A stretch of DNA of 64,000 bases, from assembly GCA_903861005.1 (NCBI GenBank), contig CAIOSP010000045.1:62001-126000 (forward strand), written 5' to 3'. Source of the stretch: an uncultured Pseudomonadota bacterium. Its GTDB lineage: Bacteria > Myxococcota_A > UBA796 > GCA-2862545. Below, in pieces: positions 1 through 64,000 of the stretch (positions are counted from its first letter, which is position 1; the number at the start of each line of letters is the position of its first letter). Both the position numbers and the translations under genes were made by a program. Under the pieces are notes generated by a model. The model made no database searches and was not told the origin of the DNA. It saw nothing but the letters and a program-made list of their open reading frames with translations.

Positions 1-732
1 CATGAGCTGGCGGATGTGGGCCTGATCGTTCTTGTAGTCGGAGGTGAGCGCGTACATCATCAGGTTGATGCCGAGCTTGACCGCCTCGCGGCGCTGAGCC
101 TCGCCGCCGGGGACGCAGGGGTAGCGGTAGGTGCCGGACTCGTCGCGATCGAGCGCGCCGGAGAGGTCGTTGCGGCTGTAGATCAGCGGGCACTGGTTGC
201 CCACCGTCACGCCTTCGAGCCACGCCTCATGGTCCACACGGCCCGGCGCGCCTTCCAGCAGAAAGAAGGCTCGGTGCACCGGGTGGTCGCCAGGGAGCGG
301 CGCGAGTGGGCGTGTCGGGAACAGCCGCTCGACCAGCGCCCGTACGGCGCTGTCCGCGGCCTTGGACTCGCCGCCGGTGGTGTCGTCGATCACCAGGAAG
401 CCGCCGTACGCGAGGAACTGCGACAGCTGCTCGATCGCCTCGTCGCCGGGGATCGCGAAGCCGCCGTCGACCAGCAGGACGCAGAACGGGTGCGCGAACA
501 GCGCGACGTCGTCGGGCTTGACCCACACGCTGCGCGGCTCGGCCTCGACCGAGGTGGACTGGACCAGATCGTAGAGCAGGCGCTTCCACGCGTCCGGTCG
601 GGACAGCGAGCCCGCGCCCAGGTCCAGCTCTGCGATGTCGACGCGGCTGGCTGCCCCGAAGGACAGCCCTCGCGCAGGCCACGCCAACAGCGCGCCCGCG
701 CCGAGCAGCAGGTTGCGACGCGTGAGCCTCAT
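1..732 (-). CDS. DUF4159 domain protein, Tat-type signal (3' end outside window)
   Basis: The reading frame is open from 732 down to the window edge, so at least 244 residues are present and the C-terminus is missing. It begins MRLTRRNLLLGAGALLAWP, a twin-arginine-like or Sec signal, so the protein is probably exported. The body (LLVDGGFAIPGDEA, YGGFLVIDDTTGG, HPVHRAFFLLEG) is typical of DUF4159 proteins, which have a ThuA/glutamine-amidotransferase-like fold. The start codon overlaps the stop of the upstream VWA gene (ATGA), so the two are probably translationally coupled. DUF4159 genes commonly follow MoxR-DUF58-BatA genes; the biochemical role is not established. Family call fairly sure, function unknown. 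Confidence 0.85.
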   Translation of the reverse strand, partial: MRLTRRNLLLGAGALLAWPARGLSFGAASRVDIAELDLGAGSLSRPDAWKRLLYDLVQSTSVEAEPRSVWVKPDDVALFAHPFCVLLVDGGFAIPGDEAIEQLSQFLAYGGFLVIDDTTGGESKAADSAVRALVERLFPTRPLAPLPGDHPVHRAFFLLEGAPGRVDHEAWLEGVTVGNQCPLIYSRNDLSGALDRDESGTYRYPCVPGGEAQRREAVKLGINLMMYALTSDYKNDQAHIRQLM

Positions 733-2765
733 GTGGCCGCCCCCGTGAACGCGGCGAGCAGCGCGCCGGCGAGCAACAGCACCATCGACAGGCCCATCGC
801 CGCCTCCGCCAGATCCTGGTGCCGCACGAACATCTCCGGGTCGAGCGCGGCCTCGACCGACGCCAGCGACTTGGTGCGCCGCACGTCGCTCTCCTCCGCG
901 TCTAGGTTGACCGCGACCCAGCCGACGCGCGGACCGTCCGTCACGCGGACCTCGTACGCACCCGGCTTGTCGGCGGTGAACACCGCGCGACCGGACTGAA
1001 GCGTGGCGCGCACGGCGCTGCCGTCGGGCCCGCGCACGTCGACGTCGCTGATGCCGTCCGAGAGCGGGACCTCGACCCGCGCGCCGATGGTGGCCTCCAC
1101 CCGCGCGACGGCGCCGTCGGACTCAGCGCCGAGCCAGCCCGCGATGCGCTGCGTCAGGGGCACGAAGGCGGCCTGGAGCGGCAGGTTGCTCCAGCCGAGG
1201 TCGATGCTGCTGGTCCAGACCAGCACGTGGCCCTGGCCCACGTCGCGCGAGACGAGCGCCGGCACGCCGCCGGTGAAGCGCAGCAGCGTGCGCACGTCGC
1301 CCGAGTCCGCGTACGGCTCAAGCGTCATCACGCGCCACGCGCCGATGTGGGTGAACGCACCCCGGCCGCCGCGCGCGAACGGCTCGAAGGGCGCGCGTGA
1401 GGTGTCGGGCAGCTCGAGCGGGACGGGCTCCTCGGCGCGGTCCGCTAGGCTCTCGGGGCCGCGGAAGGGCGACGGCAGGAGGCCCGCGAGCGCCGCGTTG
1501 TACCGATCGGCGGTGATGTTGTCCCCGACCGAGATCACGACCGAACCGCCGCGGCGGACGAAGTCACGCAGTCGCGCGCCGAACGGGCCTGGGTCCGCGA
1601 CGTTGGCCAGGAAGACCAGGCGGTGCGTGGTGGGATCGAGCGCGCCCAGGCCCTTGGGGCTGACGACCTCGGGGACGACGCCGTTGCTGGATCCGCCCCA
1701 CGGCGCGAGCGCGCGCTCCAGGAAGTACACCTCGGAGCGGACGGGCGTGTCGCCAGGGTCGCCGTCGACGATGAGCACGCGCGACGCGCCGACCTGCGGG
1801 AGGTGGAACCACCGCGAGTCGTCGAGCGCGAGGTCAGGGTCATCACAGGTGACGCGCCCGACGCCGCTGGCCGCCTGACGTGGGATGGTGACGCGCGCCT
1901 CGGCCTCGCCGCCCGCGGGCGCGTCGACGAACACCGGGATGCTCTGGCCGTCTGGGAGCACGACCTCACACGGCGCCTCGCGGGTGGTGGGGCCGTAGTT
2001 CGCCACGCGGAACGTGAGCTGGCCGCCCTCGATGCCGTCGCCGTAGTGCGCGGCGGTGACCGCCAGGTTGCGGGGCGGGTCGGCGTGGATGGGGACCGGC
2101 AGCACCGCGCTCCCGAGCGCGACGACGCGCCCGATCTCCTCCTCGGCCTCGGGGATCATCGACGGGCCGGCCTCGTCAGAGAAGACGAAGACCTCGCCCT
2201 TCTCGCCGGCCAGCAGGCGACGCGCGTCCAGCATGGCGCCGCGCAGATCACCCGCGCCCATGGTGGGCTGGAGGTCGGCGATGAGCGCGAGCACGCGGTT
2301 CTTGTCGTCGGTCATCTCGGTGGTGAGCGCGCGGCTGCTCGGCCCGAACGCCACGACGCCAAAGCGCGCGCCGTCCGGCGTGGACCGCACGCGCGCCGAC
2401 GCCTCGGCCTTGGCGCGCTCCAACAGCGTACTGCCGCCGTCGACCAGCGCCATCGAGAGCGACTGGTCGAGGAGCAGCACCATGCGACCGCTGCCCTCGA
2501 ACGTGGGGATGTCGCCCTTCCACGAGAGGCGCGGCGCGGCGGCGGCCGCGACGGCCAATAGGACGGCGGCGATGCGCAGCGCCATCAGCAGCACGTCCTT
2601 GAGCGCGCGACGACGGCGCAGGCGCTTCACCAGCCGCTGCACGAGCAGCATGGCGCCGTAGGCCAAGCGCTCGGTCGGCCGCTGGCGGGTGAGGTGCGCC
2701 AGGATCGGGAGCGCGACCAGCAGGGACAGCGCGGCGGCGAGCGGCGAGAGCAGCGACAGGCTCAA
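729..2765 (-). CDS. BatA-type VWA-domain membrane protein
   Basis: This 678-residue protein has an N-terminal BatA-like region: a hydrophobic segment at about residues 5-22 and a second at about 58-78. A von Willebrand factor A domain follows. Its metal-binding start is LLLDQSLSM, with Asp100, Ser102 and Ser104 forming the DxSxS MIDAS motif. A long extracytoplasmic region follows, with glutamine-amidotransferase-like stretches (LVFLANVADPGPF, VISVGDNITA) and a C-terminal hydrophobic helix ending the protein. It is coupled by ATGA overlaps to the DUF58 gene upstream and the DUF4159 gene downstream. In this family MoxR ATPases are thought to act on VWA proteins to assemble or activate targets. 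The specific target is unknown. Confidence 0.88.
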   Translation of the reverse strand: MSLSLLSPLAAALSLLVALPILAHLTRQRPTERLAYGAMLLVQRLVKRLRRRRALKDVLLMALRIAAVLLAVAAAAAPRLSWKGDIPTFEGSGRMVLLLDQSLSMALVDGGSTLLERAKAEASARVRSTPDGARFGVVAFGPSSRALTTEMTDDKNRVLALIADLQPTMGAGDLRGAMLDARRLLAGEKGEVFVFSDEAGPSMIPEAEEEIGRVVALGSAVLPVPIHADPPRNLAVTAAHYGDGIEGGQLTFRVANYGPTTREAPCEVVLPDGQSIPVFVDAPAGGEAEARVTIPRQAASGVGRVTCDDPDLALDDSRWFHLPQVGASRVLIVDGDPGDTPVRSEVYFLERALAPWGGSSNGVVPEVVSPKGLGALDPTTHRLVFLANVADPGPFGARLRDFVRRGGSVVISVGDNITADRYNAALAGLLPSPFRGPESLADRAEEPVPLELPDTSRAPFEPFARGGRGAFTHIGAWRVMTLEPYADSGDVRTLLRFTGGVPALVSRDVGQGHVLVWTSSIDLGWSNLPLQAAFVPLTQRIAGWLGAESDGAVARVEATIGARVEVPLSDGISDVDVRGPDGSAVRATLQSGRAVFTADKPGAYEVRVTDGPRVGWVAVNLDAEESDVRRTKSLASVEAALDPEMFVRHQDLAEAAMGLSMVLLLAGALLAAFTGAAT

Positions 2766-3769
2766 GGCATCTCCACCGGGCGCGTACCACCTTGAACGAG
2801 GTTGCGGATCACGCGCTCCATGGGCGCGTCGGTGGGCGCCGCGATGTACTGCCCGCCCCCGGCGAGCACGCCGGTGCGGACCTCACCCAGGTAGTGCTCG
2901 ACCACCGCGCGGAAGTCTTTGCGCACGCCCGGCGCGTCGATCGGCAGCTCCTCGCCGCCCTCCGGGCTGTAGAGCACGCGGGCCTCGGGCAAATCCAGGG
3001 TCAGCTCGCGGCGGTCGTAGAGGTGCACGAAGCGCAGGTCCGTGCCGCGCCGCCCGAACGAGCGCAGCGCGGGCAGCCAGTTCGCAGGCTCCTCCATGCC
3101 ATCCGTGATCACCGTCACCAGGCTGCGACGGCGCACGCGCGCGCCCACCTCGGTCAGCGTGCGAGACAGCTCGGCGCGACCGCCCGGCTTCACCGACGCC
3201 AGCGCGAGGAAGAGCAGCTGCAGGTGGCTGCGACCACCGCGCGGCGGCAGGTCCGACCAGCGCGCGCCCTCGCCCCCGATCAGCCGCAAGCCGACGGGCT
3301 CACCGTGGCGCTGGAACCAGTAGAGCATGGTGGCGGCGAGCGTGATCGCGTAGCCCGCCTTGGTGCCGGTCAGCTCGGGCAGGCCGCCCACGCCGGTCTC
3401 GCCGGTGCCGAGATCGCCGGACAGGTCGAGCACGACGGTGACGGGCAGTTCGGTCTCGGTCTCGTAGCGGCGCACGACCAGGCGATCGCTGCGCGCGAGC
3501 ACCTTCCAGTCCAGGCCGCGCGGGTCCATGCCGGGCGCGTACTCGCGGTAGTCGGCGAACTCGACCGCCTGACCGGTGCGCCGCGAGCGGTGCTCGCCCA
3601 GCACAATGCGGTCGGCGAGCACGCGCGCCGTGAAGTGCAGGTGCCGCACGCGGGCGAGGACGATCGGATCCCACGGGATGGGCCCGGGCGCACCCGCGCG
3701 GTCGTCGGTCTCGCGCGCGCCGCGCCCGAGCCAACCAGCGACCGCATCGATGGCGCGGGGGCCTGCCAC
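2762..3769 (-). CDS. DUF58 domain protein
   Basis: This 335-residue protein carries the DUF58 signature at about residues 70-125 (RRTGQAVEFADYREYAPG, then a conserved D-x-R-x-L-D-W-K core). A VWA-like segment beginning VVLDLSGDLG follows. DUF58 proteins are the usual middle member of MoxR-DUF58-VWA operons and are thought to be MoxR partners. It starts 4 bases after the moxR stop codon and overlaps the BatA-type gene by ATGA, so the three are one transcription unit. No signal peptide is seen, so the protein is probably cytoplasmic. Substrate and exact function are unknown. Confidence 0.9.
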   Translation of the reverse strand: MAGPRAIDAVAGWLGRGARETDDRAGAPGPIPWDPIVLARVRHLHFTARVLADRIVLGEHRSRRTGQAVEFADYREYAPGMDPRGLDWKVLARSDRLVVRRYETETELPVTVVLDLSGDLGTGETGVGGLPELTGTKAGYAITLAATMLYWFQRHGEPVGLRLIGGEGARWSDLPPRGGRSHLQLLFLALASVKPGGRAELSRTLTEVGARVRRRSLVTVITDGMEEPANWLPALRSFGRRGTDLRFVHLYDRRELTLDLPEARVLYSPEGGEELPIDAPGVRKDFRAVVEHYLGEVRTGVLAGGGQYIAAPTDAPMERVIRNLVQGGTRPVEMP

Positions 3770-3773
3770 GCGG

Positions 3774-4766
<993 letters not shown>

Positions 4767-4787
4767 ACAGTCATCGCGCGCGAGAGC

Positions 4788-6923
4788 CTACTCCGGCGCG
4801 CCACCTGCGGCCTTGCCGAGGAGCTGGTCGATGGTCGCCATCACCTCGGACAGATCACCCGCCCCGATGTGCACGTTGGCCACGGTCCCGTCCCGACCGA
4901 TGACCACGAGCATGGGGATGGACGACACGCCGTACGCGCGCCGCGCGCCGCCGTCCTCGATCGCCAGCGTCTGCTGGAAGAGCGTGCCCTTGTGCGCGTT
5001 GATCTCCGCGAACCGCTGCACGGTGGGCGCGGGCTCGTCGGTCAGCCCGATCACCACCAGGCCGCGCGCGCGCTCTTTCTGCTGCAGCTCCGACAGCTTG
5101 GGCATGACCGACACGCACGGCCCGCACCACGTGGCCCAGAAGTCGAGCACGACCACCTTGCCGCGCTGCTCCCGCAGCGTGATCGGCACGCCGGAGAGCG
5201 TGGCGGCCGTGAAGTCCGGCGCGGTGTGGCCCATCAGCGCGATGCGCGCGCCCGGCGGCGGGCTGGACGCCTCGCGCTCGGCGACGGCCGGGTCACGCGG
5301 GAGCTCGTAGGTGCCGCTGCGCTCATGGATGGGCTCGCGCTCCACATCCTCGCCGCCGCGCCGAAGCATCAGCAGCGCGGCGTCGCTCTGCTTCGTACGC
5401 GGGTCACCGAGGGCGGCGTAGAGGTCGCGCAGCTTGGCCTGGGTCGTGATGTCGAACGGGTCGAGGGAGACGGCGTGCGCGTAGGCGGCGGCCGCGTCGC
5501 GCGCGATCCCCCGCTCGGAGAGGATGCCGCCTAGGACGCGCCAGCCCGGCGAGAAGTCTGGGTAGTCGACGAGCGACGCGCGCAGCAAGTTCAGCGCGGC
5601 GTCCGGGTTGCCCGCGCTCGCGGTGGCGCGCGCCACACGGCTGGCCAGCAGCGGCGCGTTGGGCATGTCGGGGTCGACCGCCTGCGCGTACTCGGCGAGG
5701 GCGGCGGCCCATCGCTTCTGCTCGGCGAGCAGGTCGCCCAGGCGGAGCTTGTTCGCGAGGTCCTTGCGCTTGGCGAAGGACGGATCGAGCGCGGCGTCGT
5801 TTCCGCCGTCCAGCACCGTGGGGAGCGCGGCGATGCGGCGCGAGATGAGAGGCTGCTGGCGGATCCAGGCCTCCCACGCGGCGAGTAGCGTGGGGAAGTC
5901 GGTGAAGCCGCTCGCGGAGGCGAGCGCGGCCTCGGGGTCCTTGCCGGTCTTGATCGCCGCGAGCGTGTGCACCAGGACCTTGTCGTCGGACTTGCTGAAG
6001 CAGAACTGGACCAGCGTGGCCAGCTGCGCGTAGGCGCGACCGGCGCGCTCGGCGGAGGCGGCGACGTTGATCGAGCCGTCCGGATCGAACACCTTGATCT
6101 TGGCGATCGACTGGCGGATCTCCTCGAACGTGACGAGATCCTTGTTCTTCAGGCCCTCAGCGAGCCAGGCCTGTGACTCGGCGGAGAGCAGGAAGCGCGG
6201 GTCCTGCCAGCGGCCTTCGAGGTACTTGGCGATCCCCTCCTGCAGCCAGACCGGCGCGTTGTTGCCGGAGTCGTGGGCCACCATGAGGTGGATGTACTCG
6301 TGGCTGAGCGTGGAGCGCCAGTCGTAGCCGCGCCCGAGCGTGCGCGGCGACGTCACCAGCAGGCGCGTCCACTTGGAGAGCGCGATCACGCCCGTGGACT
6401 GCACGTCGTCCTGGGTGAGTGAGGACGCGGCGATGAACGAGCGACCGTCGGGGAACAGCTCGACGATGGTGTTGCCTGGCGGGATCTCGCCCAGCAGCGG
6501 GCCGACCACCTTGTCGGTGGCGATCAGGACGTCGCCGATCTCCGGCGCGATCAGCGCGTCCAGGCCGGGGCGGTAGCGCACGCGGAAGCGGCCCACCGGC
6601 GCCTCGACCCAGCCGGCCGTCGCGAACATCGTGCGCTCATAGAGGGCCGCGTCGCCGCCGCGGTCCGGAAAGCCCTTGGACACCGCGCGCTTCATCGTGT
6701 CGCTGGCGAGCGGGTAGTCGCCCGCCGAGAAGGCCACGAGCGCCGAAATCGCGAGCACGTTCGGGTCGTCCGAGGTGGACGCGCCGAGGCGCGTGAGGAT
6801 GGCCTGCGCGCACGCGACGTCCTGATCGTCGATGCAGACGCTGACCGCGCGCAGGTCCGCGTCGGGCGACGCCGCCGACGCCACGGGCCCGAGCGCCCAC
6901 CAGAGCAGGAAGGGCATCATCAC
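4788..6923 (-). CDS. Peptidase MA-like / TPR / thioredoxin (TlpA-like) fusion protein
   Basis: This 711-residue protein combines three modules. After a hydrophobic signal (residues 1-18), residues about 110-260 hold a zinc-peptidase domain with SHEYIHL (His208, Glu209, His212) and the downstream WLQEGIA (Glu229), the usual third ligand of the MA clan. Residues about 385-510 are TPR-like helices. Residues about 570-711 are a TlpA/ResA-type thioredoxin domain with WATWCGPC (Cys600, Cys603) and a cis-Pro context SSIPML. The whole probably works in the periplasm. Its start overlaps the stop of the DUF4175 gene (ATGA), so it belongs to the MoxR operon. Proteolysis plus disulfide chemistry in one chain suggests envelope protein quality control; that is inference. 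Confidence 0.85.
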   Translation of the reverse strand: MMMPFLLWWALGPVASAASPDADLRAVSVCIDDQDVACAQAILTRLGASTSDDPNVLAISALVAFSAGDYPLASDTMKRAVSKGFPDRGGDAALYERTMFATAGWVEAPVGRFRVRYRPGLDALIAPEIGDVLIATDKVVGPLLGEIPPGNTIVELFPDGRSFIAASSLTQDDVQSTGVIALSKWTRLLVTSPRTLGRGYDWRSTLSHEYIHLMVAHDSGNNAPVWLQEGIAKYLEGRWQDPRFLLSAESQAWLAEGLKNKDLVTFEEIRQSIAKIKVFDPDGSINVAASAERAGRAYAQLATLVQFCFSKSDDKVLVHTLAAIKTGKDPEAALASASGFTDFPTLLAAWEAWIRQQPLISRRIAALPTVLDGGNDAALDPSFAKRKDLANKLRLGDLLAEQKRWAAALAEYAQAVDPDMPNAPLLASRVARATASAGNPDAALNLLRASLVDYPDFSPGWRVLGGILSERGIARDAAAAYAHAVSLDPFDITTQAKLRDLYAALGDPRTKQSDAALLMLRRGGEDVEREPIHERSGTYELPRDPAVAEREASSPPPGARIALMGHTAPDFTAATLSGVPITLREQRGKVVVLDFWATWCGPCVSVMPKLSELQQKERARGLVVIGLTDEPAPTVQRFAEINAHKGTLFQQTLAIEDGGARRAYGVSSIPMLVVIGRDGTVANVHIGAGDLSEVMATIDQLLGKAAGGAPE

Positions 6924-9900
6924 TGGTGCACCAGCTCGTCGTAGTAGCGACGCTTCAGCACGCGGTACTCCTCAGGGACGTCGGCTTCCATGCCGCGCAA
7001 GAGCTCGTCACGGTACTGCTCGGGGGTGCGGAACTCCTCCGGCTCAGGAAGCTCGAAGCGCCGATGCTGGGGGTCGCCCTGCTCGTTCGGATCGCCGCCG
7101 CCGGACGGCTTGTCGCTCTGCTTGTCGCCGCCGCCGCCGCCCGAAGACATCTCGTCGGACTGCTGCTGCGACGCGGAGTTGGCGTCCTCGAGCGCCTTGA
7201 TGGCGTCACGGACGTGGCGAGCGGCGGCCTCGGCCGAGCCCTCGCCCTGCATGGCGTCACCGGCGTGGAGCTGCTCTGCGGCCGAGCCCATGCGCGACAC
7301 CGCGCCGTCGAGCGCGGGCTCCAGATCGCGCGGGGTGACGGTCATCTCCTGCGCGGCCTGCCGGGCCTTGGCGGCCGCCGCCGCCATCTGCACGCCGATC
7401 TCGCGCTGCTCGGTCTCGTGCGAGCGGGCGGCGACGCCGAGCGCGGGATCGCCTTGTGCGTCGCGGCGGCGAAGCTGCTCGAGCAGGTCCCCGATCGCGA
7501 CGGTCTCGCGCGTGATGGCCTCTGCGTCGGTGCGCGCCGACGGCGTGAGTGGCGTGCGGGAGGAGAACACCGTCACGCGGTCGAGGTATCCACCCCACGA
7601 CATCTGGGTGCTCATGGAGGTGCCCGCGGCGCCCTGATAGTCGCGGGCGCGGATGGCGTCGCGCAGCGCGGAGGCCTGGGAGAGCGCGTCGTCGGCGAGC
7701 GCGATCTCGTTGAAGCGACGGCCCGTCGTGTCCATGTCCTTGCGGTAGTCCGTCAGGTGCACGACGAGCGAGTCGGCCGTGTCCTGCGCGCGTCGCCAAA
7801 GCCCGTCGACGGCGCTGCGCCAGCCGGTGTCGCCCTTGTTGCGCTCGATGCGCAGGGCCTGCGCCAGCTTGGTCTCCGCCTCGGCCACCTTGCGGAGCAT
7901 CTCGATGGCGCTCTCGGCGCCGCCCTTGCCGCTCTTGGCGCGCGCCTTGCGGCGGTCGATCTCGTCGTGGATGGCCTGCGCCAGCTGGGTGCCACGGTCC
8001 GCCGTGCGCGCGGCGAGCGTGCGCGCGAGCGGGCGGTCGTTGGCCTGGAGCGAAGCCTTGACCTCGTCGACCAAGCGGTGGATCTCACCGGTGCGGTCGG
8101 ACACCAAGTCCTGCATGGTCTCGTCGCGCACGCCCTCCAGCGCCTTGTCGACGCCGGTGAGGAACTCGGAGAGCGACTCGAGCTGCAGCAGCAGGTCGCC
8201 CATGGGCACGTCGGCGCGGGCGGCAGCTGCCGACAGCGCCTTGGAGGCGTCGTCGAGCATGTCCGCCTTCTCGGCGAGCTCCTTGAGCGCGGCGGACGTG
8301 ATGAGCGCGTCCAGATGCAGGATGGCGATCTCGAGGCCGGAGATGGCGGACGCGCGGAAGGCGGCCACGGCGGCGACGCTCTCGGCGTTCGCGGCGGCGT
8401 CGGACTCGGCGACGAAGCTGACCTGCGTGTAGCGCACCAGCGTGCGGCCGTCCTCGAGCGCCGCGATGACCGGGACGAGCTCGCGGGTCGGGCTGGAGCG
8501 GGAGGTCCAGGAGCCGAGGAACGCCGACAGCGGCAGGTAGCGCGCGTTGACCGCCTCGCCCCACGACGCGTAGGCGCTGGCGGAGCGCCCGGGCGGGAAG
8601 GTCTCTTCGAGGAAGTCACCGAGCGCGTTGACCATGGCGGCGAGCAGCTCGCGACGGCGCGCCTCGTCCAGTCGAGCGACGCCGTCCCGGCCGAGCACGA
8701 GGATCTTAAGCGGCGCCGACCGGCCCACCTTGCTGCCGGAGATGGTGTCGTTGTCCCAAGCGGCGACGACGAGCTGGACGGTGGCGCCTTCGCGCATGCC
8801 GAGCGAGGCCGGGGTGCGCTGCACGACATCGGCCACGTCGCGGGTGCGCTCCTGCGGCGAGCGGATCGACGGGGTGACCTCGCGGCCGTCCACTTCGAAC
8901 ACGACGCGCGCCAACCCGTAGTCGTCCGATGCCGACAGCTCGACCGGCAGCGGCTTGTCGCTGGGCCACTCGATCACCGCGCCGGACTCGCCCGACACGT
9001 GCGCGGTGACCTCGGGCGCCAGGTCGGGCTCGGGGACGATCGGGAAGTGCTTGGACTCCTCGGTGTTGCCCTCGGCGTGGGTGAGGATCTTCCAGAAGCC
9101 CTTGTCCACGGTGATCAGGAACGAGCCGCTGATGCGGCGACCGTCCGCCACCGTCGCGTCGGTGGCTGCCTGGTCATAGGCGACGAGCGAGGCGCCGTCG
9201 ATCGGCGACGCGGTGCGCGCGACGACCTCCACCCGGGTGCCTGGGACCGCGTGGGCCTCGCCGGTGCTGTTCACGACCTCAACCGGCTCAAGCCCGGTGT
9301 AGTCCGGGTACACGTAGCGGAGCACCAGATCGCCGACGCGTGCCGGCGTCCCGGTGATGGCGGTCTCGCCCGTCTCCACCGCCGCGAGCGCGCCCGATCC
9401 GCCGAACCAGAAGCGCCACACGCCGCCGCCACCGCCCGGCCCGAGCAGCACGGCCAGCAGCGCCACGGCCCACACGACGCCCGCGCCAGCGCCCCAGCGC
9501 CTCACGCCCTTGGAGGGGTGGACCAGTTCGGGCTCATGCGCCGCCGAGAGATCCCACGCGCGCCGCGCGACCAGCCCCAGCAGCGCCGGCGACTCTGCCC
9601 CGCGCACGCCCTCAGCGTGGGTGACTGCCGTGACCAGGCGACCACGCAGCGCGGGCTCGCGGGCCTCCACCAGCCGGGCCTGACGGAGCGGATCCCCCGC
9701 CGCGGCCCACGCGCGGAACAGAGGACGACCGACGATGAACCAGCTGCCCAGGCCGCCGCCCAAGGTGAGCCAAGACGCTGCGGTGGCCCGGGGGACATTG
9801 GCCCACGCCACCACCGCCGCCGCGACAAGCGCCAGCGCGGCGAGCGCGAGGACGCGGACGAGCGAGGCGGCAACGAGCAGCGAGCGCTCCCGCCTTGCCA

Positions 9901-9949
9901 GCGCTGCGACGCGTTCGAGCACCCGAGCGAGCTCCGCGTTCATCCCCAT
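6920..9949 (-). CDS. DUF4175-like large membrane protein
   Basis: This 1009-residue protein has N-terminal transmembrane segments (about residues 27-50, 58-75 and 155-172). A long extracytoplasmic part follows, with Ig-like stretches (ITGTPARVGDLVLRYVYPDY) and extensive Glu/Arg/Ala-rich coiled-coil regions (about 560-900). The C-terminal tail is Gly/Ser/Asp-rich and then acidic (about 915-1009). The architecture matches DUF4175 proteins, which are often encoded beside MoxR-DUF58-BatA-DUF4159 genes. It is the first gene of the six-gene unit and lies 78 bp downstream of lexA on the same strand. Function unknown; a scaffold for the VWA/MoxR proteins is one possibility. Confidence 0.72.
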   Translation of the reverse strand: MGMNAELARVLERVAALARRERSLLVAASLVRVLALAALALVAAAVVAWANVPRATAASWLTLGGGLGSWFIVGRPLFRAWAAAGDPLRQARLVEAREPALRGRLVTAVTHAEGVRGAESPALLGLVARRAWDLSAAHEPELVHPSKGVRRWGAGAGVVWAVALLAVLLGPGGGGGVWRFWFGGSGALAAVETGETAITGTPARVGDLVLRYVYPDYTGLEPVEVVNSTGEAHAVPGTRVEVVARTASPIDGASLVAYDQAATDATVADGRRISGSFLITVDKGFWKILTHAEGNTEESKHFPIVPEPDLAPEVTAHVSGESGAVIEWPSDKPLPVELSASDDYGLARVVFEVDGREVTPSIRSPQERTRDVADVVQRTPASLGMREGATVQLVVAAWDNDTISGSKVGRSAPLKILVLGRDGVARLDEARRRELLAAMVNALGDFLEETFPPGRSASAYASWGEAVNARYLPLSAFLGSWTSRSSPTRELVPVIAALEDGRTLVRYTQVSFVAESDAAANAESVAAVAAFRASAISGLEIAILHLDALITSAALKELAEKADMLDDASKALSAAAARADVPMGDLLLQLESLSEFLTGVDKALEGVRDETMQDLVSDRTGEIHRLVDEVKASLQANDRPLARTLAARTADRGTQLAQAIHDEIDRRKARAKSGKGGAESAIEMLRKVAEAETKLAQALRIERNKGDTGWRSAVDGLWRRAQDTADSLVVHLTDYRKDMDTTGRRFNEIALADDALSQASALRDAIRARDYQGAAGTSMSTQMSWGGYLDRVTVFSSRTPLTPSARTDAEAITRETVAIGDLLEQLRRRDAQGDPALGVAARSHETEQREIGVQMAAAAAKARQAAQEMTVTPRDLEPALDGAVSRMGSAAEQLHAGDAMQGEGSAEAAARHVRDAIKALEDANSASQQQSDEMSSGGGGGDKQSDKPSGGGDPNEQGDPQHRRFELPEPEEFRTPEQYRDELLRGMEADVPEEYRVLKRRYYDELVHQ

Positions 9950-10027
9950 CCCTTCTCGTCGCTCTCTATGCCGGATCCGCCCAACCTGCCGCGTTCGTGG
10001 ACGATCCGGGACCGATCTGGCGCACGC

Positions 10028-10663
10028 CTAGTGGACCCGACGCCACACACCGACAACGACGCCCAAGATCCGGCACTCGCCCACGTCAGAGCCGACGCGG
10101 ATGGGCTGCATGGCGGCGTTGGCGGGCTGCAGGATGAGCACGCCGCGCTCGCGGAACACGCGCTTCACCGTGGCCTCACCGTCCACCAGCACGGCGGCGA
10201 TCTCGCCGTCACGGCAGGTCTCAGCGCGACGGACGAACACGTAGTCGCCGTCCAGGATGCCGTCCTCGATCATCGACTCGCCGCGCACGACGAGGGCGAA
10301 CACGTCACCGCCCGACGGCAGCAGGCCGCGATCGATGCGGACAGTGGCTTCATGGTCTTCCACCGCCGCGATGGGCGTGCCCGCCGCGATGCGGCCGAGG
10401 ATGGGCACGCCGACCACGCCGGAGTCCTCAAGCTCGGTGCGGGCGTGCTTGGGCACGCGGAGCGACCGCGCCGCGCCCACGCCGCCGACACGCTCCAGGT
10501 AGCCCTTCTTCTCGAGCGCCTTCACGTGATCGCTCACGCCGTTGGTGCTGCGGATACCCAGGCTCTCGCCGATCTCGCGGAAGGACGGAGGGATGCCGTT
10601 TTGATCGTTCCAGGCGAGCATGAAGTTGAGGACTTCGCGCTGGCGAGGGGTGAGGTCATCCAT
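10028..10663 (-). CDS. lexA: LexA repressor
   Basis: This 211-residue SOS repressor and self-cleaving protease has an N-terminal winged helix-turn-helix (about residues 1-68; FREIGESLGI, NGVSDHVKALEKKGYL). The scissile Ala94-Gly95 bond sits in GRIAAG. The catalytic dyad is Ser130 (RGESM) and Lys167 (TVKR). Length and motif order match canonical LexA. It is preceded by a 17-bp match to the Myxococcus-type LexA box that overlaps the ribosome-binding region, so autoregulation is expected. The FHA protein gene lies upstream on the same strand and the DUF4175/MoxR operon begins 78 bp downstream. Read-through from lexA into that operon is possible but unproven. Confidence 0.97.
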   Translation of the reverse strand: MDDLTPRQREVLNFMLAWNDQNGIPPSFREIGESLGIRSTNGVSDHVKALEKKGYLERVGGVGAARSLRVPKHARTELEDSGVVGVPILGRIAAGTPIAAVEDHEATVRIDRGLLPSGGDVFALVVRGESMIEDGILDGDYVFVRRAETCRDGEIAAVLVDGEATVKRVFRERGVLILQPANAAMQPIRVGSDVGECRILGVVVGVWRRVH

Positions 10664-10673
10664 GGGGCGCGCT

Positions 10674-10690
10674 CCTGAACGAATGTGCGG
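10674..10690 (-). promoter_or_regulatory. Putative LexA box (Myxococcus-type)
   Basis: On the minus strand this reads CCGCACATTCGTTCAGG, ending 10 bases before the lexA start codon. Against the Myxococcus xanthus consensus as I recall it (CTRHAMRYBYGTTCAGS), 16 of 17 positions agree; only the second base differs. The site overlaps the CAGGAG ribosome-binding region, so LexA binding would block its own gene. No match to the E. coli or Gram-positive operator is evident here. Confidence 0.7.
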
Positions 10691-10740
10691 TGAACAGTAG
10701 TCCAGGTACCGTACCCCGTCAAGGCCAGACGAAGCCCCCC

Positions 10741-10757
10741 GCGCCGCCTAGCGGCGC
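10741..10757 (-). terminator. Hairpin after FHA protein gene, possible terminator
   Basis: GCGCCGC and GCGGCGC form a perfect 7-bp stem with a 3-base loop (CTA), about 30 bases past the FHA gene stop and upstream of lexA. No T-run follows on the minus strand (the following sequence is G-rich), so it is at best a weak or factor-dependent terminator. It might instead be a transcript-stabilising hairpin. Confidence 0.35.
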
Positions 10758-10785
10758 AAGTCAGTCCCCCGCCCCGCCAGTCCGT

Positions 10786-12567
10786 CTACGGCTTGGCGGT
10801 CGGGTCCGCAGGCGCCACCGGAGGCTCGACGCGCTCACGGTAGGCCATGCGCACGCGGAGCACGTCGATCTGGCCGTCCACGTCGATGCTCTCGACGCTG
10901 ACGCGGCCCTCGATGTGGTCGTCCATGTACGGGCTCAGCGCACGGGCGTACGGGTAGCGCGCCGGAGCGGCATCACCGCAGCCGATGTTGTGGATGGTCA
11001 GGAACTTGGAGTTGGCGCCGCAAGCCTTGGTGAACAGGCAGTGCCAGTCATTGGTGGTGACCTCAAGCTCGGAGCAGCCTTCCATGGGATAGCGACCCGG
11101 GCCGTCGATGCGCACGACCCTCGAGATGGGTGGCAGGGGCGCCGCGAACTCGGACGCGAGCAGGCGACGGCCCTCAGAGACCTCCACCTCTTCGGAGATC
11201 GGGTCGAAGATGCGGACCGGTCCTTCGAAGGCGATGCGCATGCTGCCAAGGCGGCGCTGGGGTGCCGCGCTCAGCTTGTCGTAGGCGGCGAGTTGGCCAC
11301 GATCCATGAACAGCTTGTCGGTGCCGCCGCCCATGTACACGGCGATGTCTTCCAGCAGGGCCTCGTAGCCCACGCCAGTGAAGGCGAGCATGCGGGGCAG
11401 GCCTTCGCCGAACTCGGCGTTGTAGGTCAGGCCCTCAGCCGTGAGATCGCCGATGCAGCCAACCGTCAGCGGGACGATCTCGCCGGACTCGGTCAGGACC
11501 TGGGCGCGCACGCCGGGGACGGCGTCTTCACACACAAGGTAGTGGATCGGCTCGACCACGCCGCGGTCCGCGAGGAAGCCGGCGAGGTTGCTGGGGCGGA
11601 TCAGCGTGAACAGGTAGGGCTCGATCGGGCCCTCGGTCACGACGCGCTTGGTGGTCGGCGGCGTCTTGCCCTTGGAGTTGGCCGGCGGCGGGATGGTGAC
11701 CTCCTTGGTGGGAGGCATCCAGGCGTACAGGCCGGCGTGCTCAACGATGTGGTAGCCGCCATCATTGAAGCGCAGGGTGGTGCCGGCGCAGTCCTGGTCC
11801 GGGAAGCCGTCCGACAGGTCGAACCCGCGGCAGATCTGCGGCATCTCGGAGCGGACGCGGCTCTTGTCGACGTAGCACTCGGCGGGCAGGCCCTCTTCGA
11901 GCGAGCGGGCCTTGTCCAAACAGTCGGCGTTGAGGTCGGAGATGTTCTTCCAGGAGCCGTCCGGGTTGAACGTGACCACCCGACGGCCACCCGGCCAGCG
12001 CAGCCAGAGCTCGTCCACGCCGTTGGCGTCGAAGTCCGTGACGCGCTCGACCTGGAGCTCGCGGTGGTCGACGCCGGTCTCACGGATGAAGGACGTGGGG
12101 ATCTCCAGCACGTCGGACTGGAAGCCCGCGCCCTGATTCACCGCCGTCGCCCAGCGGATCTTGGGGTCGTAGGAGACCTCGATGCTGTCCATGAAGGACC
12201 GCACGCCCAAGTACAGGATGAGCAGCGCCGCGGCGGCGCCGACGATGCGGAGCGCGGCCGAGCGCGGACGCTCGCGGACCTCAATGTCGGTCTCGCCCAT
12301 GCGGATGCGCATGCCGGGGACCAGACACACGGCCTTGTCGAGGAGGCGGACGTCGTTCACGTACGTGCCGGTGGCCGAGGACAGGTCCTCGATCCAGTAG
12401 CGGTCGCCTTCCCACGTGATCTCGGAATGGTTGAGGCTGACCAGCGGGTCGATCAGCTGCATGCCCTTGGACGACCGCCCGAGCAGCAACGGCTCATTGG
12501 GCCGGAGCTGCACGACTTGGCCTTCAAGCGGCCCGGTCAGAACAACCAGGTCGAGCGCTGCGGACAT
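10786..12567 (-). CDS. FHA-domain membrane protein
   Basis: The chosen ATG at 12567 has a GAGGTGG ribosome-binding site; an in-frame extension upstream to 12696 has none and reads as non-coding. The 593-residue product has an N-terminal forkhead-associated domain (about residues 22-95) with phosphothreonine-binding features Gly30-Arg31, Ser44-x-x-His47 and TGTYVN (66-71). A single transmembrane helix follows at about 105-124. A large probably extracytoplasmic region of about 460 residues contains several Cys pairs, and I do not recognise it. The protein probably links Ser/Thr-kinase signalling in the cytoplasm to an envelope function. No kinase gene lies in the window. Confidence 0.85.
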   Translation of the reverse strand: MSAALDLVVLTGPLEGQVVQLRPNEPLLLGRSSKGMQLIDPLVSLNHSEITWEGDRYWIEDLSSATGTYVNDVRLLDKAVCLVPGMRIRMGETDIEVRERPRSAALRIVGAAAALLILYLGVRSFMDSIEVSYDPKIRWATAVNQGAGFQSDVLEIPTSFIRETGVDHRELQVERVTDFDANGVDELWLRWPGGRRVVTFNPDGSWKNISDLNADCLDKARSLEEGLPAECYVDKSRVRSEMPQICRGFDLSDGFPDQDCAGTTLRFNDGGYHIVEHAGLYAWMPPTKEVTIPPPANSKGKTPPTTKRVVTEGPIEPYLFTLIRPSNLAGFLADRGVVEPIHYLVCEDAVPGVRAQVLTESGEIVPLTVGCIGDLTAEGLTYNAEFGEGLPRMLAFTGVGYEALLEDIAVYMGGGTDKLFMDRGQLAAYDKLSAAPQRRLGSMRIAFEGPVRIFDPISEEVEVSEGRRLLASEFAAPLPPISRVVRIDGPGRYPMEGCSELEVTTNDWHCLFTKACGANSKFLTIHNIGCGDAAPARYPYARALSPYMDDHIEGRVSVESIDVDGQIDVLRVRMAYRERVEPPVAPADPTAKP

Positions 12568-12683
12568 ACCCACCCACCTCGGAGCGCCACGTTCGTACCT
12601 TACTCTACGCTCGGACACAAGGGGTGACGGGCTTGCGTCGTGTCTCAGGATGCGCGATGTCGTTGGAATCGCAGGAGTGAACG

Positions 12684-13460
12684 ATGGCGGTGGCAAAGCG
12701 GAAGAGTGCGTCCGACGTGGGGCGCTTCCTCCGCACTCCGGGTCCGACGGGGCGCGGAAGGCGCGTCGTGCTGGCTCTTTTCGTGCTGTACATGGTCGAG
12801 CTCGTCGCGCAGGGCGTGGGGCTGCCCGTCGCGTTGCTCCTCCGCGCGCCCATGAGCGGCGCGGCCGGCCATGACCTGATGATGTCGTGGAACAACCTGA
12901 CCGGCCTGGCGCTCCAGCCGTCCTCCGCGGGGGGAGTCCCCAACACGCTGTTCGCCCTGTTCGCGGTCTACATGCTGTGGCCGGGTCTGGAGCAGCTGCT
13001 CGGCCTGCGCCGCCTGCTCGAGTCGCTCGCGTTCATGGTGCTCGGCGGTCTGCTGGTCGTGAACACGGTCGACGCGCTCGTCGCCTACGGCGGCGTGGGC
13101 CTGGGTCGCGCCTTCCTGGGCGGGTGGGCGCCGCTGCTGATCGGTACGCTGTGCCTGTTCGGCCTGCTCAACCCCAGCGCGAACATCTTGGTTTACTTCG
13201 TCATTCCCGTGCCGATGTGGGTGTTCACCTGGGGGTCGTTGGCGGTCGCGCTGATCGGCGGCCTCGCCGCGTTCGGTAGCGGAGAAGACATGCTGTATCC
13301 GGCACAAGCGCTCGGAATCTGGCTCGGCGCCTACGCGTGGTACAGCGCACGCGGCCCTGGCGGCCGTCGCCGTTACCTCAAGTCTGAGGCCACGAAGATC
13401 GAGCGCCAGCTCACCCGCCTGCGCGTTCTGCCCGGCGGCCGCGACGAGACCTTCCACTGA
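12684..13460 (+). CDS. Polytopic membrane protein, rhomboid-like layout without catalytic motifs
   Basis: This 258-residue protein has a basic N-terminus and about six hydrophobic segments (roughly residues 27-50, 85-103, 107-128, 137-160, 165-190 and 208-225), then a basic cytoplasmic tail. The layout resembles rhomboid/derlin-type proteins, but the GxSG serine and the partner histidine motif are not seen, so protease activity is not supported. The ATG has AGGAG seven bases upstream. It is divergent from the FHA protein gene (116 bp between start codons), so that gap probably holds both promoters. Function unknown. Confidence 0.7.
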   Translation: MAVAKRKSASDVGRFLRTPGPTGRGRRVVLALFVLYMVELVAQGVGLPVALLLRAPMSGAAGHDLMMSWNNLTGLALQPSSAGGVPNTLFALFAVYMLWPGLEQLLGLRRLLESLAFMVLGGLLVVNTVDALVAYGGVGLGRAFLGGWAPLLIGTLCLFGLLNPSANILVYFVIPVPMWVFTWGSLAVALIGGLAAFGSGEDMLYPAQALGIWLGAYAWYSARGPGGRRRYLKSEATKIERQLTRLRVLPGGRDETFH

Positions 13461-13534
13461 CCCACAAGCCCGCCACGGTCGAGCTGAGCGGCACGCCGGA
13501 CCCGGCGCGCGCCCGACGCCCTCGTCTGGGCATC

Positions 13535-14425
13535 GTGCTCGGGGCGGCCGGAGCGGTGGCGTTCGGGGTGGCGGGCCTGTGGCCGTGGGCCACCGTGATG
13601 GGCCTGCTGACCGCCGCGCTCGGGTCAACCGGACTGCGCACCGTCGACAGGCCGATCGTCGTCCGTGCAGACGCCGACGCGATCGTCGTCGATGATCCGT
13701 CGCAGGACGAGCCCTGGGTGCTGCCGCTCGCCCGGCTGCGCGCGCTGCGAATCCACCGTCACGCCCAGGACGACGAGCGCCGCGACGTGTGGCTCATGCT
13801 GGCGGACCGCCTGGGCCCGTCGCTCACCTTGCACCTGCGGCACGACCCGGCGGTGGCGCCTGAGGTCGGCGACATCGAGGTCGCCGCCCTCCACACGCTC
13901 ATCGGACACGAAGGCGACGCCATGCCCCCCGCGCGCCCGGCGCGGCAGGTGTTCGATGATCCCGCCGGTCAGCTGGTGCGCCACCTGCGCGCCCACGCGC
14001 CGCCCGGCGTGACCGATCGCGCGGCGCTGCGCCTGTGGCGCGCTCGTCCCGACCCCGCCTCGCCCCGCGGCGCCGACGGCTGGATTGAGCTCGATGGCGA
14101 CCTGTGGCGGTGGAACGAAGGCCGCACGCCGGAAGAGGGCGTGTTCGCGCTGCCCCGCCTGACGCGGATTGAGGACACCGTTCGCCTGGAGCTCGCGACC
14201 GACCGCGCGCTGCGCTTCGTGGCCCCGGCGATCGCCGCGTTCGCTGCGGAGGGGTCCGAGGCGGCGACCGATCGCTGGCTAGAGCCGCGCGAAGGCGCCG
14301 TGCTGCTGGCCTGGCTGATCGCCCGCTGGCCGGACGGTTCGTGGCCCGCGGCGCTGCGCAAGCGCGTGCTCGGCCCCGCGGACGGATCGCGTGTGCGCCT
14401 GCCCGCGACGATGCGTCGCCCCTGA
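13535..14425 (+). CDS. Hypothetical protein with N-terminal membrane segment
   Basis: From the GTG at 13535 the product is 296 residues, with one or two hydrophobic segments at residues 1-30 and a soluble remainder rich in Arg, Asp and Ala. The frame stays open upstream to a CTG at 13457 that overlaps the stop codon of the preceding gene (CTGA), with no ATG between. The real start may therefore lie earlier, and the pair may be translationally coupled. Trp-rich stretches (DGDLWRWNEGRTPEEGVF) are distinctive but I do not recognise the family. The coding frame is well supported by GC3 pattern; function unknown. Confidence 0.65.
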   Translation: MLGAAGAVAFGVAGLWPWATVMGLLTAALGSTGLRTVDRPIVVRADADAIVVDDPSQDEPWVLPLARLRALRIHRHAQDDERRDVWLMLADRLGPSLTLHLRHDPAVAPEVGDIEVAALHTLIGHEGDAMPPARPARQVFDDPAGQLVRHLRAHAPPGVTDRAALRLWRARPDPASPRGADGWIELDGDLWRWNEGRTPEEGVFALPRLTRIEDTVRLELATDRALRFVAPAIAAFAAEGSEAATDRWLEPREGAVLLAWLIARWPDGSWPAALRKRVLGPADGSRVRLPATMRRP

Positions 14426-14476
14426 ATCGGTCGACGTAGGCGCCGCGGCGTTTTAGTCGAAGGGCTCGGAGCGTGG

Positions 14477-15151
14477 ATGACCAAGCACCTGTCGGAGGGT
14501 GAGCGACGCGCCCAGATCCTCACGGCCGCCCGCGACGAGTTCATCGAGCATGGCTACGCGGAGACCCGCGTCGGCGATGTGGCGAAGCGCGCTGAGCTCT
14601 CGAAGGGCGCGGTCTACTTCTACTACCCGTCCAAGCGCGACCTGTTCATGGCGCTGGTGCTGGCCGAGCATGAGGCCACCTACGCGTTCCTCGACAGCGC
14701 CGAGCACGACGAGATGCCCGCGCTGTTCAAGCTGCTGCGCGTGGGCTGGGAGTACCTGGAGTTCTTCGCCGGCAAGCAGCAGCCGCCGCGCTTCTTCCTG
14801 ATGATGACCGAGGCCGCCACCCGCGACGAGGAGATCCGGACCGAGTGCCGGGCGCTCCACCAGCGCTTCGTCGACGCCGCCACGCGCATCCTCACCCAGG
14901 GCGTCGAAGAGGGCGCGTTCCGCCCGATGGACCCGGGCGCCGTCGCCCGTATGCTCAAGGCGATGATCGACGGCTTCGGTGGCCACGCGGCGATCGAGGT
15001 TGGCCCGGACGCCTCCGACATGGCCAACGAGGGTTTCCGCACCGTGCTGAAGGGCATCCTGGCGGATCCCGGCCAGGCCGACCTGTTCATGGAGGCCGCG
15101 ATGGCCGCCCGCGATCTCGGACTGCGTGCGTCCGGGGCCCGACAAGGCTAG
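14477..15151 (+). CDS. TetR/AcrR-family transcriptional regulator
   Basis: This 224-residue protein has an N-terminal TetR helix-turn-helix (about residues 9-55; VGDVAKRAELSKGAVYFYYP, then SKRDLFMAL). An all-helical ligand-binding and dimerisation domain follows (about 65-210). TetR proteins usually repress a neighbouring gene until a small molecule binds. It is followed after 25 bp by a pair of paralogous coiled-coil protein genes, which are the likeliest co-transcribed or regulated targets. Upstream, TCGAC and GTCGA arms at 14431-14460 flank an AT-richer stretch and could be part of an operator; this is weak. Confidence 0.93.
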   Translation: MTKHLSEGERRAQILTAARDEFIEHGYAETRVGDVAKRAELSKGAVYFYYPSKRDLFMALVLAEHEATYAFLDSAEHDEMPALFKLLRVGWEYLEFFAGKQQPPRFFLMMTEAATRDEEIRTECRALHQRFVDAATRILTQGVEEGAFRPMDPGAVARMLKAMIDGFGGHAAIEVGPDASDMANEGFRTVLKGILADPGQADLFMEAAMAARDLGLRASGARQG

Positions 15152-15176
15152 GACCGGCGTCCTCGGAGGGTAGCGG

Positions 15177-15635
15177 ATGGGCATCCGGCAGACCGTCGCT
15201 TCGGCGCTCGCGGCGCCTTTGATCCGCGCCTTGGAAGGCGTGCTGCACAAGTCCGTCGACGACGTGCTGACCGCGCGCGCCCCGGCCGGTCGCGCCGACG
15301 TTGACGCCGCCCGCCGCGTGCTGGACGACATCCGCCGCGACCTGAGCGCGCGCCGCGCAGACCTGGGCGCGCTGCACCAGGCGCTCGCGCTCTCCGAGCA
15401 GGGGCTCGACCAGGACCTTGAGGCCCTGTTCGACGACGCCCCCCGCCCCGACGCCGACGCCGTCGAGCGCAGCATCCTTATGCTTCAGGCCGCGGTCGAC
15501 GAGGTCGGCGTGCGGATCGACGCGCTCTCCGCCCGCGCCGGTCACGCCGCCGCTCGCGCCGAGCAGGCCAGCCAGATCGCCACCACCGCACGTGCCACGG
15601 CCGAGTCCCTCGCGGACGCGCTGGACGCACGCTGA
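15177..15635 (+). CDS. Coiled-coil protein, first of a paralogous pair
   Basis: This 152-residue protein has an N-terminal amphipathic start (MGIRQTVASALAAPLIRALE) closely paralleling the next gene (MGIRSTLSALVSAPIAAAIE). Long Ala/Arg/Asp-rich helices follow (about residues 40-150) with heptad character. There is no signal peptide and no Cys. The ATG is preceded by GGAGGGTAGCGG. It lies 25 bp after the TetR gene and 19 bp before its paralogue, so the three are probably one operon. The amphipathic N-terminus and coils resemble surface-coating proteins such as phasins in general form only; no family recognised. Confidence 0.75.
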   Translation: MGIRQTVASALAAPLIRALEGVLHKSVDDVLTARAPAGRADVDAARRVLDDIRRDLSARRADLGALHQALALSEQGLDQDLEALFDDAPRPDADAVERSILMLQAAVDEVGVRIDALSARAGHAAARAEQASQIATTARATAESLADALDAR

Positions 15636-15654
15636 CGTCATCCGAGAGGTCGCC

Positions 15655-16347
15655 ATGGGCATCCGCAGCACGCTGTCCGCACTGGTCTCTGCACCCATCG
15701 CCGCGGCCATCGAAGCGCGGGTTCGCGCGATCGTCGACGAGGCGCTCGCCCAACACGACGTGGTCGACGCGGCCGAGGTCCGCGAGCTGACCGCCGCCGT
15801 CTCCACCGCCCGCACGAGCGCCGACGCGCTCAAGCGCGACATTGCCGCGGCGCAGTCGTCCGTGGCCGCGCTCTCCGCCAGCCTGCCCGAGCCGGGCGAG
15901 TCTGGCGGTGGCCTGGGTGACGCGCTCGCCGACGCCCGTCGCAAGCTCGACGCGCTGTCCGACCGCCTGGTCGCGGTGGCCGACCAGATCACCCGCGCCG
16001 AGGCCCGCGCTGACCGCGCCGCTGAGGACGCCTCGCGCGCCAGCACGCTGACCGCGCGCCCCGCGGCCACAGCGCCCGCCCCCGCACCGGCCTCCAAGGA
16101 CCGCGGCTGCAAGGTGCCTGGCTGCACCGCCGACCACCGCGCCCGCGGGTTCTGCGGCAAGCACTACCAGATGTGGAAGCGCTCCACCCTCTCCGGCTTC
16201 GTCGGCGAGGACGGCACGCTGTTCGTCCAGGTCGACGGCCCACGCTGGAAGGTCGCGCTGGCGCTCGCAGGCGAGCCCGGCACGCTCGAAGGCAGCGTCG
16301 TCCGCGTGGCCGGCCAGGCGGTCGACGCCGCCCCGGCGCCCGTATAG
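15655..16347 (+). CDS. Coiled-coil protein with C-terminal Cys/His putative zinc motif
   Basis: This 230-residue paralogue of the preceding gene begins at ATG 15655 (GAGAGG upstream). An N-terminal amphipathic helix and coiled coil (about residues 1-130) are joined by an Ala/Pro linker (about 134-147) to a small module with Cys152, Cys157, Cys167 and His170. Its core, ARGFCGKHYQMWKR, belongs to a C-x4-C-x9-C-x2-H pattern also seen in small zinc-binding or HNH-related modules of phage and actinobacterial proteins. The last 50 residues form a beta-rich segment. The module suggests nucleic-acid or protein binding, while the coiled coil would allow pairing with the preceding protein. Role unknown. 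Confidence 0.75.
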   Translation: MGIRSTLSALVSAPIAAAIEARVRAIVDEALAQHDVVDAAEVRELTAAVSTARTSADALKRDIAAAQSSVAALSASLPEPGESGGGLGDALADARRKLDALSDRLVAVADQITRAEARADRAAEDASRASTLTARPAATAPAPAPASKDRGCKVPGCTADHRARGFCGKHYQMWKRSTLSGFVGEDGTLFVQVDGPRWKVALALAGEPGTLEGSVVRVAGQAVDAAPAPV

Positions 16348-16397
16348 TCCCCGCTGGGCGTCCGCCTGAAAGCTGACTTCGCACCGGAGATTGGGCC

Positions 16398-16997
16398 ATG
16401 TTCCAGGGTTACGGTTTCTACCTTGCCGCGGGCCTGCTCTTCGTCGTGCTGGCGCTGATCGGCCGCGTGATGTGGCAGGGCTTCCTGTCCCGCGACGCGT
16501 TCAAGGAGGCCGCGGACAAGCTCGGCATCGCGTGGAACGAGACCGAGCCGTTCGCGCCGGGCGAGTGCACGGGCACGATCGACGGTGACACCGTGCGCAT
16601 CTACATCGAGAAGGTGGGATCAGGGTCGATGGAGCGACAGCTCACGGCCGTTGAGGTGGACCTGGTCCCGCCGCTCGACGTCGAATTCGACATCGGGAAA
16701 GAGAACATCATCACCCGGCTCTTCCGCCGGGCGGGCAGCCACGACATCGAGTTCGACGATGCGCCGTTCGACAAGGTGTACCGAATCAGCGGCCATGACC
16801 ACGTCGCCATTCGGAAGCTGTTCACGACCGACGTGCGCGCCGCCTTGGTGCTGATGGCGAAGGGCTCCGACGACCTGATCATCCGCCCGGAGATGATCCG
16901 GTGGGAGGCAGGCCGTCGCGTGTTCCGCTCCGACGAGCTGGTGCGCGTCGCGCACGCGGCCTGCAGCGCCGCGCGCGGGATGCGCAACGCGAGCTAG
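16398..16997 (+). CDS. Single-pass membrane protein of unknown function
   Basis: This 199-residue protein has one N-terminal transmembrane helix (about residues 6-27) and a soluble, probably cytoplasmic, domain of mixed alpha/beta character. It lies 50 bp after the Cys/His protein gene and converges with the aldehyde dehydrogenase gene, with the two 3' ends overlapping by 4 bp. That overlap leaves no room for a classical terminator between them. No recognised family; codon usage is typical of the window. Confidence 0.7.
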   Translation: MFQGYGFYLAAGLLFVVLALIGRVMWQGFLSRDAFKEAADKLGIAWNETEPFAPGECTGTIDGDTVRIYIEKVGSGSMERQLTAVEVDLVPPLDVEFDIGKENIITRLFRRAGSHDIEFDDAPFDKVYRISGHDHVAIRKLFTTDVRAALVLMAKGSDDLIIRPEMIRWEAGRRVFRSDELVRVAHAACSAARGMRNAS

Positions 16998-18505
16998 AGG
17001 TCGAACTTCACGCCCTGGGCCAGCGGCAGCGTGGTGCCCCAGTTCAGCGTGTTGGTCTGGCGACGCATGTAGGACTTCCAGGAGTCGCTGCCGGCCTCGC
17101 GGCCGCCGCCCGTGTCCTTCTCGCCGCCGAACGCGCCGCCGATCTCAGCGCCGGACGTGCCGATGTTGACGTTGGCGATGCCGCAGTCCGACCCGGCGTG
17201 GGACAGGAAGCGCTCGGCCGCGCGGAACGAGTCGGTGAAGATGGCGGACGACAGGCCCTGGTCGACCGCGTTGTTCATGGCGATCGCCTCGTCCAGATCC
17301 CGCCACGTCGACACGTAGAGGATGGGGGCGAAGGTCTCCTCGTGCACGATCGGCAGATTGGACGCAGCGCGGAACAGGGTGGGCTGAACGAAGTGGCCGG
17401 GGCCGTCGACCCGCGCGCCGCCCGCGAGCAGCTCAGCGCCCTGCGTCTTGGCCGCCGCGATCGCCGCCTCGAACAGCTGGACCGCGCCCTCGTCGATCAG
17501 CGGGCCGACGAGCACGCCGTCCTGCAGCGGATCGCCGATGCGCACACTCTTGTACGCGGCGACGAGCTTGGGCAGGAAGGTGTCCGCGATGTCCTCGTGG
17601 AGCAGCAGGCGACGCGTGGTGGTGCAGCGCTCGCCCGAGGTGCCCATGGCGCCGAACGCGACCGCGCGCAGGGCAAGGTCCAGGTCGGCGTCCTTGTTCA
17701 CGATGATCGCGTTGTTGCCGCCGAGCTCGAGCAGCGAGCGACCGAGGCGCGCCGCGACGGCCTGCCCGATGTGACGGCCCATGCGGCACGAGCCGGTGGC
17801 GGAGATCAGCGGCACGGCGCGGTCGTGGATCATCGCCTCACCGACGTCGGCGTCGTCGCCGATCACCAGGCCGAGCACGCCCGACCAGCCATGACGCGCG
17901 AGCACGGCGTCGCAGATCTGGTGGGTGGCGATGGCGGTCAGCGGCGCCTTGAGCGACGGCTTCCAGATCACCGGATCTCCGCAGACCAGGCCCAGCATGG
18001 CGTTCCACGCCCACACCGCGTGCGGGAAGTTGAAGGCCGTGATCACGCCGACCACGCCGAGCGGGTGCCACTGCTCGTACATGCGGTGGTTGGGGCGCTC
18101 AGAGTGCATGGTCAGGCCGTTGAGCTGGCGCGACAAGCCGACGGCGAAGTCCGCCATGTCGATCGCCTCCTGCACCTCGCCCTCGCCTTCGGACCGGAGC
18201 TTGCCGACCTCCATGGTGATGAGCGAGCCCAGGTCCGCCTTGTGCGCCCGCAGCGCCACGCCGATCTCGCGGACGATCTCGCCGCGCTTGGGGGCGGGCA
18301 ACATGCGCCAGCCGACGAAGGCCTCCTGCGCGCGCTGGACCACCGTGCGGTAGTCGGCCGCGCTGCACAGCTGGACCGACGCGAGCGCCTCACCCGTCGT
18401 CGGGTTGAAGCTCGACACCACGCGACCGTGGGTCTCGAGCCAGCCGCCGGAGGCCGCGCCAGGGTTGACTTCCGACAGGCCGAGCCGCGCCAGGACTTCG
18501 TTCAT
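16994..18505 (-). CDS. amaB: ALDH7-family dehydrogenase (alpha-aminoadipic semialdehyde / piperideine-6-carboxylate type)
   Basis: This 503-residue NAD(P)+-dependent aldehyde dehydrogenase begins at ATG 18505 (GGAGG seven bases upstream). The family-specific segment LELGGNNAIIV, the catalytic Cys in GTSGERCTTTRR, and the C-terminal signature FGGEKDTGGGREAGSD followed by LPLAQGVKFDL match antiquitin (ALDH7) enzymes. These oxidise alpha-aminoadipic semialdehyde in lysine catabolism. The symbol follows Pseudomonas amaB by family similarity. No other lysine-degradation gene is in the window, so the in vivo substrate is inferred. Cytoplasmic, tetrameric in the family. Confidence 0.92.
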   Translation of the reverse strand: MNEVLARLGLSEVNPGAASGGWLETHGRVVSSFNPTTGEALASVQLCSAADYRTVVQRAQEAFVGWRMLPAPKRGEIVREIGVALRAHKADLGSLITMEVGKLRSEGEGEVQEAIDMADFAVGLSRQLNGLTMHSERPNHRMYEQWHPLGVVGVITAFNFPHAVWAWNAMLGLVCGDPVIWKPSLKAPLTAIATHQICDAVLARHGWSGVLGLVIGDDADVGEAMIHDRAVPLISATGSCRMGRHIGQAVAARLGRSLLELGGNNAIIVNKDADLDLALRAVAFGAMGTSGERCTTTRRLLLHEDIADTFLPKLVAAYKSVRIGDPLQDGVLVGPLIDEGAVQLFEAAIAAAKTQGAELLAGGARVDGPGHFVQPTLFRAASNLPIVHEETFAPILYVSTWRDLDEAIAMNNAVDQGLSSAIFTDSFRAAERFLSHAGSDCGIANVNIGTSGAEIGGAFGGEKDTGGGREAGSDSWKSYMRRQTNTLNWGTTLPLAQGVKFDL

Positions 18506-18602
18506 GAGAGCCTCCAAGGGGCCCCGTCCCTATCCGTCGAATCGCCGCCCCGCTCGCCTGTTCGCACTGGCCGTTGTACGCTCCGGGACCTGGAGGATGT
18601 CC

Positions 18603-19355
18603 ATGTCGCGGTCGCTGCTCTTGATCCCGCTAGTGCTCATGGCGTGCGGCACCAAGCCGGAGCCCGACACCACCGTCGACACGGACGACGGCGTCCCGGA
18701 GGACACGTTCGTGCCGCCCACGAACGAGGACACCGACGTGAAGCCCGATCCCAACGACTCCGGCACCACGTTCGCGTGGGAGCTGGAGGGCCGCGCCACG
18801 GTCGCCCCGCGCGCCAAGCTCGACGGCTGGCAGACGCTCAGCGCCAAGTGGCTCAAGCGCGGCGAGATCAACGGACCGCCCCGCTGCATGTACCAGCAGC
18901 GCGTCCGCGACTGGGACCACGACCCGGCCACCAAGGATCTCCCCAACCCCATCTCGGCCGACCAGTTCGACCTGTGCCAGGGCTGCGAGTTCGCGTTCAC
19001 CGTGACGTACACGGCCGCCGAGTCGGTCGAGCGCTACCCGTGGACGGTCGACAGCGACACCGACGACACCAACCCGCCCCCCGCGGACGTCGTCAGCACC
19101 GGCAAGATGAACTGCGGCACCCTGGTGGGCAAGCAGGGCGCGCACCCCGCGTCCGACGTGCCGACCGACCCGCAGGGCTGGGGCTTCAACGCCGGGCTGG
19201 ACGGGGACAGCAACCCGCGCACCGGTATCTGGCTGCTGTGGGTGGACCGCTACAACGCGTGGTCGGCGTACAGCTACGACGTCCTCTCCGACTACGACCC
19301 GCAGGCGGGCAACTTCACCTGGAAGGGCATGTCGCAGCCCTACACCTACTACTAG
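18603..19355 (+). CDS. Lipoprotein with Asp/Thr-rich linker, unknown function
   Basis: The start at 18603 is chosen because GGAGG ends six bases before it. An in-frame ATG six bases earlier lies too close to that site. The product is 250 residues, with lipoprotein signal MSRSLLLIPLVLMACG (Cys15). A D/T/P-rich linker follows (about residues 18-52), then a Cys-containing domain with CQGCEFAFTVTY and a Trp-rich C-terminus. Mature protein probably sits in the outer membrane. It is followed 14 bp later by a second secreted protein with a related plan. Function unknown. Confidence 0.75.
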   Translation: MSRSLLLIPLVLMACGTKPEPDTTVDTDDGVPEDTFVPPTNEDTDVKPDPNDSGTTFAWELEGRATVAPRAKLDGWQTLSAKWLKRGEINGPPRCMYQQRVRDWDHDPATKDLPNPISADQFDLCQGCEFAFTVTYTAAESVERYPWTVDSDTDDTNPPPADVVSTGKMNCGTLVGKQGAHPASDVPTDPQGWGFNAGLDGDSNPRTGIWLLWVDRYNAWSAYSYDVLSDYDPQAGNFTWKGMSQPYTYY

Positions 19356-19369
19356 GACGGGGTCTCCCC

Positions 19370-19924
19370 ATGCGCCGCCTCTGGCTCGCCGCCGCGTGGA
19401 TTGGATCGTGCGCGGCATGCGCGCCGTGCGGGACCTTCGTGCTCTCTGGCACCACCGCCACGAACTACGAGGGCTTCGACTACAACGGCGTCTGGCACGA
19501 GCAGTGTAGCGTGAACATGGGGTCGTCGGGCAGTTGGAACCTGTTCGGCGACGGCATGGCCAACCTCGACTTCTTCCCCAGCGCGTCGGGGGATCGGGAC
19601 TGGATGGGGATCGATCTGGAGATCACCGCGTCGTTCCCCACCGCCCAGATCAAGGATGGCGCGACGATCACCGACGTCGTCGGTGCCGCCGCGATCAACC
19701 CGGCGATCACCGCGCACGAGGACGCCGCGGGGCTGACCGAGGGGAGGATCGAGATCCACGGCCTACAGGGGACGGACGACGTATGCGCGGACGACGGCCC
19801 GACGGCACGCGTGACGTGGGACCTGACCTACGGCGCGGAAGGCGGCCCGCTCTACGTGGTCAAGGGATCGGACCGCATCCTGTTCATGAACTTCCTGTCC
19901 GCCGACTGTCCCGAAGCCTACTAG
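19370..19924 (+). CDS. Exported Cys-rich protein, probable lipoprotein
   Basis: This 184-residue protein has a short N-terminal signal (MRRLWLAAAWIGSCAAC); a lipobox-like site is present but not perfect. The mature part contains scattered Cys and aromatic motifs (NYEGFDYNGVWHEQC, SGSWNLFGDG, FMNFLSADC) and appears beta-rich. It follows the preceding lipoprotein gene at 14 bp and is probably in the same transcript. I do not recognise the family. Confidence 0.68.
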   Translation: MRRLWLAAAWIGSCAACAPCGTFVLSGTTATNYEGFDYNGVWHEQCSVNMGSSGSWNLFGDGMANLDFFPSASGDRDWMGIDLEITASFPTAQIKDGATITDVVGAAAINPAITAHEDAAGLTEGRIEIHGLQGTDDVCADDGPTARVTWDLTYGAEGGPLYVVKGSDRILFMNFLSADCPEAY

Positions 19925-19969
19925 GGTGCCCGTCCGCAGGTGACGCGGGCGGGCGCGCCCAGCGACCGC

Positions 19970-20140
19970 TTACGGGATCGCGATGTTCAGGGCGTTGGAG
20001 ACCTCGCCGAAGTTGTCGGAGAGGGCGGTGCCGAGGGTGGTGAGCGCGCCGATGATGGCGACCGCGATCAACGCCGCGATCAGGCCGTACTCGATCGCCG
20101 TGACACCCTCCTCTTCGCGAAAGAAACGAACCAGAGACAT
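19970..20140 (-). CDS. flp: Flp/Fap-type (type IVb) pilin
   Basis: This 56-residue protein is preceded by an AGGAAGG ribosome-binding site. It has a short basic leader (MSLVRFFREEEG), a prepilin-peptidase cleavage site after Gly12, and the Flp signature VTAIEYGLIAALIAVAII (starting at residue 13) that forms the hydrophobic helix. Flp pilins assemble into tight-adherence pili through the Tad secretion machinery. No tad, rcp or prepilin peptidase gene is in the window, so this is a solitary pilin gene whose assembly system must be elsewhere. Confidence 0.9.
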   Translation of the reverse strand: MSLVRFFREEEGVTAIEYGLIAALIAVAIIGALTTLGTALSDNFGEVSNALNIAIP

Positions 20141-20246
20141 GAGGACCTTCCTGGGTTTGTTGGAGTGGATCGCGGCACGAGCGCCGCGCCCACAACTCCT
20201 TCGAACGTCCTCGCCTGCCTATTGCATTCAACCTCGTCGTCTGCGC

Positions 20247-20651
20247 TCAAAGCTTGATCGGCATCGGGGCGCACTTGCCTGCCGCGCACACCGCCAGGCA
20301 CTGGCTGGGCCCACAGTCGCTGGGGAACGCGCAGCCGGCCTGCACGAACTGGGTGGTCAGACCGGCGAGCGCGACCGAGGAGTTGAAGTCCGTGATCCCT
20401 CCACAGCCAAGCCCCGGCGCGACGCCGCGGTAGCAACCGCAGTCGAAGTCCGTCGTGCACGTGCCCGCGGCCGTGTCGAGGCGCGCCTGGAACGCGCGCT
20501 GCAGCGTCAGGCAGACCTCCTCCTGCGCCGAGGGCGGCGGCGCGTCGGGGAGCGGCGCGGCTTGGCCTGCCGACGAGCCCCGCCCCGCCGTAGACGGCGC
20601 GGTCGGCGCCTGCGCGCAGCCGACGAGAAGCAGGAAGAACCACGGGCGCAT
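20247..20651 (-). CDS. Cys-rich lipoprotein, unknown function
   Basis: This 134-residue product starts at ATG 20651; a TTG immediately upstream is less likely. The lipoprotein signal MRPWFFLLLVGCAQ has Cys12. A Pro/Ala/Ser linker follows (to about residue 40), then a domain with about ten Cys (CTTDFDCGCYRG, CAFPSDCGPSQCLAVCAAGKC). The Cys pattern resembles disulfide-rich 'CxxDxDC' modules of myxobacterial secreted proteins. It lies upstream of the flp gene on the same strand, about 106 bp away. Function unknown. Confidence 0.75.
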   Translation of the reverse strand: MRPWFFLLLVGCAQAPTAPSTAGRGSSAGQAAPLPDAPPPSAQEEVCLTLQRAFQARLDTAAGTCTTDFDCGCYRGVAPGLGCGGITDFNSSVALAGLTTQFVQAGCAFPSDCGPSQCLAVCAAGKCAPMPIKL

Positions 20652-20848
20652 CAAGTCTCCGGGAGCCGTCAGGCGGCCGCAGAGCGACGCGCCAAGCCCA
20701 CGCTATCCCGGCCTCTCCCCGCGCACATGTCCCCACCCAAGACGGCGTTGATCCAACTTTTTGGGCGCGGGCCGCGTGATGGAGTGGGCCCCCCGCCCGT
20801 GAGCGCGCACGCATCCGAGCAGATCGACGCGCGCTATCCGGTGCGCGC

Positions 20849-21232
20849 CTACTTCAGCGTGTAGGTCGCCTCGGCGTCGATGTCGCACACCAAGTCGATG
20901 GACTTGGGGTGCACGTCCGGCACGTCGATCTCCCAGATGCAGTCGACCGAGTAGTCGTTCTCGACCGTGTGCTCCTCCCAGTTGCCGTCGTACAGCGCCA
21001 GGTTGACGAAGCGAACCTGGTGCGGGCCGGGCTTGAGGTCGAGCTTGAGCTTGTTGGGCTTGGCCTCAGACTTCACGGTCGACTGGAGCACCTTGTTCCC
21101 GTCGACGTAGACGTCGACGCGGTTGTCGTGCTGGTAGCCCTGCACGGTGTTCGCGAAGCGCCAGCCCACCTTGATGGGCGCGGCGACCGCGGGAGCCGAG
21201 AGGATCAGCGAGAGGAAGAGCAGCGCGCGCAT
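20849..21232 (-). CDS. Small periplasmic protein, unknown function
   Basis: This 127-residue product has a clear Sec signal (MRALLFLSLILSAPAVAAPI, cleavage after about residue 18) and a beta-rich mature domain of about 109 residues with two Cys (VDCIWEIDVP, LVCDIDA). The start is the first ATG consistent with a signal peptide; a longer in-frame extension upstream reads as non-coding and Arg-rich. It probably folds as a beta-sandwich. The 197 bp between it and the next minus-strand gene hold no recognisable feature. Confidence 0.72.
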   Translation of the reverse strand: MRALLFLSLILSAPAVAAPIKVGWRFANTVQGYQHDNRVDVYVDGNKVLQSTVKSEAKPNKLKLDLKPGPHQVRFVNLALYDGNWEEHTVENDYSVDCIWEIDVPDVHPKSIDLVCDIDAEATYTLK

Positions 21233-21323
21233 GGGGTTCTCCAGGTGAGGTGCGAGGAACGAGCCGAGACGCAGACTGAACGGCAGCACGCGGACGCGCT
21301 TACGGTGTCGGGGAAAAGTGACC

Positions 21324-23653
21324 CTAGAGCGGCACCACCGTGCTTGAGACCGGCTCCCAGGGAGGCAGGGTGCGCGGGTCGACGATCTTTCCCGCGCCCA
21401 CCTTGGGCACGCCGAGTTCGTCGCCCTCGGCGACGCTGCGCTGCGCCAGGATCGCCTGGCGGGCGGCCAGCAGGCGCTTCGCCTCTTCAAAGCGCGCCAG
21501 ACCTTCGTCCTTGCGGCCGGACTTGGCGATCAGGTTCGCGTCCATCAGCACCAGATCCGGGTTCTTCGGATCGACGGCGAGGCCCTTCGCGACCGACTCG
21601 CGTGCGAGGTCGAACTTCAGCCGGTTGAACTGCGCGAGCACGATCAGGTGCCACATCTCGGCGTCGCGCGGGTGCTGGGCCACCACCGCCTGCGCGAACA
21701 CCAGCTGGTCATCCCAGCGCTGCAGGCGCGCCGACACGCGCGCCCCGACTATGGAGGCCAGCGTGTTCTCCGGGTGCGCGTCGACCTCGGCGCGCATGTG
21801 CTTGAGCGCCGACTCCAGCTGCCCCGCGGACACGTCGAGCACGCCCAGGTACCACTCGACCTCAGGCTCCGGCGGCTTGGCGGTGGCGCCCTGCGCCAGC
21901 AGCGGCCGCGCCGCGTCCACGCTCCCCTGCTCCACCAACAGGATGCCCAGCGCGCCCGCCAGCGGCGCGTCGTCCGGGAACTGCGCGTGCCAGTCCTCGC
22001 CCAGCTTCACGGCCGCGTCGCGCTCGTCGGCGCGACGCATCGCGGCCACGGCGAGGGCGCGGAGCCGCGGCGAGTACGGGAGCGCCAGCGCAGCGTCGCG
22101 GTAGCGGCGCGACGCGTCGGCGAACTTGCCCTCGTTCGCCAAGCGCCCCGCCTCGGCGATCCAGATCTGCGGGTTCGACGGATCGAGCTTGAGCGCCTCC
22201 GCCACCAGCGCCGCCGCGCCCTTCAGATCACCCGACTTGTACAGCACGGCGGACAGGCGCATCCGGAATTCCACGATGCGCGGATACCGACGGATCAGCT
22301 CACGCCAAGTGGCGACGGTGCCCGCGTTGTCGCCCTCGGCGCCGAAGTGCTCGGCGCGCTGCACGAGCGTCATCAGGTCGCGGTGATCCTTGGGGTCCTC
22401 GGTCAGCTTCGAGAGGTCGAACGTCTGACCCACGTCGACGTAGCCGAGCGCGGCGAGCGCGCTGACGCTGCCGGGGTCGATCGTGTCGTCTTTGCTCGGC
22501 GGCGGGAAGCCCCACGCGTGCAGGCGATCGCGCAGGCGCGTCACGTCGGCGGGTCGGTCCTTGGCCAGATCGTGCGCCTCGCCAGGGTCGACCGACAGGT
22601 CGTAGAGCTCGGGACGGGGCGTGTCGATCAGCTTGAGCGGGCCATCGACGATCGCCAGGTGCGGCGCCACGCCGAAGCGCTGCGCGAGCTGCCACGACTC
22701 CATGTAGACAGGCTCTGGCCCGGCCAGCGGCTTGTTGCGCCCGTCGAGGCCCCTAGGCGGCGTGAGCCCGAGCACGCCGAGCACCGTCGGGAGCAGGTCG
22801 ACCAGGCTGACGGGGGTGTCGACCACCTCGCCCACCGACACGCCCGAGCCGGAGAGAATGAACGGCACGTGCTGCGTCGCGTCGTAGACCTGCATGCCGT
22901 GGTTGAGCTCGTCGTGATCGCCTAGGCCCTCGCCGTGATCGCCGACGACGACGAACAGGGTGTCGGAGCCGGCGAACGCGTCGACCAGCCGCTGGACCTG
23001 ATCGTCCACGAACGAGATCTCGCCGTCGTAGGGGCGCGGGTCTTCGGGGTCGACGTACTTCTCGGGCGGCGCGTACGGGAAGTGCGGGTCGTACAGGTGC
23101 ACCCACAGGAAGAGCGGCGCGGCGCCCTTCTGCGCCGCCTTCCACTCGAGCGCGTCGTCGACGACTTGATCGCCAGGACGGGAGCCGTGCCAGAAGTTCT
23201 CCCCCTGCTCGGGGATGGCGTCGTCGTAGGTGTCGAAGCCCTGCGAGAACCCCCACTGCCGCGTGGTCACGAACGCCGCGACCGACGCGCCGGTGACGTA
23301 GCCCTGGCCGCGAAGCACCTCGGCGAGTGTGATGCGATCCTCCGCCAGCGTGCCGCCGCCGTTGCTGCGCACGCCGTGCGTGGGCGGATACTGGCCGGTG
23401 AAGATCGAGCTGTGCGCGGGGATGGTGAGCGGCAGCACGGAGTAGGCGTGCGTGTAGCGGCGGCCCGACGCCGCCAGACGGTCGAGGGTGTCGGTCTGCG
23501 CGAGGCGGTAGCCGTAGCAACCGAGCCGATCCGCGCGGGTGGTGTCCAGCGTGACGAGCACGACGTTGGGGTGCTTGGGCGCTTGGGGGGCCTGCGGCGC
23601 GGGCGCGCCGGAGCAGGCCGCCGCGAGAAGCATCGAAGCGAAGAGTAGACGAC

Positions 23654-23657
<4 letters not shown>
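21324..23657 (-). CDS. Sulfatase-fold/TPR lipoprotein lacking the formylglycine Cys
   Basis: This 777-residue product starts at GTG 23657, overlapping the upstream stop (GTGA). The lipobox is LLAAAC (Cys15). Residues about 29-420 form an alkaline-phosphatase/sulfatase-fold domain: metal ligand Asp38 in NVVLVTLDTTRADRLG and GDHGEGLGDHDELNHG. Where sulfatases have C/S-x-P-x-R, this protein has T78-I-P-A-H, so no formylglycine can form. It may be a Thr-nucleophile phosphatase or transferase, or inactive. Residues about 450-777 are TPR repeats. Probably outer-membrane lipoprotein, translationally coupled to the TPR protein upstream. Confidence 0.85.
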
Positions 23658-26968
<3,311 letters not shown>

Positions 26969-27099
26969 ACGAGCGACCGTATTCATGCGTGGGGAACGAA
27001 CGTGGCGCGACCACGGCGCTTCCCGCGTGGACAGGCCTCCAAAGATGCCCTAGTAGCTTGGTTAAAACGCCAGCCTCGCCCACGCGCCCAGGAGCCTTC

Positions 27100-28176
27100 A
27101 TGCGCCTCGCCATCTCGCTGACCACGATCGCGCTCGCCGCGTGCACCAGCGCGCTCAAGCCGATCGACACGGGCGACGTGACGGTCGACGACTGCATCGG
27201 CGCCGCGTGCGACGACACCGACGTGCAGGGCGGCGTCGACACCAGCGTCGGCGACACCAGCGTCGGCGGCGCGGACACCGATGGCGGCGACACGGACGGG
27301 CTCGCCGACACCAGCGGCCTCGGCCACTCCGGCGACACCGGCTGGTCCGATACGGGCAGCACCGGCGGCACCGGCAGCACAGGCGGCACCGGCAGCACAG
27401 GGTGGTGGCCCGGCGGCACCGGCAGCACGGGCAGCACCGGCGACACCTCGTGGCAGAGCACCGGCGACACGTCGTGGCTGAGCACCGGTGACACCGCCTG
27501 GCCCGACACCGGCACGCCCCACGACACCCGCACCGACACCGGCCAGCCCGCGTGGGCGTCGACCTGCCTGGACTTCGACAACACGAACTGGACCTACGTC
27601 GGCAACGTGATGAACGTCGGCCACCCGGTGGCGTCCGGGTCGGGCGAGATCCTGCTCACCGAGGACAACGTGTACGGCGCGTCGGCCGCGGTGATCGCCA
27701 CCACGCCGCTCGCCCTGCCCTTCCGCGTCGCGTTCGACTACTCGACCTGGGACGACGACGGCGGCCCCTTCAACTGGTACAACTCCGGCGACGGCGTCGT
27801 GCTGATGTTCCAGAAGGACCTGTCGAACTACGCGGACCCGCCCGCGGGCGGCATGACCGGCTTCCTGGACGACGGCACCGGCATCGGCGTGCGCCTGGCC
27901 ACCTACGACAGCCGTCGGATGGAGTTCGTCGACGGCAACAACGCGGCGATCGCCACGGCCTACGCCAACCGCGTGTACACCGACGGCGCATGGCGCCACG
28001 TCGTCGTCGACGTGACCGCGACCGGCGTCACCGCATACTTCGACAACGGCGTCCGCAACCTCGCCTGGCGCGGCACGGTGCCCACCCAGTTTGACGGCTG
28101 GGGCATCGGCGCGGCGAGCGGCGGGTCGGACTCGGAGCATCGCGTGCGCCACGTGTGCGTGGGCCCGATGCCCTGA
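27100..28176 (+). CDS. Lipoprotein with repetitive linker and L-type lectin-like domain
   Basis: This 358-residue product has lipoprotein signal MRLAISLTTIALAAC (Cys15) and GGAG five bases before the ATG. Residues about 25-150 are a low-complexity linker of DT, GDT, GST and GGTGS repeats. Residues about 155-358 form a beta-sandwich resembling L-type lectin/concanavalin-like domains (FRVAFDYSTWDDDGGPF, YNSGDGVVLMFQKD, WRHVVVDVTATGVTAYFDNG). Such domains bind glycans, so a surface carbohydrate-binding role is plausible. Outer-membrane exposure is inferred. The linker is encoded by near-identical DNA repeats. Confidence 0.75.
   Translation: MRLAISLTTIALAACTSALKPIDTGDVTVDDCIGAACDDTDVQGGVDTSVGDTSVGGADTDGGDTDGLADTSGLGHSGDTGWSDTGSTGGTGSTGGTGSTGWWPGGTGSTGSTGDTSWQSTGDTSWLSTGDTAWPDTGTPHDTRTDTGQPAWASTCLDFDNTNWTYVGNVMNVGHPVASGSGEILLTEDNVYGASAAVIATTPLALPFRVAFDYSTWDDDGGPFNWYNSGDGVVLMFQKDLSNYADPPAGGMTGFLDDGTGIGVRLATYDSRRMEFVDGNNAAIATAYANRVYTDGAWRHVVVDVTATGVTAYFDNGVRNLAWRGTVPTQFDGWGIGAASGGSDSEHRVRHVCVGPMP
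27355..27480 (+). repeat. Coding low-complexity repeat (Gly/Ser/Thr/Asp linker)
   Basis: Units such as GGCGGCACCGGCAGCACA recur in tandem or near-tandem, followed by GGCGACACCTCGTGG-type units. They encode the flexible linker of the lectin-like lipoprotein. Repeats of this type are prone to length change by slippage or recombination. Confidence 0.7.
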
Positions 28177-28385
28177 CGCACCGCCGGGCCCGATAGGGTC
28201 CCGTGATTGTGGGCGTCGCATCCCAACGAAGGATCGGCGTGGGATGACTTGGCGCGCGGCCTGGGCCAAAACCCGGACCGGGGTACCACAGGCGCGCTTC
28301 GTCCTTCCTGGACCTGGCTACCCTGCGGAGCGTCGGCTGCTCCTCGTCGAGCGACAAGTCGGGCGACAAGTCCGGCGACACCGGC

Positions 28386-28946
28386 GTGACCGGCGACACC
28401 GACACGGTCGACACCACGGACTCCACCGACACGGACGGCGGCGGCCGCGACACCGATCAGGCCGGCGGCGGCGACAAGGACCAGGGCGGCGGTGGCGGCC
28501 TCGTCGGCACGGACCTGGTCGGCACCTTCGAAGGCCACGCGCCGGTGAACGCCTGCGACGCGACCATCCTCGACCACACCGTGGTGGAAGTCACCGCCGT
28601 CGACACCGACACCGTCAGCATCACCGACGGCAAGGTGACGCTCACCTGCGACATCGTCGGCGACACGCTGGCCTGCGCCCCGTACTCTGGAGCCGAGCTC
28701 AACATCCAGGTCGACGCGTCGCACTTCTGCACCTGGCCCTGCACGGTCCGCGCGGAGATCACGGGCGTGACCGCCGACGCGTTCACCGCGCAGAGCGGGT
28801 TCCAGACGGCGTCCAGTCCCACGAGCGCCCTCTGCGAGCAGTTCCTGGGGGCGTGCACCGGCGCCTCGTCATCGACGTTCACCAAGGTCGTCCCGTCCGG
28901 CGACAACTCCATCCGGCCGCCCACCAAGGCGATGGTCTCGCGCTAA
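28386..28946 (+). CDS. Lipoprotein-like protein with damaged or unrecognised 5' end
   Basis: The listed start is only the first GTG in frame; the product from there is 186 residues. The same frame continues upstream through a Cys codon at 28338-28340 in the context RSVGCSSSSDKSGD, which looks like a lipoprotein Cys plus linker. No ATG, GTG or TTG precedes it in frame, and the would-be signal (SSFLDLATL) carries an internal Asp. After a D/T/G-rich linker, a beta-rich domain with several Cys follows (VNACDATILD, VTLTCDIVGDTLACAPYSG, HFCTWPC). Likely explanations are a decayed signal, a frameshift or sequencing error, or a non-canonical start. Function unknown. Confidence 0.5.
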   Translation: MTGDTDTVDTTDSTDTDGGGRDTDQAGGGDKDQGGGGGLVGTDLVGTFEGHAPVNACDATILDHTVVEVTAVDTDTVSITDGKVTLTCDIVGDTLACAPYSGAELNIQVDASHFCTWPCTVRAEITGVTADAFTAQSGFQTASSPTSALCEQFLGACTGASSSTFTKVVPSGDNSIRPPTKAMVSR

Positions 28947-29017
28947 AGCGCGCCTCTGACGGGCGACCCGCGACGAGCGCAGGGACGCCCGCCCGACCTC
29001 ATGCTACGGCCCACGGC

Positions 29018-30211
29018 GTGACCGACGACGAACGCCGAAGCTCCGCGGGATTGGCCGTCGCCTGGCTCGGCCGGGCGGCGTGCGCGGTCGCCTGCGTGGC
29101 GGTGATCGGGCCGCCCCTGGCAGACGCTGTCCGCGGCGCCCCGATGGCCGACTTCACGGTGTACTGGACCGCGGCGCGGCTGTGGCTCGACGGCGGCGAC
29201 CCCACCGTGTTCTCCGCGCTCCGGGCGGTCGCGCCCGAGCCGGTCGGCGGGCCGTTTGCCTACCCGGTCTGGACGCTGCTCCCGTTTGCGCCGTGGGCGG
29301 CGCTCCCCTTCCCCCTCGCCAAGGCGCTCTGGGCGGGGTTGACCGGTCTGGCGCTGGCGTCGGGCGCGGTGGCGTGGGCCGCCCTGGCGGCGTTGGCGGA
29401 CGCGCCCGGTGACGCGGGGACGACGCCAGTCGAGGGTGCCACCGCCACGCCACACATGGCCCCGATCGCCTGGGCCGCGCTGGGGGCGAAGGTGGCGCGC
29501 CCCACCGTCGCCACCTTCGTGTGCTGGTGGGCGCTGCGCTCCACCGTGACGATGGGCCTGCTGCCGGGCAACCTCGCCGCGCTCCAGGCGGCGGCGGTGC
29601 CGTGGGCGGCGCTGTGGGCCGTCCGAGCGCCGTCGAGGCTGGGCGCGCTGGCGCTGATCACGCCGTTCGGGCTGTCTCGCTGGGCGCCGCTCGTCTGGCT
29701 GCCGGCGTGGTGGCCGCGCGATCGGTCCAAGGCCGCCGCAGGGCTGCTGGTGGCATGCGTCGCGGCGGCCCTCCTGGTGCAGCTCGGCCTGGGCCTGTCG
29801 GACCCGTGGGGCGGGGTGATCGGCAAGCTGACGGACGCGCTTCCGCTGGCGGTAGACCACAGCCTCGCGTCCGCGCTCCAGCAGGCGGGGCTCAGCCGCG
29901 CCACGGCGCTGGTGGCGTCGGCCGGGCTGGCTGTGATGTTCGCCGCGTCGATCGGGCGGTCGCGATGGGTCGATCGTTCCCCGGACGCGACCGTGGCGTG
30001 GATCGCGGCCACGCTCCTCTTCCTGCCCCGCCTGCCCGACTACGAGTGGCTAGTGTTGCCGGGGATCGTCGCGTTCACGCTGCTGCGCGTGCGCACCCTC
30101 CACACGCTGCCGCTGGTGGTCGCGCTGCTGCTGCCGGACCATGGCGGGCGCCTGCTGCTGATCAGCGCGACGTCGCTGTGGGCGCTGCGAAAGGCTCGCG
30201 CCGCCGCGTGA
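29018..30211 (+). CDS. GT87-like polytopic membrane protein (polyprenyl-phosphate glycosyltransferase type)
   Basis: This 397-residue product starts at GTG 29018. It has about ten hydrophobic segments and an early conserved-looking acidic motif just after the first helix (ADFTVYWTAARLWLDGGDP). That layout is typical of DUF2029/GT87 mannosyltransferase-like proteins, which use lipid-linked sugar donors at the membrane. No clear ribosome-binding site is seen. It converges with the alpha/beta-hydrolase gene. Family assignment rests on topology and the first-loop motif, so the enzyme activity is tentative. Confidence 0.65.
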   Translation: MTDDERRSSAGLAVAWLGRAACAVACVAVIGPPLADAVRGAPMADFTVYWTAARLWLDGGDPTVFSALRAVAPEPVGGPFAYPVWTLLPFAPWAALPFPLAKALWAGLTGLALASGAVAWAALAALADAPGDAGTTPVEGATATPHMAPIAWAALGAKVARPTVATFVCWWALRSTVTMGLLPGNLAALQAAAVPWAALWAVRAPSRLGALALITPFGLSRWAPLVWLPAWWPRDRSKAAAGLLVACVAAALLVQLGLGLSDPWGGVIGKLTDALPLAVDHSLASALQQAGLSRATALVASAGLAVMFAASIGRSRWVDRSPDATVAWIAATLLFLPRLPDYEWLVLPGIVAFTLLRVRTLHTLPLVVALLLPDHGGRLLLISATSLWALRKARAAA

Positions 30212-30253
30212 GCGCGTGCTGCGCGGCGGCGCGAGCCTCCCCGGCGCGACGGC

Positions 30254-30331
30254 GGGCGCGCCCGCGATGCGAGGGAGAGAGCGTGAAGACTCACGGCATC
30301 GCAGCGCGACGGCGTCCGCGCGGGCGCGCCC
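30254..30331. repeat. Two GGGCGCGCCC palindromes between convergent genes
   Basis: The 10-base palindrome GGGCGCGCCC occurs at 30254-30263 and 30322-30331, each embedded in longer GC-rich self-complementary sequence. They lie in the 148-bp gap between two convergent genes. They may form hairpins that reduce read-through in both directions, but no T-run accompanies them. Confidence 0.4.
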
Positions 30332-30359
30332 CGGAATCAGGCCCGGCGCGCCGCGGCGA

Positions 30360-31358
30360 TCACCACTGGTGCGGGCGCCAGCTCTTCTGGAATTCCTTGG
30401 CGCCGAGGAATGCGACCAGCGCGGCGGTGAGCGCCTCCGGCTGATCGTGGTGCACCCAGTGGCCCGCGTCCTCGACGACGAGCGTCTTGGCGCCGGACAC
30501 CTTGGCGGCGGAGGCCTCGGCGAGCGCGGGCGGGACCGAACGGTCCTTGGAGCCCGTGACCACCAGCGTGGGCGCGCGGACGTCGCCGATCTGACGGGGC
30601 CAGGACGCGCGGTACCACGCGAGCATGGCAGGAAGGCCGTGCTCACGGGCCCAGGAGTCACGCAGCTTCTCGAGGTCCGCAGGCGACACCGAGCCCGGGT
30701 TCATCGCGTCCAGCCAGGACCACGCGATGGGCGCGTAGTTCAGCTTGGGGAGCAGCCACGGCAGCAGCGGCGGGATGGCGATGGCGCCGGTCCACGCGCC
30801 GCGGGGCAGCAGGGCCTTGTTGGAGCGGAGCAGCGAGGGGTGCGGCGCGCCGACCACCACGAGCTTCTCGACGCGGTCCGGGTGGGCCGCCGCCAGACGC
30901 CAGGCGACCTCGCCGCCCAGATCATGGCCAATCACCGACGCCTTCTTGGCCTTGAACGCGTCGAGCACCGCGACCGCGTCCTGAACGACGACGTCGGCGG
31001 TGAACGCGGCCAAGCCGACCGGCTTGTCGCTCTTGCCGTAGCCGCGCAGATCCGGGAGCACGACCTGGTAGCCGGCGTCGAACACGGCGCGGAGCACCGC
31101 GCGCCAGCCGTACCAGGACTCAGGGAAGCCGTGCAGGAACAACGCCACGGGGGAGCCGTCGACACCGGCGTAGCGGACGCGCAGGTTCACGCCGTTCACG
31201 TTGACCAGCTTGTCGCGCAGCGGCGGCAGGCGGACTTCCGGACGGTACGTGATCACCTCGGCCGCGGGCGCGCCGTGACCGTGGGTGTCGTGGTCGTCGT
31301 GCCCGCCGCGCGAGTCGTGGGCGTCGTCGTGATGGTCGTGGTTACTGGCGCTTGACAC
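30360..31358 (-). CDS. Epoxide-hydrolase-like alpha/beta hydrolase with His-rich N-terminus
   Basis: From GTG 31358 the product is 332 residues and overlaps the upstream gene by 17 bp; the start is uncertain because no strong ribosome-binding site is present. Residues 7-28 contain eight His among many Asp, a possible metal-binding tail. The hydrolase core has HGFPESW (76-82), the nucleophile elbow GHDLGG with Asp146, and a late His in EDAGHWVHH. An Asp nucleophile points to epoxide hydrolase or haloalkane dehalogenase chemistry rather than esterase. It lies at the end of the nuo operon; a role with complex I is not implied. Confidence 0.8.
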   Translation of the reverse strand: MSSASNHDHHDDAHDSRGGHDDHDTHGHGAPAAEVITYRPEVRLPPLRDKLVNVNGVNLRVRYAGVDGSPVALFLHGFPESWYGWRAVLRAVFDAGYQVVLPDLRGYGKSDKPVGLAAFTADVVVQDAVAVLDAFKAKKASVIGHDLGGEVAWRLAAAHPDRVEKLVVVGAPHPSLLRSNKALLPRGAWTGAIAIPPLLPWLLPKLNYAPIAWSWLDAMNPGSVSPADLEKLRDSWAREHGLPAMLAWYRASWPRQIGDVRAPTLVVTGSKDRSVPPALAEASAAKVSGAKTLVVEDAGHWVHHDQPEALTAALVAFLGAKEFQKSWRPHQW

Positions 31359-31605
31359 GGGACAGATCCATATTGGAGAGGCGCTCAGCGAGGCCTGCGT
31401 ACCAAGGTTCGAAGTCTTTTCCCGGCGGGACGCGGATGAGGAGCTTCCCGTCCGGCATGAGCATCTCCAGGCCCTGCACGCCGCCAACGAGCGGTATGAC
31501 GACCTGGTCCCAGCTCAGGTTGAACGAGTCCGTGATCTCACGGACCTGATCAAACTGCGCGGGGGTCACGAGGCGGTGACGATCGGCGGATGTACGGCTT
31601 GCCAA
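31342..31605 (-). CDS. Small hypothetical protein downstream of nuoN
   Basis: This 87-residue protein starts with TTG 31605, chosen because a perfect GGAGG (31611-31615) sits five bases upstream. The product is soluble, with a compact alpha/beta pattern (VVIPLVGGVQGLEMLMPDG, LLIRVPPGKDFEPWYAGL) and no signal. It begins 12 bp after the nuoN stop codon and overlaps the hydrolase gene, so it should be part of the nuo transcript. I do not recognise the family. Its size and hydrophilic ends would allow an accessory or unrelated role. Confidence 0.7.
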   Translation of the reverse strand: MASRTSADRHRLVTPAQFDQVREITDSFNLSWDQVVIPLVGGVQGLEMLMPDGKLLIRVPPGKDFEPWYAGLAERLSNMDLSRVKRQ

Positions 31606-31617
31606 ACGAACCTCCGA

Positions 31618-33180
31618 TCAGGGGAGAGGAGTGAGGGCGACCTGGGGGGCCGCGTCGGTGGGTGCGGGCGCGGTGGCGACCGCCTTGGGCGCCGACAGCT
31701 CGTCGGTCGCCTTGCGCGCGGCGTCGAGGAACGCGTCCGGCCAGATGCCGATCGCGAGCGTCGCGACGGTGGCGAAGGCCACGACCGCTCCGATGGTCCA
31801 GTGCGTCTTCTCGTCGGTGTGGATCGGGTCCTTCATGAACATCACCACCACCACCCGCAGGTAATAGAAGAGCGACACGAGCGACGTGATCACGCCGAGG
31901 ATGGCGAGCGCGTAGTGGCCCTGGTCGACCGCCGACTTGAACAGCCAGAACTTGCCGACGAAGCCGACCGTGGGGGGAAAGCCGCCCAGCGAGATCAGCA
32001 GGATGGTCATGGCGAGCGCGGCCCAGGGGCGGCGGCGTGCGATGCCCGCGAAGTCGTCCAGGTGCTCGGCGTCCTGCCACTCGGTCTCCAGGCGGCCGGC
32101 GACCGGCACCTCGTGGCCCAGGTAGATCAGGAAGGCGAACGCGCCCAGGGTCATGAAGGTGTAGGCGAACACGTAGAACAGCGCCGCCGACGCTCCCTCA
32201 GACGCGAACGACCCGTAAGGCGCGCGCATCGTGGACAGCGCCACCAGGCCGTAGCCGGTGTGGGCGATGCTGGAGAAGGCCAGCATGCGCTTCACGCTGG
32301 TCTGCTGCGCGGCCATCAGGTTGCCGATGACCATGGTGCCCGCGGCCATGCCCCACAGGGGCCAGGCCCACAGGTCCGAGCGCCCGACGCCCGCCACCAT
32401 GAGGATACGAACCAGCGCGCCGAACGCGGCGGCCTTGACCGCCACCGCCATGAAGGCCGTGGTGGAGGTGGGGGCGCCCTCGTAGACGTCCGGCAGCCAC
32501 ATGTGGAACGGGGCCGCGCCGATCTTGAACGCGAAGCCGACCAGCAGCAGGCCGAAGCCGACGATCAGCATCGGCGACGTGGTGCCGGTCGACAGCGCCG
32601 CGCCGATCTGGTCGAGGCGGATCGATCCAGTGACGCCGTACAGATAGGCCATGCCCATCAGCAGGAAGGCGGACGCGAAGGCGCCGCTCACCAGGTACTT
32701 GACGGCCGCCTCGTTGGAGCGCGGGTTGCGGCGGGTCACGCCCGTCAGCACGTACATGGAGATCGAGAGGATCTCGACGCTCACGAACATCGTGATGAAG
32801 TCGTTGGACCCGAGCAGCAGCAGCATGCCAGCCGCACCGAGCAGCAGCGTGCCGAAGTACTCGCCGAAGCCGATGTGGCGGCGGCGGACGTCGGTGGTCG
32901 ACATGAAGAGCACGAGCAGCGTGGCGACGGTCACGCCGACGCCGAGCAGCGCGGCGAGGTGGTCCATGACCAGCGCGCCGCCGAACGCGACATGCACGCC
33001 GTCGTCGAGGCGCAGGTGGGCGATGAGCAGGCCGAGCGCGCCCGAGGCGCCGATCGCGGAGATGATCGCGAGCAGCATGATCTGGCGGCCCTTGAGCCAC
33101 AGGTCCGCGCCCACCACCGCGATGGCAGCGGTGATCAGGCACAGGGCCGGGAGGATGGCGGTCCAGTCGGCGGTGGTCAT
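31618..33180 (-). CDS. nuoN: NADH-quinone oxidoreductase subunit N
   Basis: This 520-residue antiporter-like membrane subunit of complex I has about fourteen transmembrane helices. Family features include KYLVSGAFASAFLLMGMAYL (discontinuous helix and conserved Lys), FKIGAAPFHMWLPDVYEGAP and KRMLAFSSIAHTGYGLV. It forms part of the proton-pumping arm. Its start overlaps the nuoM stop by ATGA. It is the last canonical nuo gene of the operon. Confidence 0.97.
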   Translation of the reverse strand: MTTADWTAILPALCLITAAIAVVGADLWLKGRQIMLLAIISAIGASGALGLLIAHLRLDDGVHVAFGGALVMDHLAALLGVGVTVATLLVLFMSTTDVRRRHIGFGEYFGTLLLGAAGMLLLLGSNDFITMFVSVEILSISMYVLTGVTRRNPRSNEAAVKYLVSGAFASAFLLMGMAYLYGVTGSIRLDQIGAALSTGTTSPMLIVGFGLLLVGFAFKIGAAPFHMWLPDVYEGAPTSTTAFMAVAVKAAAFGALVRILMVAGVGRSDLWAWPLWGMAAGTMVIGNLMAAQQTSVKRMLAFSSIAHTGYGLVALSTMRAPYGSFASEGASAALFYVFAYTFMTLGAFAFLIYLGHEVPVAGRLETEWQDAEHLDDFAGIARRRPWAALAMTILLISLGGFPPTVGFVGKFWLFKSAVDQGHYALAILGVITSLVSLFYYLRVVVVMFMKDPIHTDEKTHWTIGAVVAFATVATLAIGIWPDAFLDAARKATDELSAPKAVATAPAPTDAAPQVALTPLP

Positions 33181-34824
33181 GGCGTCACCTCCTGGGGAGG
33201 CGCGCCATCTGTGGCGGCGCCCTCGGCGGCGGGGGTGGCCGGAGCCTCTCCCCCTTCCGTGGCGGCCGGGGCCTCAGCGGCGTGCTCCTCGGCGGGAGCG
33301 GCGGAGGGCGGCAGCGCGCCGGCGGTGACGTTGAGGTCCTCCCCGGGCACCAGCACCTGCACGACCTTGGCGACGGGCGCCTCGGTCAGCGAGAGCATCA
33401 GGTTGGGCTGCAGGCCGAGCACGAAGATCAGGACGACGAGCGGCACGAGCACCATCAGCTCCACCGGGGTGACGTCCTTGAGGTTCTTCTGCGAGGGGCG
33501 GCCCGGGCCGTAGAACACGTTGCGGTACAGCGTGAGCATGTAGACCGCGCCGAGCACCACGCCGATGGCGCCGACGAAGGCGGCGATCGGGTAGCGCTGG
33601 AACGTGCCGAGCAGGATCAGGAACTCACCGACGAAGCCGTTCGTGCCGGGCAGGCCGATCGACGACAGCGTGACGATGAGGAAGAGCGTCGCGTACACCG
33701 GCATCACGCGGGCGAGGCCGCCGAAGTCCTTGGTGCCGCGGGTGTGGGTGCGCTCGTAGATGACGCCGACGAGCAAGAACAGCGCGCCGGTCGAGATGCC
33801 GTGGTTCACCATCTGCATGACCGCGCCCTGGGCGGCGATCAGGGTGCCGGAGAACAGGCCGAGCATCACGAAGCCAAGGTGCGCGACCGAGCTGTAGGCG
33901 ATGAGCTTCTTGATGTCCGTCTGGGTCATGGACATCAGGCTGCCGTACACGATGCCGATCGCCGCGAGCGCGAGGATGAGCGGCGTGAGCGCCACCGCAC
34001 CGGCCGGGAAGAACGGAATGGCGAAGCGCAGGAAGCCGTAGGTGCCCATCTTGAGCAGCACACCCGCCAGGATCACCGAGCCCGCCGTCGGCGCCTCGAC
34101 GTGGGCGTCAGGCAGCCAGGTATGGAACGGGAAGAGCGGGACCTTGATGGCGAACGACAGGCCAAAGGCCGCGAACAGCCACATCTGCGCGTAGGGCGAG
34201 ACGTGCGTGGGCAGCACCTGCGCCCAGGTCGCGATGTCGAACGAGCCCGTGCCCGTCGCGGTCTTCACGGCCCAGTAGCCGTAGAGGATCGCGATGAACA
34301 TCAGCAAGCTGCCGGCCATCGTGTAGAGCACGAACTTGATGGACGCGTACACGCGACGGGGGCCGCCCCAGATGCCGATGAGCAGGGCCATCGGGATGAG
34401 CATGACCTCCCAGAAGGTGTAGAACAGGAACAGGTCGGACGCCACGAAGACGCCCATCATGCCCGCTTCCAGCACCAGCAGCGCGATGAAGAAGCCCGAC
34501 GCGCGGTCGTGGATGGCGTTCCAGGACGCGACGATCGCCATGGGCTGGATCAGCGCGGTCAGCACGATCATGGACAGCGCGATGCCGTCGATGCCCAGCG
34601 CGTAGCGGACGTGGAAGAACTCGATCCAGGCGTGGTCCTCCACGAAGGCGAGGCCCGTGGCGGGCGCGTGGAAGCTGAAGAGCAGCACAAGGCTCAGCGC
34701 GAACACCACCAGGCTGGCGGCCAGGGCGCCGACCTTCACGAACTGCTCCGTGAAGCCAGGGACCGCGGCCAGCACCAGCGCGGTAAGCGCCGGGATCCAG
34801 ATCAGCAGCGAGAGGAGAGGCAGC

Positions 34825-34832
<8 letters not shown>
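33177..34832 (-). CDS. nuoM: NADH-quinone oxidoreductase subunit M with Ala/Glu-rich tail
   Basis: This 551-residue subunit starts at ATG 34832, 8 bp inside nuoL; the upstream extension of the frame is a shadow of nuoL. Antiporter-like features include the conserved Glu in FYTFWEVMLIPM, FHTWLPDAHVEAPTAGSVIL and KKLIAYSSVAHLGFVMLG. The last 55 or so residues form an unusual Ala/Glu/Pro-rich low-complexity extension (AEEHAAEAPAATEGGEAP) beyond the final helix. It is part of the proton-translocating membrane arm of complex I. Confidence 0.97.
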
Positions 34833-36773
<1,941 letters not shown>

Positions 36774-36777
<4 letters not shown>

Positions 36778-37094
36778 CCGTTCAGCATCTGGAGGTCGTT
36801 CGTGTCGACCGTCCGGCGAGTGCGCCACAGGGAGATGACGATAGCGAGGCCCACGGCGACCTCACCCGCAGCGACGGCCATCACGACCAGCACGAACACC
36901 TGGCCGATGGCCGCGGTGGAGGTGCCGTCCGGGTTGGCGGCGGCGTGCATCCGGGCAAACGCGACGAGCGCGATGTTCGCGCCGTTCAGCATGAGCTCAA
37001 GCGCCATCAGCATGATCAGGATGTTCCGGCGCGCGATGACGCCGAAGGTCCCGATAGAGAAGAGCGCCGCGCTCAACAAAAGGTAGGGGGTCAT
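36774..37094 (-). CDS. nuoK: NADH-quinone oxidoreductase subunit K
   Basis: This 106-residue subunit has three transmembrane helices and the two conserved membrane Glu residues (in LMALELMLNGANI and AAGEVAVGLAI) needed for proton transfer. It starts 7 bp after the nuoJ stop and overlaps nuoL. Length is normal. Confidence 0.97.
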
Positions 37095-37101
37095 GGAAGC
37101 C

Positions 37102-37608
37102 TCAGGCCCACAGGCGCTTCTTGGCGAGGACCATCGCGCCGAACATCGCGACGACGATCAGCAGCGAGACCAGCTCAAACGGCAGGCCGTACTCGACGAA
37201 CAGGACACGCCCGACCGCCTCGACGCTGCCAAAGTCTGCCGGGAGCTCCGGCAGGGGGGCGGAGAGCTTGGGATCCGCGAGGATCGGCCACGCCATCAGC
37301 CCGAACAGGCCGAGCGAGAGCGCGGAGGCCGCGGCCCACACGCCGGTGCCGTACTCCTCACCGAGCTCGTCGTCCTTGAGGTTCAAGAGCATGATCACGA
37401 ACACGAACAGCACCAGGATGGCGCCCGTGTAGACCAGGACGTGGATCGCCGCGAGGAACGGCGCCGCCATCTGGAGCAGGATCACGGCGAACGACAGGAA
37501 GCAGATCAGCAGCCACACCGCGGCGTAGACCGGGTTGCGACGCGTGACGGCGGCGACGGCCGATCCGACCGCGACGAGGCTGGTGATCAGGAAGACTGGG
37601 TCAGTCAT
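37102..37608 (-). CDS. nuoJ: NADH-quinone oxidoreductase subunit J
   Basis: This 168-residue subunit has five hydrophobic helices and the conserved core VLVYTGAILVLFVFVIML. It is part of the membrane arm of complex I near the quinone site. Its ATG overlaps the nuoI stop by one base (TGATG). Length is normal. Confidence 0.97.
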   Translation of the reverse strand: MTDPVFLITSLVAVGSAVAAVTRRNPVYAAVWLLICFLSFAVILLQMAAPFLAAIHVLVYTGAILVLFVFVIMLLNLKDDELGEEYGTGVWAAASALSLGLFGLMAWPILADPKLSAPLPELPADFGSVEAVGRVLFVEYGLPFELVSLLIVVAMFGAMVLAKKRLWA

Positions 37609-38087
37609 CAGTTACTCAGCAGTCGGTTGATGTCGTAGATCTTCTCTTCGCGGGACGTCGACACCTGGGTGTACGTCTCGGTCAGTTCGATGGCGTCGCA
37701 CGGGCACGCCTCTTCGCACATCCCGCAGTAGATGCACTTCATCATGTCAATGCGGAACTGGACCGGCGCCTTGTCGCGATCCGGCCAGGGCGACGGGCCC
37801 GCCGTGATCTCGATGCACTCGGCGGGGCAGGCGGTCTGGCACATGAAGCAGGCCACGCACTTCATGCGACCCTGCTCGTCCTGCTTCAGGCGGTGCTCGC
37901 CCCTGTAGCCCTTGCGCGTGACGCGCTTGACCTCGGGGTACTGCAGCGTGGCCTTCGGCCGGATCATGTACTCCATCGTCTTCTTCATGCCCGAGAGCAC
38001 GGAGGGGACGTAGAGCTTCATCAGGGTCTTCGCGAGGAAGCCCTTCGGCTCGACATCACGGGAGCCAACGCGATCGTCGTTCGCCAT
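37608..38087 (-). CDS. nuoI: NADH-quinone oxidoreductase subunit I (two 4Fe-4S clusters)
   Basis: This 159-residue ferredoxin-like subunit has two cluster motifs, CVACFMCQTACP and CIYCGMCEEACP, which bind N6a and N6b and pass electrons toward quinone. The N-terminal helix region (about residues 15-45) anchors it to the membrane arm. It begins 3 bp after the nuoH stop. Length is normal. Confidence 0.97.
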   Translation of the reverse strand: MANDDRVGSRDVEPKGFLAKTLMKLYVPSVLSGMKKTMEYMIRPKATLQYPEVKRVTRKGYRGEHRLKQDEQGRMKCVACFMCQTACPAECIEITAGPSPWPDRDKAPVQFRIDMMKCIYCGMCEEACPCDAIELTETYTQVSTSREEKIYDINRLLSN

Positions 38088-38090
38088 TGG

Positions 38091-39134
38091 TCAGACTCCC
38101 ATCACGCCGATCACGGCGAGCAAAGCAATATTCACGAGCGAGGCGGGAAGGAAAGCCTTCCAGCCAAGGTCCATGAGCTGGTTGTACTTGAAGCGCGGGA
38201 GCGTCCAGCGGATCCACACGTACACGAACATCATCGAGAGGATCTTCGTCATGAAGACCGCCCAGGAGATGAGGCCCGCGAGGATGGAGTGGTCGGACGG
38301 GTCGGTGATGCCGGGGAACGACCAGCCGCCGAGGTAGATCGACGTCATCAGGCCGCACATCAGGATCATCGAGAGGTACTCGGAGAGCATGAACACGCCG
38401 AGGCTCATGGACGAGTACTCGGTGTGGTAGCCGCCCACGAGCTCGGCCTCACACTCGGACAAGTCGAACGGCAGGCGGTTGTTCTCGGCGAGCGCGCAGA
38501 TGAACATCAGGCCGAAGCCGAGCAAGCCGGACGGCAGCTGCGACAGATGGCCGCCGCCGAACACGTTCCAAGCCCCAAACCCCTTCCCTGCCTGCTGCTC
38601 GACGATCACGTTGAGGTCCAGCGAAGACGACATCATGACGGCGATCAGGATGGCCAGGCCTAGGGACAGCTCGTAGCTGATGATCTGGGCCGACGCGCGC
38701 AAGCTGCCGAGCAGCGCGTACTTGTTGTTCGACGCCCAGCCGCCCAGCATCATGCCGTAGACGCCGGTCGAGATGACCGACATGACGAACAGGACGCCGA
38801 TCGGCAGGTTGGCGATCTGCAGGTGCTCATCGCCGATCATGTTGCCGTACGGGATGACGCAGAAGCCGAAGATCGGCGGCGCGAACACCAGCAGCGGGCC
38901 GAGCAGGAACAGGACGCGGTCGGCGTCTGCCGGCACGATCTGCTCCTTGCTGATGAACTTGACCAGATCCGCGAGGGGCTGGAACAGGCCGAGCGGGCCG
39001 ACGCGGTTCGGGCCGACGCGGCCCTGGATCCACGCCGCCACGCGACGCTCGACGATGGTGAAGGCGGGGCCCACGCCCATCTGGCAGGCGAGCCCGCCGA
39101 CGGCCTTGGCGCCGAAGATCAGCCAGGGTGTCAC
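38091..39134 (-). CDS. nuoH: NADH-quinone oxidoreductase subunit H
   Basis: This 347-residue subunit starts at GTG 39134, which overlaps the nuoG stop (GTGA). The reading upstream of that is a shadow of nuoG. Family motifs are [38 protein letters not shown] and [15 protein letters not shown]. It forms part of the quinone-binding chamber and links the hydrophilic and membrane arms. The N-terminus is short before the first loop compared with many NuoH proteins. Confidence 0.96.
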
Positions 39135-40678
39135 TTGGCCCCCAGAGAAACCGTCGTGGTGGCTTCGGGCGACGACGCGAGCACGACGCCCTGCGAGCCG
39201 ACCTTGGCGTAGTCGAGGGCAGGGACGGCCTCGGTGAAGACCGCCTCGGTGGACAGCACCGCGCGGCGCACGCCCAGGCCGACCAGGATCTCCTGGAGGG
39301 TGGCGACGTCGGAGCGGGCCTGGCCCTGCGAGACGATGAGCGGCTGGATGCGCTGCACCCGGCCCGTGCTGTTCACGTAGACGCCGTCCTTCTCCGCCCA
39401 GGTGGTGGAGGCGATGACGACGTGGGCGGCCTCGGACAGCGGGCTCTTCTCGATGTCGCACACGGCGAGCAGCTCGAGCTTCTTGGCCGCGGCCAGCAGC
39501 TCAGGCGCGTAGGTGGCGCCGGGCATGCCGTTGACGACCAGCAGCGCCTGGATGGCGCCCGACTGGACGCCGGCGAGGATGGCCTCGGGGCCCTCGACCG
39601 CGCCGAACACCATGGCCACGCCGGCTCGGTTCGGGGTCTTGTCGGCCTCGATCTTCCAGCCGTTCTTGGCGGTCCACTCGTCACCGCCGCGGCCGATGAA
39701 CCCGACGCGCGCGCCGAGCTGGTCGGCCACCTGCTTGAGCAGGTAGGCCTCTTCGACCGTGGCGTAGGTGGACGCGAGGATGCCGACGCGGGCGGGGCCG
39801 CGCGCGGCGATCGCCGAGAGCTTGGCCGCGAGCGTCTTGCGATCGCCGCGGTGCAGCTTGAGGCGGTTGGGGCCCTTCACGTAGTCCAGGCCCTGACGAC
39901 CGGCGTCGCACATCCAGTAGTGGTTGACCGCGTGGTTCTCGCGGGGCTGGACGCGCTTGATGTCGTTCTGGTGCACCGTGGCGACGATGTTGCAGCCCTT
40001 GGAGCAGCCCGCGCAGACGGTGTCGGTGCGCTTGGTGAACCACACGCGCGACGCGTAGAGGAAGTCCTTGTCGATGAGCGCGCCGACCGGGCAGATGTCG
40101 ACGACGTTGAGCGACATCGGGTTGTCGAGCGGGATCTCGGGGTGGACGTCAGCCACCTGATGGTCGCCGCGCTGGGTCATCGCCAGCTCACCCGTGCCCA
40201 CGACCTCCTCGCAGAACCGGACGCAGCGCGTGCAGGAGATGCAGCGGCTGCCCCAGATCTTGATCTGGGGGCCCAGGTCCTTGGTGTCCTTGACCACCTT
40301 GGGGTCGACGAAGCGGGTCAAGCCGTCACGATGCTCGGCCGTGTTGTCCTGCAGCTGGCACTCGCCGGCCTTGTCGCAGATGGGACAGTCCAGCGGGTGG
40401 TTGATCAGCATGTACTCGAGCACCGCCTTGCGGCCGGCCTCGACCTCGGGACCGGAGGTGGTGACCTCCAAGCCTTCGCTGCACGGGTAGACGCACGAAA
40501 CCTCGAGCTTGCGGGAGTTCGAGACCTTCACCAGACACATGCGGCAGTTGCCCGCCGGCGTCAGGCCGGGGTGGTAGCAGAACCGCGGGATGTCCAGGCC
40601 CTCGTGGTCGCACGCATCGATGACGCGCGTCCCCGGGACGACCTCGACTTCCTTCCCGTCAATCTTGATCTTTGGCAT
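39131..40678 (-). CDS. nuoG: NADH-quinone oxidoreductase subunit G, short form
   Basis: This 515-residue subunit starts at ATG 40678, one base past the nuoEF stop. It carries an N-terminal 2Fe-2S domain (CRMC region), the His/Cys cluster motif ([15 protein letters not shown]), [13 protein letters not shown] with CPVGAL, and a CAGCSKGC...C set that could bind the N7 cluster. The molybdopterin-oxidoreductase-like C-terminal domain is shorter than in E. coli NuoG (about 900 residues), as in many bacteria. It passes electrons from NuoF to NuoI. Confidence 0.96.
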
Positions 40679-40679
40679 G

Positions 40680-42560
40680 TCAGTGCGCCTTCGCGTTGCG
40701 CGAGGGGTGGTGGCCGGCGGCCGCGCGGGCGGCCCGGTCGACGGCGGGAGTCGCGGCGACATGCGCCTCGAACTCCGCACGGAACTTCTTCACGATGGCC
40801 CGCGTGGGCATCGCGGCGGCGTCGGCGAGCACGCAGATGGTGCGGCCGACCATGCCCCAGGCGATCTCGTCGAGCATGTCGATCTCGGCGGCCTCGGCGT
40901 CGCCCATCGCGAAGCGACCGGCGATCTTCTCGATCCAGCCGGTGCCCTCACGGCACGGGGTGCACTGGCCGCAGGACTCGTGGTGGTAGAAGCGCAGCAG
41001 GTTCCACAGCGCGTCGACCATGTCCGTGTCTTCGTCCATGACGATGAGGCCGCCGGACCCGAGCATCGACCCGTTCTGGGCCAAGCTGTCGAAGTCGAGG
41101 CGGATGGGGTTCTCCTCGCGGAGGACCTCCTCGGCCGTCAGGATGGGCGAGGACGAGCCGCCGGGGATGACGGCCTTGAGCTTCTTGCCATCGCGGATGC
41201 CACCGCAGATGTCGTAGATGAGCTCCTTCATGGTGACGCCGAGCGGCAGCTCGTAGTTGCCAGGGCGGACCACGTGTCCGGACACGCTGAATATCTTGGT
41301 GCCCGGGCTCTTCTCGGTGCCGAAGCTGCGGAACCACTCGGGGCCGTGCTTGAGGATGTGCGGGACCGCCGAGATCGTCTCCACGTTGTTCACGATGGTC
41401 GGGCAGCGCCAGGCGCCCTCGACCGCCGGGAACGGCGGCTTGATCTTGGGGTGGCCACGACCACCTTCGAGAGAGGACAGCAGACCGGTCTCCTCACCGC
41501 AGATGTAGGCGCCGCCTCCGCGGTGCACGGTGATGTCACATGCGAAGTCCGTGCCGAAGCAGTTCTTGCCCAAGAAGCCCTTGGCGTAGGCATCCTGGAT
41601 GGCGCGGTCGAGCTGACGCGCGCCGAACGGCATCTCACCGCGGATGTAGATGTACGCGGTCTTGCTCTTGATGGCGTAGGCCGAGCACAGGATGCCCTCG
41701 ATCAGCTGGTGCGGATCGCGGTCGATGAGGAGCTTGTCCTTGAACGTGCCGGGCTCGGACTCGTCGGCGTTGACCACGAGGTAGCGGGGCTTGTCATTCT
41801 TGGCGAGGAACTTCCACTTCTGGCCGGTGGGGAAGCCCGCACCGCCGCGGCCGCGCAGGCCAGCCTGAAAGACCGTCTCGATGACCTCGTCCGGGTTCTT
41901 GCCGGACTTGAAGATTTGCTCGGCGATCTGGTAGCCGCCCCGGGCCAGGTAGTGCTCCATCGTGTCAGAGCCGGGCTCCAGCACGTGCGCGAGCAGCACA
42001 GGCTTGTAGGGGTTGGGCGGCAGGTGGTAAACTTGGCTAGGCGGATGGAACGGACCAAAGCCAGGGAGGACCTCGCCAAACGGCGTGGACCGGGCCTCGG
42101 CGATCATCGCGTCCATCGACTCGGGCGTCATCACATCGAGGAAGTCCTCGTTGAGCTGACCGCACGGCGCCTGATCGCAGTTCGCCAGGCACTCGACCTT
42201 CTTCAGCGTGAACAGCCCGTCGGGCGTGGTCTCGCCGTTGCCGATACCCAGCTTGTCCGACAGGTAGTCGAACACCTTCTCAGACCCGCGCAACGCGCAC
42301 GGGAGGGTGGAGCACACCTGGAACACGTAGCGACCGTCGGAGTCCCGACGGAAGTGCGTGTAGAAGGTCAGCACGCCGAACACCTTGGCCGGCGAGACGC
42401 CGATCAGGTCTGCGACGTGGCGCATGCCACCGTTGTCGACGCACCCGAACTCACGTTCGAGGAGTCGCATGGCTGGAAGAAGGGCTGCCTCACGCTCAGG
42501 GTAGCGTGCGCAGATCAGCTCCAGCTCGGCCTTCACTTCAGGGCGGAACTCGCGGATCAC
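40680..42560 (-). CDS. nuoEF: Fused NADH-quinone oxidoreductase subunits E and F
   Basis: This 626-residue single chain contains NuoE (about residues 1-165) and NuoF (about 175-626). NuoE binds its 2Fe-2S cluster with Cys83, Cys88, Cys124 and Cys128, the same 5-36-4 spacing as in E. coli as I recall it. NuoF has the FMN/NADH motif GLRGRGGAGFPTG (235-247) and 4Fe-4S ligands Cys530, Cys533, Cys536 and about Cys576. A Pro-rich stretch (FHPPSQVYHLPPNPY) joins the halves, and no start or stop interrupts the frame. GTG start overlaps the nuoD stop (GTGA). It is the NADH-oxidising module of complex I. Confidence 0.95.
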   Translation of the reverse strand: MIREFRPEVKAELELICARYPEREAALLPAMRLLEREFGCVDNGGMRHVADLIGVSPAKVFGVLTFYTHFRRDSDGRYVFQVCSTLPCALRGSEKVFDYLSDKLGIGNGETTPDGLFTLKKVECLANCDQAPCGQLNEDFLDVMTPESMDAMIAEARSTPFGEVLPGFGPFHPPSQVYHLPPNPYKPVLLAHVLEPGSDTMEHYLARGGYQIAEQIFKSGKNPDEVIETVFQAGLRGRGGAGFPTGQKWKFLAKNDKPRYLVVNADESEPGTFKDKLLIDRDPHQLIEGILCSAYAIKSKTAYIYIRGEMPFGARQLDRAIQDAYAKGFLGKNCFGTDFACDITVHRGGGAYICGEETGLLSSLEGGRGHPKIKPPFPAVEGAWRCPTIVNNVETISAVPHILKHGPEWFRSFGTEKSPGTKIFSVSGHVVRPGNYELPLGVTMKELIYDICGGIRDGKKLKAVIPGGSSSPILTAEEVLREENPIRLDFDSLAQNGSMLGSGGLIVMDEDTDMVDALWNLLRFYHHESCGQCTPCREGTGWIEKIAGRFAMGDAEAAEIDMLDEIAWGMVGRTICVLADAAAMPTRAIVKKFRAEFEAHVAATPAVDRAARAAAGHHPSRNAKAH

Positions 42561-43801
42561 CGGTCCAACTCCCCAGCGATGATGTTGAGGCTCGACAGAC
42601 CCGACACGACGTCACTGAGCGACTGGCCCAGACACATCTGCGGGAACGCCTGGTAATTGTAGAAGCTGGGACCACGGACACGCCAGCGCCAGGGCTTCTG
42701 CGTGCCGTCGCTCACCAGGAAGTACCCGAGCTCTCCGTTGGGAGCCTCGGTGCCCATGTAGACCTCGCCCGCGGCGGGCTTCATGCCGTGGCCGAACATG
42801 TAGTTCTTGAAGTGGTAGATCAAGCCCTCCATGCCGCCGCCCGGGTTGTTGAGCGCGGTCTTGGTGGGGATGATGACCTCAGGCATGTCGACGTTGACCG
42901 GGCCTTCCGGGAAGTCCGCGAGCACCTGCTCGATGATGTCGAGCGACTCGTAGATCTCGCGGACGCGGACGCGGTAGCGGGCCCAGACGTCGCCGCCAGG
43001 CTCGGTGATCACGTCGAACTTCAGCTTCTCGTAGCCGAGGTAGGGCTGGAGGCGGCGCAGGTCGTGCGGGACGCCGCAGGCGCGGAGCATGGGGCCGGTC
43101 AGGCCGTAGCTGATCGCGTCTTCCTTGCTGATCCAGTTCACGCCCTTGCAGCGGTCGACGAAGATCCGGTTGGTGTTGAGCATGCCCTCCATCTCGCGGG
43201 TGGTCTTGCGACCGGCGTCGATGAAGGCCTTCACCATCGGGATGAAGTCGGCCGGCACGTCGCGCATCACGCCGCCGACGCGGGTGTAGGACGTGGTGAG
43301 GCGCGCGCCCGTGACGGCCTCGAAGATGTCGTAGAGCTTCTCGCGTTCGATGAACGCCCAGAGCATGACCGAGAACGCGCCCAAGTCCATGGCCTGCAGG
43401 CCGACGGACAGGATGTGGTCGGCCACGCGGGACAGCTCGTAGAGCACGACGCGGATGGCCGCGCAGCGCGGCGTCACCGTGATGCCCATCATCTTCTCGA
43501 TCGCGCACGACAGGCCCACGTTGTTGCACAACGGGGACAGGTAGTTCATGCGGTCGGAGACGGTGACCGTCTGGTTGTACGTGCGGTGCTCCGAGATCTT
43601 CTCGAAGCCGCTGTGCAGGTAGCCGATCTCCAGGTCCATCGACCGGATGATCTCACCCTCCAACTCCATGATGGCGCGCAGGGTGCCGTGGGTGGCGGGG
43701 TGCTGCGGACCGAAGTTCACGATCATCCGCTTGGAGCCGAGATCGCCTTCCGTCTGCTCCTCGACCTCCATGGGGAGGCGGGTGGGTCGCTGCATGGCCA
43801 T
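42557..43801 (-). CDS. nuoD: NADH-quinone oxidoreductase subunit D
   Basis: This 414-residue 49-kDa-type subunit starts at ATG 43801, two bases after the nuoC stop; a second ATG at 43795 is equally possible. Features are FGPQHPATHGTLR, EIGYLHSGFEKISEHRTYNQ and a C-terminus ending SGLSSLNIIAGELDR, typical of NuoD. It forms the quinone site with NuoB. Length is normal for an unfused NuoD. Confidence 0.96.
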   Translation of the reverse strand: MAMQRPTRLPMEVEEQTEGDLGSKRMIVNFGPQHPATHGTLRAIMELEGEIIRSMDLEIGYLHSGFEKISEHRTYNQTVTVSDRMNYLSPLCNNVGLSCAIEKMMGITVTPRCAAIRVVLYELSRVADHILSVGLQAMDLGAFSVMLWAFIEREKLYDIFEAVTGARLTTSYTRVGGVMRDVPADFIPMVKAFIDAGRKTTREMEGMLNTNRIFVDRCKGVNWISKEDAISYGLTGPMLRACGVPHDLRRLQPYLGYEKLKFDVITEPGGDVWARYRVRVREIYESLDIIEQVLADFPEGPVNVDMPEVIIPTKTALNNPGGGMEGLIYHFKNYMFGHGMKPAAGEVYMGTEAPNGELGYFLVSDGTQKPWRWRVRGPSFYNYQAFPQMCLGQSLSDVVSGLSSLNIIAGELDR

Positions 43802-43803
43802 GC

Positions 43804-44328
43804 TTACTTCTCGTACCGGGGGAACTGATTCCGTTCGCCGCGACCCTGGAGCGGGTAGTCCTTGCGAAGCGGGTGTCCCTCGTAGCTGAACGGGGTGAGG
43901 ATTCGGCGCAGGTCGTTGTTGCCGTTGAAGCGGATGCCGTACATGTCCCAGACCTCGCGCTCGGCCCACGGGGCGGCCTTCCACACGTGGGTCAGGGTGT
44001 CGACGGTGGGGTCGGACTCGGGCACCCAGCACTTCACGCGGAAGTAGGAGTTCCTGGCCAGCGAGTAGAGCTGGTAGACCATCTGGAAACGCTCAGGCGT
44101 CTCCATGCCCAAGTAGTCCACGGCCGTGAGGTCCATGAGCATGTCCCAGCCTTGCTCATCGCGCAGGGCGGTGAGCACCGGGACGATCTGGTCGCGCGCG
44201 ACCTCGATCCACTTCTGTCCGGACGACTCGGCCACGGCCAGCACCGCGGTCGGAAACCGAGCCTGGATGAAGTCGATCGCCGCTGTTTCCTGGTCCACCG
44301 AGCCCTCCGTCCCGCCGTGCGGGATCAT
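43804..44328 (-). CDS. nuoC: NADH-quinone oxidoreductase subunit C
   Basis: This 174-residue 30-kDa-type subunit has the signature [20 protein letters not shown] followed by [13 protein letters not shown] 44328 overlaps the nuoB stop (ATGA). A GTG at 44298 has a better ribosome-binding site (GGAGGG six bases before) and would remove ten residues, so the true start is unresolved. It is part of the hydrophilic arm. Confidence 0.95.
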
Positions 44329-44804
44329 GCGTGGCTGTCGAGCCGTTCCAGCTTGACCAGCTCTTGGATCTTGATGACCGCGTCGATCAGGCTCTCAGGC
44401 CGCGGCGGGCATCCGGGGATGTACACGTCCACCGGAACGAAGCGGTCGATTCCCTGAATCATGGCGTAGGTGTCGAAGATGCCGCCGCAGGACGCGCAGG
44501 CACCCATCGAGATGCACCACTTGGGCTCGGGCATCTGCTCCCAGATCTTCTGGAGGACCGGCAGCATCTTGAGCGAGATGCGACCCGACACGATCATCAG
44601 GTCAGACTGACGCGGCGAGAAGCGGATGGCCTCCGCGCCGAACCGGGACAGGTCGTAGCGAGACGACAGCGTGCCCATCATCTCGATGGCGCAGCAGGCC
44701 ACACCAAAGGGCATGGGCCAGAGGCTGTTCGCACGGCCCCAGTTGAGCAGCTCTTCCACGCGCGTGGTCAACGCGCCTTCAGGCGACCAGTTCTCTAGTC
44801 CCAC
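44325..44804 (-). CDS. nuoB: NADH-quinone oxidoreductase subunit B
   Basis: This 159-residue subunit starts at GTG 44804 (GGAGG six bases upstream), overlapping the nuoA end; a GTG at 44825 is an alternative. It binds the terminal N2 4Fe-4S cluster through [11 protein letters not shown] and the later GACASCGG and GCPPRPE cysteines. It sits next to NuoD at the quinone site. Length and motifs are normal. Confidence 0.96.
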
Positions 44805-45145
44805 TCGAGACCTCCGCGCTTCCACAGGTAGACCAGACCGGAGCTAAGGACGGCAAAAAACAGGCCGACCTCGATGAGCCCGGGGACGCCGAGCTGCTTG
44901 TACAGCACGGCCCACGGGATCATGAACACCGTCTCGATGTCGAAGAGGATGAACATAATGGCGACAAGGTAGAACCGAACGGAGAACCGCTCGCGGGCGT
45001 CCGACTGGATCGGCACGCCGCACTCGTAGGTCTCGTTCTTGATGGCGTTGGGGGCGTACGGCGAGATCAGGTGCGATGCACCCAGAATTGCCGAGCCGAG
45101 CAGGACCGCGATCGCCGCGTAGATGGCCGCGTATGTCCACTGCAT
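44795..45145 (-). CDS. nuoA: NADH-quinone oxidoreductase subunit A
   Basis: This 116-residue first gene of the nuo operon has three transmembrane helices and the conserved NETYECGVP and FDIETVFM motifs. ATG 45145 has GGGGAG four bases upstream. It is divergent from the NAGPA-like lipoprotein gene. The 182 bp between their start codons hold no clear sigma-70 promoter that I can point to for nuo. Confidence 0.96.
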
Positions 45146-45315
45146 GGGACTCCCCGGGGGAAGGGCGACGCAGCTAACCGTCGACCCCCACGGGGGCAAT
45201 GCGGGAGCGCGACGCTTTGGGCTCGCGCTGCGATCGAGGTCGAATAGTCGGACCGCGCGACGGATCGTCCTACGCCGTCAAACGTCGTCGCCGCGTCGGT
45301 TCGCCGCGCGCGGGC

Positions 45316-45321
45316 TATAAG
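45316..45321 (+). promoter_or_regulatory. Possible -10 element (TATAAG) placing +1 at the start codon
   Basis: TATAAG at 45316-45321 is the only AT-rich hexamer in the upstream region. A start about seven bases downstream would fall on the A of ATG 45328, giving a leaderless transcript. No good -35 hexamer is visible, and no Shine-Dalgarno sequence precedes the ATG, which fits a leaderless mRNA. Weak evidence. Confidence 0.3.
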
Positions 45322-45327
45322 ACCGTC

Positions 45328-46233
45328 ATGCGCACCCTCCCCCTCGCGATCTTTCTGCTAGCCGCCGCGTGTGGTCGTCCCCCTGACGCGCGGCCCACGT
45401 CTGCGCGCCTGTCGGGCACCGCGGTGGTCGGCCAGACCGCCCCGGACTCGTCTCGCATCCCGCCCGGCCCCACCGACGGCTTCGTCGCGCTCGGGCCAGG
45501 GTTCGAGTACGCCCGATTCACGCTGCCCGACGCGACCGCGCCCGGCGATCACCTCCTGCGGGTCGTGCGGATCGACGCCAAGGTCGCGCACCTCAAGCTG
45601 GAGGCGTCGTCGGTGGGCGACCGCTTCCCGCGCGTCGCCTCCGGCTGGGCCGGCGACGCGCCCGTGGTCGCGGTGATCAACGCCGCGATGTTCAAGAAGG
45701 ACATGCGCACCAACCTGGGGTTCCTCCGCGTCGGCGACCACGTGCAGAACGGCGCGTGGGCCAAGGAGGAGAACAGCCTGCTCGCCTTGGATCCGCTCGA
45801 CGCCGCCGATCCGTCCGCCACCCTCGCCAACCTGTCGTGCGCCGACCGCGACGCGCTGGTCGGCCGCTACCACACGCTGGTCCAGTCGATCCGCATGGTG
45901 GGCTGTGCGCGGGACAACGTATGGGCGCCTGACGAGCGCCCCTGGTCCGCGGCGCTCACCGGCGCGGACGGCCAGGGTCGGCTGCTGCTGCTGTTCGTGC
46001 GCTCGCCCTACACCATGCACGCGCTGGTCGACATGCTGCTGGCGCTCCCGCTGGATCTGGTCGCGCTGCACTACGGGGACGGAGGCCCGCCCGCGTCGCT
46101 GTTCGTCCGCGCCCCAGGCTTTGAGGAGCGCAACGTCGGCAGCTTCGAGGCGCGGGCCCACGAGAAGGACGACAACGTCGTCGAGTGGCCCCTGCCCAAC
46201 GTGCTCGTCGCCACCCCAGGTGACGCGCGCTGA
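45328..46233 (+). CDS. Lipoprotein with NAGPA/DUF2233-like phosphodiester glycosidase domain
   Basis: This 301-residue product has lipoprotein signal MRTLPLAIFLLAAACG (Cys15). The mature domain has the phosphodiester-glycosidase (NAGPA) pattern: an early R-x-D region (VRIDAKVAHLKLE), a VVAVINAAMFKKD segment, GFLRVGD, and a late LVALHYGDGGPPASLFV segment where the family places its catalytic loop. Family members cleave phosphodiester-linked sugars, often in cell walls or glycans. Substrate here is unknown. Cellular location is probably the outer membrane. Confidence 0.78.
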   Translation: MRTLPLAIFLLAAACGRPPDARPTSARLSGTAVVGQTAPDSSRIPPGPTDGFVALGPGFEYARFTLPDATAPGDHLLRVVRIDAKVAHLKLEASSVGDRFPRVASGWAGDAPVVAVINAAMFKKDMRTNLGFLRVGDHVQNGAWAKEENSLLALDPLDAADPSATLANLSCADRDALVGRYHTLVQSIRMVGCARDNVWAPDERPWSAALTGADGQGRLLLLFVRSPYTMHALVDMLLALPLDLVALHYGDGGPPASLFVRAPGFEERNVGSFEARAHEKDDNVVEWPLPNVLVATPGDAR

Positions 46234-46236
46234 TCC

Positions 46237-46262
46237 GGTGTTATTAGACACCAAACGGTGTC
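46237..46262 (+). promoter_or_regulatory. Overlapping inverted repeats ahead of the lipase-like gene
   Basis: GGTGT (46237-46241), ACACC (46248-46252) and GGTGT (46257-46261) form two mutually exclusive hairpins. The second, GACACC-AAAC-GGTGTC (46247-46262), is a perfect 6-bp stem with a 4-base loop ending two bases before ATG 46265. It could block ribosome access or be a 16-bp operator palindrome. No obvious ribosome-binding site lies outside it. Function is inferred from position. Confidence 0.45.
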
Positions 46263-46264
46263 AC

Positions 46265-47512
46265 ATGAACAACTGGTACGCGATCAAGGCCCTCCTGCAC
46301 GACGCGGTCGACGCCACCGCCAACCTCGTCGGCGAAGGCCACGACTCGGCCGCTCGGCTGGTGCGACGCGCGACCGCGGACACCGGCGCAATCGGAGACG
46401 CGGTCGCGGCGGTGGACGACGTCCGCAACGTGATCACCGGCGGCGTGCTCGGCGCGGTGCGCGGCGTGAACCGTGGCCTGGAGACGCTGTCGGACCGCGC
46501 CCTCCGCACGCTCGGCGAGGCCGCCGAGGTGGAGCGCGACCGCGCGGTCGAGGCGCCGATCCCGCTGCGCTCGGACCTCCCCGCGAGCGGGCGCCTGCTT
46601 GGGGACGCGGCGCTCGGCTTCCTCAACGGCGCGGTGGGCGATCACCTGTCCACGCGCGCCAACGGCCTCGACATGGGCTTGGTCCTGCGGCACGGCGACC
46701 GCTACCTGCCGCCGGACGAAATCCGGATCGACGGAGCGACCCGTCGGCTGGTCGTGCTGATCCACGGACTGTCGACGACCGAGTGGTCGTGGTGCCTGGA
46801 CGCGCACAACATCTGGGGCGACCCGCAGACCCAGTTCGGCGCGCTGCTCGAGCGCGACCTAGGCTTCACGCCGGTCTTCGTCCGGTACAACAGCGGGCGT
46901 CGCGTGGAGCGCAACGGGCGCGCGCTGTCGGAGGCGCTCGACGCGCTTGTCGCCTCGTGGCCCGGGCCCCTCGACGAGATCGTGCTCCTGGGGCACAGCA
47001 TGGGCGGCTTGGTCGCGCGCGCCGCCTTGCAGACCGCGAACCAGTCCGGTGCCGCGTGGCGGACCAAGGTCACCCGCGTGATCGCGCTGGGGACGCCGCA
47101 TCAGGGCGCGCCGTTCGCGCGGTTTGGAGAGCAAGCTGCGGGCGCGCTCGGCGCGGTCGATGTTCCGGCGACGCGGATCTTGTCGCAGCTGATCCGTGGA
47201 CGCAGCGCCGGGATCCGTGATCTGGAGCTCGGTGTCGTGGCTTCCCAGGAGGCGCCTCTCGACGCCGACCTCTCTTGGCACTTCTTCGCGGGGAGCGCGG
47301 CGCCCGAAGTCAGCGCCCCGCTGGCGGCGTGGCTCGGCGACCTGCTCGTGCCGGTGTCGAGCGCGCACGGTCCCGCGGACGCCTCCGGCGCGATCGAGCG
47401 GCAGCACGTCGGCGGCGTGCTCCACCACCAGCTCCAGAACCACCGCGAGGTGTACGAGCAGGTACGGCGCGCCTGCGTTGGCGCCGTTGGATCCGTGCAA
47501 ACCGAGGTGTAA
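46265..47512 (+). CDS. Lipase-like alpha/beta hydrolase
   Basis: This 415-residue protein has an N-terminal helical region without a signal (about residues 1-155), then an alpha/beta-hydrolase domain: oxyanion region LIHGLSTTEWSW (from residue 165) and nucleophile elbow GHSMGG with Ser245, followed by ALGTPHQGAPFARFG. A late His lies in the C-terminal HVGGVLHHQLQNH segment. The pattern matches PGAP1/triacylglycerol-lipase-like esterases. The helical N-terminus could anchor to lipid surfaces such as inclusions or membranes. An unusual palindrome sits directly before its start. Confidence 0.82.
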   Translation: MNNWYAIKALLHDAVDATANLVGEGHDSAARLVRRATADTGAIGDAVAAVDDVRNVITGGVLGAVRGVNRGLETLSDRALRTLGEAAEVERDRAVEAPIPLRSDLPASGRLLGDAALGFLNGAVGDHLSTRANGLDMGLVLRHGDRYLPPDEIRIDGATRRLVVLIHGLSTTEWSWCLDAHNIWGDPQTQFGALLERDLGFTPVFVRYNSGRRVERNGRALSEALDALVASWPGPLDEIVLLGHSMGGLVARAALQTANQSGAAWRTKVTRVIALGTPHQGAPFARFGEQAAGALGAVDVPATRILSQLIRGRSAGIRDLELGVVASQEAPLDADLSWHFFAGSAAPEVSAPLAAWLGDLLVPVSSAHGPADASGAIERQHVGGVLHHQLQNHREVYEQVRRACVGAVGSVQTEV

Positions 47513-47661
47513 CGCAGAGCGTATCCGCCGAGAATACGTATCCATCTCGGCAACGAAACGAGCGCGTGAAAGGCTGTTGTCAGCCTACCCCGGCCGACTC
47601 GCGGGCTAGTTGCTAGGCACCCGTAGGGCGCTCGAATCTGCAGCCCCGAGCCGAGTCGACC

Positions 47662-48315
47662 ATGAACGCGTTCGCCCCTCCTCCCCTCCCCGCATTCCTC
47701 CGTGGCCTCAACGCGAAGGCCGCGGAGCGTATCCGGGACGAGAACAGATCCGTCGACGCTCAGGGTGTTCTCATTCGAACCGCGCGCGCCTCGGAATTAT
47801 CGTCGGTAGCGACGTTCAGACATGCTGGCCGGGGAGAGGAATTGAACCTGTACATCCGATGCGAGTGCGCCGCGCTCCACGACGAGCCGCTCACCAGCCG
47901 CGCGGCGCGCGTGACGGCGTTGTTGTCGTCGCCGGAGATGTGCCACATCGCCGGTGAGCGTTGGACGCCTCCGAACCTAGGGAAGGCGAGCGCCGCCGAG
48001 GCGCCGGATCCGATCCACACGCTGGCCGATCTGCGCGTGTGGAGCCCCGCTCCCGCGACCGACGACGTCGCCTACCGCCTGGCGCGCTCCAATGGCCGCG
48101 ACGGCGACCGCGGTTGCGACATGGTCGCGACCCTCTGGATGGAGAGCACCGCGCCGGACCAGCTCGTGCTCCGGATCCGTCGCGACCGTTTCCCCGGCGG
48201 CAAGCCATCCAACATCGACGAGCTCGTCGCGTGGCTACAGGATCGGGTTCGCGGCGTCGTCGAGATCGGCGACGTCGATCGCTTCGGCGTGCCCGGCCCC
48301 ATCGCCGCGAAGTAG
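47662..48315 (+). CDS. Hypothetical protein
   Basis: This 217-residue soluble protein has no signal or membrane segment. It contains ELNLYIRCECAALHDEPLTS and a late DQLVLRIRRDRFPGGKPSN, with four Cys. Coding is supported by the uninterrupted frame and GC3 pattern. The 149 bp upstream hold an AT-richer stretch (ACGTATCCATCTCGG) that may be its promoter. No family recognised. Confidence 0.6.
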   Translation: MNAFAPPPLPAFLRGLNAKAAERIRDENRSVDAQGVLIRTARASELSSVATFRHAGRGEELNLYIRCECAALHDEPLTSRAARVTALLSSPEMCHIAGERWTPPNLGKASAAEAPDPIHTLADLRVWSPAPATDDVAYRLARSNGRDGDRGCDMVATLWMESTAPDQLVLRIRRDRFPGGKPSNIDELVAWLQDRVRGVVEIGDVDRFGVPGPIAAK

Positions 48316-48551
48316 CGAACGGGTCCGGAGCGGCCCGGCGCGAAGGTGCGCCACGCCCCTGATGCGCGGCCCAACTCGACCGCCACGTCGCGCGGACGAC
48401 GCGCACACGCGCCCACCGTCATCCGTGAAGGCGATGGCTTGCCGCCTGCCACACCGATCGGACGGCGTCCGGCTCACGTTGGACGGGAGGTGGGGCCAGC
48501 CGCGGGCCGCGCACCTGTAGGCGGGCACCACCGCGCGCGCCTCAACCAAAC

Positions 48552-49258
<707 letters not shown>

Positions 49259-49262
<4 letters not shown>

Positions 49263-50095
49263 ACGTCCTCCGACAGCGGAAACAAGTGCAGGTTCACCTG
49301 CACGACGCGCCGCTTCAAGCCGGGGGCGGAGTCGCAGAGGTCCAGCATCCTAGCCTGGAGCGCATTGAGATGCTCTTTCAGTACGGGCATGAGCTCAGGC
49401 GGGATCGCCACGGTCAAGCCCAGGTAGTGTCGGTCTGCCGGGGCCACTTCGCCGATGGCCGCCTTGGAGCGCTCGGCCATGTCCCGGTGATAATTGTGGA
49501 CGGCCAGGCTTCCGACCTCGCGGGGGGTGACCACGCTGACCTCGGCCGGGCGCAGCGCGCCGTCCGGCCCGGGCGCCAGCATCCCGAGCCGCTGAAGCAG
49601 CTCAAGCGCCTCGGTCGCCTCGTCCAAGCTGATCCGCGGCCGTAGGACCGCCGCCACCGACTCGGGCGTCGCGCGGAAGGCCGGCAAGGCCGCCAGCTCG
49701 CGGATGGTCGGGAGGTAGCCGCGGGACAGGTAGACGAACGCGTCGCCGTCGATGTGACGGGCCGCGCGGAAACGGCGCTCGGCGCTGATCCGCACCCACG
49801 CGTCGTTGCGCGCCTCGTCGGTCGCCGCTTGATCCAGCTCAACCAGCGCGCAGAAGAACGCGGTCTGGTCGGCGTCCAGCTTCATGGCGTGCGCGAACGA
49901 CAGGGCGGCCGCGTCGCTCAGGTTGCGCTTGCGAGAGATCACCTGGAGCAGGAGGCTCGGCGACTTCTGGCCTGCGAGGCGCGCGAACAGACGATGGCTG
50001 AAGCGCGGGTTGGCGGACTTGCGCGCGTCGAACCACGCGCCGAGGAAGGCTCGGTAGTCGAGGAAGGCGAACAGATCGGGGGGAACTTCGGTCAC
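49259..50095 (-). CDS. TIGR02147/DUF4423-family protein
   Basis: From GTG 50095 the product is 278 residues, the usual size; the frame is open to 50179 but that extension has no ribosome-binding site. The opening pattern DYRAFLGAWFDARK, NPRFSHRLFARLAG and SPSLLLQVISRKRNLS is the family signature, an N-terminal DNA-binding-like helical region. The remainder (about residues 100-278) is the DUF4423-type domain. Members are abundant in Fibrobacter and deltaproteobacteria and are suspected transcription regulators. It is coupled to the poly-Gly lipoprotein gene, its probable target or partner. Confidence 0.85.
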
Positions 50096-50312
50096 GGTGT
50101 ACTCACGCCGTCGGTATACGCCATGCTCGACGCACACAGCAATCGCACACCCCGTCGCTGACGCGCTCCTGGGGGTCAACGCAGCCCTGCTCTGCGTGTG
50201 GACGCATGCGTACTCTCAGCGAGAACAATATCGCGCCGCGTTCGCGCCAGGTTGGGGATCGTCGACCCGCGCAGACCGCGGTATCCGTAGGCTCCCCCAG
50301 CCAAGGTGCCCG

Positions 50313-51419
50313 ATGAAGCGCGTCCTCGCCCTCTGCCTGCTCGCCGCCTGCCAGACTCCGGAGCCCGCCACCGACACGGACTCCGACATTCCGAGCGACA
50401 CGGACAGCACGAGCGGCGGCGGCGGTGGCGGTGGCGGTGGCGGTGGCGCCGGCGGTGGCGGTGGCGCCGGCGGTGGCGCCGGCGGCGGCGCCGACACGGA
50501 CTCGCCCTCGACCGGCAGCTCCCCGCTCGTCGACCCCACCTGTACCGACGGCCAGTATGCCGAGGTCCTGGCCGATCCGAGCGCGAGCCTCGCCGCCGCC
50601 AAGTCGTCGTTCAGCGCTGCCGACCCCGGCGCGTTCCTGCTCAACGCGTTCGACGCCCGCTACCCGATCGGCGCGTTCCTCTTCCAAGGCGGCCTGGACA
50701 ACCCGGTTAGCGGGAGCTGCCTCACGCAGTTCACCACGGCCAACCAGCGCAAGTCGGCCGCGGGAATGCTGGACACCGCGAGCACCTTGGTCCACGAGTG
50801 CGGGCACTTCTTCGACATTGGGACCAGCACTCAGCGTGGTCAGACCTACCACATCCGCGACGACCTCCAGTTCACCTGCAACGGCGGAAGCTACCAGGCC
50901 ACGCCCGCCCGCTCGCTGATCCAGAAGGACGACTGGGCCGACCTCCGGCCGCAGTGCCCCGCGCAGGGCACCCACGGCTGCGACAGCTACGCGGACGTCT
51001 ACCTGGACGGCTCGCCCACCAACGCCACGTTCGAGTCCGGCGACCAGGGCCTGGACATGGTGATGGAGGAGGCCACCCAGTACGTGAACTCGCTGGCTGC
51101 CGACTACGCGTTCGAGGATCACCTGAGCGCCGGCACCCAGATCAGCGCCAAGGACGGGATCCTCACCTACCTCTGGTACATCGAGCGCTACCTGCACCTG
51201 ATGCGCACCACCAAGCCCGCCGTGTACCAGACCGTGATGAACACGGCGTGCTGGCGCGACATGATCCTGAGCGTCTGGGGCCGCGCCTGGCTCTACCTGG
51301 ACGCCGCCCAGCCCTACCCGAGCCTGGGCCTGGACGACGCCGACCTGACCGATCTGGTCCAGGACCCCGTCCTGCTCGAGGAGATCCAGCGCGTCCGCGA
51401 CGCCTCAGGGTGTAACTGA
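50313..51419 (+). CDS. Zincin-motif lipoprotein with poly-Gly linker
   Basis: This 368-residue product has lipoprotein signal MKRVLALCLLAACQ (Cys13). A TDTDSD-type segment and a Gly/Ala-only run (about residues 35-60) form the linker. The domain that follows contains LVHECGHFFD with His161, Glu162 and His165, the HExxH zinc-binding motif. A later acidic helix (MVMEEATQYVNSLAADY) could supply a third ligand. Several Cys suggest disulfides outside the cytoplasm. Probably a surface metallopeptidase; family not recognised, and activity is not proven by the motif alone. Confidence 0.78.
   Translation: MKRVLALCLLAACQTPEPATDTDSDIPSDTDSTSGGGGGGGGGGGAGGGGGAGGGAGGGADTDSPSTGSSPLVDPTCTDGQYAEVLADPSASLAAAKSSFSAADPGAFLLNAFDARYPIGAFLFQGGLDNPVSGSCLTQFTTANQRKSAAGMLDTASTLVHECGHFFDIGTSTQRGQTYHIRDDLQFTCNGGSYQATPARSLIQKDDWADLRPQCPAQGTHGCDSYADVYLDGSPTNATFESGDQGLDMVMEEATQYVNSLAADYAFEDHLSAGTQISAKDGILTYLWYIERYLHLMRTTKPAVYQTVMNTACWRDMILSVWGRAWLYLDAAQPYPSLGLDDADLTDLVQDPVLLEEIQRVRDASGCN
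50413..50492 (+). repeat. Coding GGCGGT/GGCGCC repeat (poly-Gly/Ala linker)
   Basis: Alternating GGCGGT and GGCGCC hexamers encode the Gly/Ala run of the zincin lipoprotein. The same kind of poly-Gly segment occurs in the convergent lipoprotein about 2 kb away, but there the codons are identical GGC, so the two runs seem to have arisen separately. Confidence 0.75.
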
Positions 51420-51540
51420 CCCTCGTCCATCGGGCGGTCCGAGGGGGACTGCTCCGGCGCGCTCCATTGACAACGGGCGGCGAGGCGGCGAGAATCGGCG
51501 CCCGCCCTCCTTCCCCGCCCCGCCCTCCCGGAACGCCCCG

Positions 51541-52746
51541 ATGCCTGACCTCGCCGATCTGCTCGAGCTGACTCTGGACGAGCTGCGAGCCCGCGCGCGG
51601 AAGCTGGAGGTGCCGGAAGGCCCGTTCCCCTGGCGAGATGGCCTGGTGGCGGCCCTGGCGAACATCCTGATCGAGCCGGGCCACGCGGCGGGTGTGCTGG
51701 AGATTCACGCGGAGGGCTTCGGCTTCCTGCGCTCCCCCCACGCCGACCTGATGCCCGCCCTGGGCGACATCTACGTGTCGCAGTCGCAGATCAAGCGGTT
51801 CGAGCTGCGGACGGGCTCCACCGTCATCGGCCGCGCCCGCCCCCCCAAGGAGGGTGAGCGTTACCCCGCGATGCTGCGCGTCGAGCGTGTGGACGGCGTG
51901 CCTGCCGAAGTGCCCGTGGAGCCGTTCGAGAAGCTGGTCGCGGAGCACCCGTCGGTCCGCCTGCCGATCGCGCAGGACCCGTGGCTGGCTGCGGTGGACT
52001 GGCTCGCCCCGCTCGGCCTGGGCGCCCGCGGCGTCATCTCCGGCCCCTCCCGCGCCGAACGCGGCGATCTGCTGCGCCGCCTGGCTCGTCGCCTGGCCGC
52101 CGATCCGCGCCTGACCACCACCGTGCTGCTGGTGGGCGAGCGCCCTGAGGACGTCACCGAGTGGCGCGCCACCGTGCCCACCGAGGTGATCGCCACCCCG
52201 ATGGACGCCGAGGCCAACCGCCACGTGCACGTCGCCGAGGTGGCGTTCGAGCGCGCGCGCCGCATGGCCGAGCGCGGCGCCGAGGTCGTGATCCTCATCG
52301 ACTCGCTCGACCGCCTGGTCCGCTTCGCCGTCGAGGCCGCCAGCGCCGAGGCGTCGCCTCCGCCGCTGGTCGCCGCGCTGCAGCGCACCCGTCGATGGCT
52401 CGCAAGCGCGCGCGACCTGCGCGGCGCGGGATCCATCACCCTGATCACCACGGCGGCCCCGCCCGAGGACGACGCGATCCACGCCGCCGTGCTGCGCGAC
52501 GCCGCGGACCTGTGCTCCTGGTGGCTGACGCTGCGCGACGCGGGCTCGGTGCCGTCCGACTACCCCTCGCTCGACGTGCGTCGCTCTTGGACGCGCCGCG
52601 AGGATCTGCTGGTCGGCGCGGACGAGCTGGATCGGCGCCGTCGGTGGCGCGCCGCGCTCCCGCTCGATGGATCCGGCGACGAAGAGGGGCTGGCGGCCGT
52701 GTTCCGTCCGACCCCTGTCGGCGACCCCGCGCGCGGGATGCCTTGA
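51541..52746 (+). CDS. Rho homologue with degenerate Walker A motif
   Basis: This 401-residue protein aligns with transcription terminator Rho through most of its length. Residues about 50-117 are the RNA-binding cold-shock-like domain (GVLEIHAEGFGFLRSP, GDIYVSQSQIKRFELRTG, RPPKEGERY). The ATPase region keeps GERPEDVTEWR (Glu200), HVHVAEVAFERARR, Walker B VVILIDSLDRL (Asp254) and SWTRREDLL. The P-loop, GPPKAGKT in Rho, is GPSRAERG (168-175), so the nucleotide-binding Lys and Thr are gone. The Q- and R-loop regions are also altered (RDAADLCSWW). It sits where rho belongs, before rpmE, prfA and prmC. Probably unable to hydrolyse ATP. Confidence 0.9.
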   Translation: MPDLADLLELTLDELRARARKLEVPEGPFPWRDGLVAALANILIEPGHAAGVLEIHAEGFGFLRSPHADLMPALGDIYVSQSQIKRFELRTGSTVIGRARPPKEGERYPAMLRVERVDGVPAEVPVEPFEKLVAEHPSVRLPIAQDPWLAAVDWLAPLGLGARGVISGPSRAERGDLLRRLARRLAADPRLTTTVLLVGERPEDVTEWRATVPTEVIATPMDAEANRHVHVAEVAFERARRMAERGAEVVILIDSLDRLVRFAVEAASAEASPPPLVAALQRTRRWLASARDLRGAGSITLITTAAPPEDDAIHAAVLRDAADLCSWWLTLRDAGSVPSDYPSLDVRRSWTRREDLLVGADELDRRRRWRAALPLDGSGDEEGLAAVFRPTPVGDPARGMP

Positions 52747-52784
52747 CAGCAGCCCCGGATCGGGCAAAGAGGCCGGGACCTTTT

Positions 52785-52857
52785 CGCGCGCTCCGCACGG
52801 GGCGTGGCAATCTCATGCGCGCTCCTCTGGGAGCGTGGCAACCCTCAGCGCGCTCCT
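52785..52857 (+). repeat. 31-bp tandem repeat between rho homologue and rpmE
   Basis: GCGCGCTCC occurs three times with a 31-bp period (starting 52786, 52817 and 52848), alternating with GCGTGGCAA (52802-52810 and 52833-52841). Two full 25-base units agree at 20 positions. CGCTCC and GGAGCG at 52820-52835 can form a 6-bp hairpin with a 4-base loop. It lies within the 142-bp leader of rpmE and could be a structured leader RNA or protein-binding site. Confidence 0.6.
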
Positions 52858-52888
52858 GACCGAGCGCGGACACCGTTCCGGAGCCGCC

Positions 52889-53176
52889 ATGCAGCCCGAT
52901 ATGCACCCCAAGTACCGCTACATCGTCTTCCGGGACATCTCCACGAACACGCAGTTCCTGACCCGCTCCGCGGCGGACGAGCGTCACTTCAAGGAGAACA
53001 CCACGATCGACGGCGTCGAGTACCCCGTCATCACCGTGGACATCTCCTCGGACTCGCACCCGTTCTTCACGGGTCAGCAGAAGCTGATGGACACCGAAGG
53101 CCGCGTGGACCGCTACTACCGCAAGTACGGCTTCGCGAACCCCAACGCGACCGACGGCTCGGGCGAAGGCGCGTGA
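52889..53176 (+). CDS. rpmE2: 50S ribosomal protein L31, type B (zinc-free form)
   Basis: This 95-residue protein begins MQPDMHPKYRYIVFRDISTN and contains SDSHPFFTGQQKLMDTEGRVDRYYRKYGF, the L31 signature. It lacks the CxxC zinc-binding cysteines of type A, so it is the zinc-independent form. GGAG lies six bases before ATG 52889. The gene keeps the common rho-rpmE-prfA order. Whether a type A copy exists elsewhere cannot be judged here. Confidence 0.94.
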   Translation: MQPDMHPKYRYIVFRDISTNTQFLTRSAADERHFKENTTIDGVEYPVITVDISSDSHPFFTGQQKLMDTEGRVDRYYRKYGFANPNATDGSGEGA

Positions 53177-53265
53177 GCCCCTGGGCTGGGACGCGGCGGC
53201 CTCGGTCGCCCGTCCTGGCCCAGTGCTCCGCCGCTCCCTGACCGCTCGCCACAGGAGGGTGCTCC

Positions 53266-54363
53266 GTGTTCGCCCGCCTAGAAGCGCTGGAAGGCCGCCT
53301 CGAGATGCTTGATCGCATGCTCTCCGACCCTGAGGTCGTGAGGGATCAAGCTCGCGTGCGCGAGATCTCGCGCGAGCACAGGCAGGTCACGTCCATCGTG
53401 GACGCCTGGCGCAAGCACAAGTCGATGGAGGCCGAGCTGGTCGAGAGCCGTGAGATGCTCACGGCCGAGTCCGACGCCGATCTCAAGCAGATGGCCCGTG
53501 ACGAGATCACGCGGCTTGAGGCTGAGCTCTCCGCGTCGACGGACCAGATCCGCCTGCTGTTGCTCCCCAAGGACCCCTACGAGGGCCGCCCGCTGCTCGT
53601 CGAAATCCGCGCCGGCACCGGCGGAGACGAGGCCGCCCTGTTCGCCGGCGACCTGTTCCGCATGTACCAGCGCTGGCTGGACAGCAAGGGCCTCAAGCTC
53701 CAGGTGGTCGAGGCCAGCCCCATCAGCATCGGCTCCGGCGGCCGCACCGTAGAAGGCTTCAAGGAGATCATCGCCTCCGTGCAGGGCGAGCTCGCCTACA
53801 GCATGCTCCGCTTCGAGAGCGGCGTGCACCGCGTTCAGCGCGTCCCCGCGACCGAGACCCAGGGCCGCATCCACACCTCCGCGGCCACCATCGCCGTCCT
53901 GCCTGAGCCCGACGAGATCGAGGTCAAGCTGGAAGCGAAGGACCTTCGCATCGACGTCATGCGCGCGGGCGGCCCCGGCGGTCAGTCGGTCAACACCACC
54001 GACTCTGCCGTCCGCATCGTGCACATCCCCACGGGCACCACGGTCATCTGCCAGGACGAGAAGTCCCAGCTGAAGAACAAGGACCAGGCGATGCGCGTCC
54101 TCAAGGCGCGCCTGCTCGAAGCGGAGCGCGAGAAGGCGGCGGCCGAGGGCAACGCCCAGCGTCGCGCCATGGTGGGCAGCGGTGACCGCAGCGAGCGCAT
54201 CCGCACCTACAACTTCCCGCAGAACCGGGTCACGGATCACCGCATCGGGCTGACGCTGTACCAGCTCGACAAGATGATCGACGGCGACCTGGACGCGCTG
54301 GTCGACGGCCTCACCTCCGCGCACCGCGCCGAGCTCTTGTCGGAGCAGCAGGCAGACGCGTGA
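53266..54363 (+). CDS. prfA: Peptide chain release factor 1
   Basis: This 365-residue factor recognises UAA and UAG stop codons. It has the RF1-type tripeptide in [16 protein letters not shown], and the peptidyl-hydrolysis motif [17 protein letters not shown]. The GTG start at 53266 has AGGAGG seven bases upstream. Its 3' end overlaps prmC (GTGA), consistent with prmC methylating this Gln. Length and domain order are normal. Confidence 0.97.
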
Positions 54364-55208
54364 TCCCGCTGTTGGACGTCCTGCGCAAGACCGAGGGCTT
54401 CTTCCGCGAGAAGGGCATCTCGACGCCGCGCCTGGACGCCGAGCTGCTGTTGGCGCACGTGCTGGGTCTGGAGCGCCTCCAGCTCTACCTGCGCTTCGAC
54501 CAGCCGCTCACCGACAAGGACTTGGAGACGCTGCGCCCGCTGGTGCGCCGTCGCGGGCTGCGCGAGCCGCTCGCCTACGTGCTCGGCACCAAGGGCTTTC
54601 ATCGGCTCGACCTGGCGGTGCGCCCCGGCGTGCTCGTCCCGCGCCCCGACACCGAGACGCTGGTCGAGGCCGCCCTGGAGTGGATCGGCACGCCGACCGA
54701 GCCCGTGTTCGTCGCGGACGTGGGCGCAGGCACCGGCGCCGTCGGCTTGGCGATCGCCCACACCCTCCCGCAGGTCCGCGTCTATGAGACCGACCTCTCG
54801 CCCGAGGCGCTCGCCTGCACCCGTGAGAACGTGGCGACGCTGCAGTTGGGCGACCGAGTCGCGGTCCTAGAGGGCTCGCTGCTCGACCCCATCCCCGCCC
54901 GCCGCCCCATCGACTGGGTGGTGTCGAACCCGCCGTACATCCCCAGCCGGGTGATTGACACGCTGGAGCCCGAGGTGGCCAAGCACGAGCCGCGGCTGGC
55001 CCTCGACGGCGGGCTGGACGGCCTCGGCCCCTACCGGCTGCTCATCCCCCAGGCGCGCGCCCGCGCCCGCAAGGGGCTGCTGGTCGAGGTCGGCCACGAC
55101 CAGGCGGACGCGGTCGGCGCGATGTTCGAGGCCGCCGGGTTCACCGACGTCCGCACCTGGACCGACCTCGGCGGGCATCGTCGCGTGGTCGGCGGGAAGA
55201 TCCCCTAG
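54360..55208 (+). CDS. prmC: Release factor glutamine methyltransferase PrmC
   Basis: This 282-residue SAM-dependent methyltransferase modifies the Gln of the GGQ motif in release factors. It has an N-terminal helical domain (about residues 1-80), the SAM-binding motif [16 protein letters not shown] and the catalytic NPPYIP. The GTG start at 54360 overlaps the prfA stop. Length is normal. Confidence 0.97.
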
Positions 55209-55721
55209 GTGCCACGCGCACCGGAGCCACGATTGGACCACGCGCACGTCGTCAGCGCGCTGCGCGAATCCGTGCATCAGACCTTGTTGACCGGGCTCGC
55301 CATGGCGTCCGCGGCCTACGATGAGGCCACGCACGCCGAGTCCAAGGCGGAGAACAAATACGACACCCGCGGCCTGGAGGCGTCGTACCTGGCGGCCGGG
55401 CAGGCGGTTCGGATCGCGGCGCTGCGCCGGGTGTCCGCGTTCTTCGACCAGCTCGGCGACGGCGTCGCGACCGAGGACGTGGCCGCAGGCCTCGGCGCGC
55501 TGGTCGCGCTTGAGGATGCACAAGGCGTGGTTCGGTGGAGCTTCGTCGCGCCCGATGGCGGCGGGATCACCGTGACGGTGAACGGCGTCGAGGTCCGCGT
55601 GATCACCCGCGACTCGCCGCTCGGTGAAGCGCTGCTGGGCGCGGTCGAAGGCGACGTGCTCGAGCTGGCCCAGCCGCGCCCCCAAGAGCTCACCGTGCTG
55701 CGGGTCACCGGCTCGGTCTGA
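55209..55721 (+). CDS. GreA/GreB-like protein
   Basis: The GTG at 55209 follows the prmC stop codon directly. A TTG at 55233 with GGAG six bases upstream is an alternative that removes eight residues. The product of up to 170 residues has a helical N-terminal part with the pattern HAESKAENKYDTRGLEASYL, found in small Gre-related proteins. A C-terminal FKBP-like domain (about residues 105-170; TRDSPLGEALLGAVEGDVLEL) follows. Gre factors bind the RNA polymerase secondary channel. The typical acidic tip of GreA is not evident, so cleavage stimulation is doubtful. Forms an operon with prfA and prmC. Confidence 0.75.
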   Translation: MPRAPEPRLDHAHVVSALRESVHQTLLTGLAMASAAYDEATHAESKAENKYDTRGLEASYLAAGQAVRIAALRRVSAFFDQLGDGVATEDVAAGLGALVALEDAQGVVRWSFVAPDGGGITVTVNGVEVRVITRDSPLGEALLGAVEGDVLELAQPRPQELTVLRVTGSV

Positions 55722-55877
55722 GCGCGCCACACGCGGCGATGCCGGGATAGCGTTCGACCTGGAGCGCGAAGGCGTGGCTCACCCTGGAAGGCGCGCAGTC
55801 CCTCGCGGGTCTCCTTCCTCGACGTCCCCGGCCAGCGCGGTCCATCGCCCGCCCACGCGACAAGGTGCCCCCGCCGC

Positions 55878-57335
55878 ATGAACCGCACCGTGCCCCGCCC
55901 CCCCGCCTGCTCCCGTCCGTCGCTCGCCGTGCGCGCGATGTCCGTGGTGTTGTCGCTGACGCTGGGCGCGACCGCGAACGCCGCGGACGGCGCGGGCTGG
56001 CGAGGCGATGGCCACGGCACCTTCCCCGCCGCAGCCCTGCCTGCCGCCGTCCCGCGCGTGGTCTGGCGCGTGCCGCTCGCCGCCTGGGGCAACGGCTCGC
56101 CGGTCGTCGCGGCCGGCAAGGTGTGCATCACCTCCGAGCCCACCACGATCGCCTGCTACGACGCCGCGACCGGCGCCAAGCTGTGGCAGGCGACCAACGA
56201 CGTGGCCGACGCAGTGGGCGCGTCCGACGCCCCCGAGATCCGCCGCCGCGTCGCCGAGGCCGACAAGCTGGAGGTCGAGCTGGCCACGGTCAAGTCCAGC
56301 TACTCGCAGCTGCGACGCGCCGCCGCCGCGGGGGGCACCGACGGGGCCGCCGCCGCCGCCCAGCTCACCACGCTCATCGCGCGAATGGGCACCATGAAGG
56401 CGACCGTCGAGGCCGCGGCGCCCTACCGCACCCCGCCCGCCGATCCGAACATCGGCTGGTCGGCGCCCACGCCGGTGACCGACGGCAAGCGGATCTGGGC
56501 CTTCTTCGCGAACGGCGTGGTGTCGTGCTTTGACCTGGGCGGGCAGCGCCTCTGGTCGCGCTGGCTCGGCCCCCACGCGGTCGAGATGCGCGCGTACCCT
56601 GGCCGCGCCACCGCCTCTCCGTCCATCGTCGGCGGCGTGCTGGTCGTCGCGTACAACGTGCTCTACGGCCTGGACGCTTCCTCCGGGAACACGCGCTGGA
56701 CCGCCGGAAAGTACGCGGACTACGGGTCGCCGGCGACCGGATCGGTGGAGGGTCTGGGCGTGGTGGTCACGCCGGACGGCCGGATGCTGCGCGGGTCAGA
56801 CGGCGCGCTGCTCCAAGGCTCCCTCGGCGACCTGTGGTACGCGGGCCCCCTGCTCGAAGGCGACCGGGTGTACCTGGCGGGCAATGTCCCCACCCAGAAC
56901 GGCGAGTCGAAGAGCGCGGCGACCGCGTGGTCGCTCAAACGCAGCGGCGACTCAGTCGTCGCCACCAAGCTGTGGAGCGTGGATCTGGAGACCGCGCAGC
57001 GCATCTATGCGTCCCCCACCGTTTGGCAGGGCCGCCTCGTGATCGTCGGCAAGGACGGCGGCCTGTGGTCACTCGACGCGCAGACCGGCGCCAAGGCCGC
57101 CACCACGCCGCTCGTCGCGCCCAAGGCGTCCGAGATCTGGCCCAGCCCCCAACGCCTCGGCGCCGATCTGGTCGTGCTGTTCAACTCGGGCGCGGTGCAG
57201 GTCCTGCGCGGCGCCGCGCTGACCCGCGCCACCCAGTGGACGCTGCCCATCCCGCCCGGCCTCGCCACGCCCTGGTGGGACCGGGACGCGATCTACGTGC
57301 GCGGCGCGACCGAGCTCGCGCGAGTCGCACCGTAG
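55878..57335 (+). CDS. Exported PQQ-like beta-propeller protein
   Basis: This 485-residue protein has a long signal-like N-terminus (about residues 1-36, ending ATANA-A). Repeated PQQ-type blades follow (WRGDGHGTF, IACYDAATGAKLWQ, LYGLDASSGNTRW, LWSLDAQTGAKA). A helical insertion (about residues 120-190) interrupts the propeller. No catalytic residues of PQQ dehydrogenases are seen, so a binding role in the periplasm is more likely. The 156 bp upstream contain no recognised feature. Confidence 0.82.
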   Translation: MNRTVPRPPACSRPSLAVRAMSVVLSLTLGATANAADGAGWRGDGHGTFPAAALPAAVPRVVWRVPLAAWGNGSPVVAAGKVCITSEPTTIACYDAATGAKLWQATNDVADAVGASDAPEIRRRVAEADKLEVELATVKSSYSQLRRAAAAGGTDGAAAAAQLTTLIARMGTMKATVEAAAPYRTPPADPNIGWSAPTPVTDGKRIWAFFANGVVSCFDLGGQRLWSRWLGPHAVEMRAYPGRATASPSIVGGVLVVAYNVLYGLDASSGNTRWTAGKYADYGSPATGSVEGLGVVVTPDGRMLRGSDGALLQGSLGDLWYAGPLLEGDRVYLAGNVPTQNGESKSAATAWSLKRSGDSVVATKLWSVDLETAQRIYASPTVWQGRLVIVGKDGGLWSLDAQTGAKAATTPLVAPKASEIWPSPQRLGADLVVLFNSGAVQVLRGAALTRATQWTLPIPPGLATPWWDRDAIYVRGATELARVAP

Positions 57336-57336
57336 G

Positions 57337-60300
57337 TCAAAGGCAGGACGCGTCCAGCCGGACGCAGACGCGCGACGCGCGACCGCCCAGCCCCATCGCC
57401 GCCCCCGCGCCCTCGACGGCGAGGTCGTCAGGCGTGTTCGACCCCGGGGTCGCGCCGAACGAGACGACACCCAGGTCGAGAATTCCGAGCGCCGGGTCCA
57501 CCGGGGCCACCGCGTAGATCCCGCCCCCGCGCACCGAGGCGGTGTTGCCCTCGATGTGCCCGCCCCTCATGGTCAGCCGGGTGAGGAACGCCGCGTCGAG
57601 TGCGATGGCGCCGCCCCACGTGGCGGAGTTGCCGCGCATCGAGGTCTCGCTCAGGGTCAGGTCCACCGACGTCGCGTACAGCGCGCCGCCGAGCGGCGCC
57701 GAGCTCTCGTTCACCTGCGACTCGTCGAGCGCGAACGGCAGGAAGCCCGGACGGTCCGATCCATCGAAGATCACGATGCTTCCGCCACGCGCCGACGCGG
57801 CGTTGTGTTCGAACCGCGTGCGCAAGACGCGCCCAGCCCCCGCGTCGAGCGCGAGCGCGCCCCCCTCCGTCGCACCGTTGCGCCGGAACGTCGAGTCGCT
57901 GACCTGGATGACCGAGCGGACATCGATCCGACCGTCGGCCTGCCGCAACGGCCCCAGCCAAAGCGCGCCGCCACGGCCACGCGCGGCGCCGTTGTCCTCC
58001 AGGATCACGTTGAACATGGTCAAGTTCGTGCCGACACCCGCGATCGCCCCGCCGCGCGTTTGGTCCAGGTTTCCTGTCGCTGTGCAGCGGGCGAAGGTGG
58101 ACGAGGCGATCTCCACGGAGGCGTAGAGCTTGGCTTGCCCGAGCTCGTCCACCGCGGGCTCAAGGTAGATGGCCCCGCCCACCTCCGCGCTGGAGTCGGT
58201 CACGAAGTCATCGATCATCCAGAGATCGATGCCGACGGCGTCCAGATATCCACCTCGCACAGCGGACGTCTCCGACGTCGCGACGTCTTGGATGTCCACG
58301 ATCGGCCCGACCCAGGCGCCGTACCGAAGGTACGGGTCGAACGCGAAGGCGCCGCCACGGGACGCATGCAGGCGGGTCGCCTCCACGTTGACGACCGTGA
58401 CAGACGGGGTGGTCGCGTGCAAGACGCCGCCCGCGCCCCCCGCCGAGCAGTCCGAAGCCATAGCGTCGCCCAGCCAGACGCTCCCCTCAGTGACGCGCAG
58501 CGCATCCACATACGGCGCCGCGTCCACCGCACCGCCGTCCTGGCCCGCGACGCAGTCGGTAAAACTCGCACGGCCGACCTTCTGCACGACGCCGACCGTG
58601 GCGATCGCGCCGCCGTCCCGCCCCGCGCGCTGCCCGGCGAAGGTCACGTAGTCGGTGAACAGGGTCGAGGCGCCGCCGAGCCCGTTGAAGTAGAGCGCGC
58701 CGCCATCTTGCGCCGCCTGATTGCCGTCGAAGTTGGAGTGCACGATCGACAGTTCGAACGCGCCGTACACGGCGATCGCACCGCCGTCGAGGTTGGTGTG
58801 GTTCCCGGTGAACGAGCACGAGTCCACCTGGATCGTCGTTCGGGTCAGCTCGCTATCGGTCCGCCTCGCGGTGATGGCCGCGCCCGCCGAGTCCAGGTTC
58901 CCAGCCAGCGAGCTGTTCCCGGAGAAGGTCGAGCTCTGGAGATCGAGGTTCACGTCGAGCAGCAGCAGGCCGCCCGCGCCGAGGGTGCCGACATTGTCCG
59001 CCACCGTCATGCCGAACATGCTCGCAGAGGTGGCGTTGCGCGCAATCGACGGATCGCCCTGGATCTTCATGGCGCCGATCTTCCCGCTGTTCCGCCGGAA
59101 CACCACGTCGGTCAGCTCCACCACCGACGCGCCCCCATCGAGCAGTCCTCCGACGGAGCCGCCCGAGTTGTCCTCGAACACGGTGCCTTGCAGGTGGATC
59201 TGCGACGACGGCGTCACGCCAGGAGGCGGCAGGACCACGAGGGGCGTCCCGAACACGCCCGCGAAACGGCCGCCCACGGCCGTGAACGTGCCGCCCGTGA
59301 TGACCACCGCGTCGGCTGGGTCCGTGAGCGACACATCGTGCCTGCCGATCTCGACGTCCTCAAAGTTGATCTGCGGCGCGCGCGTGAACGCGTCGCCCAT
59401 GATCGGATCCGCCGCCAGGTCGACCCCACGCACCAACGCGACGTTGTCGACGAAGGTCGTGCGGACGACGTCGAGCGAGCCCCCGTAGATCTGAATGCCT
59501 CCGCCGACCTGTGCTAAGTTGCGCGTGATGAGCGAGTCCGTCACCGAGATCGTCGCGTCCGCGGCCGAGTAGAGGCCGGCGCCTTCCTCGGCGGCGTTGC
59601 CGGAGATCACCACGTCATCCAGCTGGACCGCCGACCCGTCTCCGACGACGAGCACGCCGCCACCCACCCGCACGCCGCGGACGTCCTCATCGCCGAGCCC
59701 GCCCTGGAGCGTCAGGTGCGAGGCCCGCCACCGAACCGACCCGACCGTCACCACGGGCCCCGCGCCGTGGGCGTCCAGGACGATGTCCTCCCGGGCCCCG
59801 AGCCCGGTGAGGGTCACGTCGTCGTCGATCTGGACGGACACCGTGTACAACCCCGGGCACATCACGATCGTGTCGCCGTGGCTCGCCCGCCGGAGGGCCG
59901 CGTCGAGATCGTGGAACGTGGTCCCGTCCTCGATCGTGAGCAGGCCGCGCTCGTCGTCCGAGCCGCTCGCGCAATTCTGGTCCACGCCGTCGCAGCGCTC
60001 CGGGTTGCCCGGTCGCACGTCGGCGTTGCCGTCGTCGCAGTCCTGGCCGCCGCTCGCCAGGTCGGGCGCCCCGTCGCCGTCCGCATCGACGCCGTCTGTG
60101 CCGTCGCAGTTGGCGTCCACGCCGTCGTCCGCCACGTCGGGCACGCCAGGCCCCAGCACGCTCGCTGCGGCGTCGTCGCAGTCCACGCCGCCCGAAGCGA
60201 CCGACGCCACGCCGTCTCCGTCGCCGTCCACCCCGTCCACCCCGTCGCAGTTCTCGTCGACCAGGTTTCCGGCCTCATCCGGGCGCCCGGAAGCCACGAG

Positions 60301-60450
60301 CGGGTCGTGGTCGTCGCAGTCGCCCGCCTGCACGGTCACGCCGTCCCCATCCGCGTCGACGGGCGTGGGGTCTGGCTCAAGGGGATCGACGGCACAGCCC
60401 GCAAAGGCCAGCCACCCAAGCCACGCATGCCTCACCCGGAGCGCGCGCAC
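57337..60450 (-). CDS. Large lipoprotein with MopI repeats and a right-handed beta-helix
   Basis: From GTG 60450 (GAGAGG seven bases upstream) the product is 1037 residues; the frame is open to 60510. Lipobox LAFAGC follows a basic N-terminus. Residues about 25-170 hold Asp-rich MopI-type repeats (DADGDGV, DCDD, DENCDGVDG), which resemble calcium-binding thrombospondin-3 repeats. Residues about 170-1037 form a parallel beta-helix with many GGA-type turns (GGGIQIYGG, GGAIAVYG, GGALYFNG), like polymorphic surface adhesins. No autotransporter barrel is visible. Probably a surface-exposed, calcium-stabilised adhesin or glycan-binding protein. Confidence 0.82.
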   Translation of the reverse strand: MRALRVRHAWLGWLAFAGCAVDPLEPDPTPVDADGDGVTVQAGDCDDHDPLVASGRPDEAGNLVDENCDGVDGVDGDGDGVASVASGGVDCDDAAASVLGPGVPDVADDGVDANCDGTDGVDADGDGAPDLASGGQDCDDGNADVRPGNPERCDGVDQNCASGSDDERGLLTIEDGTTFHDLDAALRRASHGDTIVMCPGLYTVSVQIDDDVTLTGLGAREDIVLDAHGAGPVVTVGSVRWRASHLTLQGGLGDEDVRGVRVGGGVLVVGDGSAVQLDDVVISGNAAEEGAGLYSAADATISVTDSLITRNLAQVGGGIQIYGGSLDVVRTTFVDNVALVRGVDLAADPIMGDAFTRAPQINFEDVEIGRHDVSLTDPADAVVITGGTFTAVGGRFAGVFGTPLVVLPPPGVTPSSQIHLQGTVFEDNSGGSVGGLLDGGASVVELTDVVFRRNSGKIGAMKIQGDPSIARNATSASMFGMTVADNVGTLGAGGLLLLDVNLDLQSSTFSGNSSLAGNLDSAGAAITARRTDSELTRTTIQVDSCSFTGNHTNLDGGAIAVYGAFELSIVHSNFDGNQAAQDGGALYFNGLGGASTLFTDYVTFAGQRAGRDGGAIATVGVVQKVGRASFTDCVAGQDGGAVDAAPYVDALRVTEGSVWLGDAMASDCSAGGAGGVLHATTPSVTVVNVEATRLHASRGGAFAFDPYLRYGAWVGPIVDIQDVATSETSAVRGGYLDAVGIDLWMIDDFVTDSSAEVGGAIYLEPAVDELGQAKLYASVEIASSTFARCTATGNLDQTRGGAIAGVGTNLTMFNVILEDNGAARGRGGALWLGPLRQADGRIDVRSVIQVSDSTFRRNGATEGGALALDAGAGRVLRTRFEHNAASARGGSIVIFDGSDRPGFLPFALDESQVNESSAPLGGALYATSVDLTLSETSMRGNSATWGGAIALDAAFLTRLTMRGGHIEGNTASVRGGGIYAVAPVDPALGILDLGVVSFGATPGSNTPDDLAVEGAGAAMGLGGRASRVCVRLDASCL

Positions 60451-60607
60451 AGGCACCCTCTCTTTTGCCACGGTCGGAGTGTAGCACCCGTGCATCTGAA
60501 AGTTGCCCACATACGGTCAACAGCGCCGATTCTTTCTTCCCAACCGGGATGAAACGTGTCTGGTCGGCCACGCAACGTTACCGCGTGCTCGCGTGACGGA
60601 GGGCCCC

Positions 60608-61849
60608 GTGGTTTCCACCTCCCCCGAGGACTTTACGGCCTGGGCGCCGCTGGTCCCCATCGCGGACACGGCGTCGATGGCGCAGCCGCACGTTCCGGCC
60701 CTGGTCTCCTTTTGGCGACGGGTGCGCGAGGACATCCTCACGATCAGGCCCGAGTCCCGAGAGCGCCTCGACAAGCACGCGCGCAGTAGCTCCGCGCTGA
60801 CCGACGAGCTGCACGCCGTGCTGTACAAGCCGCTCTCCATCCCCATGCTCCAGGAGTTGCACGTCCTGGCCACCCGGGACCAGACCGCCGCGCGCGTGAT
60901 CCTGCATGACGGCAGCTTCCGTTACGTGCCGTTCCCCTACGGAAAGCTCAAGGACAAGCCCAACCACCTGTCGGTCGGCGGGAAGGTGGTGTGTGAATTC
61001 TGCCCGCCAGAGCGGGTCGTCCCAGAGTTGGAGATGCTGCTCGCGGAGCATGAGCGCCTGCCCGAGGCCATGGTCGACGTCCGCTCGGCGTGGCTCGTGC
61101 ACGCCTTCCTGCAGGTGCATCCGTTCGTGGACGGAAACGGCCGTGTGTCGCGCTTGCTTGCCAACTGGAACCTGATCCGCGCGGGGCTTCCTCCGGTCTG
61201 GGGCGAGTCCACAGATCGCGGATCGGGCTGGGCCGACGCCTTGGAGGTCGCGGCGAAGACGAACGATCTGGCGCCGGTGACCCACCTGCTCGCGGGGCAT
61301 CAGGAGCGGCTCGTGTCGCGCCTGCTGCTGTTGGCAGAGTCGCCGCAGCCCGACACGACGGTCGAGCAAGTGCTGGCCCACGGCGCCACGCTCGGCCTGC
61401 TCCGCGCCACGTGGAGCGAACACGCGGCGACGATGCGGGAGCGGATGGGCGGCTTGGCGACGATCGCGCAGGCTGGCCTGCAGCAGGTCGCGGCGCAACT
61501 AGGCGACCGGCTGGAGGTCGTCGTCGAGACCGGCGCGACGGAGACGCTTTGGCGGCAGGCCACGGAGTCTGGCGTGACGGCCGATCGCCACGAGCCTGGG
61601 GCCCTGATCACGCTGACCTCCCGTTCGCCTCGGACCCGCATCCAGATAGGCCTGGCCGCGCTCGGCACGTCTGGGTCGGGCGCGTGGACCGCGTTCGTGC
61701 GGGTGCGCCCGCGCTCCACCCTGCCCATTCAGGTGCCGCCGCTGACGATGCTGCCCGAGGAGACGGACGCGGCCCGAACCGCCCGCTTCGAATTCTGGCT
61801 GGACCGCGCGCTCACGGACGCGGTGGGCAGTTGGATTCGGATCGCCTAG
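60608..61849 (+). CDS. Fic-family protein (probable AMP transferase)
   Basis: This 413-residue protein starts at GTG 60608 with GGAGGG four bases before. The canonical Fic motif HPFVDGNGRVSR (residues 171-182, catalytic His171) sits in the middle of a helical domain (about 60-250). A flap region precedes it (DGSFRYVPFPYGKLKDKPNH). The C-terminal 170 residues are helical then beta-rich. Fic proteins transfer AMP or other phosphate groups to protein hydroxyls. No clear inhibitory helix [S/T]xxxE[G/N] or separate antitoxin gene is seen. Target unknown. Confidence 0.9.
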   Translation: MVSTSPEDFTAWAPLVPIADTASMAQPHVPALVSFWRRVREDILTIRPESRERLDKHARSSSALTDELHAVLYKPLSIPMLQELHVLATRDQTAARVILHDGSFRYVPFPYGKLKDKPNHLSVGGKVVCEFCPPERVVPELEMLLAEHERLPEAMVDVRSAWLVHAFLQVHPFVDGNGRVSRLLANWNLIRAGLPPVWGESTDRGSGWADALEVAAKTNDLAPVTHLLAGHQERLVSRLLLLAESPQPDTTVEQVLAHGATLGLLRATWSEHAATMRERMGGLATIAQAGLQQVAAQLGDRLEVVVETGATETLWRQATESGVTADRHEPGALITLTSRSPRTRIQIGLAALGTSGSGAWTAFVRVRPRSTLPIQVPPLTMLPEETDAARTARFEFWLDRALTDAVGSWIRIA

Positions 61850-61904
61850 AGTCCTTGTGTCGACTTCCATCTCGTCGTGTCACCTCACCACCACGGATGA
61901 CCCC

Positions 61905-62942
61905 ATGCGCTCGATCCTGCTCCCCCTCGCCATGCTCGCGGTGTGCGCCGCCGCCCCTGTCGCGGTCGCCGCACCGACTCCGGCCGCGCCGCCCGCCACC
62001 GCGGCGTCGTCGCACGCCTCGTTCTTCATCGAGGACGTCAACCCGGACGACATCCTGTCCTACGACACCCGCGTGAGCGTGATCGACGCGCGCATGCGCG
62101 CCGCGGCGCTCCCTGCGCCCATCACGGTGATCACCACTCCGCCCATCACCACCGTACCTGTGACCACCACCCCGGTGACCACGGTTCCGGTCGTGGACCT
62201 GGACTCCGACGGCTCGCCCGCGGGCGTCGACTGCAACGACAACAACAACTCGATCTACCCGGGCGCGCTGGAGTCCATCGCGGACGGCATCGACCAGGAC
62301 TGCGACGGCTTTGACTCCTGCTACGAGGACCTCGACCACGACAGCTTCGGCTCGGCGGTCATCGTCGACGCGCTCGCCTGCACGGACGTGGGCGTCTCCG
62401 CCAACTCCAGCGACTGCCTCGACTCGGGCACGGTCACCGGCACCGGCGGCGCGATCAACGCGCAGGACATCAACCCCGACGCGATTGAGGCGTGTGACGG
62501 CGTCGACAACGACTGCGACACCCTGATCGACGACGCGGACCCCAACCACGAGGGAGAGAGCTTCTACGCGGACGGCGACGGCGACGGCTACGGCGCCGGC
62601 ATCGCCACCGTCTCGTGCATCGCGCCCCCGGGCACGGTCGCCGACAACACGGACTGCGACGACGCCAACAACACGATCAACCCGGGCGCCACGGACGACG
62701 ACAGCAACGGGATCGACGACAACTGCGACGGCGTCGTCGACGGCACGGCCGTGGACGACACCGACACGATTGGCGGCGGCGGCGACACCGACGGCGTGGC
62801 CGACACGTCGGATCGGGGCGTGACCACCGACAAGGGCGGCGCGGCCTGCAACTGCGACACGTCCGCCGCGCCTTCCCCCGCAGGGATCGCGCTCGCGCTC
62901 TCCTTCGTCGGCAGCCTGCTCGCGCGTCGTCGGAAGGTCTGA
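61905..62942 (+). CDS. MopI-repeat surface protein with MYXO-CTERM-like tail
   Basis: This 345-residue product has a Sec signal (residues 1-23, ending AVAA-APT). A Pro/Thr segment (about 75-110) is followed by Asp-rich repeats of the MopI type (DLDSDGSPAGVDCNDNN, GIDQDCDGFD, DGDGDGYGAGI, DCDDANNTI). The C-terminus is CNCDTSAAPSPAGIALALSF then ARRRKV: a Cys motif, a hydrophobic helix and a basic end, as in MYXO-CTERM sorting tails. It is therefore probably processed and anchored at the cell surface. Divalent-cation binding is likely. It starts 55 bp after the Fic gene. Confidence 0.82.
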   Translation: MRSILLPLAMLAVCAAAPVAVAAPTPAAPPATAASSHASFFIEDVNPDDILSYDTRVSVIDARMRAAALPAPITVITTPPITTVPVTTTPVTTVPVVDLDSDGSPAGVDCNDNNNSIYPGALESIADGIDQDCDGFDSCYEDLDHDSFGSAVIVDALACTDVGVSANSSDCLDSGTVTGTGGAINAQDINPDAIEACDGVDNDCDTLIDDADPNHEGESFYADGDGDGYGAGIATVSCIAPPGTVADNTDCDDANNTINPGATDDDSNGIDDNCDGVVDGTAVDDTDTIGGGGDTDGVADTSDRGVTTDKGGAACNCDTSAAPSPAGIALALSFVGSLLARRRKV

Positions 62943-62959
62943 GCCGGCTCGGGGCTGGC

Positions 62960-64000
62960 TCAGGGTGACTTGAGCCAGTCTCCGAACCAACCCGGCGGGA
63001 TCCGGCGCATCGCCAGGATGACCGCCGTTTCTGGCTTGACGCCTGGTCCCGCGTCGGTCCGCGTGAGCTGGTTGGGGTTCGTGAACTCCCACACCACCTC
63101 GCCGTCCGGCGCGACCTCGTAGACGTCGCCGACGATCGCGTGGGTGACCAACGTGTCGCCGTTCTCGAGCGCCTGCACCGCGCCCAACATGCGCGCGCGG
63201 ATCGGCGGCGCGTCGCCCGACGGCCACGACCACACCAGCCGGTCGGCGACGCTGTCCCACACGAGCGCGCGGGCGGTGCCCGCCGGGCCTCCGACGTTGT
63301 CGAACAGCTGGATGCGACCGTCGCCCAGCGGCGTGGCGTCGTGCTGCTGCCGCCACGGGCCTCGCTCGGACCAGACGACCCGCGCCGTCGGCACGTTCAC
63401 CACGACGAGCGCGCTCGGGTTGCGCAGGCTGACCAGGAGGTTGGGCCCCTTGGGCAGCCCGGGGATCGCGCCGTCCGCCACCACCCGCACCGAGTTCGCG
63501 TGGAAGATGTCGGGCGGGTGCGGCGGTGTGGGGAACACCTTGGCCAAGTGCTCGGGCGCCGCCTGCAGCGCCGACAGGAGATCGACGCGCTCGATCAGGT
63601 GGCCGTCGGCGCCGCGGTGCTCGACCTGATCGCGCCACACCGACATCGGTGCCCCGAACGCGTCCGTGGTGCGCCGCTCGTCGGAGATCACCCAGAGCGA
63701 TCCGTCCGGCTCGATCTCTAGGTGGTGGTGGAACCCGCCCGGGATCGCCCACAGGACGCGCGAGTCGCGGTCCAGCTTCACCAAGCCATAGGTCTGCCAG
63801 ATGGCGACGAGCTCACCCGCCTGCGTGACGTCCACCCGGCTGAAGTGGTGCTGGTGGTGGTCGTCGCGCCGACCCACGATCGTGTCGGGCAGCACCGCGG
63901 CCAGTGAGCTCGACCAGCGGTGCACCTCGTACCCCTGATCGTCGGTGAGGAACGCGACCGAGTCGTGGCCCGAGTCCCACAGGTTCAGCCCCGGTGAGAC
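62960..64000 (-). CDS. Arylsulfotransferase-like (ASST-family) protein, N-terminus outside window
   Basis: The frame is open past 63925 to the window edge (GLNLWDSGHDSVAFLTD), so the 5' end is missing; at least 346 residues are present. Propeller-like segments of the ASST family are seen: DIFHANSVRVV (with a conserved His), GNLLVSLRNPSALVVVN-type strands, GDTLVTHAIVGDVYEV and VVWEFTNPNQ. Several members of this group in deltaproteobacteria lack sulfotransferase activity, so the enzyme call is tentative. It converges with the MYXO-CTERM-like gene, with 17 bp between stop codons. Confidence 0.75.
   Translation of the reverse strand, partial: VSPGLNLWDSGHDSVAFLTDDQGYEVHRWSSSLAAVLPDTIVGRRDDHHQHHFSRVDVTQAGELVAIWQTYGLVKLDRDSRVLWAIPGGFHHHLEIEPDGSLWVISDERRTTDAFGAPMSVWRDQVEHRGADGHLIERVDLLSALQAAPEHLAKVFPTPPHPPDIFHANSVRVVADGAIPGLPKGPNLLVSLRNPSALVVVNVPTARVVWSERGPWRQQHDATPLGDGRIQLFDNVGGPAGTARALVWDSVADRLVWSWPSGDAPPIRARMLGAVQALENGDTLVTHAIVGDVYEVAPDGEVVWEFTNPNQLTRTDAGPGVKPETAVILAMRRIPPGWFGDWLKSP

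Follow-up and report, generated by a model that had tools for sequence, protein, structure and literature searches.

A zinc peptidase-TPR protein of Bat-like MoxR operons bearing a lineage-specific thioredoxin fusion

The DNA analysed here, a window of 64,000 nucleotides, contains a gene whose predicted exported product combines a gluzincin-type zinc peptidase, flanking TPR regions and a C-terminal thioredoxin domain in one chain. This peptidase-TPR-thioredoxin arrangement is a new domain architecture within the tools and open-access papers searched. By sequence comparison, its peptidase-TPR core is an old and widespread part of the operon in which the gene lies and is far older than the thioredoxin, which is a lineage-specific, recent addition and not a defining part of that operon. 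The original prediction had placed zinc-peptidase, TPR and CGPC thioredoxin modules in a single protein beside MoxR, DUF58, VWA and DUF4175 genes. Both claims are borne out, the first by Pfam searches, motifs and a structural model, the second by closely packed neighbours that are all on the minus strand, though the DUF4175 assignment is weak. Since they share a strand and overlap or are spaced by a few base pairs, the five genes of the window form a tight unit:

6920 to 9949, minus strand: DUF4175-like membrane protein gene, its stop overlapping the start of the fusion gene
4788 to 6923, minus strand: peptidase-TPR-thioredoxin fusion gene, an ORF of 711 amino acids from a GTG at 6923
3774 to 4766, minus strand: MoxR AAA+ ATPase gene, 21 bp downstream of the fusion gene
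2762 to 3769, minus strand: DUF58 gene, 4 bp after moxR
729 to 2765, minus strand: BatA/VWA membrane protein gene (two_anch N-terminus plus VWA), overlapping the DUF58 gene

The first of these proteins is called DUF4175-like because its Pfam score, 20 bits, is under the cut-off of 27.3. The fusion gene itself is an uninterrupted frame of 711 codons with no internal stops, and its features are as follows:

6920 and 6917, minus strand: alternative in-frame ATG starts
6870 to 6923, minus strand: predicted signal peptide, residues 1-18, hydrophobic, read by eye with low model confidence
6621 to 6866, minus strand: TPR-like N-terminal helical hairpins, residues 20-101, from the AlphaFold model
6810 to 6836, minus strand: C30 and C38, a probable disulfide, in 31 of 34 homologues of the order
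5853 to 6611, minus strand: gluzincin peptidase domain, residues 105-357 (Pfam, model, Foldseek)
6288 to 6302, minus strand: HEYIH zinc/catalytic motif, residues 208-212, with H, E and H invariant in 77 homologues
6237 to 6239, minus strand: E229, third zinc ligand, within WLQEGIA (residues 226-232), invariant in 77 homologues
5358 to 5771, minus strand: C-terminal TPR array, residues 385-522 (Pfam and model)
5244 to 5357, minus strand: linker, residues 523-560, with H533, G537 and P542 in 13 of 13 fused proteins
4806 to 5234, minus strand: TlpA/ResA-type thioredoxin domain, residues 564-706 (Pfam, model, Foldseek)
5115 to 5126, minus strand: CGPC redox motif, residues 600-603, in 13 of 13 fused proteins
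4914 to 4916, minus strand: P670, the cis-proline position of the thioredoxin fold, in 12 of the 12 fused proteins that are long enough

Homologues of the protein begin with typical Sec-like signal sequences, as judged by eye, and several Pfam TPR models match it at about residues 394-500. Domain searches recovered both the peptidase and the thioredoxin above curated Pfam cut-offs. Structure prediction, which the original prediction had proposed as a check, gave a full-chain model with a mean pLDDT of 91.0 and a pTM of 0.77, values that do not fix the relative placement of the domains, and Foldseek searches recognised both catalytic folds.

Gluzincins with an HExxH motif and a downstream glutamate are zinc peptidases. 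In the fusion protein, the Pfam model Peptidase_MA_2 matches residues 202-355 (E 1.3e-8; 35.3 bits against a cut-off of 32.4), and the same model (PF13485) matches 20 of 20 homologues with E values of 0.01 or better. As the H, E and H of the motif and the glutamate ligand do not vary across 77 sequences, the peptidase is very likely to be active throughout the core proteins. The predicted structure of this domain (pLDDT 94.8) retrieved M1 aminopeptidases and the peptidase domains of clostridial collagenases (M9), i.e. gluzincins, in Foldseek searches; a sequence search of solved structures with the peptidase gave no good match (best E 0.55). Thus, the domain is like the M1 and M9 gluzincins of the MA(E) clan in its HExxH...E signature and fold, but differs from them in being flanked by TPRs on both sides, and its family-level naming ends at Peptidase_MA_2. 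Besides the copy in the operon, many genomes, G000 included, contain another Peptidase_MA_2-like match.

TlpA/ResA-type proteins are reductases supplied by DsbD or CcdA. The C-terminal part of the fusion protein is matched by AhpC-TSA at residues 565-682 (E 1.6e-18) and by Redoxin (E 5.5e-17), the two models together covering residues 565-690, and it has the Redoxin/AhpC-TSA fold, CxxC and cis-proline by which TlpA/ResA-type oxidoreductases are recognised. Its nearest solved relatives are DsbE/ResA-type proteins, and Foldseek groups the model with ResA/DsbE-type oxidoreductases: the fold, WCGPC and cis-proline are common to TlpA/ResA/DsbE thiol reductases such as PDB 4nmu and 3gl3, at about 23-32% identity. 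Those proteins are usually free-standing or membrane-anchored single domains, whereas here the domain is fused behind a peptidase-TPR chain. It scores under every cut-off of the NCBIfam equivalogs for ResA, TlpA and DsbE, and we therefore assign it a related fold and motif and no membership in a named family. The idea that the protein might isomerise disulfides is not favoured: the domain has the fold and motif of the reducing TlpA/ResA proteins, the chain contains no N-terminal dimerisation domain like that of DsbC/DsbG, and a DsbD with a C-terminal thioredoxin domain is encoded elsewhere in the window's genome. A DsbD-type membrane domain was found in 19 of 21 genomes of the window's family; none was found in the fusion-bearing draft genome G006.

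Among the 20 family homologues read at their loci, 13 are fused and seven unfused; a further genome of this family, G005, lacks the core. The window's genome is a draft of 223 contigs, and an assembly or gene-calling artefact merging two genes might be imagined, but the fusion recurs with intact motifs in ten genera (13 genomes), and the operon order is mostly the same. Independent assemblies thus refute this explanation, to which we attach a negligible probability. WCGPC is present in all the fused proteins, as is the cis-proline in all that extend so far. In an alignment of 38 relatives, the full chain is confined to part of one family, and elsewhere only residues 1 to about 528 are represented. 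When the thioredoxin was omitted, a tree of the core did not reject the fused proteins as a single clade (p-AU 0.61) and reached a better likelihood under this constraint than in an unconstrained search; neither did a tree of the thioredoxin alone, which has few columns (p-AU 0.94). The thioredoxin was probably fused to the C-terminus once, in one lineage. Between two species, dN/dS is low in all domains (0.026/0.185 for the thioredoxin and 0.014/0.195 for the peptidase), and strong constraint acts on the catalytic motifs of both domains, to judge from the sequences.

An origin by gene splitting was rejected, the unfused relatives having no free thioredoxin gene adjoining the core gene. In five of these seven, moxR lies directly downstream; of the other two, G003 has an inserted block on the opposite strand and G015 reaches a contig end. 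In f3, the core gene is followed by an inserted SDR gene or lipoprotein-like ORF. Unrelated genes separate the core gene from moxR in some lineages (L152:6457-7467, L162:6417-7268 and L144:10553-15511), those in L152, L162 and L144 being a lipoprotein-like ORF, an SDR and a PurL-like block on the opposite strand. A proposed tie between C308 and the fusion was discarded, for the counts agreed (13) but the genomes differed.

Profile search located the core in 200 of the 285 genomes that represent the phylum, which the nearest named matches suggest to be Myxococcota, and the copy is almost always single. This wider spread was measured with the core profile; a search of contigs for related loci gave matches to the thioredoxin domain only, which is also all that the listed plasmid matches cover. 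The same domain order was recovered in 13 of 20 family homologues, but in none of 59 core loci outside the window's family (20 in other families of the class, 39 in the rest of the phylum). Being restricted to one family, the thioredoxin cannot by itself tell what the widespread operon acts on. The original prediction, which saw in the fusion a clue to that target, consequently stands in a modified form: the thioredoxin is lineage-specific, and the conserved member is the peptidase-TPR core.

The conserved gene order is DUF4175-like, core, MoxR, DUF58 and BatA. With moxR, DUF58 and BatA/VWA in tandem and the core as TPR partner, this is a Bat-like MoxR operon; Pfam scans of the operon genes gave no match similar to BatD, and it is not a Bat operon in the strict Bacteroides-type sense. 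At 38 of the 39 loci of the class there is a DUF4175-like gene upstream, and at 35 of 39 a moxR downstream (32 within 400 bp). For the rest of the phylum the corresponding counts are 35 of 39 and 24 of 39 (23 within 400 bp), some of the misses being contig ends. At most loci of the class moxR is thus adjacent, but in several families it is not. Across 40 chosen genomes of the phylum, the DUF4175-like gene was found in 19 of 20 that bear the core and in none of 20 that lack it (Fisher p 3e-10, a statistic that ignores kinship). The core therefore goes with the DUF4175-like gene more closely than with moxR. The fused gene of G013 has moved away from the operon, which is otherwise intact as FHA-LexA-DUF4175-MoxR-DUF58-BatA, and the DUF4175-like gene and moxR have become neighbours, about a dozen bases separating their aligned ends (L139:8753-10804 and L246:2811-9779). 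This indicates that tight coupling is unnecessary, the product being retained and able to work in trans. Genes for an FHA membrane protein and LexA lie upstream in most loci of the family (window 10028-12696; L132-L150), with lexA inverted in L137, L143, L144, L147, L148 and L150. The region yielded no sigma-70-type promoter, a result of little weight in a high-GC genome.

Since both catalytic motif sets are strongly constrained, a combination of cutting and thiol chemistry in the envelope is plausible. With roughly even confidence, we propose from sequence and model that the protein is an exported envelope quality-control factor of the Bat-like MoxR operon. Its TPR parts would capture envelope proteins that are unfolded or unassembled, for cleavage at the gluzincin site. 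In the lineage with the fusion, the TlpA/ResA-type domain would reduce disulfides, or oxidised thiols, of the bound substrate on the same scaffold, rendering it cleavable or refoldable, with the DsbD of the genome, encoded at another place, as electron source. On the cytoplasmic side MoxR and DUF58, and in the membrane the VWA protein and the DUF4175-like protein, may act in assembly or control of the complex. Several observations count against this proposal: no DsbD in the draft genome G006, the fused gene outside the operon in G013, the absence of the thioredoxin from most operons, the frequent non-adjacency of moxR outside the class, and a bat deletion in Leptospira biflexa that had neither a growth nor an oxidative phenotype (PMC3557215).

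A different role for the thioredoxin would be to serve its own protein or a dedicated partner, as a redox switch on the peptidase that keeps C30-C38 or a cysteine of a DUF4175/BatA complex reduced. The fusion does bring the thioredoxin and a cysteine pair into one chain, and C30 and C38 are jointly missing from G008 and G017, two genomes of one genus, as would be expected of a disulfide. This joint loss points to a bond between two N-terminal helices, and C30-C38 is a probable structural disulfide. However, the pair is present across the order where there is no thioredoxin, and G008 and G017 retain the thioredoxin without the pair, so that the two are independent; a role of the pair as target of the thioredoxin is unsupported, and we consider such a switch unlikely. 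TlpA, ResA and CcmG relatives are known to deliver reducing equivalents to cysteines of exported proteins, and the fusion protein could likewise be a maturation factor that supplies the target cysteines of specific exported metallo- or thiol proteins, such as cytochromes or copper proteins, in the way that MoxR proteins activate dedicated enzymes. This would agree with the similarity of its TPRs to the CcmH/CycH TPR model, and with the view of MoxR proteins as chaperone-like factors that mature specific, dedicated complexes (PMC3893208). It is rendered rather improbable by the absence of cytochrome biogenesis or metal genes from the operon, by the TPR_CcmH score of 40.1, which is under the cut-off of 42, and by the lack of the thioredoxin in most operons.

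Escherichia coli BepA, an exported M48 peptidase-TPR protein, shares with the fusion protein, itself predicted to be exported, the layout of a zinc peptidase with TPRs, and in cells with non-functional BepA an LptD intermediate with unrearranged disulfides accumulates (PMC8423444). A BepA-like factor in outer-membrane protein assembly (LptD/BamA, with disulfide rearrangement), to which the thioredoxin would contribute the thiol step, might be considered on these grounds. Yet BepA belongs to a different peptidase family and has neither a thioredoxin nor a MoxR operon. The fusion protein has no M48 Pfam match, which led us to reject membership in the BepA family; the NCBIfam BepA model scores 16.2 bits against 570, through the TPR part alone; and the peptidase matches M1/M9 folds, with BepA absent among the best 50 Foldseek matches listed. 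We accordingly give this alternative little credence. Far less probable still is a role in defence, as a MoxR-vWA conflict system whose effector would be the peptidase. MoxR-vWA pairs with peptidases are known in such systems (PMC7159879) and there is a weak bpMoxR match, but PADLOC matches none of the five genes, and the operon is near-universal, ordered and mostly single-copy across whole classes, unlike a patchy island. Nor did the Pfam scan detect a VMAP/iSTAND domain as third component.

The quality-control role that we favour bears on the Bat/MoxR operons of Bacteroides, Leptospira, Borrelia and Francisella, with which the present operon shares the order MoxR, DUF58, BatA/VWA and a TPR protein. 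Those operons have simple TPR Bat proteins, whereas here there is a DUF4175-like gene and a peptidase-TPR protein, no BatD is seen, and one lineage has the thioredoxin fusion. The question of what these operons do dates from 1999: for the Bat proteins of B. fragilis, the proposal was that they reduce periplasmic proteins that have become oxidised, or else export reducing power, the Bacteroides mutant being partly rescued by reducing agents, against which stands the full bat deletion in L. biflexa without effect (both in PMC3557215). A Rhizobium moxR of the MRP type is important for membrane integrity and cell shape (PMC3893208), and AdvA, a DUF4175-domain protein, is a division protein in Acinetobacter (PMC7481262). 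Read as a Rosetta stone for Bat-type MoxR operons, the fusion would suggest that their TPR partner handles oxidised or mis-disulfide-bonded envelope proteins and that the core and the DUF4175-like protein form an uncharacterised envelope proteostasis machine, reduction and cleavage having been merged in one lineage; we offer this as a tentative and somewhat doubtful extension.

A conserved reductase domain on the scaffold protein of the operon, even in one lineage, speaks independently, if indirectly, for the thiol hypothesis, which becomes testable because one chain carries two active sites that can be mutated one at a time. The general claim about the operon has to rest on the peptidase-TPR core and no longer on the fusion, the thioredoxin serving as a lineage-specific clue, and the phylum-wide peptidase-TPR protein and its DUF4175-like partner offer a conserved pair to work on.

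Follow-up and report, generated by a model that had tools for sequence, protein, structure and literature searches.

Phasins cover the surface of storage granules and can fasten these to the chromosome. In PhaF and PhaM, which carry a histone-like tail, and in PhaH, which carries an HhH domain, the N-terminus is described as contacting the granule and the C-terminus as contacting DNA (PMC13052382, PMC9239181, PMC9049629). The order of parts in PhaF is given as an amphipathic helix, a short zipper and a DNA-binding tail (PMC5658603). The tailed PhaF and the tail-less PhaI of Pseudomonas are thought to be heteromeric, and their genes are described as regulated by the TetR-like PhaD (PMC9049629). 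AlgP of Pseudomonas aeruginosa combines a helical N-terminus with a KPAA tail and is reported to space polyphosphate granules (PMC9239181), and in Rhodococcus jostii a single operon, MLDS/MLDSR, is described as encoding a protein that bridges lipid droplets and DNA together with a regulator (PMC5504291). Granule-nucleoid tethers have been described in a small number of Proteobacteria, and each of them uses a single type of DNA-binding tail; literature searches on phasins and nucleoid tethers, in which the sources were available as excerpts, returned no zinc-tailed phasin.

A comparable arrangement is present in the window, by which we mean the whole stretch of 64,000 nucleotides analyzed here. 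Like the PhaD-PhaI-PhaF genes of Pseudomonas putida, as these appear in excerpts of the reports (PMC9049629, PMC5658603), it encodes a TetR-like regulator and a short and a long protein (A and B) with a predicted leucine-zipper module, the long one alone bearing a tail of DNA-binding type. It differs in that the tail of B is a putative zinc module instead of KPAA, the genome contains no PHA synthase domain, the phasin cut-off is missed, and the TetR gene lies upstream within the same gene run. We tentatively favor the reading, to which we assign a probability of roughly 0.45 and which draws on sequence and on analogy with the systems above, that B would form a PhaF-like oligomer tethering a hydrophobic surface, either a granule or a membrane, to DNA, and that A would be its tail-less partner.

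Organization of the Locus

Six genes on the plus strand, separated by short gaps, form a run at positions 12684-16997, in which the TetR gene is the third. The first gene (12684-13460) encodes a membrane protein without a Pfam family, orthologues of which lie 5' of TetR in most loci of the window's family (f1); the second (13535-14425, with an alternative start at 13556) encodes a membrane-anchored protein to which no family was assigned. The TetR-family regulator (14477-15151; Pfam TetR_N, 58.5 bits against a cut-off of 24) is followed after 25 bp by protein A (15177-15635), whose 152 residues comprise a phasin-like N-terminal module and a predicted coiled coil and end without a tail. After a further 19 bp comes protein B (15655-16347, ATG at 15655), in which 230 residues are predicted to form an N-terminal module, a coiled coil, a linker, a zinc module and a small beta domain. 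These coordinates and reading frames, and the 25-bp gap behind TetR, were correct in the earlier note on this DNA. The run closes with a gene for a membrane-anchored protein (16398-16997) that has a relative in genome G006. Its convergent neighbor on the minus strand (16994-18505) encodes L-piperidine-6-carboxylate dehydrogenase (ALDH; NCBIfam NF050084, 760.8 bits against a cut-off of 730), which adjoins the position of B in many relatives.

Homology and History of A and B

A and B are homologous coding genes. Both proteins start with MGIR and are 31% identical over 77 N-terminal residues (E=1e-5 in a single BLASTP comparison), and a profile (A1) built from 16 B proteins, with no A protein included, finds A in its own genome (G000, 96.7% complete) at E=5.9e-9. 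Comparison with the congeneric genome G001 gives dN/dS values of 0.13 (A), 0.082 (B, the orthologues of which are 96% identical) and 0.024 (TetR); the low values for A and B indicate that both genes are real and constrained by purifying selection. Neither protein reaches the cut-off of any Pfam or NCBIfam family.

In a tree of the N-terminal modules (81 N-modules, 74 columns, FastTree, midpoint root), the A proteins of four genomes (G000, G001, G002 and G006) group together with a support of 0.88 within f1, close to the B proteins from those genera; several f1 nodes are poorly supported (0.17-0.66). The short partners of six genomes of family f7 form a separate clade (0.965), apart from the f7 B proteins (0.806). 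The two separate short-partner clades show that a tail-less protein encoded next to B had at least two origins, one in f1 and one in f7/f9. The origin of A and B by duplication, as proposed in the earlier note, is borne out by the BLASTP comparison, the profile match and this tree. Lack of conservation of the Cys/His motif and the pairing in any relative, named in that note as grounds for refutation, does not apply: the motif is conserved among B proteins (below), and the pairing recurs in relatives.

In genome G065, of family f9, the paralogue that groups with the f7 short partners has the zinc module, and the other paralogue is cut by a contig end. The presence of a zinc-module protein among the f7 short partners suggests that both members of an ancestral f7/f9 pair may have been tailed. 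A gene of the family appears to be split across the ends of two contigs of this genome (L128 and L070). At L141 3897-4618 (G048), the N-module is encoded in one frame and the zinc module in another that overlaps it, reflecting a frameshift or an assembly error.

Distribution

With B as the query, 55 of 93 related genomes gave a match at E<=0.01, two of these (G084 and G092) being weak matches in other classes; a scan of the genome contigs gave only two relatives. The profile of the B family matched 61 of the 71 genomes of the window's class at E<=1e-5. A profile of the tail (A2) matched 46 of 282 genomes of the phylum at E<=1e-4, all of them within the class except G071 and G284, indicating that, among the genomes searched, the family is specific to one class.

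The C-Terminal Tail of B

The motif C-x4-C-x9-C-x2-H of B (C152, C157, C167 and H170; 16108-16164) is absent from A. Its 4-9-2 spacing is found in all 39 full-length B proteins, including that of the window, which were extracted with a pattern that fixes the first spacing at 4. A looser pattern, C-x3-5-C-x5-13-C-x2-H, is present in all 40 loci of B that were read (L033-L072), where the flanking sequence is RSKGFCxxHYQxWRRGTLxGFV-like; B was read by motif and choice of start in 12 loci and is cut by contig ends in L060 and L070. The spacing in 39 of 39 B proteins and the absence of the motif from A uphold the proposal of a conserved Cys/His module on one partner only.

The tail is predicted to be the zinc module that phage nucleases of the HNH and endonuclease VII types carry. 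PHROG 5351 (HNH endonuclease) matches residues 150-177 of B at E=6.6e-8, and the modules of PHROG 5351 and PHROG 1271 are of the same C-x4-C-x9-C-x2-H-Y type. The module was found in 41 viral loci, from which 40 open frames were extracted and 10 scanned; all 10 contain HNH_3, HNH or Endonuclease_7, one of the HNH_3 matches being below the cut-off. In phage the module stands in front of HNH nucleases, whereas in B it lies in the C-terminal part, with a small, conserved beta domain after it, and the Pfam scan of B contained no HNH catalytic domain. In genome G040 (L156:2746-3642), three tandem copies of the zinc module precede a nuclease-like region.

The module is preceded in B by an Ala/Pro-rich linker (residues 135-148; 16057-16098), for which AlphaFold2 confidence is low (pLDDT under 50), and followed by the conserved motif Y-x2-W-K/R-R-x2-L-x-G-F-V-x2-D-G and the small beta domain predicted by AlphaFold2 (16165-16344). 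The C-terminal 84 residues (16093-16344) are modeled with a mean pLDDT of 91.9 and a pTM of 0.81. Foldseek retrieved no PDB chain for this part at E<=0.001, and BFVD gave short matches over the zinc module only, at E>=0.14, several of them to HNH proteins. The model of whole B (pLDDT 77.1, pTM 0.41) gave coiled-coil matches only, none at E<=0.001 in Foldseek, and helical matches with Z up to 12.4 in VIA-align, under the meaningful level of that tool. Sequence profiles searched against the PDB likewise yielded nothing convincing for the tail and only generic coiled coils for whole B.

By a hand count from the labels, 48 of the 81 N-modules in the tree set are accompanied by the zinc module. Those without it belong to A-type partners, stand-alone paralogues of families f3-f6, HhH- and Lys-tailed proteins, genes cut by contig ends, and four f4 proteins (L135, L139, L142 and L148). 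The four f4 proteins, whose genes neighbor TetR, ALDH or both, no longer have the Cys/His residues and have kept YxRWRxGxLPGxIGPDG and the beta part; this retention implies a role for the YxRWRxGxLPG/beta part besides zinc binding.

The N-Terminal Module

The N-terminal module of B (residues 1-75; 15655-15879) resembles the oligomerization module of phasins, PhaR and UbiK, with a predicted helix, turn and coiled coil. PhaR is a DNA-binding regulator. In hhalign comparisons, in which coiled coils easily produce false similarity, the N-module profile scored 34.3 (probability 87%) against same-phylum phasins, 34.0 (probability 79%) against the C-termini of proteins that we take to be PhaR, and 25.6 over 56 columns against E. 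coli UbiK; the first two are comparisons with alignments and the third with a single sequence, and the scores do not separate a phasin from a UbiK type. The sets, nine phasins (most of them sub-threshold) and seven PhaR-like proteins, were both picked from 24 matches to the Pfam phasin model. None of 200 heptad-preserving column shuffles reached the phasin, PhaR or UbiK score (maxima 19.2, 21.4 and 19.1, respectively), and the N-module aligns in register with the phasin zipper, through helix, turn, S/T-R/A-x-E/D and coil. HrpB7, alanine-zipper, SMC and similar weak matches were discarded as coiled-coil noise.

Neither A nor B of the window matches the Pfam phasin model (PF05597, gathering score 28.8 bits). 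A B protein of f7 reaches 17.0 bits (E=0.006, profile positions 85-125 of 126), which is under the cut-off, and in G063, where A and B match the phasin model within one frame, the two scores add up to 31.6 bits, neither reaching the cut-off alone. The best Pfam match of the window's B is to BMFP (PF04380; 18.8 bits, E=0.0022), and B is the top BMFP-like place in its genome; sub-threshold matches among 16 family members are to BMFP in eight (best 1.6e-5), to phasin in two (best 0.0082) and to PHA_synth_III_E in two. Such matches, together with the UbiK score unequaled by shuffles and the shared order of helix, turn and coiled coil, raise the alternative of a UbiK/BMFP-like pair, in which a membrane-associated coiled coil would assist a lipid-soluble pathway, for quinones or for lipids, and the tail would serve as a protein-protein module. 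We consider this improbable: the BMFP match falls short of its gathering score of 37.2 bits, UbiK (96 residues) has no such C-terminal tail, and the zinc, HhH and KPAA tails that are exchanged at the position of B (below) all indicate nucleic acid.

Both N-termini were described in the earlier note as amphipathic and as possibly binding lipid surfaces. The maximal hydrophobic moment over the first 33 residues is above that of shuffles (p<0.05) in 25 of 39 family members; in the window, the value of A is equaled by 185 of 2000 shuffles and is borderline, and that of B, equaled by 1426 of 2000, is ordinary. The amphipathic character described in that note is less well supported than its other observations. 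Binding to a lipid or granule surface is plausible from the likeness of the module to phasins and UbiK/BMFP, although the moment of the window's B is not raised.

Exchange of Tails at a Syntenic Position

The protein encoded at the TetR-linked position of B could be read in 20 of the 21 f1 genomes, the exception being G008, which has no TetR match. In ten genomes (G000, G001, G002, G004, G005, G006, G012, G016, G017 and G018) it carries the zinc module. In two others, G003 and G015, it carries a ComEA-type HhH, with HHH_3 in both and, in G003, a match above the TIGR00426 cut-off. The protein of G013 has a KPAA-rich, histone-like tail with a net charge of +16 in 60 residues, that of G007 a KRKRTKKKP tail, and those of the remaining six (G009, with two short proteins, G010, G011, G014, G019 and G020) are tail-less or have another C-terminus. 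The proteins of G010, G011 and G020 were assigned by position because the N-module is undetected by the profile (G010, G011) or weak (G020). Two of them, L218 6975-7418 (G020) and L221 7355-7795 (G011), both in flipped coordinates, share another conserved C-terminus ending in GK-A/N-RKGVL; that of G020 has no Pfam family in our scan.

Two of these tails recall described proteins, in each case likened by description only and from excerpts of the reports. The HhH-tailed proteins of G003 and G015, in which the N-module is joined to a ComEA-type HhH, recall PhaH of Caulobacter crescentus, an HhH-tailed phasin (PMC13052382), and the KPAA-tailed protein of G013 recalls AlgP (PMC9239181); the window's B differs from both in its zinc module. 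It is from the sharing of one position by the zinc module and by the HhH and KPAA tails of published tethers that we infer a tether. The helix-turn-coil module of B would oligomerize and sit on a storage granule, a lipid droplet or the inner membrane, and the C-terminal zinc module would bind DNA non-specifically, attaching the surface to the nucleoid. A, standing to B as PhaI does to PhaF, would co-assemble with it and dilute the DNA-binding tails. Weak points of the tether reading include its reliance on coiled-coil similarity and the existence of f4 proteins without the Cys/His residues. Also counting against it are the phasin cut-off that neither A nor B reaches, the larger number of members with a BMFP than with a phasin match, the share of N-modules that have the zinc module (48 of 81), the ordinary moment of the window's B and the missing link to storage genes (below). 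At a single syntenic position in one uncultured family, comparable coiled-coil proteins bear histone-like, HhH and zinc tails; if the tether reading is true, the architecture of tethers would be modular and testable by exchange, and the family would point to a compartment present in nearly the whole class (61 of 71 genomes) and left unaccounted for by the usual storage genes.

Candidate Surfaces

PHA granules were considered as the surface and rejected. PhaC_N (PF07167), the sole marker used, is absent from the window's genome, making a PHA surface unlikely there, and the family shows no significant association with it: PhaC_N occurs in 31 of the 61 genomes that contain the family and in 2 of the 10 that lack it (p=0.09, Fisher test), with matches that span mainly profile positions 117-171 and so may not be PHA synthases. 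WS/DGAT occurs in 11 of those 61 genomes and in 3 of those 10 (p=0.40), and polyphosphate kinase in 51 of 61 and 7 of 10, respectively (hand count); across the 71 class genomes, the presence of the family follows none of these three. The window's genome has two WS/DGAT matches and one polyphosphate kinase. In its WS/DGAT matches, and in pairing a candidate surface-DNA bridge with a regulator, it resembles MLDS/MLDSR, likened here by description from an excerpt (PMC5504291); the family, however, does not follow WS/DGAT. A membrane is equally possible as a granule for the surface of B.

The missing association with storage genes is compatible with B being a nucleoid-associated or regulatory DNA-binding protein with no lipid or granule partner, its coil oligomerizing the tails and A tuning their valency. 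Tails of DNA-binding type in several forms, the ordinary amphipathicity of the window's B and the sharing of the N-module with PhaR-like proteins would fit as well; we nevertheless judge such a protein unlikely, given the raised hydrophobic moment in 25 of 39 N-termini of the family and the inclusion of surface-associated proteins among those with the closest modules by profile.

A more specific form of the tether reading, which we regard as rather unlikely, posits a non-PHA intracellular surface, a new granule or membrane domain, held to the chromosome by zinc-finger-tailed, phasin-like proteins. The locus would keep the surface half and swap the DNA half among three unrelated types (zinc module, HhH or KPAA), and the tail-less partner would re-evolve repeatedly and set the density of tails.

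Regulation and Neighboring Genes

The TetR gene has a single-copy orthologue, taken as the one gene of a genome that matches with E<=1e-30, in 52 of the 71 class genomes: 52 of 63 in the window's order and 0 of 8 elsewhere in the class. The orthologue lies at most 2.7 kb from a family gene in 31 of the 51 same-order genomes tabulated (hand count, with the window left out) and on another contig in five f2 genomes (G026, G030, G035, G043 and G056). In f7 and f9 genomes, the pair is present and no TetR orthologue was found in the genome. Co-occurrence of the pair with TetR, a check suggested in the earlier note, is therefore seen in much of the class, usually near the locus, and fails in f7 and f9. 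No shared palindromic operator was detected in 32 TetR loci (the upstream stretch of L054 being empty at a contig end) and 22 ALDH loci, inverted repeats in the 200 bp upstream being no commoner across loci than in shuffles.

That A and B might form a small, TetR-controlled, inducible two-protein system was suggested by the TetR gene directly 5' of A, and the proximity in 31 of 51 genomes would agree with it. We find this very unlikely, since TetR is the third of six genes in a longer run, the loci share no operator, f7 and f9 have the pair without TetR, and several f2 genomes have TetR on another contig. For the tether that we favor, TetR would probably co-regulate the locus.

Apart from TetR, genes found repeatedly at the locus are those for ALDH and for a protein with a PD40 beta-propeller. 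In related families, the conserved neighbors of TetR and B include PD40 beta-propeller, transglutaminase-TPR, radical SAM/B12 and OmpA-family proteins (L056 5379-7773 and 8710-9714; L131 6247-7455; L042 3091-4689). A small protein at 19970-20140 (minus strand) of the window resembles Flp-type pilins, as judged by eye, and loci of f2 and f3 have similar pilin-like genes, encoding 66-68 residues, in the vicinity of B and ALDH.
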